A stretch of DNA of 43,972 bases. Origin: Campylobacterales bacterium (lineage in GTDB: Bacteria > Campylobacterota > Campylobacteria > Campylobacterales > Nitratiruptoraceae). Below the pieces are notes generated by a model. That model was given only the letters and a program-made list of their open reading frames with translations, ran no database searches and was not told where the DNA came from. The stretch is taken from contig JALWIX010000074.1 of the NCBI GenBank assembly GCA_027082175.1, positions 1 through 43,972 of the forward strand. Reading direction: 5' to 3'. Positions 1-43,972 of the stretch are shown piece after piece. The position numbers and the translations under genes are program-made. Within the stretch, counting starts at the first letter, position 1. Every line of letters starts with the position of its first letter.

Positions 1-295
1 TGTAGTCGCAACAACCAAGATCGTATCCCTTTTCTAAGCTATCTATTTCGGTTAGCGATGTTATGAATATAGTAGGGGTATTGATGTTGTTTTTTCTTAA
101 ACTTTCCAAAAGTTCAAATCCGTTTATACCAGGAACGTTTACGTCTAAAAGCAAGAGATCGTATTTTGAGTCGTATATAGCCTCTATCGCCTCTTCGCCG
201 TTTGAGAAATCTTCGACAATATATCCGCTATCTTCCAAAAGCTCTTTTATAGATTTTCTTAGGGCGTATTCGTCTTCTAAAAGCAGTATTTTCAC
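1..295 (-). CDS. Response regulator, receiver domain (3' end cut by window edge)
   Basis: The visible 98 codons form an almost complete CheY-like receiver domain. The acidic pocket is near residues 8-9 (LLEDE), the phospho-acceptor Asp is at about residue 51 in a LLLLDVNVPG context, and the switch Ser/Thr lies in an FITSLTE segment. The start is a GTG at 293-295. It overlaps the TGA of the upstream sensor gene as GTGA, so the two are translationally coupled. The output domain lies beyond the window; an OmpR-type winged helix is only a guess from the receiver style. It probably receives its signal from a histidine kinase encoded outside the window, because the coupled sensor gene has no kinase domain. 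It is a candidate to bind the 17-bp sites at 1505-1521 and 4189-4205. Confidence 0.85.
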   Translation of the reverse strand, partial: MKILLLEDEYALRKSIKELLEDSGYIVEDFSNGEEAIEAIYDSKYDLLLLDVNVPGINGFELLESLRKNNINTPTIFITSLTEIDSLEKGYDLGCCDY

Positions 296-1413
296 TTTAT
301 TTTCCCTTCCTTTTTGGTTTGAGTCTGATTATATCCGTAAAGTATTAGATCAATAAGCTCTTTTTTTGACATCTTTTGCAGTTTATCTTTTGCCGCTTCA
401 TTAAAATAGATACGATCTTTTTCCTCTATGCTATTTTTAAAGTTTATAATGTATCTTGGCGACATATCGCTAAAGATGTTTTTTCCCGAGTGGTTTACGT
501 AGTGGTAAATATCCTCTTTCGTACTCTCTAGAGTAAAAATACTTTTTAGTATCGACTTTTGTTCGCCGGCAATATTTTTAAGCGATTCGTTGTTGACAAA
601 AACCACAAACATGCCCAGGCTTCTTCCTTTGTGATCTTTTATAGGGTATGAGGCTATAAAGAGATTTTTGGTTGTAATATATTCGAAATGTATGATTTTT
701 TCCCATTTTTGTTTTTCAAGATTTGTTAGTATGTTTAGGTTTCGCTTATTGTAGTTGCCGTTTGCGACAATGTATTCGTCTAAGATAGGGTTTGAACGTA
801 TAAAGTCTTGTTCGCTTATATATTCTTTTTTAAAAAATGTTATCATATCCATTGCGTAGTTTCTAAATTTTACGGCGAGATCATCAAATGGTACCGTCAC
901 TTCAAGTATTCCTATTAGATTTTTATCTATTATTGGAACTGATATCTTTATACCTGCGGGAGGCGTAGTCGATATAGTGTATTTTGGTATCTTTTTATTT
1001 AGAACAATTTTTAAATCTTCTCTATTTTTTAGAGAAAAGAGGTTTTGATTTTTGATATCCCAACTTCTAGCAAAAATATTTAAACGAGTGTCTATAACTT
1101 GCACATAGATATTTTTTCTATTTAAATGTTTCAATAACGTATCAGTAATCTCTTTTAAAATTCTTGAACATTTTTTCGGATTATTGTTTAATATAGATTC
1201 TATTAAATCTTTGTTTTTGCTTAGAGCTAGAGCAAGGGATAGGGATTGGGATTTTTCAGATACCAAAGATAAAATTATAAATCTATTTATATTGTCATAG
1301 GCTCGATTCATTATGGCTTCTTCTCTCTTTTTGTAGAGATTATATATCACTACGCTGATAGTTGCCGTTAAAAAAGATAAAACCGATATAATTATAAATA
1401 ATTTTTTTCTCAT
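292..1413 (-). CDS. Membrane-anchored Cache-type sensor protein without kinase domain
   Basis: A protein of about 373 aa with one clear N-terminal transmembrane segment (about residues 4-24) after a short basic start. A long extracytoplasmic-looking region follows. It resembles double-Cache sensor domains: an RSWD segment, then TTPPAGIKISVPI, then a GILEVTVP strand near residues 165-175, and a second half with SLGMFVVFV. No second membrane helix, HAMP, H-box, HATPase, GGDEF or MCP signalling module follows, so it cannot signal alone as a histidine kinase. The ATG at 1413 was chosen over an in-frame TTG at 1428; neither has a strong Shine-Dalgarno. It overlaps the response regulator by 4 bp (GTGA). 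The Cache assignment is by pattern only. It is most likely the sensing part of a multi-gene two-component system. Confidence 0.65.
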   Translation of the reverse strand: MRKKLFIIISVLSFLTATISVVIYNLYKKREEAIMNRAYDNINRFIILSLVSEKSQSLSLALALSKNKDLIESILNNNPKKCSRILKEITDTLLKHLNRKNIYVQVIDTRLNIFARSWDIKNQNLFSLKNREDLKIVLNKKIPKYTISTTPPAGIKISVPIIDKNLIGILEVTVPFDDLAVKFRNYAMDMITFFKKEYISEQDFIRSNPILDEYIVANGNYNKRNLNILTNLEKQKWEKIIHFEYITTKNLFIASYPIKDHKGRSLGMFVVFVNNESLKNIAGEQKSILKSIFTLESTKEDIYHYVNHSGKNIFSDMSPRYIINFKNSIEEKDRIYFNEAAKDKLQKMSKKELIDLILYGYNQTQTKKEGKIK

Positions 1414-1441
1414 AGCAAATTTTATCAACTTTTTTAGTGTG

Positions 1442-1447
1442 ATTATA
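1442..1447 (-). promoter_or_regulatory. -10 box (TATAAT) close to the sensor gene
   Basis: A TATAAT reads on the minus strand about 28 bases before the sensor ATG at 1413. A second TATAAT at 1490-1495 lies 9 bases downstream of the 17-bp motif at 1505-1521. Campylobacterota sigma-70 promoters often lack a -35 box, so both are plausible. Which one is used cannot be told. Confidence 0.4.
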
Positions 1448-1504
1448 CTATAAAATCAATACAATATATTAAGATTTGCAATTATTTTTATTATATCTGT
1501 TATC

Positions 1505-1521
1505 TGTAGTAAAAAAGTAAC
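1505..1521 (-). promoter_or_regulatory. Candidate operator, site 1 (GTTAC-N7-CTACA)
   Basis: On the minus strand this reads GTTACTTTTTTACTACA, upstream of the sensor/response-regulator pair. It differs by one base from the site at 4189-4205 upstream of the multiheme operon. The two TTAC-like half-sites start 11 bp apart, about one helical turn, as expected for OmpR-family dimers. Binding by the regulator at 1-295 is inference. Confidence 0.4.
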
Positions 1522-1557
1522 AAAATATTTCTAATTTCCGAAAAACGGTTGTTAGAG

Positions 1558-1590
1558 GCCGATTTAAAATCGGCTTATTTTTTTATTTTT
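1558..1590 (+). terminator. Hairpin followed by T-tract (orientation puzzling)
   Basis: GCCGAT (1558-1563) pairs with ATCGGC (1569-1574), and a T-rich tract follows to about 1590. This is a terminator shape for plus-strand transcription, but no plus-strand gene ends here and both flanking genes are on the minus strand. On the minus strand only a weak T5 lies downstream. It may end antisense transcription or act weakly for the cytochrome operon. Confidence 0.35.
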
Positions 1591-1634
1591 TGCTTGAAAG
1601 ATTTTAAAGTACAGAACTAAAAGTTTAGGCTTGA

Positions 1635-2729
1635 TTATTTTTTATGGCATCGTTTACATATGCTAAAGGGCGTTTTACCGGTAGTTCTTAATAAAAAAGG
1701 TCCTTTAGAGCCGTGTGGATTGTGGCAACTAGAGCAGACGAGTTCTCGTCCCGGTCTCGACGGGTCTTTTCGTCCTTTTGTAGGGTGACCTCCTTTGTTT
1801 CTTTGAAAAACAAAACTAGCTATTACGTGAAGTCCGCTTGCTTTTTCTGCATGACAGGTGGTACAAAGATTCCAGATAGGTTTTTTTAGAAAAAAGATAT
1901 TGTCGGATGAGTGGGGATTGTGACATAGATTGCATCTTCCGGAGTTTGTCGGCCCGTGGTCGGAGTAGTTTTTTTCTATAATATGCTCTATTCTATCGTG
2001 GCATTTAAAACATACGTTCATAACAGGATCAGGATAAAGATATCTGCTTTTTCCTTTAACTTCAAGATTATTTTCGCCGGTCTCTCCGTTATGACACATT
2101 TGGCACATAAAGTTTACCGCCGGCGCGTGACCGTTTTTTCTAGATGTTAGTTTGTTATGACAAGTGTAGCAGTTTGAATCTTGGGGATTTTCAGGTAAAG
2201 GAAAATCTTCTATGGCCGATTCCTTGGAGAATAATTTTACCTTATCGGGTTTTATGTCAGGTTTTAGATTGTGGCAATTTACACATAAAGCTTCGTAAAC
2301 GTCGTTATGAAAAAAAATCTTATTATAACCGATAGGTATCTCTTCAGCTGTTTCGTAAATTTCGTTTTGATAAAATAACTGAAGATTTTGTTTTTTATTT
2401 AAGCCGTTATTTAGGCGCGTATTTATTTCAATATTGTTAACGCCAAGTTTTAAGGGAACAGTCTTGCAATAAACCTTTTTCGATCTATTCGGCTCTATTT
2501 CGATGGATAGATTTGTGTCGGTTACAATTTTTATCTTTTCTATTTTCGCAGGCTCGATTTTTATCGATAAAGTTGCAAATCCTTCGTTATAGACGCTTTT
2601 ATTTAAAGGATAAATTATTTGAACGATTTTATCCTCTGCTGATAAGCCGATGACAAAAAAAAGAAAAACAAGCAGCCGCTTTGTAATAAAGCGACTACTT
2701 TGTGTTGACGATAGGTTTTTCTCTATCAT
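1635..2729 (-). CDS. Secreted multiheme c-type cytochrome (8 CXXCH) with beta-rich N-terminal domain
   Basis: A protein of about 364 aa. The chosen ATG at 2729 has AGAAGG just upstream and gives a normal signal peptide (hydrophobic LLVFLFFVIGL, cleavage near LSA/EDK, about residue 31). Residues about 32-140 hold no heme motif and look like an Ig-like beta sandwich. From about residue 149 there are eight CXXCH motifs (CVNCH, CYTCH, CQMCH, CFKCH, CNLCH, CTTCH, CSSCH, CKRCH), several in the doubled pattern CxxCHNPH...CxxCH. The gene overlaps the end of the upstream multiheme gene by 35 bp, so the two are co-transcribed. The role is inferred to be periplasmic or outer-surface electron transfer; the redox partner is unknown. 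A longer start at 2759 is possible but less likely. Confidence 0.85.
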   Translation of the reverse strand: MIEKNLSSTQSSRFITKRLLVFLFFVIGLSAEDKIVQIIYPLNKSVYNEGFATLSIKIEPAKIEKIKIVTDTNLSIEIEPNRSKKVYCKTVPLKLGVNNIEINTRLNNGLNKKQNLQLFYQNEIYETAEEIPIGYNKIFFHNDVYEALCVNCHNLKPDIKPDKVKLFSKESAIEDFPLPENPQDSNCYTCHNKLTSRKNGHAPAVNFMCQMCHNGETGENNLEVKGKSRYLYPDPVMNVCFKCHDRIEHIIEKNYSDHGPTNSGRCNLCHNPHSSDNIFFLKKPIWNLCTTCHAEKASGLHVIASFVFQRNKGGHPTKGRKDPSRPGRELVCSSCHNPHGSKGPFLLRTTGKTPFSICKRCHKK

Positions 2730-4041
2730 AATACCTTCTTGCGTGGCAAGCTGGCGCACATGAACCTCCCGTCGGCGTTTCGATATATCTTATAGGGAAA
2801 TTTATCCTTCCAAATTTTGTCTTCTTTCTTAGGTGGTGAGGATAATCTTTTGTGCCATGAAAGTCGTGGCAAGCTCTACAGGTTCTACCTTTTTTCTTAT
2901 TGACGTGAACGTAGTGTAAGTTGACGTCGCCGTTTCTAAAGTTAGTGTATTCGGTGGTTTTTGGCTCCATAATCTTTTTAGGCTCGTGACACTCAAAACA
3001 GATATAGTTGTTTTTGTCAAAGCTAGCATAAAAAGTTGGAGGGAAAGGTTTTTTTAACATTCTAAAGTTATTGCTGCCATGCGGGTTATGACACATAGCG
3101 CAATCTCCCCACTGGATAGGTCCGTGCCAGTCTGGATTTTCGGCTAGATGTTTTGCCATGTTTATAAGTTTTGCGCCGTCCTCGTCTCTTTTTAACGTTT
3201 CGTTATGACAATTTAGGCAAAGGTCTTTTACAGTTGCGGCTTTGATCATTTTTGGCTGTCCTGTTCCGTGAGGATCATGACACTCTTGACAAGCTCTAGG
3301 CCTATTGATGGCTCCATGTTTATTTTTGGCCGTAGTTATCAGCACTTCTTTATCTGCGTGACACATAAGGCAAAGGTCTTTTTTGCCGTCGGCCTTAAGT
3401 TGAAACTCAAAATCCTCCGTATGAGGATCGTGGCAGTTTATACACTGATCTTGTACAGGAGGGTGGATATTTTGCGTTTTGTGCAAAAATTCGCCTTTTG
3501 CCATATGGCAAGATGTGCAAAGCTCGTTTATATTGGAGGCTACTAACAATCTTTTATTTTGGGATTTATGAGGATCGTGACAGGCCGTACAAGCTCCTGC
3601 GGCAACAGGTCCGTGAATAAACTTTTTGCCCTCTTTTAGATTTTTGTCGTGACACTGATAACATAGATCGGGCATATCCATAATAAGCGCGCTATTGTTG
3701 CTTTTGTCGGGATTTTTATCGGTATGACAAACGCTACAATCTCCCCACTCGTACGGCGGGTGAACAACCTCTTTGGAAGATAAAAGATTTGGCTCGAAAA
3801 AAGGTTGATCGCTCTTTTTGACCTCTTGTTTGACAACTTGTGGAAGAGGTTCGTTTTTTTGCGAATCGACCGCATTACTCTCTTTGGCTATATTTTCTTC
3901 TTTTGTCGGCTGCTTTGCCTCGGTCGAACTTTTTATCTCTTTTTTAGTTTGTTCGTTAACGTTTTGTGAAGTTGCGCATCCCCAGTTTATCATTATAGGA
4001 ATAAACAAAAAGGGAATTAGAAGCAATTTCTTATGTAGCAT
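2695..4041 (-). CDS. Multiheme c-type cytochrome lipoprotein (11 CXXCH + 1 CX3CH)
   Basis: A protein of about 448 aa. The ATG at 4041 is preceded by AAGGAGA at good spacing, better than the longer reading at 4068. The N-terminus is a lipoprotein-type signal ending NWGC, with the lipid Cys at about residue 22. A charged, K/E/Q/P-rich linker follows to about residue 100. Eleven CXXCH sites then follow in doubled-motif style, with recurrent CHDPH/CHNPHGS segments. The last site, near the C-terminus, is CAPACH, which is CX3CH rather than CX2CH. If all bind heme this is a 12-heme protein. It is the first gene of the overlapping cytochrome pair. Such doubled-CXXCH proteins usually carry electrons across the periplasm or at the cell surface; the substrate is not visible here. 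Confidence 0.85.
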   Translation of the reverse strand: MLHKKLLLIPFLFIPIMINWGCATSQNVNEQTKKEIKSSTEAKQPTKEENIAKESNAVDSQKNEPLPQVVKQEVKKSDQPFFEPNLLSSKEVVHPPYEWGDCSVCHTDKNPDKSNNSALIMDMPDLCYQCHDKNLKEGKKFIHGPVAAGACTACHDPHKSQNKRLLVASNINELCTSCHMAKGEFLHKTQNIHPPVQDQCINCHDPHTEDFEFQLKADGKKDLCLMCHADKEVLITTAKNKHGAINRPRACQECHDPHGTGQPKMIKAATVKDLCLNCHNETLKRDEDGAKLINMAKHLAENPDWHGPIQWGDCAMCHNPHGSNNFRMLKKPFPPTFYASFDKNNYICFECHEPKKIMEPKTTEYTNFRNGDVNLHYVHVNKKKGRTCRACHDFHGTKDYPHHLRKKTKFGRINFPIRYIETPTGGSCAPACHARRYYDREKPIVNTK

Positions 4042-4227
4042 AAGTTTCTCCTTAAGTATTATTATCAATTATTATGTTTTTAATTAGATAAATATAAATA
4101 AAATTTATATTTTGGACAAAAGATATGTTAATCAATTTTTTCGATAAAGTCAATATATTTTTTTTTAATTGATTAAATCGATAAGGTTTGTAATAAAAAA
4201 GTAACACTTTAAAGTATTAAATCAAAG
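4042..4227. other. AT-rich leader/promoter region of the multiheme operon
   Basis: There is no gene in this stretch. On the minus strand it contains the candidate operator at 4189-4205, a weak -10-like TTTAAT at 4172-4177, and an alternative TTGACT (4148-4153) with a TAACAT-like box 17 bases on. An 8-bp inverted repeat (AATCAATT 4130-4137 / AATTGATT 4167-4174) and two TCGATAA copies (4141-4147, 4178-4184) are also visible. The 5' leader would be roughly 100-130 nt. Confidence 0.4.
4189..4205 (-). promoter_or_regulatory. Candidate operator, site 2 (GTTAC-N7-TTACA)
   Basis: On the minus strand this reads GTTACTTTTTTATTACA, matching 16 of 17 bases of the site at 1505-1521. Its TTAC half-sites start 11 bp apart. 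It lies about 150 bp before the start of the 12-heme lipoprotein gene. Confidence 0.4.
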
Positions 4228-4374
4228 ATCGTAAATTTTACTCAATCAAGATAAAATTTTTAGTAAATCCAACGCTTGCAAATTTATTAAAGTGCTTAAC
4301 AAGCGCGCTTGTTTTGGCGAACATAAAATTTAAACTAAAATTTAAATCTTTTTGGTTTATACGTAATTTTCAGC
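4228..4374 (+). repeat. Fold-back intergenic repeat, copy A
   Basis: The core from about 4257 to 4310 matches copy B (starting at about 4891) at 49 of 54 aligned bases by eye. The right part (ACATAAAATTT...TAATTTTCAG, 4321-4373) also aligns with copies B and C. Internal arms GCTTGCAAATTTAT (4274-4287) and ATAAAATTTAAAC (4323-4335) are the degenerate form of the inverted arms seen intact in copy C. The left end is diverged, so that boundary is approximate. It sits between the monoheme cytochrome gene and the multiheme operon. No open reading frame is carried. Confidence 0.7.
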
Positions 4375-4385
4375 GGCCATTTTAG

Positions 4386-4727
4386 CTATCTGTTTTTATG
4401 AAAATTTGTTAGATAGTAAGCAAGCGCTCTATATTCGTCAAAAGTCATATGTTTAGTTTTGTAAAGTTGCGGCTTCATAATCTCAAATCTTGCCGGGTCT
4501 ATTATCGGTTTTGCCTCTCCTTTTAAAAACATTACCAATCTTCTCTCATCTCCAAGATAGTGCGACGCAATAGTTCTAAGGGAAGGACCTACGCTAGCGG
4601 CGTCGTCATTTATCTTATGGCATATATGACAATTTAAGTTTTTAAAAATTGTTTCCCCTTTTTTTGTCAAATCGACGTCGGCAAACATCGTTGTTGTTAA
4701 AAATATAATAATTATCATTTTTTTCAT
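4386..4727 (-). CDS. Small monoheme cytochrome c (class I, c553-like)
   Basis: A 113 aa protein with a signal peptide (basic start, hydrophobic IIIIFLTTTMFA, cleavage after residue 16) and a single CHICH heme site at residues 33-37. A distal Met is available in the region KPQLYKTKHMTF. The size and fold pattern match class I cytochromes c, which are soluble periplasmic electron shuttles. ATG at 4727 has an AAGGAG upstream. The gene stands alone on the minus strand, bracketed by copies A and B of the fold-back repeat, so its transcript probably ends in or before copy A. It may shuttle electrons to or from the neighbouring multiheme proteins (inference). Confidence 0.85.
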   Translation of the reverse strand: MKKMIIIIFLTTTMFADVDLTKKGETIFKNLNCHICHKINDDAASVGPSLRTIASHYLGDERRLVMFLKGEAKPIIDPARFEIMKPQLYKTKHMTFDEYRALAYYLTNFHKNR

Positions 4728-4849
4728 AACAAGTCTCCTTTTTTAAAAAAATATATCTGTTGCATATTTTTATCAAATACAACTGTTATTTATAACATAA
4801 CAATGTAAAAGCATTGTAAATTCATCAAAAAATCATTTATAATAGAATG
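4728..4849. other. Divergent intergenic region between cytochrome c and xseA
   Basis: AT-rich and without a gene. A plus-strand TATAAT lies at 4838-4843, only 6 bases before the left end of repeat copy B. Transcription from it would start almost exactly at the repeat boundary and carry the whole repeat in the xseA leader. Confidence 0.4.
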
Positions 4850-5018
4850 CTCTGAAAAATTACAAAATTTCACTTAGGAGAGTTGAAATTTTTTAGTAAA
4901 ACTAACGCTTGTAAATTTATTAAAGTGCTAAACAAGCGCACTTTTTTATCCTTTTGGCTAACATAAAATTTTCAAGCTAAAATTTCAAATCCTTCGTTCA
5001 ATTTGTAATTTTTCAGAG
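4850..5018 (+). repeat. Fold-back intergenic repeat, copy B, with perfect 17-bp terminal inverted repeats
   Basis: CTCTGAAAAATTACAAA (4850-4866) is a perfect inverted match of 5002-5018. Nested inside are GCTTGTAAATTTAT (4907-4920) against ATAAAATTTTCAAGC (4963-4977), nearly complementary, and AAAGTGC (4922-4928) against GCACTTT (4938-4944). The whole 169 bp can fold into one long hairpin. Same orientation as copy A. No coding capacity. Confidence 0.8.
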
Positions 5019-5073
5019 TCTCAATTCTAAATAAAAAAATTTGATAAGATTTTAATTTTTACAAGGAGATAAA

Positions 5074-6327
5074 CTGAAGATATTAAGCATAAGCGAGTTT
5101 AACGAAAAGATAAAAAATCTTTTAGAGAGCCACTTTTTGGAAGTTTATGTAGAGGGGGAGATAAGTAGACCAACTTATCACACAAGCGGACATCTTTATT
5201 TTAGTCTGAAAGACGAAGGCAGCGTGTTAAAGTGTGTGATGTTTAGAAGTTACGCGTCTAGATTGGATTTTAAGTTAGAAGAGGGCAAAAGAGTAATAGC
5301 GGAAGGAAGAATAGGCGTTTATAAGCCTAGAGGCGAATATCAACTTTATGTCACTTCTTTATTAAGTTCAGGAGCCGGCGAGTTAGCTTTAGCTTTTGAA
5401 AAACTAAAAAAAAGTCTTGAGCAAAAAGGATATTTTGATAGAAAATTTAAAAAAAATATACCAAAATCGATAGAGAGTATAGCGCTAGTTACTTCAAAAA
5501 CAGGCGCGGCGCTGCAAGATATGTTAAAAATAATAGATAAAAGATGGCCTTTGGTAAAAGTTTATGTTGTTAATTGTCAAGTTCAGGGGAAAGAAGCGGC
5601 TAAAGATATCGCCGAATCGATTAAAATTGCCGATAGTTTAGGAGTAGATGTTATAGTTATAGGTAGAGGAGGAGGTAGTTTAGAAGATCTTTGGGCATTT
5701 AACGAAGAGATTGTCGCTGAGGCGATATTTGAGGCAAGTACGCCTTTAGTTTCGGCGGTAGGGCATGAGATAGATTTTTTAATAAGCGATATGGTGGCGG
5801 ATTTAAGGGCGCCTACTCCAAGCGCCGCTATGGAGATGATACTTCCCGATAAAGATGAAAAACTTCTTTTTATAGATACTCTTGTAGAACGCATCAATGA
5901 GACAATGAAAAATTTTTTATATCAAAAAGAGCGGGAATTAAGACATATTTTTTTATCATATGAGCAAAACTCACCAAAAAACAGGCTAATTTTTTATTTA
6001 AAAGAGACAAATGAGTTAAAAAAAAGATTAAAAGAGGCACTTTTTTTCTATTTGCAAAGAAAAGAGGGTATTCCAAAAGAGATTGAAGATGATATTAAAC
6101 AAACTATCAAAAATATTATTTTTTATAAAAAGAATATGTTGGAAAATTTAGCTGATAGATTTGAGGCGATTATCGAAGCCAAAAAAGTCAAAAAAGGTTT
6201 CGCCCAGGTTGTAAAAAACGGCAAACCGATAGAGCTTGAGTCGCTAAATATGGGCGATGTTTTTGAACTTCAGAGCGATAAGGTCAAAGTTGAGGCTAAA
6301 GTATTGGGGAAAAAACGGCTCTCTTGA
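5074..6327 (+). CDS. xseA: Exodeoxyribonuclease VII large subunit (CTG start)
   Basis: The large subunit of ExoVII, which degrades single-stranded DNA together with XseB. The N-terminal OB-fold is clear (VYVEGEISRPTYHTSGHLYF), followed by the family's catalytic core (ALVTSKTGAALQDM, VIGRGGGSLEDLWAFN, SAVGHEIDFLISDMVADLRAPTPSAA) and a coiled-coil C-terminus; 417 aa is a normal length. The conserved N-terminal segment reading KILSISEFNEKIKNLLESHF lies upstream of the first in-frame TTG (5137), and no ATG, GTG or TTG covers it. A CTG at 5074-5076 sits 5 bases after a perfect AAGGAG (5063-5068), so CTG is the likely start. Confidence 0.93.
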   Translation: MKILSISEFNEKIKNLLESHFLEVYVEGEISRPTYHTSGHLYFSLKDEGSVLKCVMFRSYASRLDFKLEEGKRVIAEGRIGVYKPRGEYQLYVTSLLSSGAGELALAFEKLKKSLEQKGYFDRKFKKNIPKSIESIALVTSKTGAALQDMLKIIDKRWPLVKVYVVNCQVQGKEAAKDIAESIKIADSLGVDVIVIGRGGGSLEDLWAFNEEIVAEAIFEASTPLVSAVGHEIDFLISDMVADLRAPTPSAAMEMILPDKDEKLLFIDTLVERINETMKNFLYQKERELRHIFLSYEQNSPKNRLIFYLKETNELKKRLKEALFFYLQRKEGIPKEIEDDIKQTIKNIIFYKKNMLENLADRFEAIIEAKKVKKGFAQVVKNGKPIELESLNMGDVFELQSDKVKVEAKVLGKKRLS

Positions 6328-6342
6328 ACTTTATAAAAATGT

Positions 6343-6348
6343 TATAAT
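6343..6348 (+). promoter_or_regulatory. -10 box (TATAAT) before the GGDEF/EAL gene
   Basis: TATAAT lies 33 bases before the TTG start at 6382, giving a leader of about 25-30 nt. No well-spaced -35 box is seen. Confidence 0.45.
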
Positions 6349-6381
6349 AAATTAGTAATAACAAAAAGGATAGGAAAAGGG

Positions 6382-9300
6382 TTGAATATAGGTAATCTAA
6401 AGTTAAAACTAATTTTTATTTTTTTGATACCCGCTATTGGAATGATATATTTTTCCTCCCAATATGTTTACGAAAAGTTTGAACAGTATCAAAACGCAAA
6501 ATTTCTTGAGAAGGGAGTAGAGTACACAAAAGCAACCACGCTTTTGATAAAAGAGTTGCAAAAAGAGCGGGGTTATAGCATATCCTCACTGATTCAAGAA
6601 AGCGGCGGCAAGTTTGAAAAGAGACTTAAAAATCAAAGAAAAAAGACGGATTTGGCGTATCAAAGATACAAACAAACAATTGCGGATATGTTTGACTCTA
6701 AAGAGAGTTTTTTGATAAAAGAGATAATAAAAGAGTACAAAAAGATATATTTGATAAGAAAAAGAATTGACGAAAATAGTAAAAATATAGATTTTTTTGA
6801 GATATTGGAGATTTACAGCGATTTAATATATAAATTGATGGAAAGCACTGATATTTTAAATATTAGATTTATAAACGAAAAATTTTTAAAATATACGCTA
6901 AGTTTTAAAAACATATTAAAACTTAGCGAGGTTAGCGGAAAAGAAAGAGCGCTTGTTTCTTATTTTATAAAGAGTAAAAACAGTGAAGCTTTGTATTCTT
7001 TGTTGAGATTTGAAAGCGAGTTTGAAGAGGACTATAAAAGATTTAAAAACGAGGCGCCAGTTGATGTGTTGGTGATTTTTCAAAACAAGCTAAGTTTTGA
7101 AGAGGAGGAGAATTTTTTAAATATAAAAAAAAGGATTATTTTTGGTAAAGAGAGCATAAACGCGATAGAGTGGTGGGACCTTTCTACAAAATATATAGAC
7201 AAACTTTACGAAATAAGCAATTCTATCCTGGATAAGATATTAAAACAGAAAGATGTTTTGAAAAAAGACGCCGTCAATAACTTGGCTATAAGCCTTTTTC
7301 TATGGTTATCTTCCATAGCTGCGCTTTATGGGTTGATTTTTATTGTTTCCAAACTTTTAAACAAGTTTGAAGAGTTTGTTTCAATTATTGAAAACGAAAA
7401 AAAGTTGTATAAAATTTTTGCCGAATTTTCCGAAACTATTATCTATCATCAAGAAGAGAACGTACTCTTAAATGCTTTAAGTTTTTTAATCTTCAAAACG
7501 GAAAGATTTAAATATATTTGGATTGGCGAGGTAAAAAAAGAGAAGATAGAACCGATTATTTCAGATAATATCTCGCTCGATATTATAAAGAAGGAGGAGT
7601 TTTTTACCGAACCGCCGGAGCACAGGTTATTAAACTGCGTGGAAAAAACTATAAAGACAGGCCATTATCTCATCACAACGCCGTTAAATAAAAACTCTCC
7701 ATTGTATAAAGATGTTGAGGCTATCGCAATATTTCCTATATATAAAGATAAAAAGATAGTCTATGTTCTAGTTGTCGCCTCATCCAAAGAGGAGATGTTT
7801 AACACAAAAATTATAGATTTGATAAATAAAATGATTAACGCTCTATCTTTTGCGCTTGAAAAAATCGATATAAAAAGGCAAGAAGAGAAGCTAAAAGAGG
7901 AGTTAAAAATAGCAAGTTACGCTTTTAACTCCCACGAAGCTATTACTATAACCGATGCAAGCGGCAAAATTATAAGGGTAAATGACGCTTTTACGAAGAT
8001 AACGGGATATTCCAAAGAGGAGGTTATAGGGAAAAATCCAAATATTTTAAAATCGGGAAAACATGATAAGGCTTTTTATACCGAGATGTGGGACAAGATA
8101 AGAAAAGATGGCTTTTGGAAAGGAGAAATATACAATAAGAGAAAAAATGGAGAAATTTATCCCGAGATGCTTTCTATTAGCGCAATAAAAAACGAAAGTG
8201 GAGAAATAACGCACTATATAGCGCATTTTTTTGATATAAGCGATATAAAAGAGGCGCAAAAAAGCGCCGAATATAGAGCGTATCACGATCCGCTAACAGA
8301 TGTTTATAATAGACAAAAACTGCTCGAAGTTTTGGAAAATATATATATAGAATCCAAAAAAAGAGATTTTTACAACGCTTTTTTATTTATAGATTTAGAT
8401 AATTTTAAACATATTAACGATTATTACAATCATGAAATAGGCGACAAAGTGCTGATAGAATTTGTTAAAAGAATGAAAAAGATAAAGAAAGATAGCGATA
8501 TAGTTGCAAGAATTGCGGGCGATGAATTTGCCTATATCGCCTATAATATTAGCGATGATAAGAGTTTGGCGATAAAAAAGGCTTCCATATTGGTAGAAAA
8601 AATCAAAGATATCTTCTCTAAGCCTTTAGAGATAGAAGGACATAGGATAGAGCTATCTTTTAGTATAGGCATAAAGATTTTTCCCGATAACGAAAAAAAT
8701 TTCAAGGATGTAATAGTTAACGCCGACATAGCTATGTATCAAGCTAAGAAATATGGTAAAAATCAGTTTTATTTTTTTAACGAAGAGCTTGATATTGAAT
8801 CTAAGAGATTTTTGATAATAAAAAATGAGTTATCTAGAGCTCTTAAGAGTAGAGAGATAGAAGTATATTATCAACCGAAAGTCTCTTTGCGCGATGAAAA
8901 AGTTATAGGGTTTGAGGCATTGATAAGATGGAACCATCCTCAAAAAGGGTTACTTTATCCAAATCAATTTTTATATGTGACGTACGGAAACAATTTAGTT
9001 TTTGAATTAGGCGAGTATGTTTTGAAAGAGGTTTGCCGTCAGATAAAGATTTGGAAAAAAGAGTTTAAAAATTTTGATAAAAAGATTGCCGTTAACATAT
9101 CGGCAGAACAGTTTAATCATCAAGATTTTGAAAAGAGCGTATATGAAATTTTGGATGAATGCGAGATAGAACCTAACTTTTTAGAGTTGGAAATTGTTGA
9201 GGATGCCCTTTTGAAAAATAGTGAAAGAGCGATAAATATAATAGAGAATTTTAAACATAGAGGTATCTCTTTTAGTATAGACGATTTTGGTAAAGGTTAC

Positions 9301-9567
9301 TCTTCTATAAACTATCTTAAGATGTTGCCGGTTGATTTTATAAAAATAGATCGCGATTTTGTTATAGACCTGTTTAAAGATAAAAATAAAGAGATAGTAA
9401 AAATGATAGTCCAAACATCTAAAATATTCGGTCTAAAGAGTATAGCCGAGGGAGTGGAAAATAGGGAGACTTTAGAATTTTTAAAAGAGATTGGTTGCGA
9501 TTTTTATCAAGGCTACTATTTTAGTAGGCCTCTGCCTGCTTCTCAAATAACAAAGTTTTTGCGATAG
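6382..9567 (+). CDS. Membrane NIT-GAF-PAS-GGDEF-EAL cyclic-di-GMP protein
   Basis: A 1061 aa signalling protein with a TTG start. Order: TM1 (about residues 8-27); a periplasmic helical region to about 290 with the LLIKELQKERGYSI signature typical of NIT (nitrate/nitrite-sensing) domains; TM2 (about 300-322); a GAF-like segment (about 340-485); PAS (about 510-620); GGDEF (about 635-795); EAL (about 812-1055). The cyclase signature is AGDEF, and the I-site position reads KDSD instead of RxxD, so product inhibition is unlikely. The EAL part keeps EALIRW, an EIVE glutamate, DDFGKGYSS and AEGVEN, so it looks phosphodiesterase-competent. It may sense nitrate or nitrite and set c-di-GMP level. It converges on sppA with only 9 bp between. 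Confidence 0.85.
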   Translation: MNIGNLKLKLIFIFLIPAIGMIYFSSQYVYEKFEQYQNAKFLEKGVEYTKATTLLIKELQKERGYSISSLIQESGGKFEKRLKNQRKKTDLAYQRYKQTIADMFDSKESFLIKEIIKEYKKIYLIRKRIDENSKNIDFFEILEIYSDLIYKLMESTDILNIRFINEKFLKYTLSFKNILKLSEVSGKERALVSYFIKSKNSEALYSLLRFESEFEEDYKRFKNEAPVDVLVIFQNKLSFEEEENFLNIKKRIIFGKESINAIEWWDLSTKYIDKLYEISNSILDKILKQKDVLKKDAVNNLAISLFLWLSSIAALYGLIFIVSKLLNKFEEFVSIIENEKKLYKIFAEFSETIIYHQEENVLLNALSFLIFKTERFKYIWIGEVKKEKIEPIISDNISLDIIKKEEFFTEPPEHRLLNCVEKTIKTGHYLITTPLNKNSPLYKDVEAIAIFPIYKDKKIVYVLVVASSKEEMFNTKIIDLINKMINALSFALEKIDIKRQEEKLKEELKIASYAFNSHEAITITDASGKIIRVNDAFTKITGYSKEEVIGKNPNILKSGKHDKAFYTEMWDKIRKDGFWKGEIYNKRKNGEIYPEMLSISAIKNESGEITHYIAHFFDISDIKEAQKSAEYRAYHDPLTDVYNRQKLLEVLENIYIESKKRDFYNAFLFIDLDNFKHINDYYNHEIGDKVLIEFVKRMKKIKKDSDIVARIAGDEFAYIAYNISDDKSLAIKKASILVEKIKDIFSKPLEIEGHRIELSFSIGIKIFPDNEKNFKDVIVNADIAMYQAKKYGKNQFYFFNEELDIESKRFLIIKNELSRALKSREIEVYYQPKVSLRDEKVIGFEALIRWNHPQKGLLYPNQFLYVTYGNNLVFELGEYVLKEVCRQIKIWKKEFKNFDKKIAVNISAEQFNHQDFEKSVYEILDECEIEPNFLELEIVEDALLKNSERAINIIENFKHRGISFSIDDFGKGYSSINYLKMLPVDFIKIDRDFVIDLFKDKNKEIVKMIVQTSKIFGLKSIAEGVENRETLEFLKEIGCDFYQGYYFSRPLPASQITKFLR

Positions 9568-9576
9568 AGGCGAGAC

Positions 9577-10446
9577 TTAAAATAGTTGATAGCCTAAAAG
9601 GAGGGAGACTATCTTAGCCGAAGTCTCGTCACTTATCTTTTCTAAAAGTTTTTCAAATCTATCCTCTTTTTTCCAGTAAGGTATATTTACGCCGCTAAGT
9701 TTTTCTACTTCTCTTTTAGCGTCAAATAGAGTGCCCACTTGATCTATGAGTCCTACCTTTTTTGCCTGTCTTGCGGTAAAGATATGCGCTTCGGCGAATT
9801 TATCCTTATTTTTTATATCTAGTTTTCTTGCATTTGCGACATCTTGAACGAACATATCGTATGTATCGTAGATAACCTTTTTTATCTCCTCTTTTTCAAA
9901 ATCTTTCCACTCTCTAAAAGGAGTTCCCGCCTCTTTATATTTTCCGGCTTTAACAATCTGAGGCTCTATCCCTATTTTATCTATCAATTTTTTTACATTT
10001 GCGCTCTCAAATATTACGCCTATAGAGCCTATAATGCTTCCAGGATTGGCTATAATTTTATCGCACCATATGGAAGCGTAATAGCTTCCGCTAGCCATAG
10101 TTCCCGCGGCGTATGCCACAACCGGCTTTTTCTCCTTTAGCTTTTTTATGGCCAAAGAGATTTCAACTGATGGAGCTACGGCTCCTCCGGGAGAGTTTAC
10201 CACAAACAATACCCCTTTGATATTCGGTTTTTGAGCCTCTTCGATCTTATTTAAAACTTCTTTGGCATCCAGTATCGCTCCGGAAAGTTCTATTTGCATG
10301 AGGTTTGGTTTTTGTAGAGTCTGCTCTTTTGTGGAAGCAATCAAAATAAGAACTAGAAGTAAAAATAGCAGCGATTTAAAATATTTCTGAATAAAATCTA
10401 AAGTTGCCGTAATAGGACTAAAAAGCTTTTTGAAAAAATCACTCAT
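9577..10446 (-). CDS. sppA: Signal peptide peptidase SppA-type (S49) protease
   Basis: A 289 aa membrane-anchored S49 serine protease that degrades cleaved signal peptides. It has one TM helix (about residues 22-42). The oxyanion/substrate strand VVNSPGGAVAPS precedes the nucleophile region AAGTMASGSYYAS, and the general-base Lys lies in IVKAGKYKEAGTP. The length fits the short single-domain form, as in many Campylobacterota and Gram-positives, not the 618 aa E. coli form. The start overlaps the end of mqnX by 8 bp, so the two form an operon. Confidence 0.92.
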   Translation of the reverse strand: MSDFFKKLFSPITATLDFIQKYFKSLLFLLLVLILIASTKEQTLQKPNLMQIELSGAILDAKEVLNKIEEAQKPNIKGVLFVVNSPGGAVAPSVEISLAIKKLKEKKPVVAYAAGTMASGSYYASIWCDKIIANPGSIIGSIGVIFESANVKKLIDKIGIEPQIVKAGKYKEAGTPFREWKDFEKEEIKKVIYDTYDMFVQDVANARKLDIKNKDKFAEAHIFTARQAKKVGLIDQVGTLFDAKREVEKLSGVNIPYWKKEDRFEKLLEKISDETSAKIVSLLLGYQLF

Positions 10447-11659
10447 AAGACTCTCCTCCTATAAAAACTTTTTCCGGTTTTTTTGTGTGTAGCAATATAT
10501 GTAGCGGTATTTGTTCTATAGCGTCTAAATCTTTTGGAAGTTTTACCACTTGCAAGTCGGCAAGTTTTTCTATCTTAATCTCTCCAGCGTTAATCTTCAG
10601 AGCTTTCGCCGCGTTGGTAGTAACGGATCTTATCAGATCAAAAGCAAGAGCGACAGGCTCTATATGGTAATGTACAAATAGAGCCGCTTTTAATTCTTCG
10701 TAGATATTTAAAGAGTAGTTTGAACTTAGTCCATCTGTCGCCACAGAGAGATTGATTCCCAAATATTTTATCTTTCCAATATCTAAAGCTCCGTTTCCTA
10801 GCAGTCTGTTTGATATAGGACAGTGTACGATAGTGTGTTTCTCTTTTTCTATAATCTCAAGCTCTTTTTCATTTGCCCAGACGCAATGAACAAATAAAGA
10901 CGGCGCTCCTTCAAACAGAGCAAGATAATCCTCGGCTCTATTTGCCGGGATTGATTGATTTAAAAACTCTTCAAAAAAGGGCTTAAAATCTCCAACTCCC
11001 TTATCGAGCCACTCTCTTTCGGCGCGACTCTCCATAAAATGGGTAGAGATTAAAAGATCGTTTTCTTTTGCGAACTCTATCGCTTTTTTTGCCAAAATTC
11101 TATGAACGGAGTAGGGCGAATGGATAGCTATCGCAGGTATAAATTTTTCATCCGCATACTCTTTTGATTCTTTGACTCTTTGTAAAAAATCGTTATACAA
11201 AGCGTCAGCAGCAGCTGGATTTGAGCCTATAACCTCGTTAAAATATACCACTCTTTGCGGCGCCTTTGCGCATAGTGTCAGATCGTATCCGTAGCTGCTA
11301 ATGGCGCCAAAAGTAGTGGTGCCGCTTTTTAGCATATTTTTAATGGCTTTTTGAATACATAATCGATCGCAATTTGGAACTAACTCTTCTCTCTTTTTTA
11401 TGACGCTATATAACCAGCTAAGAAAATCCCCGTAAGAAAGAGCGGCTCTGTTTGCGCTAAACTCTAAATGTACATGGGTATTGATAAATCCAGGCAGAAT
11501 ACAGCTGTTTTTCTCATACTCAAATATTGTAGCGTTTGGAAACTTTTTTTTTAGAGTCTCAAAATCATCTATATCTACTATATTTTTCTCAAAAGCTACG
11601 GCTTTGCCTGAGACTATTTTGTGTGGAGTCAAGATAAAGTCTGTTTTAACTATCTTCAA
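10439..11659 (-). CDS. mqnX: 6-Aminodeoxyfutalosine deaminase (amidohydrolase)
   Basis: A 406 aa metal-dependent deaminase of the chlorohydrolase/cytosine-deaminase group. Metal-site motifs are visible: GFINTHVHLEFS, an active-site HSPYSVHR, STHFMESRAE, HCVWANEKE and ATDGLSSNYS. In Campylobacterota this protein, beside sppA and aroQ, deaminates 6-aminodeoxyfutalosine in the futalosine route to menaquinone. That matches the absence of any classical men gene here and the respiratory cytochromes nearby. A related S-adenosylhomocysteine or guanine deaminase cannot be excluded from motifs alone. First gene of the mqnX-sppA operon. Confidence 0.75.
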   Translation of the reverse strand: MKIVKTDFILTPHKIVSGKAVAFEKNIVDIDDFETLKKKFPNATIFEYEKNSCILPGFINTHVHLEFSANRAALSYGDFLSWLYSVIKKREELVPNCDRLCIQKAIKNMLKSGTTTFGAISSYGYDLTLCAKAPQRVVYFNEVIGSNPAAADALYNDFLQRVKESKEYADEKFIPAIAIHSPYSVHRILAKKAIEFAKENDLLISTHFMESRAEREWLDKGVGDFKPFFEEFLNQSIPANRAEDYLALFEGAPSLFVHCVWANEKELEIIEKEKHTIVHCPISNRLLGNGALDIGKIKYLGINLSVATDGLSSNYSLNIYEELKAALFVHYHIEPVALAFDLIRSVTTNAAKALKINAGEIKIEKLADLQVVKLPKDLDAIEQIPLHILLHTKKPEKVFIGGESYE

Positions 11660-11773
11660 TATATTCTCCTGCTATTTGCTTTGTAGTAAATTATATCTTA
11701 ATAGATATGCTCTATACAAACTTCTTAAATCTCGCCATTTGACAGACTAAAAAAAGATTATGCTAAAAGTTGA

Positions 11774-11779
11774 TATAAT
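11774..11779 (+). promoter_or_regulatory. -10 box (TATAAT) before aroQ
   Basis: TATAAT lies 34 bases before the aroQ ATG, in the 154-bp divergent region between mqnX and aroQ. Confidence 0.5.
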
Positions 11780-11813
11780 CATACCTTAAAAATTACAGAA
11801 AAAAGGAAAAAGT

Positions 11814-12287
11814 ATGAAGGTAGTGGTTATACAGGGCCCAAATTTAAATATGTTGGGGTTAAGAGAGCAAAATATCTACGGTCCTATGAAACTAGAAGAG
11901 ATACATGCTCAGATGAAGGCTTTTGCCGAGCAAAACGGAATGGAGATAGAGTTTTTCCAAAGCAACCTTGAAGGAGAGATAGTCGATAAGATTCAAGAGT
12001 GTTTGGGCGACGCCAACGGGATTATCATCAATCCCGCCGCATACACGCACACTTCAATTGCTATAAGAGACGCCATTGCGGCGGTACAGTTGCCTACTAT
12101 AGAGGTACATATCTCAAATATATATAGGCGAGAAGAGTTTAGACATAAGTCACTGATCGCTCCTGTATGCGCGGGACAAATAAGCGGTTTTGGACCTTTT
12201 AGCTACCATTTGGCTATGGTAGCAATGCTACAAATTTTCAATGAGATGAAAGCGCTTCAAGAGGCGCAAAAACAGCAGCAAGCATAA
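11814..12287 (+). CDS. aroQ: Type II 3-dehydroquinate dehydratase
   Basis: A 157 aa cytosolic enzyme of the shikimate pathway that converts 3-dehydroquinate to 3-dehydroshikimate. It has the type II signatures: [17 protein letters not shown] with the catalytic Tyr of the flexible lid, [17 protein letters not shown] with the catalytic His region, and [14 protein letters not shown]. The C-terminal tail is Gln-rich (AQKQQQA). Followed after 21 bp by the M24 peptidase gene and probably the head of the aroQ-peptidase-folK-flhG operon. Confidence 0.96.
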
Positions 12288-12308
12288 AAACGTCCCCAGG
12301 GGAGGGAG

Positions 12309-13328
12309 ATGGAAAACTATATTTTAAAAGATGAAAATGCCGTATATTACGAGTGCGGTTACTCTTGCGATAATGAAATTTTTTTGAAAGTGGGCGATGA
12401 AGCCTACTTTTTTACCGACGCAAGATATACCCAAGATGCAAAAGAGAATATAAAAGATGCGTGTGTTATCGAGACTCGCTCACTCCTTCAAAGCGTAAGA
12501 GAGGTACTTCGAAAAAAAAGAGTCAAGAAATTGGCTTACGATCCTAATGATTTTACGGTCGCTCAATTTGAAGAACTAAAAAAAAGCGGGGTATATCTTG
12601 CGCCTAAACCTATGTTTTCTTGGAAAAAAAGAGCTGTAAAAAGCGATGAAGAGATAGAGCTTATAAAAAAAAGCGCTCAAATAAATAAAAAAGCTTTCGA
12701 TAGATTTGCCTCTTTTTTAAAAAAAGAAGGGGTAAATAGGAGTGAGAAGTTTTTGCAATTTAACTCAAAGATCATCTTAAGCGATTATGGCGAAAGAGAA
12801 CTTAGTTTCGAGCCGATATTTGCGATAAACGATAACGCGGCAAAACCGCATGCCCATCCAACCTCTAAAGTTTTAAAAGATAAAGATTTGATACTTTTTG
12901 ACGCCGGAATAAAATATAAAAGATACTGTTCCGATAGAACGAGAACTTCTCTTTTTTGCGATGGATTAACGTTTAAATATCACCAGAATTTTAATAACTC
13001 AAAGATACAAAAAGCGTACGATTTAGTTTTAAAAGCGCACGATGAGGCTATAAAAAGAGCTAGAAGCGGTATGAAAGCCAAAGAGATAGATAAAATAGCA
13101 AGAGAGGTGATAGAAAAAGGTGGATTTGGAGAGTTTTTCGTACACTCAACCGGACACGGCGTAGGACTAGATATACACGAAATGCCTTTTATCTCCTCAA
13201 AAAGCGAGACTATAATCGAAGACAATATGGTTTTTACTATAGAGCCGGGTATATATATGCCGGGAGAGTTTGGCATAAGAGTCGAAGATATGGTGGTTAT
13301 GAGAGAGGGTAGAGCCGAAATTCTTTGA
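12309..13328 (+). CDS. M24-family Xaa-Pro aminopeptidase/dipeptidase
   Basis: A 339 aa metallopeptidase of the short aminopeptidase P/prolidase type. The two-metal ligand set is complete: Asp in LILFDAGIKY, Asp in YCSDRTRT, His in HSTGHGVGLDIHEMP, and Glu in FTIEPGIYMP and GIRVEDMV. The N-terminal creatinase-like domain is present. It removes N-terminal residues before proline, in the cytosol. The ATG has a GGGGAGGGAG ribosome-binding site. Orthologues between aroQ and folK are called pepQ or pepP in relatives; the exact specificity cannot be read from sequence. Confidence 0.9.
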   Translation: MENYILKDENAVYYECGYSCDNEIFLKVGDEAYFFTDARYTQDAKENIKDACVIETRSLLQSVREVLRKKRVKKLAYDPNDFTVAQFEELKKSGVYLAPKPMFSWKKRAVKSDEEIELIKKSAQINKKAFDRFASFLKKEGVNRSEKFLQFNSKIILSDYGERELSFEPIFAINDNAAKPHAHPTSKVLKDKDLILFDAGIKYKRYCSDRTRTSLFCDGLTFKYHQNFNNSKIQKAYDLVLKAHDEAIKRARSGMKAKEIDKIAREVIEKGGFGEFFVHSTGHGVGLDIHEMPFISSKSETIIEDNMVFTIEPGIYMPGEFGIRVEDMVVMREGRAEIL

Positions 13329-13385
13329 TATAGATTTTGAGACTTTTTTTGAAAATACCTTTTTTATATGATTTTAGGAGTCTGT

Positions 13386-13874
13386 TTGAGAAGAAAAATA
13401 GGTAAAAATTTAGAGCTGTTTTATATAAACGGTTTTCCTTTTGTTAATCCTAAGCCTAGAAAAATGCCTCATAGAGTTACTATAGGAGTCGGCGGTAACT
13501 TGGGAGATGTTAGGAGAAGATTTAAAAAGCTATTTTTTATGTTAAAAAGTAATCGTAAAGTTTCGATAGTCTCTACGTCTCCCATATTGAAAAATCCTCC
13601 TTTTGGGTATGAGAAGCAGCCATATTTTTTTAACGCTGTTTTACATCTATATACTGAAATGGACCCGGAGAGTTTTTTGGAGTTTTGTTTAAAGACTGAA
13701 AAAAGGTTTAAGAGATTAAGGACGTTTAAAAACGCTCCGAGAACTCTGGATATGGATATAATCTTTTTCGATAATAAAAAAATTGAAAAAGAGAACCTCA
13801 AAATTCCGCATCCAAAATGGAAAGAGAGAGATAGCGTAGTTATCCCTCTTGCTTTGACGGGAGATTGTTTTTGA
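13386..13874 (+). CDS. folK: 6-Hydroxymethyl-7,8-dihydropterin pyrophosphokinase
   Basis: A folate-pathway kinase (HPPK) that transfers pyrophosphate from ATP to hydroxymethyldihydropterin. Signatures: VGGNLGDVRRRF, NPPFGYEKQPYFFNAVL and the catalytic APRTLDMDIIFFDN with the two Mg-binding Asp; about 162 aa. The TTG at 13386 follows AGGAG (13376-13380) by 5 bases and is preferred over the upstream ATG at 13368, which has no ribosome-binding site. The gene overlaps the flhG start by 4 bp. Confidence 0.93.
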   Translation: MRRKIGKNLELFYINGFPFVNPKPRKMPHRVTIGVGGNLGDVRRRFKKLFFMLKSNRKVSIVSTSPILKNPPFGYEKQPYFFNAVLHLYTEMDPESFLEFCLKTEKRFKRLRTFKNAPRTLDMDIIFFDNKKIEKENLKIPHPKWKERDSVVIPLALTGDCF

Positions 13875-14677
13875 GATTTATAACGATTACTAGCGGCAAA
13901 GGCGGAGTAGGAAAAAGCACTATCAGCGCCAATCTTGCTTTTACGCTCTCTCAATACGGATATAAAGTTGCGCTTTTTGACGCCGATATAGGATTAGCCA
14001 ATTTAGATATTATTTTGAATGTGCAGCCTAAAAAAAATATTTTGGATGTTCTAAAAGGAGAGTGCAAATTTGAAGAGATTTTGATAAATATAAATAAAAA
14101 TCTAGTGTTGATTCCAGGCGAAAGCGGAGAAGAGATTCTTAGTTTTAAAGATGAGGAGTTGATAAAGAGATTTTTGGATGGGACAAAAAATTTCAATGAT
14201 TTTGATTTTTTGATTATCGACACGGGAGCTGGGATAGGAGGCTACGTAAGAAACTTTATAGATGCATCTACGGATACCATAGTTGTGACGGTGCCCGATC
14301 CTTCGGCTATTATGGACGCGTATGCAATGATAAAGTATTCTAGCAAACTAAAAGATAAGATATTTATGATTTTAAATGAGGTAAAAAATCAAAAAGAGGC
14401 TGTCGCTATTTTCAATAAAATAAAAAGCGTGGCGCAAAAACATCTCAACAACAAAGTAAATTTAGAGTTTTTAGGATACATAGAAAAGAGCTCTTTAATA
14501 TCTGAAACATCTAAAAATAGAGAACTTTTTGTGAAAAAAGAGCCTATGTCCAAATCCTCTTTACAAGTAGTGCAGATTGTGAAAAAATTGACCTCAAATC
14601 AGACGAAAGATGGTAAAAAAATAGATGAGGAAAACTCAATATCAACTTTTTTCAAAAGACTTTTTTTAAATTTTTAA
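13871..14677 (+). CDS. flhG: FlhG/YlxH-type MinD-like ATPase
   Basis: A 268 aa ParA/MinD-family ATPase with a deviant Walker A (TSGKGGVGKST) carrying the signature Lys, FDADIGLANLD, IDTGAGIGG and a C-terminal amphipathic tail (FFKRLFLNF) suited to membrane binding. FlhG proteins control flagellum number and placement with the GTPase FlhF, and in some Campylobacterota also septum placement. The TTG at 13871 overlaps the folK stop (TTGA) and follows GGGAG by 7 bases. flhF, which usually lies between folK and flhG in this phylum, is absent here, and no other flagellar gene is in the window. A general MinD-like role is the alternative. Confidence 0.8.
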   Translation: MRFITITSGKGGVGKSTISANLAFTLSQYGYKVALFDADIGLANLDIILNVQPKKNILDVLKGECKFEEILININKNLVLIPGESGEEILSFKDEELIKRFLDGTKNFNDFDFLIIDTGAGIGGYVRNFIDASTDTIVVTVPDPSAIMDAYAMIKYSSKLKDKIFMILNEVKNQKEAVAIFNKIKSVAQKHLNNKVNLEFLGYIEKSSLISETSKNRELFVKKEPMSKSSLQVVQIVKKLTSNQTKDGKKIDEENSISTFFKRLFLNF

Positions 14678-14685
14678 AATTTTAG

Positions 14686-14691
14686 TAAAAT
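14686..14691 (+). promoter_or_regulatory. -10-like box (TAAAAT) before mnmA
   Basis: TAAAAT lies 28 bases before the GTG start of mnmA, in the 42-bp gap after flhG. Weak on its own. Confidence 0.3.
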
Positions 14692-14719
14692 AGATAAAAC
14701 CGAAAAAGCGGAGTTAAAC

Positions 14720-15736
14720 GTGAGTAAAGTTTTAGTGGCAATGAGCGGAGGGGTTGATTCTACCGTTAGCGCATATCTTCTTAAAAAAGAGGGTTTTGAA
14801 GTTGAAGGCGTGTATATGAAGATACACGCTAGAGAGGATTTGCATCAAAGATATCTAAAAAACGTAGAAAAGGTTTCAAATTTTCTTGGTATCAAAGTAC
14901 ATATTTTAGATAAAACTCAAGAGTTTTTGGAGAAAGTTTATAATCCGTTTGTTAACGGATATATTGAAGGCAAAACGCCAAATCCTTGCGCGGTTTGCAA
15001 CAGGTATATGAAGTTTGGAGCGTTGGTGGATGTTGCCGATTTGGTTGGAGCAAACTTTTTTGCTACAGGTCACTACGTAAAGTGCGACGGAAAATATCTT
15101 TATGAAGCAAAAGATAAAAGTAAAGATCAAAGCTATTTTCTTTTCAATATAAAAAGAGAGGTTCTTCCTAGGTTGATTTTTCCGTTGGGAGATATGTATA
15201 AAGAGGATGTAAAAAAAATAGCCGCCTCTATAGAGCCTCTTAGAGAGATTGCGGCTCAAAAAGAGAGCAGTGAGATATGTTTTGTGGAAAATACATATAT
15301 AGATATATTAAAAGAGCATACTAAAGTGGATATGCCGGGAGAAGTTATAGATAAAGAGGGAAGAGTTATAGGAGAGCATAAAGGATATATGCACTACACT
15401 ATCGGAAAAAGAAAAGGCTTCATCGTTTATGGCGCTCGAGAACCTCACTATGTATTAAAGATCATTCCGGAAAAAAACCAAATAATGGTAGGAAAAAGAG
15501 AGGAGCTTGAAGTAAAAAGAGTTAGGTTAAAAGATTTAAATATGTTTGAGGAGAAAAAAGAGTTTGAAGCCTCTATAAAAGTTAGATACAGAACACATAA
15601 GGTTCCCTGTTTAGTGCAGATAAAAGACGATATAGCCGACGTGAGTCTAAAAGAGGGAGTGTTCGGGGTAGCGGGCGGTCAAGCCGGAGTGTTTTACGAG
15701 GGTGAAAAAGTATTGGGAGGCGGATGGATTGTTTAA
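14720..15736 (+). CDS. mnmA: tRNA-specific 2-thiouridylase
   Basis: A 338 aa enzyme that puts sulfur on U34 of Lys, Glu and Gln tRNAs, using ATP and a sulfur relay. The PP-loop is AMSGGVDSTVSAYLL; the catalytic Cys pair is in PNPCAVCNR and SSEICFV; the tRNA-contact segments DQSYFLF and GKRKGFIVYG are present. GTG start with GGAG upstream. It is somewhat shorter than E. coli MnmA (368 aa), as usual in this phylum. Confidence 0.96.
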   Translation: MSKVLVAMSGGVDSTVSAYLLKKEGFEVEGVYMKIHAREDLHQRYLKNVEKVSNFLGIKVHILDKTQEFLEKVYNPFVNGYIEGKTPNPCAVCNRYMKFGALVDVADLVGANFFATGHYVKCDGKYLYEAKDKSKDQSYFLFNIKREVLPRLIFPLGDMYKEDVKKIAASIEPLREIAAQKESSEICFVENTYIDILKEHTKVDMPGEVIDKEGRVIGEHKGYMHYTIGKRKGFIVYGAREPHYVLKIIPEKNQIMVGKREELEVKRVRLKDLNMFEEKKEFEASIKVRYRTHKVPCLVQIKDDIADVSLKEGVFGVAGGQAGVFYEGEKVLGGGWIV

Positions 15737-15742
15737 TTTAGA

Positions 15743-15748
15743 TATAAT
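15743..15748 (+). promoter_or_regulatory. -10 box (TATAAT) before prs
   Basis: TATAAT, 26 bases before the prs ATG, with a good GGGAG ribosome-binding site in between. Confidence 0.5.
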
Positions 15749-15774
15749 TTCAAAAAAAAAGTACGGGAGATACT

Positions 15775-16704
15775 ATGCGAGGATATAAGATTTTTTCTGG
15801 AACGGCTCATCCGGAGTTTGCGAAAGAGATAACGAAATATCTTGACGTTCCTTTAAGTAAAGCTACCGTAAGCAGATTTAGCGACGGGGAGATAAATATA
15901 CAGATTTCGGAGAGCGTTAGGGGTAGGGACGTATTTATTGTGCAGCCTACGGGAAGTCCCGCCAACGATAATCTCATGGAACTTCTTATTATGACTGACG
16001 CTTTAAGAAGAAGCAGCGCAAATACTATCACAGCCGTAATTCCATATTTTGGCTACGCTAGACAAGATAGAAAAGCCGCGCCAAGAGTACCGATTACAGC
16101 TAAACTTGTCGCAAATCTTATAGAAAAAGCCGGGATTACGAGAGTTATAACTATCGATCTTCATGCCGGACAGATACAAGGTTTTTTTGATATTCCGGTT
16201 GACAATCTTTATGGAGCTATTATATTTATGGATTATGTTAAAAACAAAAATTTTGAAAATCCAGTTATTGCAAGTCCCGATATTGGAGGCGTAGCAAGGG
16301 CGAGATACTTTGCAAGCAGACTAGGGATGGATATGGTGATAGTTGATAAAAGAAGAGAAAAGGCCAATGAGTCCGAAGTTATGAATATCATTGGCGATGT
16401 TGACGGAAAAGACGTTATATTGGTGGACGATATGATAGATACGGCCGGAACCATAGTAAAGGCCGCGTCTGCTTTAAAAGCTAAAGGGGCAAAATCCGTA
16501 ATGGCTTGTTGCACCCACCCAGTGCTTAGCGGTCCAGCATATGATAGAATTGAAAATGGCGACTTAGACGAATTAGTGGTTTCAAACTCTTTGCCTTTGA
16601 AAAAAAATACCGAAAAGATTAAAGTTTTGTCTGTAGCGCCGCTTTTTGCCGAAGTGATAAGAAGAGTGTATCATAACGAGAGTGTTAATAGTTTATTTAT
16701 TTAG
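15775..16704 (+). CDS. prs: Ribose-phosphate pyrophosphokinase (PRPP synthase)
   Basis: A 309 aa class I PRPP synthase that makes the precursor of purines, pyrimidines, His, Trp and NAD. Motifs: FSGTAHPEFAKEI, FSDGEINIQI, FGYARQDRKA (ATP site), TIDLHAGQIQGFF, and the PRPP loop VILVDDMIDTAGTI. Full length. Followed by a 368-bp intergenic region almost filled by repeat copy C. Confidence 0.97.
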   Translation: MRGYKIFSGTAHPEFAKEITKYLDVPLSKATVSRFSDGEINIQISESVRGRDVFIVQPTGSPANDNLMELLIMTDALRRSSANTITAVIPYFGYARQDRKAAPRVPITAKLVANLIEKAGITRVITIDLHAGQIQGFFDIPVDNLYGAIIFMDYVKNKNFENPVIASPDIGGVARARYFASRLGMDMVIVDKRREKANESEVMNIIGDVDGKDVILVDDMIDTAGTIVKAASALKAKGAKSVMACCTHPVLSGPAYDRIENGDLDELVVSNSLPLKKNTEKIKVLSVAPLFAEVIRRVYHNESVNSLFI

Positions 16705-16763
16705 TTAAAAAGTTGAGAGGTTAGACAATTTTGATCGTTTAACCGTTTTAACAATTTGAGTGT

Positions 16764-17038
16764 TCTGAATAAATAGCAAGTTTCGCTCAAGCAAGTTATC
16801 ATTTTTGCATTTGGCAACGCTTGAAAATTTTATGAAAAAGTGCGAACGCAAGGAGCGTAAAGCCAACGCAAACTGCTTTGCGTTTGTGGCTCCGCACGGC
16901 GAGGCATTTATGCAAACTTGCATAGCCTATGCCAGAGGAGCGCCCTTCGGGGTTCAGCGCACTTTTTTGCTTTTATGACCAACATAAAATTTTCAAGCTA
17001 AAATGACAAAGCTTTCGCTCAATTACTATTTATTCAGA
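16764..17038 (+). repeat. Fold-back intergenic repeat, copy C (long form with structured core)
   Basis: Terminal inverted repeats TCTGAATAAATAG (16764-16776) and 17026-17038 are perfect over 13 bp. A second perfect 15-bp pair is at 16819-16833 and 16984-16998, and a third 10-bp pair AAAAAGTGCG (16835-16844) and 16958-16967. All three are ordered as in copies A and B. The core (16845-16957) is much more GC-rich than its surroundings and contains further hairpins: ACGCAAA/TTTGCGT (16865-16883) and TATGCAA/TTGCATA (about 16909-16924), plus a CCC-TTC-GGG turn near 16943. A minus-strand reading frame here looks spurious. This fills the gap between prs and lepA; no gene is seen. Confidence 0.8.
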
Positions 17039-17072
17039 GGTTTCAATTAAACAAAAGATAGAAGGAGTATTT

Positions 17073-18863
17073 TTGGACAATATTAGAAACTTTTCCATCA
17101 TAGCTCATATAGATCACGGAAAAAGTACTCTTGCGGATAGACTTATACAAGAGTGCGGCGGTATTGAAGATAGAAAGATGAGCGAACAGATGCTCGATAC
17201 TATGGATATCGAGCGAGAGCGCGGTATCACTATCAAAGCGCAAAGCGTTAGATTAAAATATAAAAAAGATGGAAAAGAGTATATTTTGAATCTTATAGAT
17301 ACTCCCGGACACGTTGATTTTAGTTATGAAGTTAGTCGCTCTTTGGCTTCTAGCGAAGGAGCTCTTTTGGTAGTGGACGCTAGTCAAGGAGTAGAAGCGC
17401 AAACTATTGCAAACGTATATATAGCGTTGGAAAACGACTTGGAACTAATACCCGTTATAAACAAGATAGACCTTCCGGCCGCTGATCCAGATAGGGTAAA
17501 AGAGGATATAGAAAACAGTATAGGGTTAGATTGTACGGATGCCTTGGAGGTAAGCGCAAAAACGGGACAGGGAATAAAAGAGCTTTTAGACGCTATTATT
17601 GAGAGAATCCCGGCTCCAAAGGGGGACCCAAAGGCTCCTCCTAAAGCCTTGATATACGATAGCTGGTTTGATAGCTATTTAGGAGCCCTGGCTCTTGTTA
17701 GGGTTTTTGACGGCGAAATAAGAAAAGGTCAAGAAGTATTGGTTATGGGAACAGGCAAAAAGCATGAAGTTTTGGACCTTATGTATCCTCATCCAATAAA
17801 GCCTCAAAAGAGTGAGAAAATAGCAACCGGAGAAATAGGCATAGTAGTTATGGGGCTTAAAAATATAGGCGACGTACAAGTAGGAGACACCATCACTGAT
17901 GCCAAAAACCCTACTCCTCAACCTATTGAAGGATTTGAAGAAGCCAAGCCTTTCGTATTTGCAGGACTCTATCCGATAGATACGGATAAGTTTGAGGATT
18001 TAAGAGAGGCTTTAGACAAACTTAAACTTAATGACGCAAGCATAACATATGAGCCTGAAACTTCAGCGGCTTTAGGTTTTGGTTTTAGGGTAGGGTTTTT
18101 AGGGCTTTTGCACATGGAAGTTGTTAAAGAGAGATTAGAGAGAGAGTTTGGGCTTGATCTAATAGCCACGGCTCCAACCGTTACTTACAAAATTTTAAAA
18201 ACAGACGGCGAAGAGTTGGAGATACAAAACCCAAGCGAGCTTCCTCCCGTTCAAGAGATTGAGAAGATATTGGAGCCTTACGTAAAAGCTACTATTATAA
18301 CTCCTACCGAGTTTTTAGGAAATGTTATAACACTTTTAAACGAAAAAAGAGGCGTTCAAACAAAGATGGACTATCTTACGGAAGATAGGGTTTTGCTTGA
18401 GTATGAGATACCTATGAACGAGATAGTAATGGACTTTTATGATAAGCTAAAAACCGTTACAAAAGGATATGCAAGTTTTGATTATGAGCCTAGCGGTTAT
18501 AAAGAGGGAGATTTGGTAAAGCTAGACGTAAGAGTCGCGGGAGAAGTAGTTGACGCTTTATCTATTATTGTTCCTAAAGAGAAAGCTCAATATAGAGGTA
18601 GAGAACTTGTTAAAAAGATGAAAGAGATTGTTCCTAGGCAACTTTTTGAAGTCGCTATACAGGCAAGTATTGGAAATAAAATAATAGCGAGAGAGACTGT
18701 CAAATCTATGGGTAAAAACGTTACCGCCAAATGTTATGGAGGAGATATCTCAAGGAAAAGAAAACTGCTTGAGAAACAAAAAGCCGGCAAAAAGAGAATG
18801 AAAGCGATTGGGAAAGTTCAGTTGCCTCAAGAGGCTTTTTTGACCGTATTGAAGATAGATTAG
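17073..18863 (+). CDS. lepA: Elongation factor 4 (LepA), ribosome back-translocase GTPase
   Basis: A 596 aa translational GTPase with the full LepA layout: G1 AHIDHGKST, switch RGITIK, G3 DTPGHVDF, G4 NKIDLP, then EF-G-like domains and the LepA-specific C-terminal domain ([20 protein letters not shown]). The TTG start at 17073 follows AAGGAG, giving [17 protein letters not shown]. It sits downstream of repeat copy C. LepA remodels stalled ribosomes at the membrane/cytosol. Confidence 0.97.
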
Positions 18864-18873
18864 GAGTTTAAAT

Positions 18874-19380
18874 ATGAAAAAGTTGGCGGCTTTGTTGATT
18901 GTTTCGTTTTTTATGCTCGGATGCGCTACAAAAGGCGTAAATGTCTATATTCCCGTAACTAAAGCGGATGGAAAGTCTTATGTCGAAGTTTATGATAAAA
19001 GAGAGAACAGTTCCATAATCGGTTATATTTACTCACGTGGAGAAGCGGTAGCGGATATAACTATCTCTTCTGATATATCCGATATAGTTAAGAATGAACT
19101 TGTTAAAAGAGGAGTTAAAAGAAAGGCTAAAATCTATATAGAAAAATTTTTTATAACTTATGACAAATCCAAAATTACCGGAGAAAACCTCAAAGGAGAG
19201 TTTTTAGCTAAAGTGGTTGCGATTAAAAGAGGCGTAACCGTTACTAAAATTGTAAAGATTGATGAAGCTAAATGGATAAATCCCATAAAGAATTCCGAAG
19301 AGCTAAGTGAATTTACAAAAAAGCTCTTATATGAAGGAGTTAGACTTATAATAAATGCGATAGACGAATATAGTAAATGA
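18874..19380 (+). CDS. Small YajG-like lipoprotein
   Basis: A 168 aa protein with a textbook lipoprotein signal (MKK, hydrophobic, FMLGC with the lipid Cys at residue 17). The remainder is a compact alpha/beta region with VYDKRE, a YIYSRGEAVADI segment and a C-terminal helix, which resembles the YajG family of uncharacterised outer-membrane lipoproteins. The function is not known. It lies 10 bp after lepA and overlaps comF by 4 bp (ATGA), so it shares their transcript. Confidence 0.7.
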   Translation: MKKLAALLIVSFFMLGCATKGVNVYIPVTKADGKSYVEVYDKRENSSIIGYIYSRGEAVADITISSDISDIVKNELVKRGVKRKAKIYIEKFFITYDKSKITGENLKGEFLAKVVAIKRGVTVTKIVKIDEAKWINPIKNSEELSEFTKKLLYEGVRLIINAIDEYSK

Positions 19381-19940
19381 GGTGTATTCTTTGTTCCTGT
19401 TTATCTTTAAAACATATTTGTCAAAAGTGCCAAAGCGCTCTTTTGAAACCGACAATCTCAAAAAGGGAGTTAGTTAAAGGTTTTTATGTAATCTCCTTTT
19501 ATAAATATAAAAACATAGAAACGCTTCTTAAGACAAAACATACGTTTATCGGAAGTTATGTATATGAAATAGTAGCTAAAAACTCTTTTTCTCTTTTTTC
19601 TAAGGAGTTTAAGCAAAAGGCTTACGTTTTACCCGTCGATACAAAAGTTAAAGACTACTATTCTCATACCGCAATACTTGCAAAAGCTATGAAAGGCGAA
19701 TATCATACGCCTTTATACAACTCGCTTACAGCGAAAAATAGTGTTTCATATTCGGCAAAAAGTTATCAATATAGAGTTGAAAATCCAAGACATTTTAACT
19801 ATCTTGGCCCAGAGGACGTTGATATAATCATTGTAGACGATATTGTAACTACCGGCCTTACGTTAAAAGAAGCATATGAAGTTGTAAAGCAAAAAGCTAA
19901 TCCGCTTTTTGCTTTGACTTTAGCTGACGCTAGAGAGTGA
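19377..19940 (+). CDS. comF: ComF-type phosphoribosyltransferase domain protein
   Basis: A 187 aa protein. It has an N-terminal four-Cys zinc ribbon (CILCSCL...CQKCQ) and a C-terminal PRTase fold with the PRPP loop DIIIVDDIVTTGLTLKEA. ComF proteins are needed for DNA uptake in naturally competent bacteria, with unclear biochemistry. It starts in an ATGA overlap with the lipoprotein. Its stop is 1 bp from the stop of the convergent gene, with no visible terminator between. Confidence 0.85.
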   Translation: MRCILCSCLSLKHICQKCQSALLKPTISKRELVKGFYVISFYKYKNIETLLKTKHTFIGSYVYEIVAKNSFSLFSKEFKQKAYVLPVDTKVKDYYSHTAILAKAMKGEYHTPLYNSLTAKNSVSYSAKSYQYRVENPRHFNYLGPEDVDIIIVDDIVTTGLTLKEAYEVVKQKANPLFALTLADARE

Positions 19941-19941
19941 A

Positions 19942-20274
19942 CTATTTTTGAACTCCCAATATGTAATATGTCTCTTTGTTTTGAACTTTTTGGAGATTTA
20001 CGTTATATTTTTGAGCCCATCTGTTTATGATATCTTTAGCTTCTTCTATAAACTCATTATTATCTGTATCGATTTTTATTTTGAAGTATGGATTTGAATT
20101 TGACATAGCGACATAAGAAGAGAGATGTTTTAAATGATCGTTTAAAGTTATGATATGTTTTTTTATGTTTTCAAAGCCCGGAGTGTTTTTTTCAATATTT
20201 TCTAACTGTTTGGTTGAATTTTCGTCGATATTATATCCAAGTTGAGTCAGTATCCCTTCATTTGTTATTTTCAT
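19942..20274 (-). CDS. Uncharacterised 110 aa protein
   Basis: I do not recognise a family. ATG at 20274 follows AAAGGAG at 9-10 bases. The product has no signal peptide or membrane segment. The first half is helical and charged (IDENSTKQLENIEKN, KKHIITLNDHLKHL). The second half alternates strands and a helix (YFKIKIDTDNN, FIEEAKDIINRWAQKY, VNLQKVQNKETYYILGV), compatible with a small alpha+beta fold. Codon and base use match the neighbours. Divergent from the chemoreceptor gene and convergent with comF. Confidence 0.75.
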   Translation of the reverse strand: MKITNEGILTQLGYNIDENSTKQLENIEKNTPGFENIKKHIITLNDHLKHLSSYVAMSNSNPYFKIKIDTDNNEFIEEAKDIINRWAQKYNVNLQKVQNKETYYILGVQK

Positions 20275-20346
20275 AATATAAAACTCCTTTTTTGGTATTT
20301 TTGTTAGTATAACAAAATATTTTTAAAAAATTTAAAGTAAATTTGT

Positions 20347-20352
20347 TATAAT
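20347..20352 (+). promoter_or_regulatory. -10 box (TATAAT) before the chemoreceptor gene
   Basis: TATAAT lies 31 bases before the ATG at 20384, in the divergent region 20275-20383. Confidence 0.5.
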
Positions 20353-20383
20353 TTTTCATAATTTGAAAAATTAAGGATTAAAT

Positions 20384-21475
20384 ATGTTTTTTTCCAAAAA
20401 AGAGAAAGAGCTTAAAGAAATTATCGAAAAACTTAAAGAAGAGAATAAAAGATTAAAAAGCGAGAATGAAGAGTTAAAAAGCTATGTAGAAAAAGAGGAG
20501 CCGAAAGAGGGTAGCGCAAAAGAAGATTTTCAAGAATTATGCAGATTTGAAAATGAAAATCTAAAAATAGGTCTTACTGATATACAATCAAATATTGCCG
20601 AATCGGTAAACGAAGCCAAAGTCACCATTCATTCAGCTTCTGATTTAAACGAAAAATTCAAGGAGATAGTGGACGGCATCACATCTATAATGAACGATAC
20701 AAACGTGCTCAACTCAACGGCATATAAATCTAAAAACAGCGTGCAAGAACTTTTTGAGAGAACCGAAGAGGTAGACAGGATATTGTCTTTGATAAAAGAT
20801 ATTTCGGAGCAAACCAATCTTTTAGCTCTTAATGCGGCAATCGAAGCGGCTAGAGCCGGCGAGTTTGGAAAAGGTTTCTCCGTCGTAGCGGAAGAAGTGA
20901 GAAATCTTGCGGATAGAACTCAAAAGGCGGTGAGAGAAGTTGACAAAATAATAAAGACTATGAAGGAAGAGATGAGCGACGTTGACGTTATAGCTACAGA
21001 AGTAAGCGAAAAGATAGAAAAAATTGATTCGAAGGTTGAAAATTTTAGAAAAGAGCTTACCGAAATAAATACCGTAGTAAATGAGACTTTTGATAAAATC
21101 GTTAAAATATCAAATAGAATTTTTATGAGTTTGGCTAAGCTTGATCACGTGATATGGAAAGTCAATACATATCTTTCCGTTGCCAAAAAAGAGCAGGTTT
21201 TCGAATATGTCGATTATCATAACTGTAGATTGGGCAAATGGTATTATGAAGGAGAGGGAAAAGAGTTTTTCTCATCCGTTCCATCTTTTGAGTTGTTAGA
21301 GACGCCTCATGAGACTGTTCATAAGAGTACCAAACATATTTTTGATTTAATATTAACGGATAAAGATTATTCTTTTGACGAATTAATTGCCGCTTTGGAG
21401 GAGATGGAGGAAGGAAGTAAAAAAGTTTTTGAGATATTGGATAAGATTTTGATAGAAAAAGAGGATTTTAAATAA
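20384..21475 (+). CDS. Soluble chemoreceptor with C-terminal CZB zinc-binding domain (TlpD-like)
   Basis: A 363 aa cytosolic methyl-accepting protein with no TM segment. It has an N-terminal coiled coil ([19 protein letters not shown]), the highly conserved hairpin tip [20 protein letters not shown] followed by [20 protein letters not shown], then a CZB domain. The CZB signature is visible: His in LDHVIWK, then [14 protein letters not shown] and later His in [15 protein letters not shown] receptors such as H. pylori TlpD bind zinc and respond to oxidants, hypochlorous acid or energy state. It probably links internal redox stress to CheA, none of which is in the window. Confidence 0.92.
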
Positions 21476-21512
21476 CGCTATTGAGACTTAGTAAATAATG
21501 AAGTTTTAGGGG

Positions 21513-22460
21513 TTAAGAGGGTATATAAACTTTTTCTATCATTTCGAGATACTCTTTTTTAACATCGCTTTGGATGGTGATTCCGCCTCCGCTTTTATAT
21601 AGGAGGCTGTTATTGTTGTTTTCTATATATCTAATCATAACTGCGCTATCTAGATTTTTTCCGTCAAATATACCGAATATTCCCGTAAAATAGCCTCTAT
21701 CGTACTTTTCAACTCTTTTTATTATTTCTACGCTTCTTTTCTTTGGAGTTCCGCTGATACTTCCGGCAGGCAAAAGTTTTAGAAGTATCTCACCTAGATT
21801 TTCTCTCCACTCTTTGGGCAACTTTCCTTCTATTTCTGAACTTACTTGAAGAAGCTCTTTATCGCCCGCTTTTATTTTGTCGATATATCTAAATCTTTTT
21901 ACTTTTATCTTTTTAGCAACCATTCCTAAATCGTTTCTTAAAAGATCAACAACCATAATATGTTCGGCCATCTCTTTTTCATTGGATAAAATCAGTTCTT
22001 CGGCATTTGGAAGTTTTGCGTCAATTGTTCCTTTCATAGGATACGTTTTTATAGTATCATCTTCTATTTTTATAAATCTCTCGGGAGAGAAACAGACAAA
22101 CTTATTTTTGAAGAAGAGTTTAAATCTAGCTTTCGAGTGTAAAAAAATATCTTTTAAAGAGTTGTTTGTAACTATTTCGGTAGGAAAGGTTAGATTTAAT
22201 AGATAAGTATTTCCTTTTTTAATCTCTTCTTGAACTTCAAAGAATGCTTTTTTATATCTCTCAAAAGAGACGGGAAACTTTTGTAGTATAGAAATTTGTT
22301 TGTAGTCTTTTTGCTCATATCTATAGTTTTTGTAACCGTCTATCTGATAATATATATCTCCAAGAGACTCTAGGTTCTCAACGAAAATGTTCTTAGCCTC
22401 AAAATCTATTACGAAAAGAAATGGGATGCCGTTTTTTGCTAGTGAACTGATCTTATCCAT
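21513..22460 (-). CDS. pabB: Aminodeoxychorismate synthase component I
   Basis: A 315 aa chorismate-binding enzyme that makes 4-amino-4-deoxychorismate for folate. It has the core segments [59 protein letters not shown] and the C-terminal GGGITIQSD. The protein lacks a fused glutaminase or lyase part. PIKGT-type residues read PMKGT here, and the KGT lysine supports PabB rather than anthranilate synthase. The start overlaps the end of pyrB by 8 bp. A folate link to folK elsewhere in the window is likely. Confidence 0.9.
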
Positions 22461-23352
22461 TGTGCATTATTAATTTTTTTAGTATAGCCATCCTTATCGC
22501 AACCCCGTTTTTTACTTGCTCTAAAACTTTACATCTTGGGTCTTTTAGCATTTCGTCATCTATGTCTATATTTCTGTGAACCGGTCCTGGATGAAGAAGT
22601 ATAATGTCTCTATCTCCTATTAACTCTTTGGTTATGCAAAAGTCGCTAGCATAATCTCTCAAACTAGCGTAAGCTGGTAGTTTATGTCTTTCCGTTTGAG
22701 TTCTCAGACTCATAATTACATCTACTTCGTCAATAACTTCTTTTATATTGTAAACGTATCTAATATCTCTTTTTGGTAAAAAGTGAGGAGGAGCCACCAA
22801 TATAACTTCCATGCCAAAACGGGTTAAAAGCTCTATATTGGAGTTTGCGACTCTTGAGTTTTTGATATCTCCCACTATTGCTATCTTTTTTCCTTTAACG
22901 TCCGGTATATATCTTTTAATCGTAAAAAGATCCAAAAGAGCTTGAGACGGATGAGCATGTGCCCCGTCTCCTCCGTTAATCAAGGAGCATTTTACATAAT
23001 TGGAAAGTATCTTTGGAACTCCAGCGTGTTTGTGTCTGACAATTATGGCGTTTGGTCCCATAGCGTCTAGATTTGCCGCTGTATCAAAAAGTGTTTCCCC
23101 TTTTTTTGTGGAGCTTTTTGAAACATCTAAACTCACTACTTGAGCGCCCAGTCTTTTTGCAGCAACCTCAAAAGAGCTTCTTGTTCTTGTGGAGTTTTCG
23201 AAAAAAATTGTTATTATCAATCTGTTTTTTAAAAGACTTCTAGGAGTCTCCTCTAAAAAGTGTTTGGCATCATTAAAAATCTCTTCAATATCTTGAATAG
23301 ATAAATCTTTCGTTTCAATTAGATGTTTAATCTTTTTCACGCAACTCTCCAA
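22453..23352 (-). CDS. pyrB: Aspartate carbamoyltransferase catalytic subunit
   Basis: A 299 aa enzyme of de novo pyrimidine synthesis. It has the carbamoyl-phosphate site [20 protein letters not shown], the mobile loop [12 protein letters not shown], the aspartate-binding [15 protein letters not shown] and the [12 protein letters not shown] segment. No pyrI regulatory subunit is beside it. It is first in the pyrB-pabB pair, divergent from the glycine-zipper gene across 90 bp. Confidence 0.97.
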
Positions 23353-23442
23353 ATTGTAAATTGTTCTATTTTATACTAAAATATGTAAAGAAAGATTTAA
23401 TAACTAATTTTTGTGAAAAATATCATTTAACAAGGAGTCAAA

Positions 23443-23934
23443 ATGAAAAAAGCTGGAGTTTTAATAGCGGCTTTGTTTGCATCGTCGCTTTTTGCGGAGA
23501 GCTTTACCTATACTGAGTATATACCGGTATATAAATCAGAAAAGCTTTTTAGAGTTATAACAAAAAGAGTTCCTTATCAAGAGTGTTGGGAAGAGGAAGT
23601 TCCTGTTTCTCAAAACGGAGATTCAAGTACTGTTGGAGCTTTAATCGGCGGAGTCGCTGGAGGGATTTTGGGACATCAAGTAGGAGAAGGTTCGGGTAAA
23701 ACCGCAGCTACAATCGGCGGCGCAATCGTAGGAACGTTGGTAGGGAAAAGTCTTGCAGATAAAGAACCGGCTCCTGGATATAAGATAGTTAAAAGATGTA
23801 GAACAAGATATCAAGAGACTCACGAAAGAATTATAGAGTATAAAAACTACGCAAGATTAGACGGACAAGAGATTATAAAATATAGCTCGACACCCTTAAA
23901 ACAGATAAAAGTTAGAGTAACCGTAGAGTATTGA
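23443..23934 (+). CDS. Glycine-zipper (2TM) envelope protein
   Basis: A 163 aa exported protein with a signal peptide (MKKAGVLIAALFASSLFA/E). A central glycine-zipper hairpin at about residues 65-105 (GALIGGVAGGILGHQVGEG and ATIGGAIVGTLVGKS) is typical of the 17-kDa surface-antigen family. The flanks are Tyr/Arg-rich, with a Cys in each (YQECWEEE, KRCRTRYQE) that could pair. Probably in the outer membrane or attached to it; no enzymatic role is visible. AAGGAG precedes the ATG. Confidence 0.85.
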   Translation: MKKAGVLIAALFASSLFAESFTYTEYIPVYKSEKLFRVITKRVPYQECWEEEVPVSQNGDSSTVGALIGGVAGGILGHQVGEGSGKTAATIGGAIVGTLVGKSLADKEPAPGYKIVKRCRTRYQETHERIIEYKNYARLDGQEIIKYSSTPLKQIKVRVTVEY

Positions 23935-23937
23935 TAT

Positions 23938-23954
23938 AGGCGGTCTTTCCGCCT
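23938..23954. terminator. Short GC hairpin between convergent genes
   Basis: AGGCGG (23938-23943) pairs with CCGCCT (23949-23954), loop TCTTT, between the stops of the glycine-zipper gene and bioD. No clean T-tract follows on either strand, so it is at best a weak or protein-dependent terminator. Confidence 0.4.
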
Positions 23955-23959
23955 CATGA

Positions 23960-24601
23960 TTAATTGATCAATTTTTTCAAAATCTTATTTGCATCTTTTT
24001 GCAATATCAAAATCTCGCTAAAATAGTCATTATAAAAAGGATAAGTAATCTCATAAAAGCTCTCTTTATCTTCGTAAAGATTTACGCACCACTCAAAATC
24101 TAAGTTTTTGTCTTTTAACGCTTGTATTGAAAGCAGCGTATCGTTGATACAGCCAAGACGGCTAGGTGTCACCAAAAGAGGTTTTGCTTCAAAAATATTT
24201 ATAAAATCTATCATAAAAACATCTTTTATTACGGGAACCATTAACCCTCCCGCCCCTTCGATAAACAAAATATCGCACTCCTTTTCTAAAATTTTGGCTT
24301 TTTCCAATAAAAGTTCGATATCGATTTTATTGTCTTTTTTTGCCACATAAGGAGCCGCCGGGAGGGAGAATCTATATGGGACAATATCCTTTATCATAAA
24401 TTTCCTAAAACTATTATTAAACTCTTGACATTTTCTTAAAAGTTTGGTACCATCCTCGGGTTTGTCAATAACCCCAGTCTCTATCGGTTTAAATACTCCG
24501 GCTTTTATACCGGCTTTTTTACATTCATATAGTAAAGTCAAAGTGGAAAAAGTTTTGCCTATGCCTGTATTTGTCGCGGTTATAAAAACTCTTGTCGCCA
24601 T
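23960..24601 (-). CDS. bioD: Dethiobiotin synthetase
   Basis: A 213 aa ATP-dependent enzyme of biotin synthesis that closes the ureido ring of dethiobiotin. Markers: TATNTGIGKTFST (P-loop), VFKPIETGV (substrate Lys), FIEGAGGLMVPV and a central hydrophobic sheet. No other bio gene is in the window, so biotin genes are scattered. Divergent from clpS. Confidence 0.92.
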   Translation of the reverse strand: MATRVFITATNTGIGKTFSTLTLLYECKKAGIKAGVFKPIETGVIDKPEDGTKLLRKCQEFNNSFRKFMIKDIVPYRFSLPAAPYVAKKDNKIDIELLLEKAKILEKECDILFIEGAGGLMVPVIKDVFMIDFINIFEAKPLLVTPSRLGCINDTLLSIQALKDKNLDFEWCVNLYEDKESFYEITYPFYNDYFSEILILQKDANKILKKLIN

Positions 24602-24737
24602 AGCAACTCTTTTTTTAGAGCTATTTTAGCGTAAAAAATATTTACATAACTTATATAGTGGCAAATTATATAAAAGTGTGCTATCATAAATAGAGAAAAA
24701 TGAGTCAAAGAATAAAATATTGAAGTAGAGGATTAAA

Positions 24738-25037
24738 TTGGCGGTAAAAAGAGAGATAGAGACAAAAGATTTTTCAAAAACAAAAGAGCCAAAACTTTAT
24801 AAAGTATTTTTATTAAACGATGATTATACGACGATGGATTTTGTAGTTGAAATCTTATGCGAGGTTTTTCATAAAAGTTATGAAGAGGCTGTTGAGATAA
24901 TGTTGCTTGTTCATAAAAACGGCAAAGGGCTTTGCGGTATTTATACTTATGAAATTGCGGAAACTAAAATTGACGAAGTTTATAGACGAGCCCGTGCCAA
25001 CGAGTTTCCGCTAAAGGCTGTAATGGAGGAATTATGA
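24738..25037 (+). CDS. clpS: ClpS adaptor, N-degron recognition
   Basis: A 99 aa adaptor that binds N-terminal Leu/Phe/Tyr/Trp of proteins and hands them to ClpA. It has the signature YKVFLLNDDYTTMDFVVEILCEVF and VHKNGKGLCGIYTYEIAETK. TTG start with AGAGG upstream. Overlaps clpA by 4 bp (ATGA). First gene of clpS-clpA-aat. Confidence 0.95.
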   Translation: MAVKREIETKDFSKTKEPKLYKVFLLNDDYTTMDFVVEILCEVFHKSYEEAVEIMLLVHKNGKGLCGIYTYEIAETKIDEVYRRARANEFPLKAVMEEL

Positions 25038-27226
25038 TGATAAGTAATGAACTAAATACTATTTTTAAAGAGGCTGTTAGATTGGCCAAAAAAAACAGAC
25101 ACGAATATTTAACTGTAGAGCATATATTTTTAGCGCTTTTATCAAACAAAGAGGGTCTGCGCATATTAAAAAGCGTGGGCGCCGATATAGAGATATTAAG
25201 AGAAAAACTTGAGCAACATTTAAAAAACACATTAAAACCGCTGCCCGCCGATGTAATAAGAGAACCGTTTGAAACCGTTGCGCTTTCAAGAGTTATAGAA
25301 AATATGATTAGGCATATTCAAAATGCTGAAAAAAAAGAGGCTACGGTAGGTGACCTTTTGGCAGCTCTGTTTGATGAAGAGCATTCATATAGCGTATATC
25401 TTTTAAAAGAGCAGGGTATAAAAAAAGTTGATATCCTAGAAGCTATCTCTCATCCCGAAGTTGATTTTGTAGAAGCTAAAGAGGATGAAGAAGAGAAAGA
25501 GACATATCTAGGAAAGTTTACCGTAAATCTCGTAAAAGAGGCTAAAAAAGGCAAGATAGACCCGGTAATAGGAAGAGATAAAGAGATTGAAAGGGTGATC
25601 CAGATACTTTGTAGAAGAAAGAAAAACAATCCTTTGCTAGTAGGCGAACCAGGAGTAGGAAAGACTGCTATTGCAGAAGGGATCGCTATCAAAATAGCAG
25701 ATAAAGAGATACCGGAAGTTTTAGAAGGGGCTTCGTTATACTCTTTAGATATGGGATCACTGCTTGCGGGCACTAAATATAGGGGAGATTTTGAAAAGAG
25801 ACTAAAAGGCGTTATAGAAGAGCTTAAACAGAAAAAAAACGCAATAGTTTTTATAGACGAAATCCATACGTTAGTGGGCGCGGGAGCGACTCAGGGTGGA
25901 AGTATGGACGCTTCCAACCTTTTAAAACCGGCATTAGCTAGCGGGGCTATCAAATGCATAGGAGCCACAACATATACGGAATTTAGAAACTTTTTAGAAA
26001 AGGATAGGGCGCTTAGCCGAAGATTTGCTAAGGTTGACGTAAAAGAGCCAGACCTAGAGACATCTTTAAAAATCTTAAAAGGTCTTAAAGAGAAGTATGA
26101 AAAGCATCATAGAGTAAGATATACAGTTAACGCGCTAAAAAGCGCAGTGGAACTATCGGATAAATATATAAACGATAGACAGCTTCCGGATAAAGCGATC
26201 GATCTTATCGATGAAGTCGGAGCATCCTTTCATCTAAGAAAGAAAAAAAGAAGCGTTGTAACGGCGAATGACGTTGAAGATGTTATTTCAAAGATGTTAA
26301 ATCTACCTCCGGCGAGAGTAACACAAGACGATATATCTATACTTGAAAATCTAGAAAACAGACTTGAACAAAGCGTTCTTGGTCAAAAAGATGCCATTGA
26401 GCAGATTTCGATGGCTATAAAAAGGAGTAGGGCTGGACTCAATCCGCCTAATAAACCTATAGGTTCATTTTTGTTTGTAGGACCTACAGGAGTTGGAAAA
26501 ACGGAACTTGCAAAAGAGTTGGCAAGAACGCTCGGCGTGCATTTTGAGAGATTTGATATGAGCGAATATATGGAAAAACATGCCGTATCAAGACTGATAG
26601 GCGCGCCTCCAGGTTATGTTGGTTACGAAGAGGGAGGACTTTTAACTGAAACCATAAGAAAACATCCACATACCGTTTTGCTTTTGGATGAGATAGAAAA
26701 AGCGCATCCTGATCTTATAAATATTCTTTTACAAGTTATGGATAATGCAACATTAACGGATAATTACGGTAATGTTGCCGATTTTAAACATGTGATTTTG
26801 ATCATGACGTCGAACGTAGGCGCAACTGAAGCTAACGTGATGGGGTTTAAAAAAGAGTCCGTAAGCAAATTTGACGAGGCTCTAAAACAGTTTTTTACTC
26901 CGGAGTTTAGAAATAGGCTAGACGCAATTATAAGGTTTAAACCTTTAAGTATGGATATAGTGGAAGGCATCGTTGATAAGTTTATAAAAGAGCTTAACGA
27001 GCAGTTGGCATCTAAAAATATAACTGTAAAACTGACAAAAAGAGCAAAAAAATATCTTGCCCAAAAAGGATATAGCGAAGAGTTAGGCGCAAGACCTTTA
27101 TCAAGAGTTATCAGTGATGAGATAAAAACTCCTCTTACCAACGAGATTCTGTTTGGAAGATTAAAAAACGGGGGAGAAGTAAATATAGATTATAAAAGAG
27201 GGAAGCTTGATTTTAAAATAGTATGA
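25034..27226 (+). CDS. clpA: ClpA, AAA+ unfoldase of the ClpAP protease
   Basis: A 730 aa double-AAA+ unfoldase. The N-domain (Clp-N repeats, EYLTVEHIFLALL) is followed by D1 (Walker A LLVGEPGVGKTAIAEG, Walker B VFIDEIHTLVGAG) and D2 (Walker A FLFVGPTGVGKTELAKE, Walker B LLLDEIEKAHPD) and a C-terminal arginine-finger/sensor region (LGARPLSRVI). It works with ClpP, not encoded here. No ClpB-type middle coiled coil is seen, so it is ClpA. It overlaps clpS and aat by 4 bp each. Confidence 0.97.
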   Translation: MMISNELNTIFKEAVRLAKKNRHEYLTVEHIFLALLSNKEGLRILKSVGADIEILREKLEQHLKNTLKPLPADVIREPFETVALSRVIENMIRHIQNAEKKEATVGDLLAALFDEEHSYSVYLLKEQGIKKVDILEAISHPEVDFVEAKEDEEEKETYLGKFTVNLVKEAKKGKIDPVIGRDKEIERVIQILCRRKKNNPLLVGEPGVGKTAIAEGIAIKIADKEIPEVLEGASLYSLDMGSLLAGTKYRGDFEKRLKGVIEELKQKKNAIVFIDEIHTLVGAGATQGGSMDASNLLKPALASGAIKCIGATTYTEFRNFLEKDRALSRRFAKVDVKEPDLETSLKILKGLKEKYEKHHRVRYTVNALKSAVELSDKYINDRQLPDKAIDLIDEVGASFHLRKKKRSVVTANDVEDVISKMLNLPPARVTQDDISILENLENRLEQSVLGQKDAIEQISMAIKRSRAGLNPPNKPIGSFLFVGPTGVGKTELAKELARTLGVHFERFDMSEYMEKHAVSRLIGAPPGYVGYEEGGLLTETIRKHPHTVLLLDEIEKAHPDLINILLQVMDNATLTDNYGNVADFKHVILIMTSNVGATEANVMGFKKESVSKFDEALKQFFTPEFRNRLDAIIRFKPLSMDIVEGIVDKFIKELNEQLASKNITVKLTKRAKKYLAQKGYSEELGARPLSRVISDEIKTPLTNEILFGRLKNGGEVNIDYKRGKLDFKIV

Positions 27227-27927
27227 AAGAGATATTGATACCGAGAATCAGTCCATATAGTTTTATATTTCCGGACCCTAGAAACTCTTCAAAAGAAGGA
27301 TTAGTCGCTTTTGGAGGGGATCTTCATCCAAACAGGGTTTTGAGCGCCTATAAAAAAGGTATTTTTCCATGGTACAATGAAGGGGACCCTATACTTTGGT
27401 GGTCTCCGGATCCAAGACTGGTTCTTTATCCTCATAAATTGAAAATTTCGCGTTCATTAAAGAGGGTTTTGAAAAAAAATATTTTTGAAGTGAAAGCGGA
27501 TACAGCTTTTTATGAAGTGATTAAAGGTTGTCAAACTATAAAAAGAAGAGATCAAGAAGGAACTTGGATTCTTCCTGAAATTGTTGAAGTTTTTACTAAA
27601 CTCCATCAAATGGGATTTGCCCACTCTATAGAAGTCTATAAAGAGGGGGAGTTGGTCGGAGGACTCTACGGTCTTAGTCTTGGAGGCGCGTTTTTTGGAG
27701 AGTCTATGTTTAGCAAGGTAAGCGATGCAAGTAAAGTGGCATTAGTTAAACTTGTTGAGATTTCAACAAAGTTCGGTTTTAATTTTATAGATTGTCAAAT
27801 TCCAAGCGAACATTTAAAAAAAATGGGGGCGGAAGAGATAAGTAGAGAGAGATTTTTGGATGAACTTGAAGCCGCTTTGCAAAAGCCGAGTAAGATTGGG
27901 AAATGGGAATTGGGAATTAGAGAATGA
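27223..27927 (+). CDS. aat: Leucyl/phenylalanyl-tRNA--protein transferase
   Basis: A 234 aa enzyme that adds Leu or Phe to N-terminal Lys/Arg of proteins and so creates ClpS-recognised N-degrons. Motifs: GLVAFGGDLHPNRVLSAYKKGIFPWY, WWSPDPR, GGLYGLSLGGAFFGESMFS and FIDCQIPSEHL. ATGA overlap with clpA. The last dozen residues (KIGKWELGIRE) are encoded by the left arm of the 24-bp inverted repeat at 27895-27974, so the C-terminal tail may have been extended by that repeat. Confidence 0.95.
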   Translation: MKEILIPRISPYSFIFPDPRNSSKEGLVAFGGDLHPNRVLSAYKKGIFPWYNEGDPILWWSPDPRLVLYPHKLKISRSLKRVLKKNIFEVKADTAFYEVIKGCQTIKRRDQEGTWILPEIVEVFTKLHQMGFAHSIEVYKEGELVGGLYGLSLGGAFFGESMFSKVSDASKVALVKLVEISTKFGFNFIDCQIPSEHLKKMGAEEISRERFLDELEAALQKPSKIGKWELGIRE

Positions 27928-27974
27928 TTTTAAAAAATTTTATTTTTTCCAATTCCCAATTCCCATTTCCCAAT
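27895..27974. repeat. Perfect 24-bp inverted repeat at the aat 3' end
   Basis: Bases 27895-27918 are the exact reverse complement of 27951-27974, with a 32-base AT-rich loop that contains the aat stop codon. Each arm is built of short GGGAATT/GGGAAAT-type units. No T-tract follows the right arm; the tal ribosome-binding site does. Confidence 0.85.
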
Positions 27975-27989
27975 TTCTAAAGGAGAGTT

Positions 27990-28973
27990 ATGTATATAAA
28001 AAATATCGGTTTTTCGCTATGGGCTGATTTTATAGAAAGAGATTTTTTGGATAAAGAGTTTAAAGAACTTATTGAAAAAGGCATTGTTAACGGAGCTACG
28101 AGCAATCCGGCAATTTTTAAAAATGCTATTTTGAATTCGATAGCTTATAAAGAGCAGCTAGAAGAGTTAAAAAATCTTTCTGCGAAAGAGAAATATGAAG
28201 CTTTGGCGATTTATGATATAAAAAAGGCCGCAGATATTTTAAATCCTCTTTATGAGAAAGGTGACGACGGATTTGTAAGCATAGAGGTAGACCCAAATCT
28301 TGCAAATGATGCCGAAAAAACTATTGAAGAGGCTAAGAGATTGTGGAAAGAGATCGATAGAGAAAATCTTATGATTAAGATACCGGTAACGGATGAGGGA
28401 TGTAAAGCAATAAAAGAACTAGCCTCTGAAGGTATAAATATAAACGCAACGCTTATTTTTGATCCAAAATATGCCGAAAAGTGTCTTGACGCTTTTGAAG
28501 AAGGCGTTAAAAATAGTGATAAAAAACCTTATGGAGTATTAAGTATATTTGTAAGCAGATTTGATAGAAAACTTGATGATATTTTGGTCCAAAAAGGTTT
28601 GGATAAAGGAAAAGCTGGGATTTTAAACGCGGCAAAAATCTACAATATGGTTCAAAAAAGGGAGTTGCCAAATATTCGAGCTCTTTTTGCGAGCACAGGA
28701 GTAAAAGGAGGAGATTACCCGCCCTTTTATTATGTATCAGAACTTGTAGCCCCTCATAGTATAAATACGGCTCCGATCGAAACTATAAAATCGTTTGTAA
28801 ACGATGGTTGGAAAGAGCAAAAACTTCCTATAGAAGATGAGATTATCGACGAGTTTTTTGAGAGAGTGGAAAAAGCCGGCGTAGATATGCAAAATGTTTA
28901 TGATGAGCTTTTAGAAGAGGGTTTGTCGGCTTTTGTGGACGCTTTTAAAGAGATAATTGAAGAGTTGGAGTAG
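27990..28973 (+). CDS. tal: Transaldolase
   Basis: A 327 aa Schiff-base aldolase of the non-oxidative pentose phosphate pathway. The active-site Lys is in ENLMIKIPVTDEG; further family motifs are ATSNPAIF near the N-terminus, FVSIEVDPNLA and NINATLIFD. The C-terminal region is of the longer epsilon/actinobacterial TalB-like type. AAGGAG precedes the ATG. Followed after 2 bp by pilT, so the two are co-transcribed. Confidence 0.95.
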   Translation: MYIKNIGFSLWADFIERDFLDKEFKELIEKGIVNGATSNPAIFKNAILNSIAYKEQLEELKNLSAKEKYEALAIYDIKKAADILNPLYEKGDDGFVSIEVDPNLANDAEKTIEEAKRLWKEIDRENLMIKIPVTDEGCKAIKELASEGININATLIFDPKYAEKCLDAFEEGVKNSDKKPYGVLSIFVSRFDRKLDDILVQKGLDKGKAGILNAAKIYNMVQKRELPNIRALFASTGVKGGDYPPFYYVSELVAPHSINTAPIETIKSFVNDGWKEQKLPIEDEIIDEFFERVEKAGVDMQNVYDELLEEGLSAFVDAFKEIIEELE

Positions 28974-28975
28974 CT

Positions 28976-30148
28976 ATGCAAAGTTATGAGTTCGATATAA
29001 AGTCTTTAACTTTTGAAAACATAAAAAAAATTAGAAAATATCTAAAAAAACTAATAGAAGTTGGCGGAAGCGATTTGCACGTAAAAGCAAACTCTATCAT
29101 AAGGGCGAGAGTTCATGGGGATATAGTTCCTTTTTCAGGAGAGGTTATTTCTAAAGAAGATGCGTTAACTTTAGCCAAAGAGCTGCTAAGAAGTAGATTT
29201 AAAGAGCTTGTTGAAAACAAAGATGTAGATTTGGTTTATATTTATGACGATAATATAAGATTTAGGGTCAACATCTTTTTTCAAATAGATGGCGTATCTG
29301 CCGTTTTTAGAACTATACCCGTAAAAATCAAGAGTATAGAAGAGCTTCAATTGCCAAAAGCCATACATAAACTCTCCCAAATCCCTAGAGGTCTAGTTTT
29401 GGTCACGGGAGTTACGGGAAGCGGTAAATCTACAACTTTAGCCGCAATAATTGATGAGATTAATAGTAGTAGAAGGGAGCATATAATAACTATCGAAGAC
29501 CCTGTTGAGTTTGTGCACAAAGATAAAAACTGCGTTATAAACCAAAGAAGTTTGGGGCAAGACACCATTAGCTTTTCTAGAGCGCTTAGAGCCGCGCTTA
29601 GAGAAGACCCTGATATTATACTTGTTGGTGAGATGAGAGATTTAGAAACTATAGAAATGGCTTTACATGCCGCTGAAACCGGACATTTAGTCTTTTCTAC
29701 TCTTCATACTTTAGACGTTAAAGAGACCATAAACAGAATTATAAGTATGTTTCCAGCCGAAGAGCAAAATAGAATCAGAGTTGTTTTAGCTTCTGTTTTA
29801 GAGGCCGTAGTTTCTCAAAGACTTATTAAGAAAAAAGATGGCGGACGAATAGCGGCGGTAGAGATGATGTTTAGAACAAAAAGGATAGAGACTTTAATAG
29901 AGACTGGTCGAGAGATTGAGATAACTAGCGCCGTGGAAGAGGGAACTATCTATGGTATGCAAACATTTGATCAAGCGCTTTTGGATCTGTATAAAAGAGG
30001 TCTTATCGATGAAGAAGAGGCGCTTAATAACGCAACTAGTAGATCGGATATGAGACTTAAAATAGAGGGTTTTGCCGATAAAACCGCAGATATTAGAGGA
30101 ACAACTATAAGTAGAGACGACAGTGATGTTATAGATTTGAAAATTTAA
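28976..30148 (+). CDS. pilT: PilT-like type IV pilus retraction ATPase
   Basis: A 390 aa secretion-type hexameric ATPase. The N-terminal PAS-like part has GGSDLHVKANSIIRARVHG. The core has Walker A VTGSGKSTTLAA, Asp-box TIEDPVEFVH, the PilT-type RALRAALREDPDIILVGEMRDLET with Walker B, and a His-box HLVFSTLHTLD. PilT pulls pili back and drives twitching or DNA uptake. No other pilus gene is adjacent. The tail (about 40 residues, acidic) is slightly longer than in typical PilT. Confidence 0.9.
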   Translation: MQSYEFDIKSLTFENIKKIRKYLKKLIEVGGSDLHVKANSIIRARVHGDIVPFSGEVISKEDALTLAKELLRSRFKELVENKDVDLVYIYDDNIRFRVNIFFQIDGVSAVFRTIPVKIKSIEELQLPKAIHKLSQIPRGLVLVTGVTGSGKSTTLAAIIDEINSSRREHIITIEDPVEFVHKDKNCVINQRSLGQDTISFSRALRAALREDPDIILVGEMRDLETIEMALHAAETGHLVFSTLHTLDVKETINRIISMFPAEEQNRIRVVLASVLEAVVSQRLIKKKDGGRIAAVEMMFRTKRIETLIETGREIEITSAVEEGTIYGMQTFDQALLDLYKRGLIDEEEALNNATSRSDMRLKIEGFADKTADIRGTTISRDDSDVIDLKI

Positions 30149-30170
30149 TTTAACTTAAAAAAATTTTTAG

Positions 30171-30176
30171 TATAAT
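30171..30176 (+). promoter_or_regulatory. -10 box (TATAAT) before rplY
   Basis: TATAAT, 31 bases before the rplY ATG, in the 59-bp gap after pilT. Confidence 0.5.
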
Positions 30177-30207
30177 ACGCCTCCAATTTAAAAAAAAGGA
30201 AGAGAAG

Positions 30208-30744
30208 ATGTTAGAGGGCATAATTAGAGAGAGTACCGGCAAAAGCGAAGCGAAAAAGTTACGCCGAGATGGTTATCTAATTGCCAATATTTACGGAAAA
30301 GGTTTTGAAAATATTCATGCCGCGTTCAAGAAGGGCGAGTTTATTAGAACGGTAAGAAATAAAGAAAAACTAACGTTTCCGGTAAAAGTTGGCGATAAAG
30401 AGTTGAACGTAGTAGTACAAGAGTATCAAAAAGACCCTGTTACGTATGACATAAAGCATGTTGATTTAATGGTGGCGCAACCCGGCGTTGTCACATACTA
30501 TATGGTGCCTATCAAAACGGTTGGAACTCCAAAAGGGCTTAAAAACAAAGGAGTTTTGGTTATTTCTAAAAGAAGAATCAAAGTGAAAGGTGCTATCGAG
30601 AATATTCCTGATAGTATAACTTTAGATGTGACAGATTTAGATGTGGGAGATGCGATACTAATAAGAGATATAGAGCTGCCAGAAGGCGTCACCCATATGA
30701 CTCCAGATAGAGTTGCTGTAGTAGGTGTTGTTAAAGCTAAATAA
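30208..30744 (+). CDS. rplY: 50S ribosomal protein L25, CTC type
   Basis: A 178 aa long-form L25 with an N-terminal 5S-rRNA-binding domain ([26 protein letters not shown]) and a C-terminal TL5/CTC beta domain ([41 protein letters not shown]). It binds 5S rRNA. The stop overlaps the pth start by one base (TAATG). Confidence 0.95.
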
Positions 30745-31322
30745 TGTTTTTGATAGTAGGTCTTGGCAATCCCGGACCGCAATATGTTAACAACAGGCAC
30801 AATATTGGCTTTATGGTTGTCGATGAACTCGTCGGCGACCTTATGCCAAATCCAATTTACAAAAAAGAGTTTAAGGGCGAGCTTTACAAATACAAAGATA
30901 TTCTCTTGCTAAAACCTTCAACTTTTATGAATCTTTCCGGAGAAAGCGTAAAATCTGTTAAAAACTTTTATAAGATAGATAATGATAAAATCGTTGTGAT
31001 TCACGACGATTTAGACCTCGCTTTTGGGGCAATAAGGTTTAAAAGGGGCGGTGGTAACGGTGGCCATAACGGTTTAAAATCTATAGATAGTTGTATAGGA
31101 AACGATTATATAAGAGTTAGAATCGGCATTGGAAGACCTGCTGATAAATCGAAAGTCGCCGCTTACGTTCTAAGTGATTTTAGTGAAGAGGAGAAAAAGT
31201 ATCTTAAAGATATTATAAAAAAAGCGGCTGAAGCTACTTTTGAGTTGACAAAAAAGAGTCTTGATGAGGTTAGAAGCCGTTTTAGTCAAAAGGGCGTTGT
31301 ATTAAAAGAGGATAGATGTTAA
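30744..31322 (+). CDS. pth: Peptidyl-tRNA hydrolase
   Basis: A 192 aa enzyme that frees tRNA from dropped-off peptidyl-tRNA. Markers: LIVGLGNPGPQYVNNRHNIGFMVVD with the catalytic His, LLKPSTFMNLSGESV, VIHDDLDLAFG, RGGGNGGHNGLKSI and VRIGIGRP. It overlaps the following membrane protein gene by 7 bp. Confidence 0.97.
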   Translation: MFLIVGLGNPGPQYVNNRHNIGFMVVDELVGDLMPNPIYKKEFKGELYKYKDILLLKPSTFMNLSGESVKSVKNFYKIDNDKIVVIHDDLDLAFGAIRFKRGGGNGGHNGLKSIDSCIGNDYIRVRIGIGRPADKSKVAAYVLSDFSEEEKKYLKDIIKKAAEATFELTKKSLDEVRSRFSQKGVVLKEDRC

Positions 31323-32359
31323 CTAGATATCTGGTTTTGCTCTATTTAAAATATTTCTCGTTAATATTTATTGCTCTTGTTTTTTTCTTTGTAGGATTAG
31401 ACTATATACAAAATGCAAAATCTCTTCCAAATTCCGCTAACCTACAGATACTTTATGTAGTTTATAAATCTTTTTACGCTATAGACGTTTTGCTTCCTAT
31501 AGCGACTGTTTTTGGGATGCTCGCTACAAAAATTTATCTAATTCGTTCAAACGAGCTTGTGGCTATATATTCGATAGGATATGATAAAAAAAGCGTAATA
31601 AAACCTTTTTTTTGGGCTTCTTTTTTTATAATAACTCTTTTTATGGCTCTTCATACCACATCTTTCGCCTATGCAAACGAGAATGCGGACAATATAAAAA
31701 AACATAGTTTAATCGCTAGTTCTACATCTAATCTTTTTTTCAAATATTTTGACTATTACATTTATTTCAAAAGACTTTATCCTTTTCGGAAAAAAGCTGA
31801 AGATGTTAGAATTTTCAAACTTGACGACGGAAAACTAAAGGAACTTATAAAAGCTAAAGTCGCGTATTTTGAAGATAATAGATGGAAAATAAAAAGAGCC
31901 GTTTTAGTAGAAAACAGATTTAACGGGAAAAAAGAGATCACGATTTACAAAAATAAAAATATAGACCTGCTTGAAGGATTTAAGCCTAAAATTTTAGATT
32001 CTGTGTATGAGGGTAAGACAAGTTTTAGTATTATCGACGCATTCTATGCTATAAAACTCTTAAAAGAGCAAGATGTTAATATCCAAAAGATAAAAGCTGT
32101 TCTTTTTGCTCAGATGATTTATCCGTTTTTTGCGCCTTTTTTAATGGTTATAATATTTTATTTTGTGCCAATAACGCAAAGACTCTCTAGTATAACTTTT
32201 TTTAGTTTTGCCGCAATTATATCCTCTTTAATCGTGTGGGGACTTCTTTTTACTCTTGTTAGACTCTCCTTTACGGCGGTTTTGGCGCCTGAAATAGCCA
32301 TTTTGGCTCCGATAGTTATTTTGGCCATTATTGCGCTGCTGTTTTACAAGAAATTTTAA
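31316..32359 (+). CDS. LptF/LptG-family permease
   Basis: A 347 aa inner-membrane protein. Three TM helices lie at the N-terminus (about residues 12-30, 50-72 and 96-116), followed by a periplasmic beta-jellyroll part of about 140 residues, and three C-terminal helices. This is the layout of the YjgP/YjgQ family, which extracts LPS and passes it to the Lpt bridge with LptB. Which of LptF or LptG it is cannot be decided here. It follows pth as in relatives. Confidence 0.85.
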   Translation: MLTRYLVLLYLKYFSLIFIALVFFFVGLDYIQNAKSLPNSANLQILYVVYKSFYAIDVLLPIATVFGMLATKIYLIRSNELVAIYSIGYDKKSVIKPFFWASFFIITLFMALHTTSFAYANENADNIKKHSLIASSTSNLFFKYFDYYIYFKRLYPFRKKAEDVRIFKLDDGKLKELIKAKVAYFEDNRWKIKRAVLVENRFNGKKEITIYKNKNIDLLEGFKPKILDSVYEGKTSFSIIDAFYAIKLLKEQDVNIQKIKAVLFAQMIYPFFAPFLMVIIFYFVPITQRLSSITFFSFAAIISSLIVWGLLFTLVRLSFTAVLAPEIAILAPIVILAIIALLFYKKF

Positions 32360-32417
32360 TCTATTCATCTTTTTTATTGCAGAATCAGGGTTTAATTTAT
32401 TTTTTGTCATATTTTGG

Positions 32418-32423
32418 TAAAAT
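32418..32423 (+). promoter_or_regulatory. -10-like box (TAAAAT) before lysA
   Basis: TAAAAT with a TTTTGG just upstream, 53 bases before the lysA ATG, in the 117-bp gap. It would start the lysA-HAD-pheA-hisC-dxs-perR run. Confidence 0.35.
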
Positions 32424-32476
32424 AGCCCCTTATCTATAAGCGTTTTAGTATAAAAAAGCAGTTTTTAAGGATAGGT

Positions 32477-33679
32477 ATGATCAATTTTAAAGAGCTTGCA
32501 AAAAAATATGATACTCCGCTTTATGTTTATGATTTTGATAAAATCGAAAAAGATTTTTTAGAGTTAAAAAATGCTTTTAAAGCAAGAAAATCTTTAATTG
32601 CCTATGCGGTTAAAGCCAATTCAAATTTATCCGTTTTGAAGAAACTCTCAGAACTTGGTTCAGGAGCAGATTGCGTATCTATAGGCGAGATAAAAAGAGC
32701 TTTGCTTGCGGGAATACCAAAATATAAAATAGTTTTCAGCGGCGTAGGCAAAAGAGACGAGGAGATAGAGGAGGCTTTAAAACTAGATATTTTGTTTATA
32801 AACCTAGAAAGCGAAGCTGAGATGCAAAGAGTCGAAGAGATCGCTATGGGATTGGGTAAAAAAGCCAGAATTAGCATAAGAGTCAACCCCAATATTGATC
32901 CAAAAACCCATCCTTATATCTCTACCGGTCTTCATGAAAACAAATTTGGCGTTGACATAGATACGGCAAAAAAGATGTATCTCAAAGCAAACAATAGTTC
33001 ATTTTTAGAGCCCGTGGGAATACATTTCCATATTGGCAGTCAATTAACTAAACTAGAACCTATAAAAGAGGCGAGTCAAATAGTTGCCGATCTAACAAGA
33101 AGTCTCATAAAAATAGGAATAGATATCAAGTTTTTCGATGTTGGAGGGGGACTTGGAATAGAGTATAAAGATGAAACGACTATAAAACCTTACGATTACG
33201 CTCAGGCTATTTTTTCAACTTTAAAAGGTCTTGATTTAACCGTAATATGCGAGCCCGGAAGATTTATCGTAGGAAACGCGGGCTATTTTCTTACAAAGGT
33301 TCTCTATGAAAAGGTAAATGGAGATAAGAGATTTATAATTGTTGATGGAGGAATGAACGATTTGCTAAGGCCATCTTTGTACAAAGCTTTTCATAAAGTT
33401 GAAGTTTTGGATAGAACAGGCGATGTTTCCAAGGCGGACGTGGTAGGTCCCGTTTGCGAAAGCGGCGATTTTTTGGCTAAAGATGCGGAACTTCCAAAAA
33501 CTGAGCATAACGATATTATTTTAGTTCACAGCGCCGGCGCTTATGGATTTGTAATGAGCAGCAATTACAACACAAGAGCAAGAGCGGCAGAAGTGGCTGT
33601 TGAAAAATCAAAAGATAGAATTATTAGAGATAGAGAGAGTTTTGAGGATTTAATATCTAAAGAGAGAAAGTATATATGA
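32477..33679 (+). CDS. lysA: Diaminopimelate decarboxylase
   Basis: A 400 aa PLP enzyme catalysing the last step of lysine synthesis. The PLP Lys is in IAYAVKANSN; other markers are HIGSQLT, FDVGGGLGI, CEPGRFIVGNAG, the substrate-binding CESGDFLA and GAYGFVMSSNYN. It overlaps the HAD gene by 4 bp (ATGA). Confidence 0.97.
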   Translation: MINFKELAKKYDTPLYVYDFDKIEKDFLELKNAFKARKSLIAYAVKANSNLSVLKKLSELGSGADCVSIGEIKRALLAGIPKYKIVFSGVGKRDEEIEEALKLDILFINLESEAEMQRVEEIAMGLGKKARISIRVNPNIDPKTHPYISTGLHENKFGVDIDTAKKMYLKANNSSFLEPVGIHFHIGSQLTKLEPIKEASQIVADLTRSLIKIGIDIKFFDVGGGLGIEYKDETTIKPYDYAQAIFSTLKGLDLTVICEPGRFIVGNAGYFLTKVLYEKVNGDKRFIIVDGGMNDLLRPSLYKAFHKVEVLDRTGDVSKADVVGPVCESGDFLAKDAELPKTEHNDIILVHSAGAYGFVMSSNYNTRARAAEVAVEKSKDRIIRDRESFEDLISKERKYI

Positions 33680-34467
33680 TTTTTTTTATCGACGTTCAAG
33701 GGACTTTGATTGACGATAAAGATAAAAAACCGATCGAAGGCGCAATAGAGTTTATTGATAGTTTGAACAAAAAGGAGATTGCTTATATTGTTATTACCAA
33801 CAATACTAAAGATTATTCGAGGGACTTTATACGCTATTTAAATACTATAGGCTTAAATATCGAAGAGAAAAACTATATAGACCCTTTAATGGTTTTGAAA
33901 GATATATTAAAAACTAAAAGAGTAGCGGCGTACGGAGTTGAGAAGTTTTTAGAAATTGTAAGAAGTTTGGGATATGTTTTGGATTTTAAAAATCCCGAAT
34001 CTGTTTTAATAAGCGTGAAAAAAGATTATAATAATGAAGATTTTGCGCAAATGATTGAGTTTTTATTAAAAGGAGCCGGACTTTACGGAATGCATGCAAC
34101 TTCTATATACGCGAAAGATTCAAAAAGATATCCCGGAGTCGGCGCTATTTTGGAGATGCTTAAATTTGCCACAAATAAAGGTTATGAAGTGGCGGGAAAA
34201 CCGAGCGTAAACTTTTATAAAAAGGCGTTGTCAAAATTGAGAACTATTTCAAACAAAGAGTTATCTTTTAAAGACATTACTATAATAAGCGATGATGCGA
34301 AAGGAGACTTGGTAGGGGCGAAAAGGTTAGGTATGAAAACGGTATTGGTTTTAAGCGGCAAAATAAAGGATGAAAAAGAGATAATACCGTTTTTAGAAGA
34401 TGATGATAAACCTGACCTTATTTTTAAAAATATAGGCGAAGCCGGTAGAAAATTGGGGGTAATATGA
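33676..34467 (+). CDS. HAD-superfamily protein with altered motif I (DVQGT)
   Basis: A 263 aa HAD-IIA (NagD-like) fold. Motif I is FFIDVQGTLID: the nucleophile Asp is kept, but the +2 acid/base Asp is Gln. Motif II is VITNN, the Lys region is VAGKPSVNFY, and the motif III/IV Asp pair is in IISDDAKGDLVGAKRLG. Classical HAD phosphatases need the +2 Asp, so this may be a slow, altered or non-phosphatase member. It overlaps lysA and pheA by 4 bp each, in a conserved amino-acid block, so a link to Lys/Phe metabolism is possible but not shown. Confidence 0.8.
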   Translation: MIFFIDVQGTLIDDKDKKPIEGAIEFIDSLNKKEIAYIVITNNTKDYSRDFIRYLNTIGLNIEEKNYIDPLMVLKDILKTKRVAAYGVEKFLEIVRSLGYVLDFKNPESVLISVKKDYNNEDFAQMIEFLLKGAGLYGMHATSIYAKDSKRYPGVGAILEMLKFATNKGYEVAGKPSVNFYKKALSKLRTISNKELSFKDITIISDDAKGDLVGAKRLGMKTVLVLSGKIKDEKEIIPFLEDDDKPDLIFKNIGEAGRKLGVI

Positions 34468-35534
34468 AACTAGAAGAATTAAGAAAAAGAATAGATGAGA
34501 TAGATGACAAACTACTGGAGCTGCTCAATGAGAGAATGAAGATTGTAAAAGAAGTGGGCGAACTTAAAAATAGAACTAGGGCGCCTATTTATAGACCTGA
34601 AAGAGAGCAAGAAATTTTAAATAGGCTAAAAAGTAAAAATATTGGCCCCCTAAACGAAGCAGCTATTGAAGCTATATTTTTAGAGATTTTTGCGGTTTCA
34701 AGAAATTTAGAGAGACCTGAAAGAGTGGCTTATCTTGGACCTTTAGGAAGTTTTAGCCATCAAGCCGCTGAAAGCAGGTTTGGCGCTATGAGCGACTATC
34801 TCTCTATGAATTCGATAAGTTCAGTTTTTAAAGCGGTAGAGACAAAAAGAGCTAAATATGGAGTGGTTCCTATCGAAAACTCTATTGATGGCGTAGTTGG
34901 GGAAACTTTGGATCTTCTTGGCAGAAGTCCTTTGTTAATAGTTTCAGAACTTTATATGCCTATACATCATACTTTTGCTTCTTTGGAGGATGATATTAGC
35001 AAAATCAAAAAGATATATTCAAAAGACGTCGCATTTGGACAGTGTAGAAACTTTTTAAATGAGCATGGTTTTGAGGAAATGGAGCTTATTCCTGTAGAAT
35101 CTACCGCAAAAGCGGCTAAAATGGCTGCAAAAGAGAGAGGAAGTGCGGCTATATGTTCGCATATTGCGGCAAAGCTTTACAATCTGCCTATACTTTTTGA
35201 AAATATTGAAGACCTTCATACAAACAAAACTAGATTTATTATTATAAGCGATTTTAAAAATGAAAAAAGCGGTAACGATAAAACTTCCATATTGGCAAAA
35301 TTAAAAGATAGACCCGGAGCATTGGTGAGATTTTTAAAAGATTTCGATAAAGAGAAGATAAATTTAACTAAAATAGAGAGTAGACCCGCAGCCGATAAAG
35401 AATTTACGTACTGGTTTTATATAGACTTTGAGGGTCATATAGATGATGAGAATGTAAAAAAAGTTTTTGAAAAACATCAATCAGAGATAAAATGGTTGGG
35501 AAGTTACGTAAAAGCTTCAACAAGCGAGGATTAA
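34464..35534 (+). CDS. pheA: Bifunctional chorismate mutase / prephenate dehydratase
   Basis: A 356 aa enzyme making phenylpyruvate from chorismate. It has an N-terminal AroQ-type mutase helix bundle (residues about 1-85, [20 protein letters not shown]), the prephenate dehydratase domain ([40 protein letters not shown]) and a C-terminal ACT domain (about 275-350) for Phe feedback ([14 protein letters not shown]). Followed by hisC after 1 bp. Confidence 0.96.
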
Positions 35535-35535
35535 G

Positions 35536-36636
35536 ATGAGATTTAATAATGAGTTGAAAAATATTAAAATTTACGAGGCGGGCAAACCTATAGAATTGGT
35601 TGTGAGAGAGTTTGGAATAGATGAAAAAGATATTGTTAAACTTGCTTCAAACGAAAATCCATACGGTGCTAGTCCTAAAGTTGTCGAAGCGGTTAAAGCG
35701 ATAGTTGACAAGATGAGTCTATATCCGGACGATAGTATGTTTGAGCTAAAAGAAGGGCTTTCAAATAAGTTTAAAGTCAAGAGTGAAAATATAATAATAG
35801 GTGCCGGAAGCGATCAAGTTTTGGAATTTGCTTGCAGAGCTGTATTGAATGATAATGCGAAAGTTTTGATGAATAAAATTACATTTGCTATGTATGAGAT
35901 ATACGCTTTACAACAAGGGGCAAAGATACTAAAAACCAGATGTTATAGACATGATTTGGATGAGTTTTATGACATCTATAAAAAAGAGGAGCCCGATATT
36001 GTTTTTATCTGTAGCCCCAATAATCCTACCGGCGATGCTTTAGACAAAGAGTATATATACTCTTTTTTGGAGAAAGTAAAAGAGCCTTTGGTGATAGTTG
36101 ACGGCGCTTATATGGAGTATGCAGAATATAAGGATGAAAAGAAGAGAGTCGAACCTAAAGATTTGATTGATAAATTTGAAAATGTTTTATATCTTGGGAC
36201 TTTTTCTAAGGCTTACGGACTTGGCGGAATGAGAGTCGGCTATGGGATCGCAAATGAAGAGATAATTAAAAATCTATATAAACTAAGACCGCCTTTTAAT
36301 ATTACTACATTGAGTCTAAAAGCGGCAGTTGAAGCCTTAAAAGATGAAGACTTTGTAAACGATAGTGTTAAGAAAAATTTTATACAGATGGAGAGATATG
36401 TAAATTTTGCGATTCAAAAGGGGTTTGAGTATATAGATAGTTTTACAAATTTCATAACGTATATTTTTCCAAAAGAGATCTCATCAAAAGAGCTTTCAAA
36501 CCGGCTTTTGCAAAGAGGCGTCATTGTAAGAGATTTGACCGGATATGGAATGAATGCTCTTCGTATAACCATAGGGACGAAAGAACAAAACGATAAGTTT
36601 TTTGAAAAATTCGAAGAGGTTTTAAATGGATATTAA
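35536..36636 (+). CDS. hisC: Histidinol-phosphate aminotransferase
   Basis: A 366 aa fold-type I PLP aminotransferase. Markers: [41 protein letters not shown] with the PLP Lys, and a conserved Arg near the C-terminus (MNALRITIG). In this phylum HisC can also serve Phe and Tyr synthesis, which fits its place just after pheA. The end overlaps dxs by 11 bp. Confidence 0.93.
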
Positions 36637-38446
36637 AAATTACTCCATCCAAGAGCTTGAAGAGCTCTGCTCGCAGATTAGAAAAAGAATTTTAGAAGTT
36701 GTAAGTAAAAATGGCGGACATCTTAGTTCAACGCTTGGCGCTGTGGAACTTATAGTAGCAATGCATTACGTTTTCGATCCAAAAAGAGATCCTTTTATTT
36801 TTGATGTTAGTCATCAAGCTTATGCTCATAAGCTTTTGACAGATAGATGGGAAAAGTTTGATACTTTAAGGCAGTTTGGAGGTATAAGCGGTTATACGAA
36901 ACCTTCTGAATCTCAATATGACTACTATGTCGCCGGTCATAGTTCCACGTCTTTATCTTTAGCAGTTGGAGCCGCAAAATCTATAAGGCTTAAAAATGAA
37001 GATAGGCTACCGATTGTTTTAATAGGCGATGGCGCTATGAGCGCGGGAATGGTATATGAAGCGATGAACGAGCTTGGAGATAAAAAGTATCCGGTTGTGA
37101 TTATTTTAAATGATAATGAGATGAGTATCTCAAAACCGATAGGTGCTCTTAGTAAATATCTTAGCCAAAAGATGGCGAGCCCTTTTTATCAAAATATAAA
37201 AAAAAGAACGGAAAAACTTCTTTCACATTTGCCTGATTCCGCAACATATCTTGCTAAAAGATTTGAAGAGTCTTTGAGACTTATAACTCCTGGGATTTTA
37301 TTTGAAGAGCTGGGAATCGAATACATTGGCCCTATTGATGGCCATGATTTAGAAGGATTAATTGAAACTTATAAAATTGCAAAAGATTTGAATAAACCTG
37401 TTATTATCCATGCTCAAACATTAAAAGGTAAAGGTTATAAGATAGCCGAAGGATATTATGAGCATTGGCACGGAGTCGGTCCTTTTGATATAGAAACAGG
37501 AAAGTCATTAAAGAAGAGCAGTAAGCCAAGCGCGACCCAACTTTTTAGTAATGCGTTAATGGAGATTGCGAGGAAAGATAAAAAAGTTGTTGGAGTGACA
37601 GCGGCTATGCCGAGCGGAACGGGATTAAAACCGCTAATTGAAAAGTTTCCCGATAGATTTTGGGATGTAGGTATTGCCGAACAGCATGCTGTAACCTCTA
37701 TGGGACCTTTAGCCAAGGAGGGTTTCAAACCGTTTGTTGCCATTTATTCTACATTTTTACAAAGAGGATACGATCAAGTAATTCACGATATAGCTTTAAT
37801 GAATGTTCCGGTTGTTTTTGCGATAGACAGAGCAGGTATAGTTGGTGAGGATGGCGAGACTCATCAGGGGGCGTTTGATATAAGCTATTTAAGAGCCGTA
37901 CCGAATATAACTCTGTTTGCGCCAAGAGATGCAAAAAGTATGAAAAGAGCCGTGGAGTTCGCGTATAATTTTAAAACTCCTTGTGCCTTTAGATATCCAA
38001 GAGGAAGTTTTATGCTCGATGATATTTTTGAAGACGCTCCTTTTGAGGTTGGGAAATCGCAAATGCTTATAGAAGATGAAGGTGAAGTTCTGTTTATAGG
38101 ATACGGCAATGGCGTGGGAAGAGCTTATGAAACTATGAAGCTACTAGACTTTAATATCTCTTTGTTAGACTTAAGATTTATAAAACCTTTGGATAAGAGA
38201 AAACTTGTTGAGCTGAGTAAAAAATATAAAAAATGGTTTGTTTTTAGCGATAGTGTAAAATTGGGTGGAGTCACTAGCGCGATTAGTGAATTTTTATGCG
38301 AGCATAGAATAAATGATGTTTATTTGACATCTTTTGAGTTAGAAGATAAGTTTCTTCCACATGGAAAAACAGAAGATGTAGAGAGATATCTTGGTATCAG
38401 ACCTGAACAAATTGCAAAAAAAGTTGAAGAAATATTGCGAGGTTAA
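36626..38446 (+). CDS. dxs: 1-Deoxy-D-xylulose-5-phosphate synthase
   Basis: A 606 aa TPP enzyme catalysing the first step of the MEP isoprenoid route. It has the TPP-binding [28 protein letters not shown], the transketolase-type DIGAQ-like segment [16 protein letters not shown], and [18 protein letters not shown]. Start ATG is inside the hisC end. Followed by perR after 2 bp. Confidence 0.97.
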
Positions 38447-38448
38447 AA

Positions 38449-38859
38449 ATGGAAGAGGTTCTAGATTTATTGAAAGAAAAAAATTTAAAAGCCACTCCCC
38501 AAAGGCTGGCTATTTTAAACTATTTAAATCATAAAACACATCCGACGATTGAAGAGATTTTTGAAGAGGTTAAAAAGAGTTTTCCTTCAATATCGTTAGC
38601 GACGATCTATAAAAATATAAATACATTAAAAGATGTAGGTATTGTTATAGAGTTAAACCCAGGAGGAAAACTGAAATACGATATAAACATCTATCCGCAT
38701 TTTCATGGGGTTTGTGAAAAATGTGGCAATATTGAAGATTTTTATGATGAAGGTGTAATGAAAGCTTGTAAAGAGAAGCTAAAAAAGAGTATGAATAAAA
38801 ATATTAAAAGACTGAGCATTACTTTATCTATGGTTTGCGATAAGTGTGCCAAAGCGTAA
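38449..38859 (+). CDS. perR: Fur-family peroxide-responsive regulator PerR
   Basis: A 136 aa Fur-family repressor. The winged-helix part has LKATPQRLAILNYL and the recognition helix SLATIYKNINTL. The dimer part has HFHGVCEKCGN and a second CDKC pair that bind the structural zinc. PerR is chosen over Fur because the neighbouring, convergent gene is ahpC and because perR follows dxs in Campylobacter. It likely represses ahpC and other peroxide genes. Its stop codon lies in the loop of a terminator hairpin (38848-38867). Confidence 0.85.
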   Translation: MEEVLDLLKEKNLKATPQRLAILNYLNHKTHPTIEEIFEEVKKSFPSISLATIYKNINTLKDVGIVIELNPGGKLKYDINIYPHFHGVCEKCGNIEDFYDEGVMKACKEKLKKSMNKNIKRLSITLSMVCDKCAKA

Positions 38860-38875
38860 GCTTTGGCAACTTTTA
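38848..38875 (+). terminator. Terminator hairpin overlapping the perR stop
   Basis: GCCAAAGC (38848-38855) pairs with GCTTTGGC (38860-38867); the 4-base loop GTAA (38856-38859) includes the whole TAA stop of perR. A short ACTTTT follows. It probably ends the long plus-strand operon; on the minus strand it may also serve ahpC. Confidence 0.65.
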
Positions 38876-39472
38876 AAGCTCGTCGGCATGTTTTGCTAAA
38901 AATTCGGCAACACCTTCTGGAGTTGGTTTCATCGCTTCTTTACCTTTTTCCCATTCTGCAGGGCATACTTCGCCATATTCGTTTGCAAACTCCATAGCGT
39001 CAACCATTCTGATCATTTCATCGATATTTCTTCCAAGCGGAAGATCATTGATAACTGCATGTCTTACAGTTCCATCTTTATCTATTAAAAAACTACCTCT
39101 TAACGCAACTCCGGCATCTTCAAGTAAAACATCATAGTCTTTGGCTATTTTTTTTGTCAAATCTGCTACTAGAGGATATCTTACGTTTCCAATACCGCCT
39201 TTATCTACGGGCGTATTTTTCCAAGCTAAATGCGAATATTGAGAGTCAACAGAACACCCAATAACGTTAATGCCTCTTTTTTTGAACTCCTCAAGTCTAT
39301 GATCGAACGCTAGAAGCTCCGTAGGGCATACGAAGGTAAAATCTAACGGATAGAAGAAAAGAACAGCTCCTTTCTCACCGATGTTTTCATAAAGATTGAA
39401 ATCTTCGACTATGGTATTGTCAGGCATTACAGCAGGCGCTGTAAAATCAGGCGCTTTTTTTGTCACCAACAT
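38873..39472 (-). CDS. ahpC: 2-Cys peroxiredoxin (AhpC/TSA)
   Basis: A 199 aa typical 2-Cys peroxiredoxin that reduces H2O2 and organic peroxides. The peroxidatic Cys is in DFTFVCPTELLAF and the resolving Cys in GEVCPAEWEKG; GCSVDSQYSHLAW and LRGSFLIDKDG are also typical. AAGGAG precedes the ATG. Convergent with perR, 13 bp apart, and likely under its control. Confidence 0.95.
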   Translation of the reverse strand: MLVTKKAPDFTAPAVMPDNTIVEDFNLYENIGEKGAVLFFYPLDFTFVCPTELLAFDHRLEEFKKRGINVIGCSVDSQYSHLAWKNTPVDKGGIGNVRYPLVADLTKKIAKDYDVLLEDAGVALRGSFLIDKDGTVRHAVINDLPLGRNIDEMIRMVDAMEFANEYGEVCPAEWEKGKEAMKPTPEGVAEFLAKHADEL

Positions 39473-39609
39473 TTTCTCTCCTTTGGAAAATTTTTATCAT
39501 TTGAAAAACATTATAATTTTACCACTATTTAACTAAAACCAATATAAGATAGGAACTTTAAGAGTTTTAACGTTAAATTTATTAAGAAGAAAAAAGTATA
39601 CATTTTAGA

Positions 39610-39615
39610 TATAAT
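39610..39615 (+). promoter_or_regulatory. -10 box (TATAAT) before metK
   Basis: TATAAT lies 30 bases before the metK ATG in the divergent region 39473-39645. I see no SAM-riboswitch-like structure there. Confidence 0.5.
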
Positions 39616-39645
39616 TCTTTTAAAATTTAACTAAAAAGGAAAGAA

Positions 39646-40803
39646 ATGAGCAGAGAATTTCTTTTTACATCTGAGTCGGTTACGGAAGGACACCCGGATA
39701 AAATGGCTGATCAGATAAGCGATGCCATACTAGATTATATTATTGAAAGAGATAAAAAAGCAAGAGTGGCATGTGAAACACTACTTAGTAACGGTTTTTG
39801 TATAATCGCTGGAGAGTTGAAAACAACAACTTATGCGCCTATGCAAGAGATTGTTAGAGAAGTGATAAGAGAGATTGGTTATACCGATGCGCTTTATGGT
39901 TTTGATTATAGAAGCGCTGGCGTATTAAACGCTATTGGAGAGCAGTCCCCTGATATTAATATCGGAGTAGATAAAGAAGGCGGTGAAATTGGCGCTGGAG
40001 ATCAGGGTTTAATGTTTGGTTATGCTTGTAAAGAGACGCCTTCTTTAATGCCGCTGCCTATATATTTGGCGCATAAATTAACAATGGGACTTGCAAAAGC
40101 AAGAAAAGATGGAACTTTGCCGTTTTTAAGACCAGATGGAAAGGCGCAAGTTACCGTAAAATATGTTGATGGAAAACCAAAAGAGATTAAAACGGTAGTC
40201 GTTTCGACACAACATGATCCTGATGTGAATTATAACAGGTTAAAAGATGCCGTAATAGAAGAGATTATATATAGCGCTATTCCGAAAGAATTGATAGCGG
40301 ACGATATAGAGTATCATATAAATCCAACGGGAAGGTTTGTTATAGGTGGACCGCAAGGAGATGCGGGTCTTACAGGAAGAAAGATAATCGTAGATACTTA
40401 CGGAGGAAGTTGTCCTCACGGCGGCGGCGCATTTAGCGGAAAAGACCCTACCAAAGTTGATAGAAGCGGCGCGTATGCGGCAAGATACGTCGCTAAAAAT
40501 CTGGTAGCAAGCGGAGTGTGCGAAAAGGCAACCATTCAAATAGCATACGCGATAGGCGTAGTTGAACCAGTATCTATTATGGTAGATACTCACGGAACTG
40601 CTAAAGTAGATGAAAAAAAGATAGAATCTTGTATAAAAGAGTTATTTGATCTTACTCCAAAAGGGATTATTGAAAGTCTAGACCTATTTAGACCAATATA
40701 TAGAAAAACTGCGGTATATGGGCATTTTGGAAGAGAGTTGCCGGAGTTTACGTGGGAAAAAACGGATAAAGTTGAAGAAATAAAAGAGTATTTGAAATTA
40801 TGA
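39646..40803 (+). CDS. metK: S-adenosylmethionine synthetase
   Basis: A 385 aa enzyme that makes SAM from Met and ATP. Key segments: [74 protein letters not shown]. Full length. AAAGG ribosome-binding site. Confidence 0.97.
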
Positions 40804-40836
40804 TTTCATTTCAAGAAACATTTAAAATTATTTTGA

Positions 40837-40842
40837 TATAGT
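40837..40842 (+). promoter_or_regulatory. -10-like box (TATAGT) before the ferredoxin gene
   Basis: TATAGT, 41 bases before the ferredoxin ATG, in the 80-bp gap after metK. Confidence 0.35.
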
Positions 40843-40883
40843 TATCTTGTCCAAAAGCGATTTAAACCATTAAAGGAGACAAT

Positions 40884-41168
40884 ATGGCAGTAAAAATTAC
40901 AGACATTTGTATCAACTGTGGTGCTTGCATCGATGAGTGTCCTGTTGAAGCGATAGTTGACGATGAGGATAATCCAACCGGCGAAGAGATTTATTATGTA
41001 TATCCTGATAAATGCGTTGAGTGTGTAGGATATCATGATACTCCGGCTTGTGCTGAAGCTTGTCCAACTGAAGGTTGTATAGTTTGGGATGTTTGCGCGG
41101 AAGGTGCTACTTGTAGAGACGATATTCCAGCAGAAGCAAGAGAAAATAATCAGCCAGTAATAGAGTAA
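40884..41168 (+). CDS. fdxA: 2[4Fe-4S] ferredoxin (Alvin type)
   Basis: A 94 aa soluble ferredoxin. Cluster 1: CINCGACIDECP. Cluster 2: CVECVGYHDTPACAEACP, where an 8-residue spacer replaces the usual two, followed by an extra Cys (TEGC). This longer loop and the C-terminal helix (residues about 70-94) mark the Allochromatium type with low potentials. It likely serves 2-oxoacid oxidoreductases or the reductive TCA cycle, but no partner is in the window. Confidence 0.92.
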   Translation: MAVKITDICINCGACIDECPVEAIVDDEDNPTGEEIYYVYPDKCVECVGYHDTPACAEACPTEGCIVWDVCAEGATCRDDIPAEARENNQPVIE

Positions 41169-41184
41169 TTTAAACAATCTTCTT

Positions 41185-41215
41185 GAGAAGAGCATAAGCT
41201 CTTCTCATTTATTCT
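41185..41215 (+). terminator. Rho-independent terminator after fdxA
   Basis: GAGAAGAGC (41185-41193) pairs perfectly with GCTCTTCTC (41198-41206), loop ATAA, and a T-rich stretch follows to about 41215. It lies 17 bp after the ferredoxin stop. Confidence 0.85.
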
Positions 41216-41290
41216 TAAAATTTAAACTTCTTTTAGGAAACCTTACAGTAAAATTCCGCACTATTTTTATATTAATTCAGGAGTAAAATA

Positions 41291-41704
41291 ATGGAAAGAA
41301 CGCTTTCAATAATTAAGCCGGACGCTGTGGCTAAAAATGTTATCGGTAAAATCATCGATAGATTTGAAAGCAACGGTTTAAAGATTGCTGCAATGAAAAA
41401 GATACAGCTTACTAAAAATGACGCTGCTAAATTTTATGAAGTTCATAAAGAGAGACCTTTTTTTAACGATTTGGTTGAGTACATGGTAAGTGGACCAGTA
41501 GTTGTTATGGTGCTTGAGGGTGAAAATGCAGTAGCTAAGAACAGAGAACTTATGGGCGCTACAGATCCAAAAGAGGCGGCTCCTGGAACAATAAGAGCGG
41601 ATTTTGCGGAAAGCATAGAGGCAAACGCTGTTCATGGAAGCGATAGTTTAGAAAATGCTGTTAAAGAGATAAAATTTTTCTTTGCCGAGAGGGAAATTTT
41701 ATAA
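41291..41704 (+). CDS. ndk: Nucleoside diphosphate kinase
   Basis: A 137 aa enzyme that equilibrates nucleoside triphosphates through a phospho-His. Markers: [17 protein letters not shown], the [18 protein letters not shown] segment, and the catalytic His in [17 protein letters not shown] precedes the ATG. Followed directly by the DUF177 gene. Confidence 0.97.
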
Positions 41705-42076
41705 TTGAAAGTCGATTTTAGAAAAATTACAGCTAAGGCCAAATCTTTTTTTTTGGAAAAAGATGGAGTGGTATTTAGCGGCGTATTTAAAAAAGATAGG
41801 GATTTTGTCGATATTGACGGTAAGCTCGAAAATGAAGTTGAAGTTGTATGTGATAGATGTAGCAAAGAGTTTATGATAAAATTAGATGAAAAGATTCACT
41901 TAAAAGCTTGCGAGGGCATATTTAAAGGTAGTCTAGAAGATAGCGATGTTGTTGAATTTTATGATGGTTATGTGGATTTTGATGAGATATTAAGTAGTGA
42001 AATCGAATCTATAAAGATTGATTATCATCTTTGTGACGAGTGTAAAAAAGAGGATAAATTTGAAAAAGAGTTTTAA
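41705..42076 (+). CDS. YceD/DUF177-family protein
   Basis: A 123 aa protein with TTG start immediately after the ndk stop. Two Cys pairs (VVCDRCSKEF, HLCDECKKED) match the Cys pattern of the YceD/DUF177 family, which in many bacteria sits before rpmF and is linked to 23S rRNA/ribosome biogenesis. Here the order ndk-DUF177-rpmF-plsX-fabH supports that. The exact role is unknown. Confidence 0.85.
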   Translation: MKVDFRKITAKAKSFFLEKDGVVFSGVFKKDRDFVDIDGKLENEVEVVCDRCSKEFMIKLDEKIHLKACEGIFKGSLEDSDVVEFYDGYVDFDEILSSEIESIKIDYHLCDECKKEDKFEKEF

Positions 42077-42095
42077 CTAAAATTAAGGAGAAAAT

Positions 42096-42248
42096 ATGGC
42101 AGTACCAAAAAGACGTGTTAGTAAAACTAGAGCCGCAAAAAGAAGAACGCACTACAAGTTAAGCTTGCCAAGACCGGTAAAAGACAAAGATGGAACTTGG
42201 AAAATGCCTCACCATATAAATAAATTTACCGGAGAATATAAAAGCTAA
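42096..42248 (+). CDS. rpmF: 50S ribosomal protein L32
   Basis: A 50 aa protein starting [20 protein letters not shown] and ending FTGEYKS, a clear L32. It has no Cys pair, so it is the zinc-free form. AAGGAG precedes the ATG by 6 bases. It lies between DUF177 and plsX, 2 bp before plsX. Confidence 0.95.
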
Positions 42249-42250
42249 AA

Positions 42251-43237
42251 ATGATAACTATAGCAATTGATGCGATGGGAGGGGACTTTGGTCCTTATCC
42301 TATCATAGAGGGAACTATATTGGCTTTAAAAGAGAAAGATTTTAAAGCTATTTTAGTTGGCGATAAAGATAGAATCTATCCTTTAATACCTGACATTTTT
42401 AGAGATAGAGTGTCTATTGTTGAAGCTCAAGACGTAATCGATATGAGTGATCCGGCAACGGATGCGTTTAAAAGAAAAGATAGCTCTATCTATAAAGCTG
42501 TCGATTTAGTGAGAAATAAAGAAGCGGATGCGGTTGTGTCTGCAGGTCATAGCGGCGCCACAATGAGTCTTGCAACTCTTAGAATAGGTCGACTCAAAAA
42601 TGTGAGTAGGCCGGCGATAGCTACGCTTATGCCAACTTCTAAAAATAAAAAAAGTTTAGTTTTAGATGTTGGGGCCAATGTGGATTGTAAACCGGAACAT
42701 CTTTTTGAATTTGCCGTAATGGGTGAAGCTTATGCTAAGGCCATTTTAAAAAATAAAAATCCTAAAGTTGGACTTCTTTCAAACGGTGAAGAAGAGACTA
42801 AGGGAAATGAGCTGACAAAACAGACATTTAAACTGATGCAAAAACTCCCAAGTTTTGTAGGAAATGTTGAAGGAAACAATATTTTTGACGGAACTGTCGA
42901 CGTGGTTGTTTGCGATGGTTTTACTGGTAATATAGTTTTAAAAACTGCCGAAGGTGTTGCGCAGACTATTGGCAGTTTTATGAAAGATAATATAAAAAAA
43001 TCACCTATTAGGATAGCCGGCGCACTTTTGATGAAAAAAGTTTTTAGAGCTTTAAAAAAAGAGATAGACTATTCAGAATATGGCGGCGCTCCTTTAATTG
43101 GTATAAATGGATGTACAATTATCAGTCATGGTAAAAGCACTCCTAAAGCTATAAAAAATGCAATTTTTCAAGCAATACGTTATGTAGAATCAGGTGTCAA
43201 TGAATCTATAGAAAAGAGACTCCAAGAAGTACTTTAA
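42251..43237 (+). CDS. plsX: Phosphate acyltransferase PlsX
   Basis: A 328 aa peripheral membrane enzyme that makes acyl-phosphate from acyl-ACP for phospholipid synthesis. Markers: [50 protein letters not shown] and [15 protein letters not shown]. It opens the plsX-fabH pair. Confidence 0.96.
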
Positions 43238-43247
43238 AGGATCAAAT

Positions 43248-43972
43248 GTGTATGCTGCTTTTAGGTCTGTAGGCTCTTATGTACCTAAAAATGTTTTAAC
43301 AAATGAGGATTTGGAAAAAATTGTCGATACTTCTGATGAATGGATTACTAAAAGAACCGGAATTAAAACAAGATATATAGCTGATAAAGAAGAATCAACA
43401 AGCGATTTGGGAGTAGAGGCGGCAAAAGTAGCCTTAAAAAGAGCCTCTTTAAAGGCTGAAGAAATTGATATGATTATTTGTGCAACTATCTCTCCCGATT
43501 ATTTATGTATGCCTTCGACAGCGTGTATGATTGCAAAAAAACTAGGAGTATCAAATATTCCAGCTTTTGATATAAGTGCAGCTTGCAGTGGATTTATATA
43601 CGCGTTAGCAATGGCTAAGTCCTTTATAGAATCAAACATGTCAAAAAATATTCTAATAATAGGCGCAGAAAAATTAAGTTCAATAGTAGATTATAGCGAT
43701 AGAACAACTTGTGTCCTTTTTGGCGATGGTGCAGGAGCTGCAATTATAGGAGCCACAAATAACAAAAATGAAGCTATTGTAGATATAAACATATCCTCAG
43801 ATGGCAAATACTATGACTACCTTATTACGCCAGGATGTGGCTCAAATAAGCCTTGTAGCGAAGAGACTCTTAAAGAACATGCTTGTTTTATGAAAATGAA
43901 AGGTAACGAGACTTTTAAAGTTGCCGTTAAGACATTGACTAATGATGTTATTGAAATATTGGAAAAAAATGG
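43248..43972 (+). CDS. fabH: Beta-ketoacyl-ACP synthase III (3' end cut by window edge)
   Basis: 241 codons are visible. It condenses acetyl-CoA with malonyl-ACP to start fatty-acid synthesis. Markers: SVGSYVPKNVLTNEDL, DEWITKRTGIKTR, and the active-site Cys in ISAACSGFIYAL. The catalytic His and Asn would lie beyond the window. The GTG at 43248 follows AAAGG by 7 bases; an overlapping ATG at 43246 is out of frame and stops after 8 codons. Confidence 0.95.
   Translation, partial: MYAAFRSVGSYVPKNVLTNEDLEKIVDTSDEWITKRTGIKTRYIADKEESTSDLGVEAAKVALKRASLKAEEIDMIICATISPDYLCMPSTACMIAKKLGVSNIPAFDISAACSGFIYALAMAKSFIESNMSKNILIIGAEKLSSIVDYSDRTTCVLFGDGAGAAIIGATNNKNEAIVDINISSDGKYYDYLITPGCGSNKPCSEETLKEHACFMKMKGNETFKVAVKTLTNDVIEILEKN

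Follow-up and report, generated by a model that had tools for sequence, protein, structure and literature searches.

A multiheme cytochrome pair as a candidate envelope arm of an OmcE-type filament system in Campylobacterota

Two adjoining genes in a 43,972-nucleotide stretch of DNA from a Campylobacterales bacterium (below, the window) encode c-type cytochromes with 12 and 8 heme motifs. We propose, with a probability of about 0.6, that their products make up, in the periplasm and at the outer membrane, one arm of an OmcE-type cytochrome-filament system. The pair probably carries electrons across the envelope towards OmcE-type filaments. The first-pass annotation had likened it to cytochromes of extracellular or trans-envelope electron transfer, and this fits what was found: the pair resembles a component of a trans-envelope conduit, and a barrel-like gene lies in the same cluster. 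That the conduit lies within an OmcE-type filament gene set, and that a second locus holds a NapC-type module, had not been foreseen. The genes, heme counts, conserved histidines, neighbourhood, co-occurrence and homologies given here were computed. The features of the window are as follows.

2..295, minus strand: response regulator, N-terminal 98 codons, cut by the contig end
292..1413, minus strand: dCache_3 sensor-domain protein, downstream of the pair
1635..2729, minus strand: 8-heme c-type cytochrome gene, 364 aa; ATG at 2729, AAGAAGG upstream
2364..2627, minus strand: Ig/Fn3-like beta-sandwich of the 8-heme protein, residues ~35-122; block pLDDT 75-92, best Z 11.4
2670..2700, minus strand: 13-pair hairpin, then a T run, at the 12-heme stop and within the first codons of the 8-heme gene
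2695..2729, minus strand: overlap of the 12-heme and 8-heme genes, 35 bp
2695..4041, minus strand: 12-heme c-type cytochrome gene, 448 aa; ATG at 4041, AAGGAG upstream
3790..3975, minus strand: charged linker of the 12-heme protein, residues 23-84; 10 Lys and 9 Glu of 62
4386..4727, minus strand: monoheme cytochrome c, 344 bp upstream of the 12-heme gene

The 12-heme protein has 11 CXXCH motifs and one CX3CH, and the 8-heme protein eight CXXCH, giving 20 sites in all, as had been estimated. Both match the doubled-CXXCH domain (E 2.3e-57 and 2e-27, respectively) and the motifs align across 20 homologues of the 12-heme and 17 of the 8-heme protein, so that they are not chance occurrences. The 35-bp overlap was also given correctly in the earlier annotation. 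It is a local trait: a long overlap is found at only three of 27 loci (the window, L024 and L065), and the gap is -1 to 15 bp at the other 15 loci where the two genes are adjacent. The hairpin is also present in G053, a genome of the same genus, and absent from L024. Left out of the 27 loci are L044 (a fragment of the MAG that also contains L024), L072 and L073 (which lie on the contigs of L021 and L029), L071 (G145 continuing beyond L070), and L045, L046, L047, L067 and L069.

The first 127 bases of the window are identical to the end of another contig of the same genome, C26, which holds the remainder of the regulator gene; C26 therefore continues the left end of the window. Its genes are, in order, the regulator, a kinase, two OmcE-like tetraheme cytochromes, an NHL beta-propeller protein, a SurA-like isomerase and the N-terminus of a barrel-like protein. 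The full order is uncut in G053, where the cluster closes with an OmcE-domain protein of 10 hemes, a protein of ~195 aa and a ResB-type gene. The assembly from which the window comes yielded neither the remainder of the barrel gene nor a gene for the OmcE-domain 10-heme protein, which weighs against the proposal. Genome G057 has a third tetraheme gene, and in G145 unrelated genes follow the first OmcE-like gene. For the dCache_3 gene the start was read from the sequence as ATG 1413; the ORF list has TTG 1428, and the Pfam queries began at 1407.

The first OmcE-like protein of C26 matches OmcE (7TFS) over its full length, residues 6-227 of 227 to 10-232 of 232 (E 4.3e-20), and also 9YUQ (E 2e-25). 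Across 12 chosen aligned rows, the histidines of four CXXCH motifs and four further histidines are invariant, and we take these to be the heme ligands. The OmcE homologues would be expected to polymerise into a filament.

A cysteine-free, barrel-like gene is present in C26 (N-terminus only), G053, G057, G145, G249 and Persephonella, which answers to the earlier suggestion that a porin-like beta-barrel be sought near the homologues. The call was made from a home-made amphipathicity count with a single self-chosen cutoff, the absence of Cys and an N-terminus resembling a signal peptide. The counts were 27 against 14.5 +/- 3.0 in shuffled sequences for G053, 26 against 12.6 for G057, 21 against 13.0 for G145, 24 against 13.9 for G249 and 32 against 21.6 for Persephonella; three controls gave 7, 9 and 10 against 11.4, 9.3 and 11.9. 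The G053 barrel had no Pfam match at E 0.01 and no PDB match at E 1.

The distribution of the families also speaks for a filament system. Six of 298 genomes of the class hold the 12-heme, 8-heme, OmcE and barrel families, the same six for each family, at thresholds of E 1e-60, 1e-40, 1e-10 and 1e-5, respectively. The 8-heme gene adjoins the 12-heme gene at 18 of the 27 loci, lies 2.3-2.4 kb away at three, and is missing at six. An OmcE homologue is found within 12 kb on the same contig at 19 loci; the window is not among these, being linked through C26. It is worth considering whether the pair is instead a periplasmic electron store, or a hub shared by other periplasmic enzymes, for example via the monoheme cytochrome, and merely sits beside filament genes. 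With 20 hemes the pair could serve in this way; a monoheme cytochrome homologue lies near the 12-heme gene at 13 of the 27 loci, and seven loci have no OmcE homologue in the available DNA, L026 despite 10 kb of room on each side. These seven loci, like the six without the 8-heme gene, also weigh against the filament proposal. However, a general hub would not be expected to turn up together with OmcE and the barrel in the same six genomes. The 298-genome profile thus disfavours either an isolated pair or a general periplasmic hub, and we regard the idea as unlikely.

The 12-heme protein is best matched, among solved structures, by 6R2Q chain A (phmmer E 3.6e-14, profile E 2.5e-28), which we take to be MtrA, the database entry itself being titled 'Structure of the Mtr complex'. 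Using Foldseek, this chain was the sole match below 0.001 (5.8e-7). The structural comparison gave Z 8.5 and rmsd 4.7 over 214 residues for a model of modest quality (pLDDT 63), and the next row had Z 3.5. The likeness to MtrA, best in both sequence and fold, lies in the heme region, where an MtrA-like linear heme fold is possible; MtrA has 10 hemes and is not known to have a linker or anchor. The match is unspecific, because 6R2Q chain A is matched by the 8-heme protein too (E 6.8e-9, with the profile 1e-16) and a search with the 12-heme profile brings up 28PB as well (E 3.3e-7). Much of it may come from generic doubled-CXXCH similarity, and this slightly lowers our confidence in the proposal. 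Membership of the DmsE/MtrA family (TIGR03508, cutoff 192.2 bits) was rejected for both proteins, which score 121 and 62.9 bits, as was membership of the GSU2203 (OmcK) decaheme family (NF041028, cutoff 325 bits), where they score 93.6 and 46.

Residues 10-83 of the 12-heme model have pLDDT below 50, a region largely coinciding with the charged linker. The linker had been described in the first-pass annotation and is evident; the lipid anchor described with it is only plausible. The N-terminus has either a signal peptide or a weak lipobox, the window's site being a poor INWGC. Using a permissive pattern, a lipobox-like site was found in 10 of 13 Campylobacterota rows of alignment A1, including the window, and was absent from the other three and from both Persephonella rows; a match in row L038 was set aside, as it adjoins the first heme motif. 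L044, a fragment of the MAG to which the close relative L024 belongs, lacks a Cys at this position.

The 8-heme protein has a signal peptide followed by an Ig-like domain, in line with the secreted protein with a beta-rich N-terminal domain described earlier. From residue 197 onward its model has pLDDT mostly below 50, and no claim is therefore made on heme layout. In the 12-heme family, 12 non-motif His columns are conserved at 90-100%, as many as there are hemes, which fits electron transfer and not catalysis; the 8-heme family has only seven invariant extra histidines for eight hemes, so that one heme may lack a second axial His.

These histidine counts bear on two further possibilities. 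The first is that one of the pair is a catalytic multiheme reductase, in favour of which the 12-heme protein weakly resembles octaheme nitrite reductases (phmmer E 0.0022 with 8RV0; parts of its model reach Z 2.8-3.0). At E 0.1, no NrfA, Hao or OTR-type catalytic family was matched in Pfam or NCBIfam, upholding the earlier view that there is no reductase signature, and the nitrite/nitrate matches in NCBIfam were below cutoff and to the electron-transfer subunits NrfB, NrfH and NapC/NirT. The larger protein's conserved extra histidines, moreover, equal its hemes in number. The family searches and the histidines of the larger protein together make a reductase highly improbable. The second is that the pair acts mainly in filament assembly or anchoring, serving as a scaffold or as the place where filaments start, and carries electrons only secondarily. 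One heme of the 8-heme protein could then take a ligand from a partner, and the osc operon is said to include genes for folding, secretion and morphology (Shen 2025, as cited in PMC13194489). Against this, the cluster already contains isomerase and barrel genes, and the 12-heme family has a full set of extra histidines. We consider a mainly structural role distinctly unlikely.

A second locus of the same genome, on contig C45, contains a NapC/NirT-type cytochrome together with paralogues of the window's 12-heme and 8-heme proteins. Its 12-heme protein is homologous to that of the window (434 bits with the A1 profile) but belongs to a separate clade (100/99). Both 12-heme paralogues are found in Campylobacterota and in Persephonella, the two clades having support of 100/99 and, more weakly, 84/77. 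The branches of L037, L038 and L039 are long, and nothing is concluded from their placement. The C45 paralogue has features of its own, namely an N-terminal hydrophobic segment (read by eye) and NapC-type 4-heme, 3-heme, 7-heme and 8-heme partners, and is probably bound to the inner membrane.

On the basis of these observations, we return to the pair as the arm of a filament system and suggest a route. Electrons would start from menaquinol and enter the NapC/NirT-type tetraheme protein and the 12-heme paralogue that are encoded at the second locus. They would then pass from this paralogue through its 7- and 8-heme partners to the window's 8-heme carrier, and on to the window's 12-heme wire, which would enter or dock on the cysteine-free barrel, as MtrA does in MtrB. 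From there they would reach the OmcE-domain 10-heme protein and finally the OmcE-like filament. The position of the 12-heme protein at the barrel, the order of the carriers, and export rather than import are what we infer.

Multiheme wires can pass electrons in both directions, and the route could also be run inwards, taking electrons from Fe(II), metal, mineral or a partner via the filament and the pair to the quinone pool or oxidases. The NapC/NirT family, to which the partner belongs, normally oxidises quinol, and this argues against import. In its favour, the OetABI clusters of syntrophic bacteria have been interpreted as uptake routes (PMC10553843), and Campylobacterota and Aquificota are both named as putative electroautotrophs in a review (PMC12575090). 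On balance an inward conduit seems rather unlikely.

Equivalent clusters are known in Desulfobacterota, namely the OetABI cluster of syntrophic sulfate reducers and the osc operon of OmcS (PMC10553843; as cited in PMC13194489), in which a barrel, periplasmic and extracellular multiheme cytochromes, a beta-propeller and a peptidyl-prolyl isomerase likewise accompany filament cytochromes (PMC10553843, PMC5539420, PMC13194489). The cluster studied here has all four together, as for OetABI. It differs in that the filament subunit is OmcE-like, and not OmcS or OmcX, and in its heme counts (16 and 26 in PMC5539420); the barrels are likened by gene context. L038, L039, L042 and L043 also encode barrel-like proteins, for which the Campylobacterota barrel profile gave no match at 1e-5, and that of L042 scores weakly (25 against 18.6 +/- 3.4). 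No description of such a cluster in Campylobacterota was found in the literature searched, a scope to which Baquero 2023 and Shen 2025 do not belong. The earlier proposal of an undescribed conduit is thus only half right, as equivalents are described in Desulfobacterota. A 19-gene cytochrome cluster of Deferribacter (PMC13186404) could be related.

The contigs L042 and L043, from Geobacteraceae/Desulfuromonadaceae, have in a row two ORFs, a 10-heme gene, an 8-heme gene, an NHL gene and an OmcE homologue. The two ORFs presumably resemble ResB and ResC. Unlike the window, this Geobacter-type OmcE locus (GSU0615-GSU0618 in Geobacter itself) has 10 hemes rather than 12, and no lipobox; identity to the window is 38-39% for the 12-heme and 25-26% for the 8-heme protein. 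In PMC13194489, GSU0615 and GSU0616 are listed as c-type cytochromes and GSU0618 is omcE. From gene order alone, GSU0615 and GSU0616 would be the counterparts of the pair, gsu0616 probably being that of the 8-heme gene beside omcE. In Geobacter, a gsu0616::kan strain outperformed the wild type in reducing U(VI) and Fe(III) (PMC1829397), and the respiratory role of cytochrome filaments is disputed (PMC11077965); both points weigh against the proposal.

More tentatively, and as an idea less likely than not, Campylobacterota and Aquificota may share a co-inherited, self-contained line from quinone to filament. It would consist of two duplicated modules (a 12/7/8-heme set with a NapC-type quinol oxidase, and an outer 12/8-heme set), a barrel, and a filament starting on a 10-heme base protein with a fused OmcE domain; a dCache sensor system would be its on-switch in Campylobacterota, and the eighth heme of the 8-heme carrier would take its second ligand from a partner protein.

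Filament assembly, anchoring and coupling to the cell are stated to be little known even in Geobacter (PMC12307469). Here two compact loci hold candidate parts, among them a protein with an OmcE domain and a paralogous module linked to NapC, and so provide a testable parts list, in which four families are present together or absent together across the 298 genomes searched. If the proposal is true, filament-type extracellular electron transfer would reach Campylobacterota and Persephonella.

The first-pass annotation reported two overlapping multiheme genes, and these are real and lie where it placed them. Both start codons are preceded by a Shine-Dalgarno-like sequence, both open reading frames match the Pfam doubled-CXXCH model (E 2.3e-57 in the 12-heme protein, 2e-27 in the 8-heme protein), and the heme motifs align across 20 homologues of the 12-heme and 17 of the 8-heme protein. 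The genes overlap by 35 bp, and the following features are found there.

2695-4041, minus strand: 12-heme gene, 448 aa, 11 CXXCH and one CX3CH
1635-2729, minus strand: 8-heme gene, 364 aa, 8 CXXCH
2670-2700, minus strand: 13-pair hairpin and T run, at the 12-heme stop and within the first codons of the 8-heme gene

G053, a congeneric genome in two contigs, retains the hairpin; compared by eye, one of its pairs is changed on both sides and another on one side. The homologue locus L024 lacks it. The hairpin might be an attenuator, prevented by translation of the 8-heme gene.

The window begins within a response-regulator gene. Its first 127 bases recur identically at the end of contig C26 from the same genome, and the regulator parts on the two contigs complete each other. 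On C26 the regulator is followed by a histidine kinase (HisKA, HATPase_c) and a pair of OmcE-like tetraheme cytochromes (63% identity). Next come a beta-propeller protein of the NHL type and a SurA-like isomerase, and the contig ends within a barrel-like gene, of which it holds the N-terminal part. Neither the remainder of the barrel gene nor the OmcE-domain gene could be found in the window's assembly. Elsewhere in the window, 6382-9567 encodes a 1061-aa protein with a presumably GGDEF/EAL-like C-terminal end, and 20384-21475 a presumably methyl-accepting-like protein.

The gene order is uncut in G053: a monoheme cytochrome, the 12-heme, the 8-heme, a dCache protein, the regulator, the kinase, two OmcE-like genes, NHL, isomerase, barrel, NHL, a 708-aa 10-heme protein, a protein of ~195 aa and a ResB-type gene. 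Genome G057 keeps this order and adds a third tetraheme gene. G145 shares the arrangement, third tetraheme included, but has an extra ORF ahead of its first OmcE-like gene and unrelated genes behind it; the dCache gene of G145 appears as two ORFs. The ~195-aa ORF lies between the OmcE-domain and ResB-type genes in all three genomes, with similar C-terminal ends. In three further loci, two ResB/ResC-looking ORFs, presumably the cytochrome maturation genes ResB and ResC, lie directly upstream of a 10- to 14-heme homologue (L042:7612-9850 and L043:7602-9847, from Geobacteraceae/Desulfuromonadaceae contigs, and L037:1594-3904).

Over its full length, the first tetraheme of C26 aligns with OmcE (structure 7TFS, E 4.3e-20) and with 9YUQ (E 2e-25), and in 12 aligned rows of homologues all four motif histidines and four further histidines are invariant. 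The N-terminal part of the 708-aa protein is an OmcE domain (residues 3-235; match to 7TFS at E 3.1e-27), with ~470 residues after it, and the protein could be a filament base or cap. It and the ~195-aa ORF are located as follows.

L065:3233-5359, L068:17686-19821, L071:6729-8849: OmcE-domain 10-heme protein (also in Persephonella L034-L036)
L065:2743-3330, L069:39-623, L071:8752-9342: ~195-aa ORF

Among solved structures, the 12-heme protein best matches chain A of the Mtr complex, which we take to be MtrA (phmmer E 3.6e-14, profile E 2.5e-28). The same chain is the sole Foldseek match of the 12-heme model below 0.001 (E 5.8e-7), and superimposes with Z 8.5 and rmsd 4.7 over 214 residues, the next chain giving Z 3.5. 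The match is not specific, because the 8-heme protein matches MtrA too (E 6.8e-9, profile 1e-16), and the 12-heme profile also picks up 28PB (E 3.3e-7). The 8-heme protein also weakly matches OmcS (profile 1.2e-5) and OmcE (E 0.029). Membership of the DmsE/MtrA family was rejected for the 12-heme protein, whose 121 bits fall below the curated cutoff of 192.2; at most, therefore, it works like MtrA.

Besides the 12 motif histidines, the 12-heme alignment has 12 other histidine columns that are 90–100% conserved, and three more at 70–80%. The two columns at 90% are missing solely from the two Geobacter-group rows, which themselves lack two heme motifs. With as many extra conserved histidines as hemes, the pattern fits a bis-His electron wire and speaks against a catalytic site. 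The 8-heme family has eight motif histidines and just seven invariant others (17 rows), and a methionine near the first motif in 16 of the 17 rows, the window having leucine; one heme may thus have an open site, a Met ligand or a ligand supplied by a partner. In locus L039, 9 bp separate the end of a barrel-like gene from the 12-heme homologue downstream of it, a spacing as in porin-cytochrome operons. Together with the MtrA-type match, this suggests with moderate confidence that the 12-heme protein would sit at the barrel, with the 8-heme protein ahead of it in the periplasm.

The charged linker described for the 12-heme protein is present in the sequence. The lipid anchor proposed for this protein is doubtful: a permissive pattern finds lipobox-like sites in 10 of 13 Campylobacterota rows, but the window's INWGC is a poor one, and no such site exists in L044, which comes from the MAG of L024. 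The beta-rich N-terminal domain of the 8-heme protein proves to be an Ig/Fn3-like sandwich at residues ~35–122 (AlphaFold with Foldseek/VIA-align; best Z 11.4, rmsd 2.3 across 87 residues). It carries a lone cysteine (YCK; window 2466-2468, codon 88), kept in all 15 Campylobacterota/Persephonella rows and absent from both Geobacter-group rows.

A second locus in the window's genome spans contigs C45 and C114 (L045/L047), which share a 127-base end overlap. C45 encodes a NapC/NirT-type tetraheme (PF03264, 100.9 bits vs cutoff 24.1), 3-heme, 12-heme and 7-heme proteins, and an 8-heme protein in part. The distance between the 12-heme genes of the two loci is ~77 kb in G053, 31 kb in G145 and 22 kb in G057. 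In Persephonella (L035, L036) the window-type 12-heme gene is directly followed by a 4-heme gene, another 12-heme gene and two genes for 8-heme proteins, and this run is divergent from the OmcE, NHL, isomerase, barrel and OmcE-domain genes; in L034 several genes of that set appear as broken ORFs. In the tree, the 12-heme paralogues from the second locus group together across both phyla (100/99), and so, with weaker support (84/77), do the window-type proteins. With each clade spanning both phyla, the two modules may have travelled together.

Among 298 Campylobacteria genomes, the 12-heme (E <= 1e-60), 8-heme (1e-40), OmcE (1e-10) and barrel (1e-5) families each occur in the same six genomes, from 4 of 58 genera; at these thresholds G258, a single-contig genome of the same genus, has none of the four. 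The 8-heme gene directly follows the 12-heme gene in 18 of 27 loci, lies 2.3–2.4 kb downstream in three (Persephonella) and is absent in six. In 19 of the 27, an OmcE homologue is found on the same contig no more than 12 kb away; the window reaches one across the C26 overlap, and none was seen in seven loci, three of which (L021-L023) have just 1.4–4.4 kb of downstream DNA. Near the 12-heme gene, a dCache gene is found in 10/27 loci and a monoheme gene in 13/27.

Evidence against the conduit reading comes from the Geobacter mutant gsu0616::kan, which probably lacks the counterpart of the 8-heme gene: this uncomplemented strain outperformed wild type with each of the three acceptors tested, in the case of U(VI) reduction by 30% (PMC1829397). 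Geobacter has further electron conduits (PMC12307469). Also on the negative side, the physiological role of cytochrome filaments is contested (PMC11077965). Incomplete porin-cytochrome genes are reported from a Sulfurimonas MAG (PMC11748539), and a review counts Campylobacterota among putative electroautotrophs (PMC12575090).

The proposal of an undescribed conduit in Campylobacterota holds in so far as a literature search of limited reach turned up no description of an OmcE-type cluster from this phylum, but systems of the same kind are known. These are the OetABI clusters (PMC10553843), a four-gene propeller/isomerase/16-heme/26-heme operon (PMC5539420) and the osc operon of OmcS (Shen 2025, cited in PMC13194489). 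Within the limits of that search, we regard the window's cluster as a variant, not hitherto seen, of an already known kind of system.
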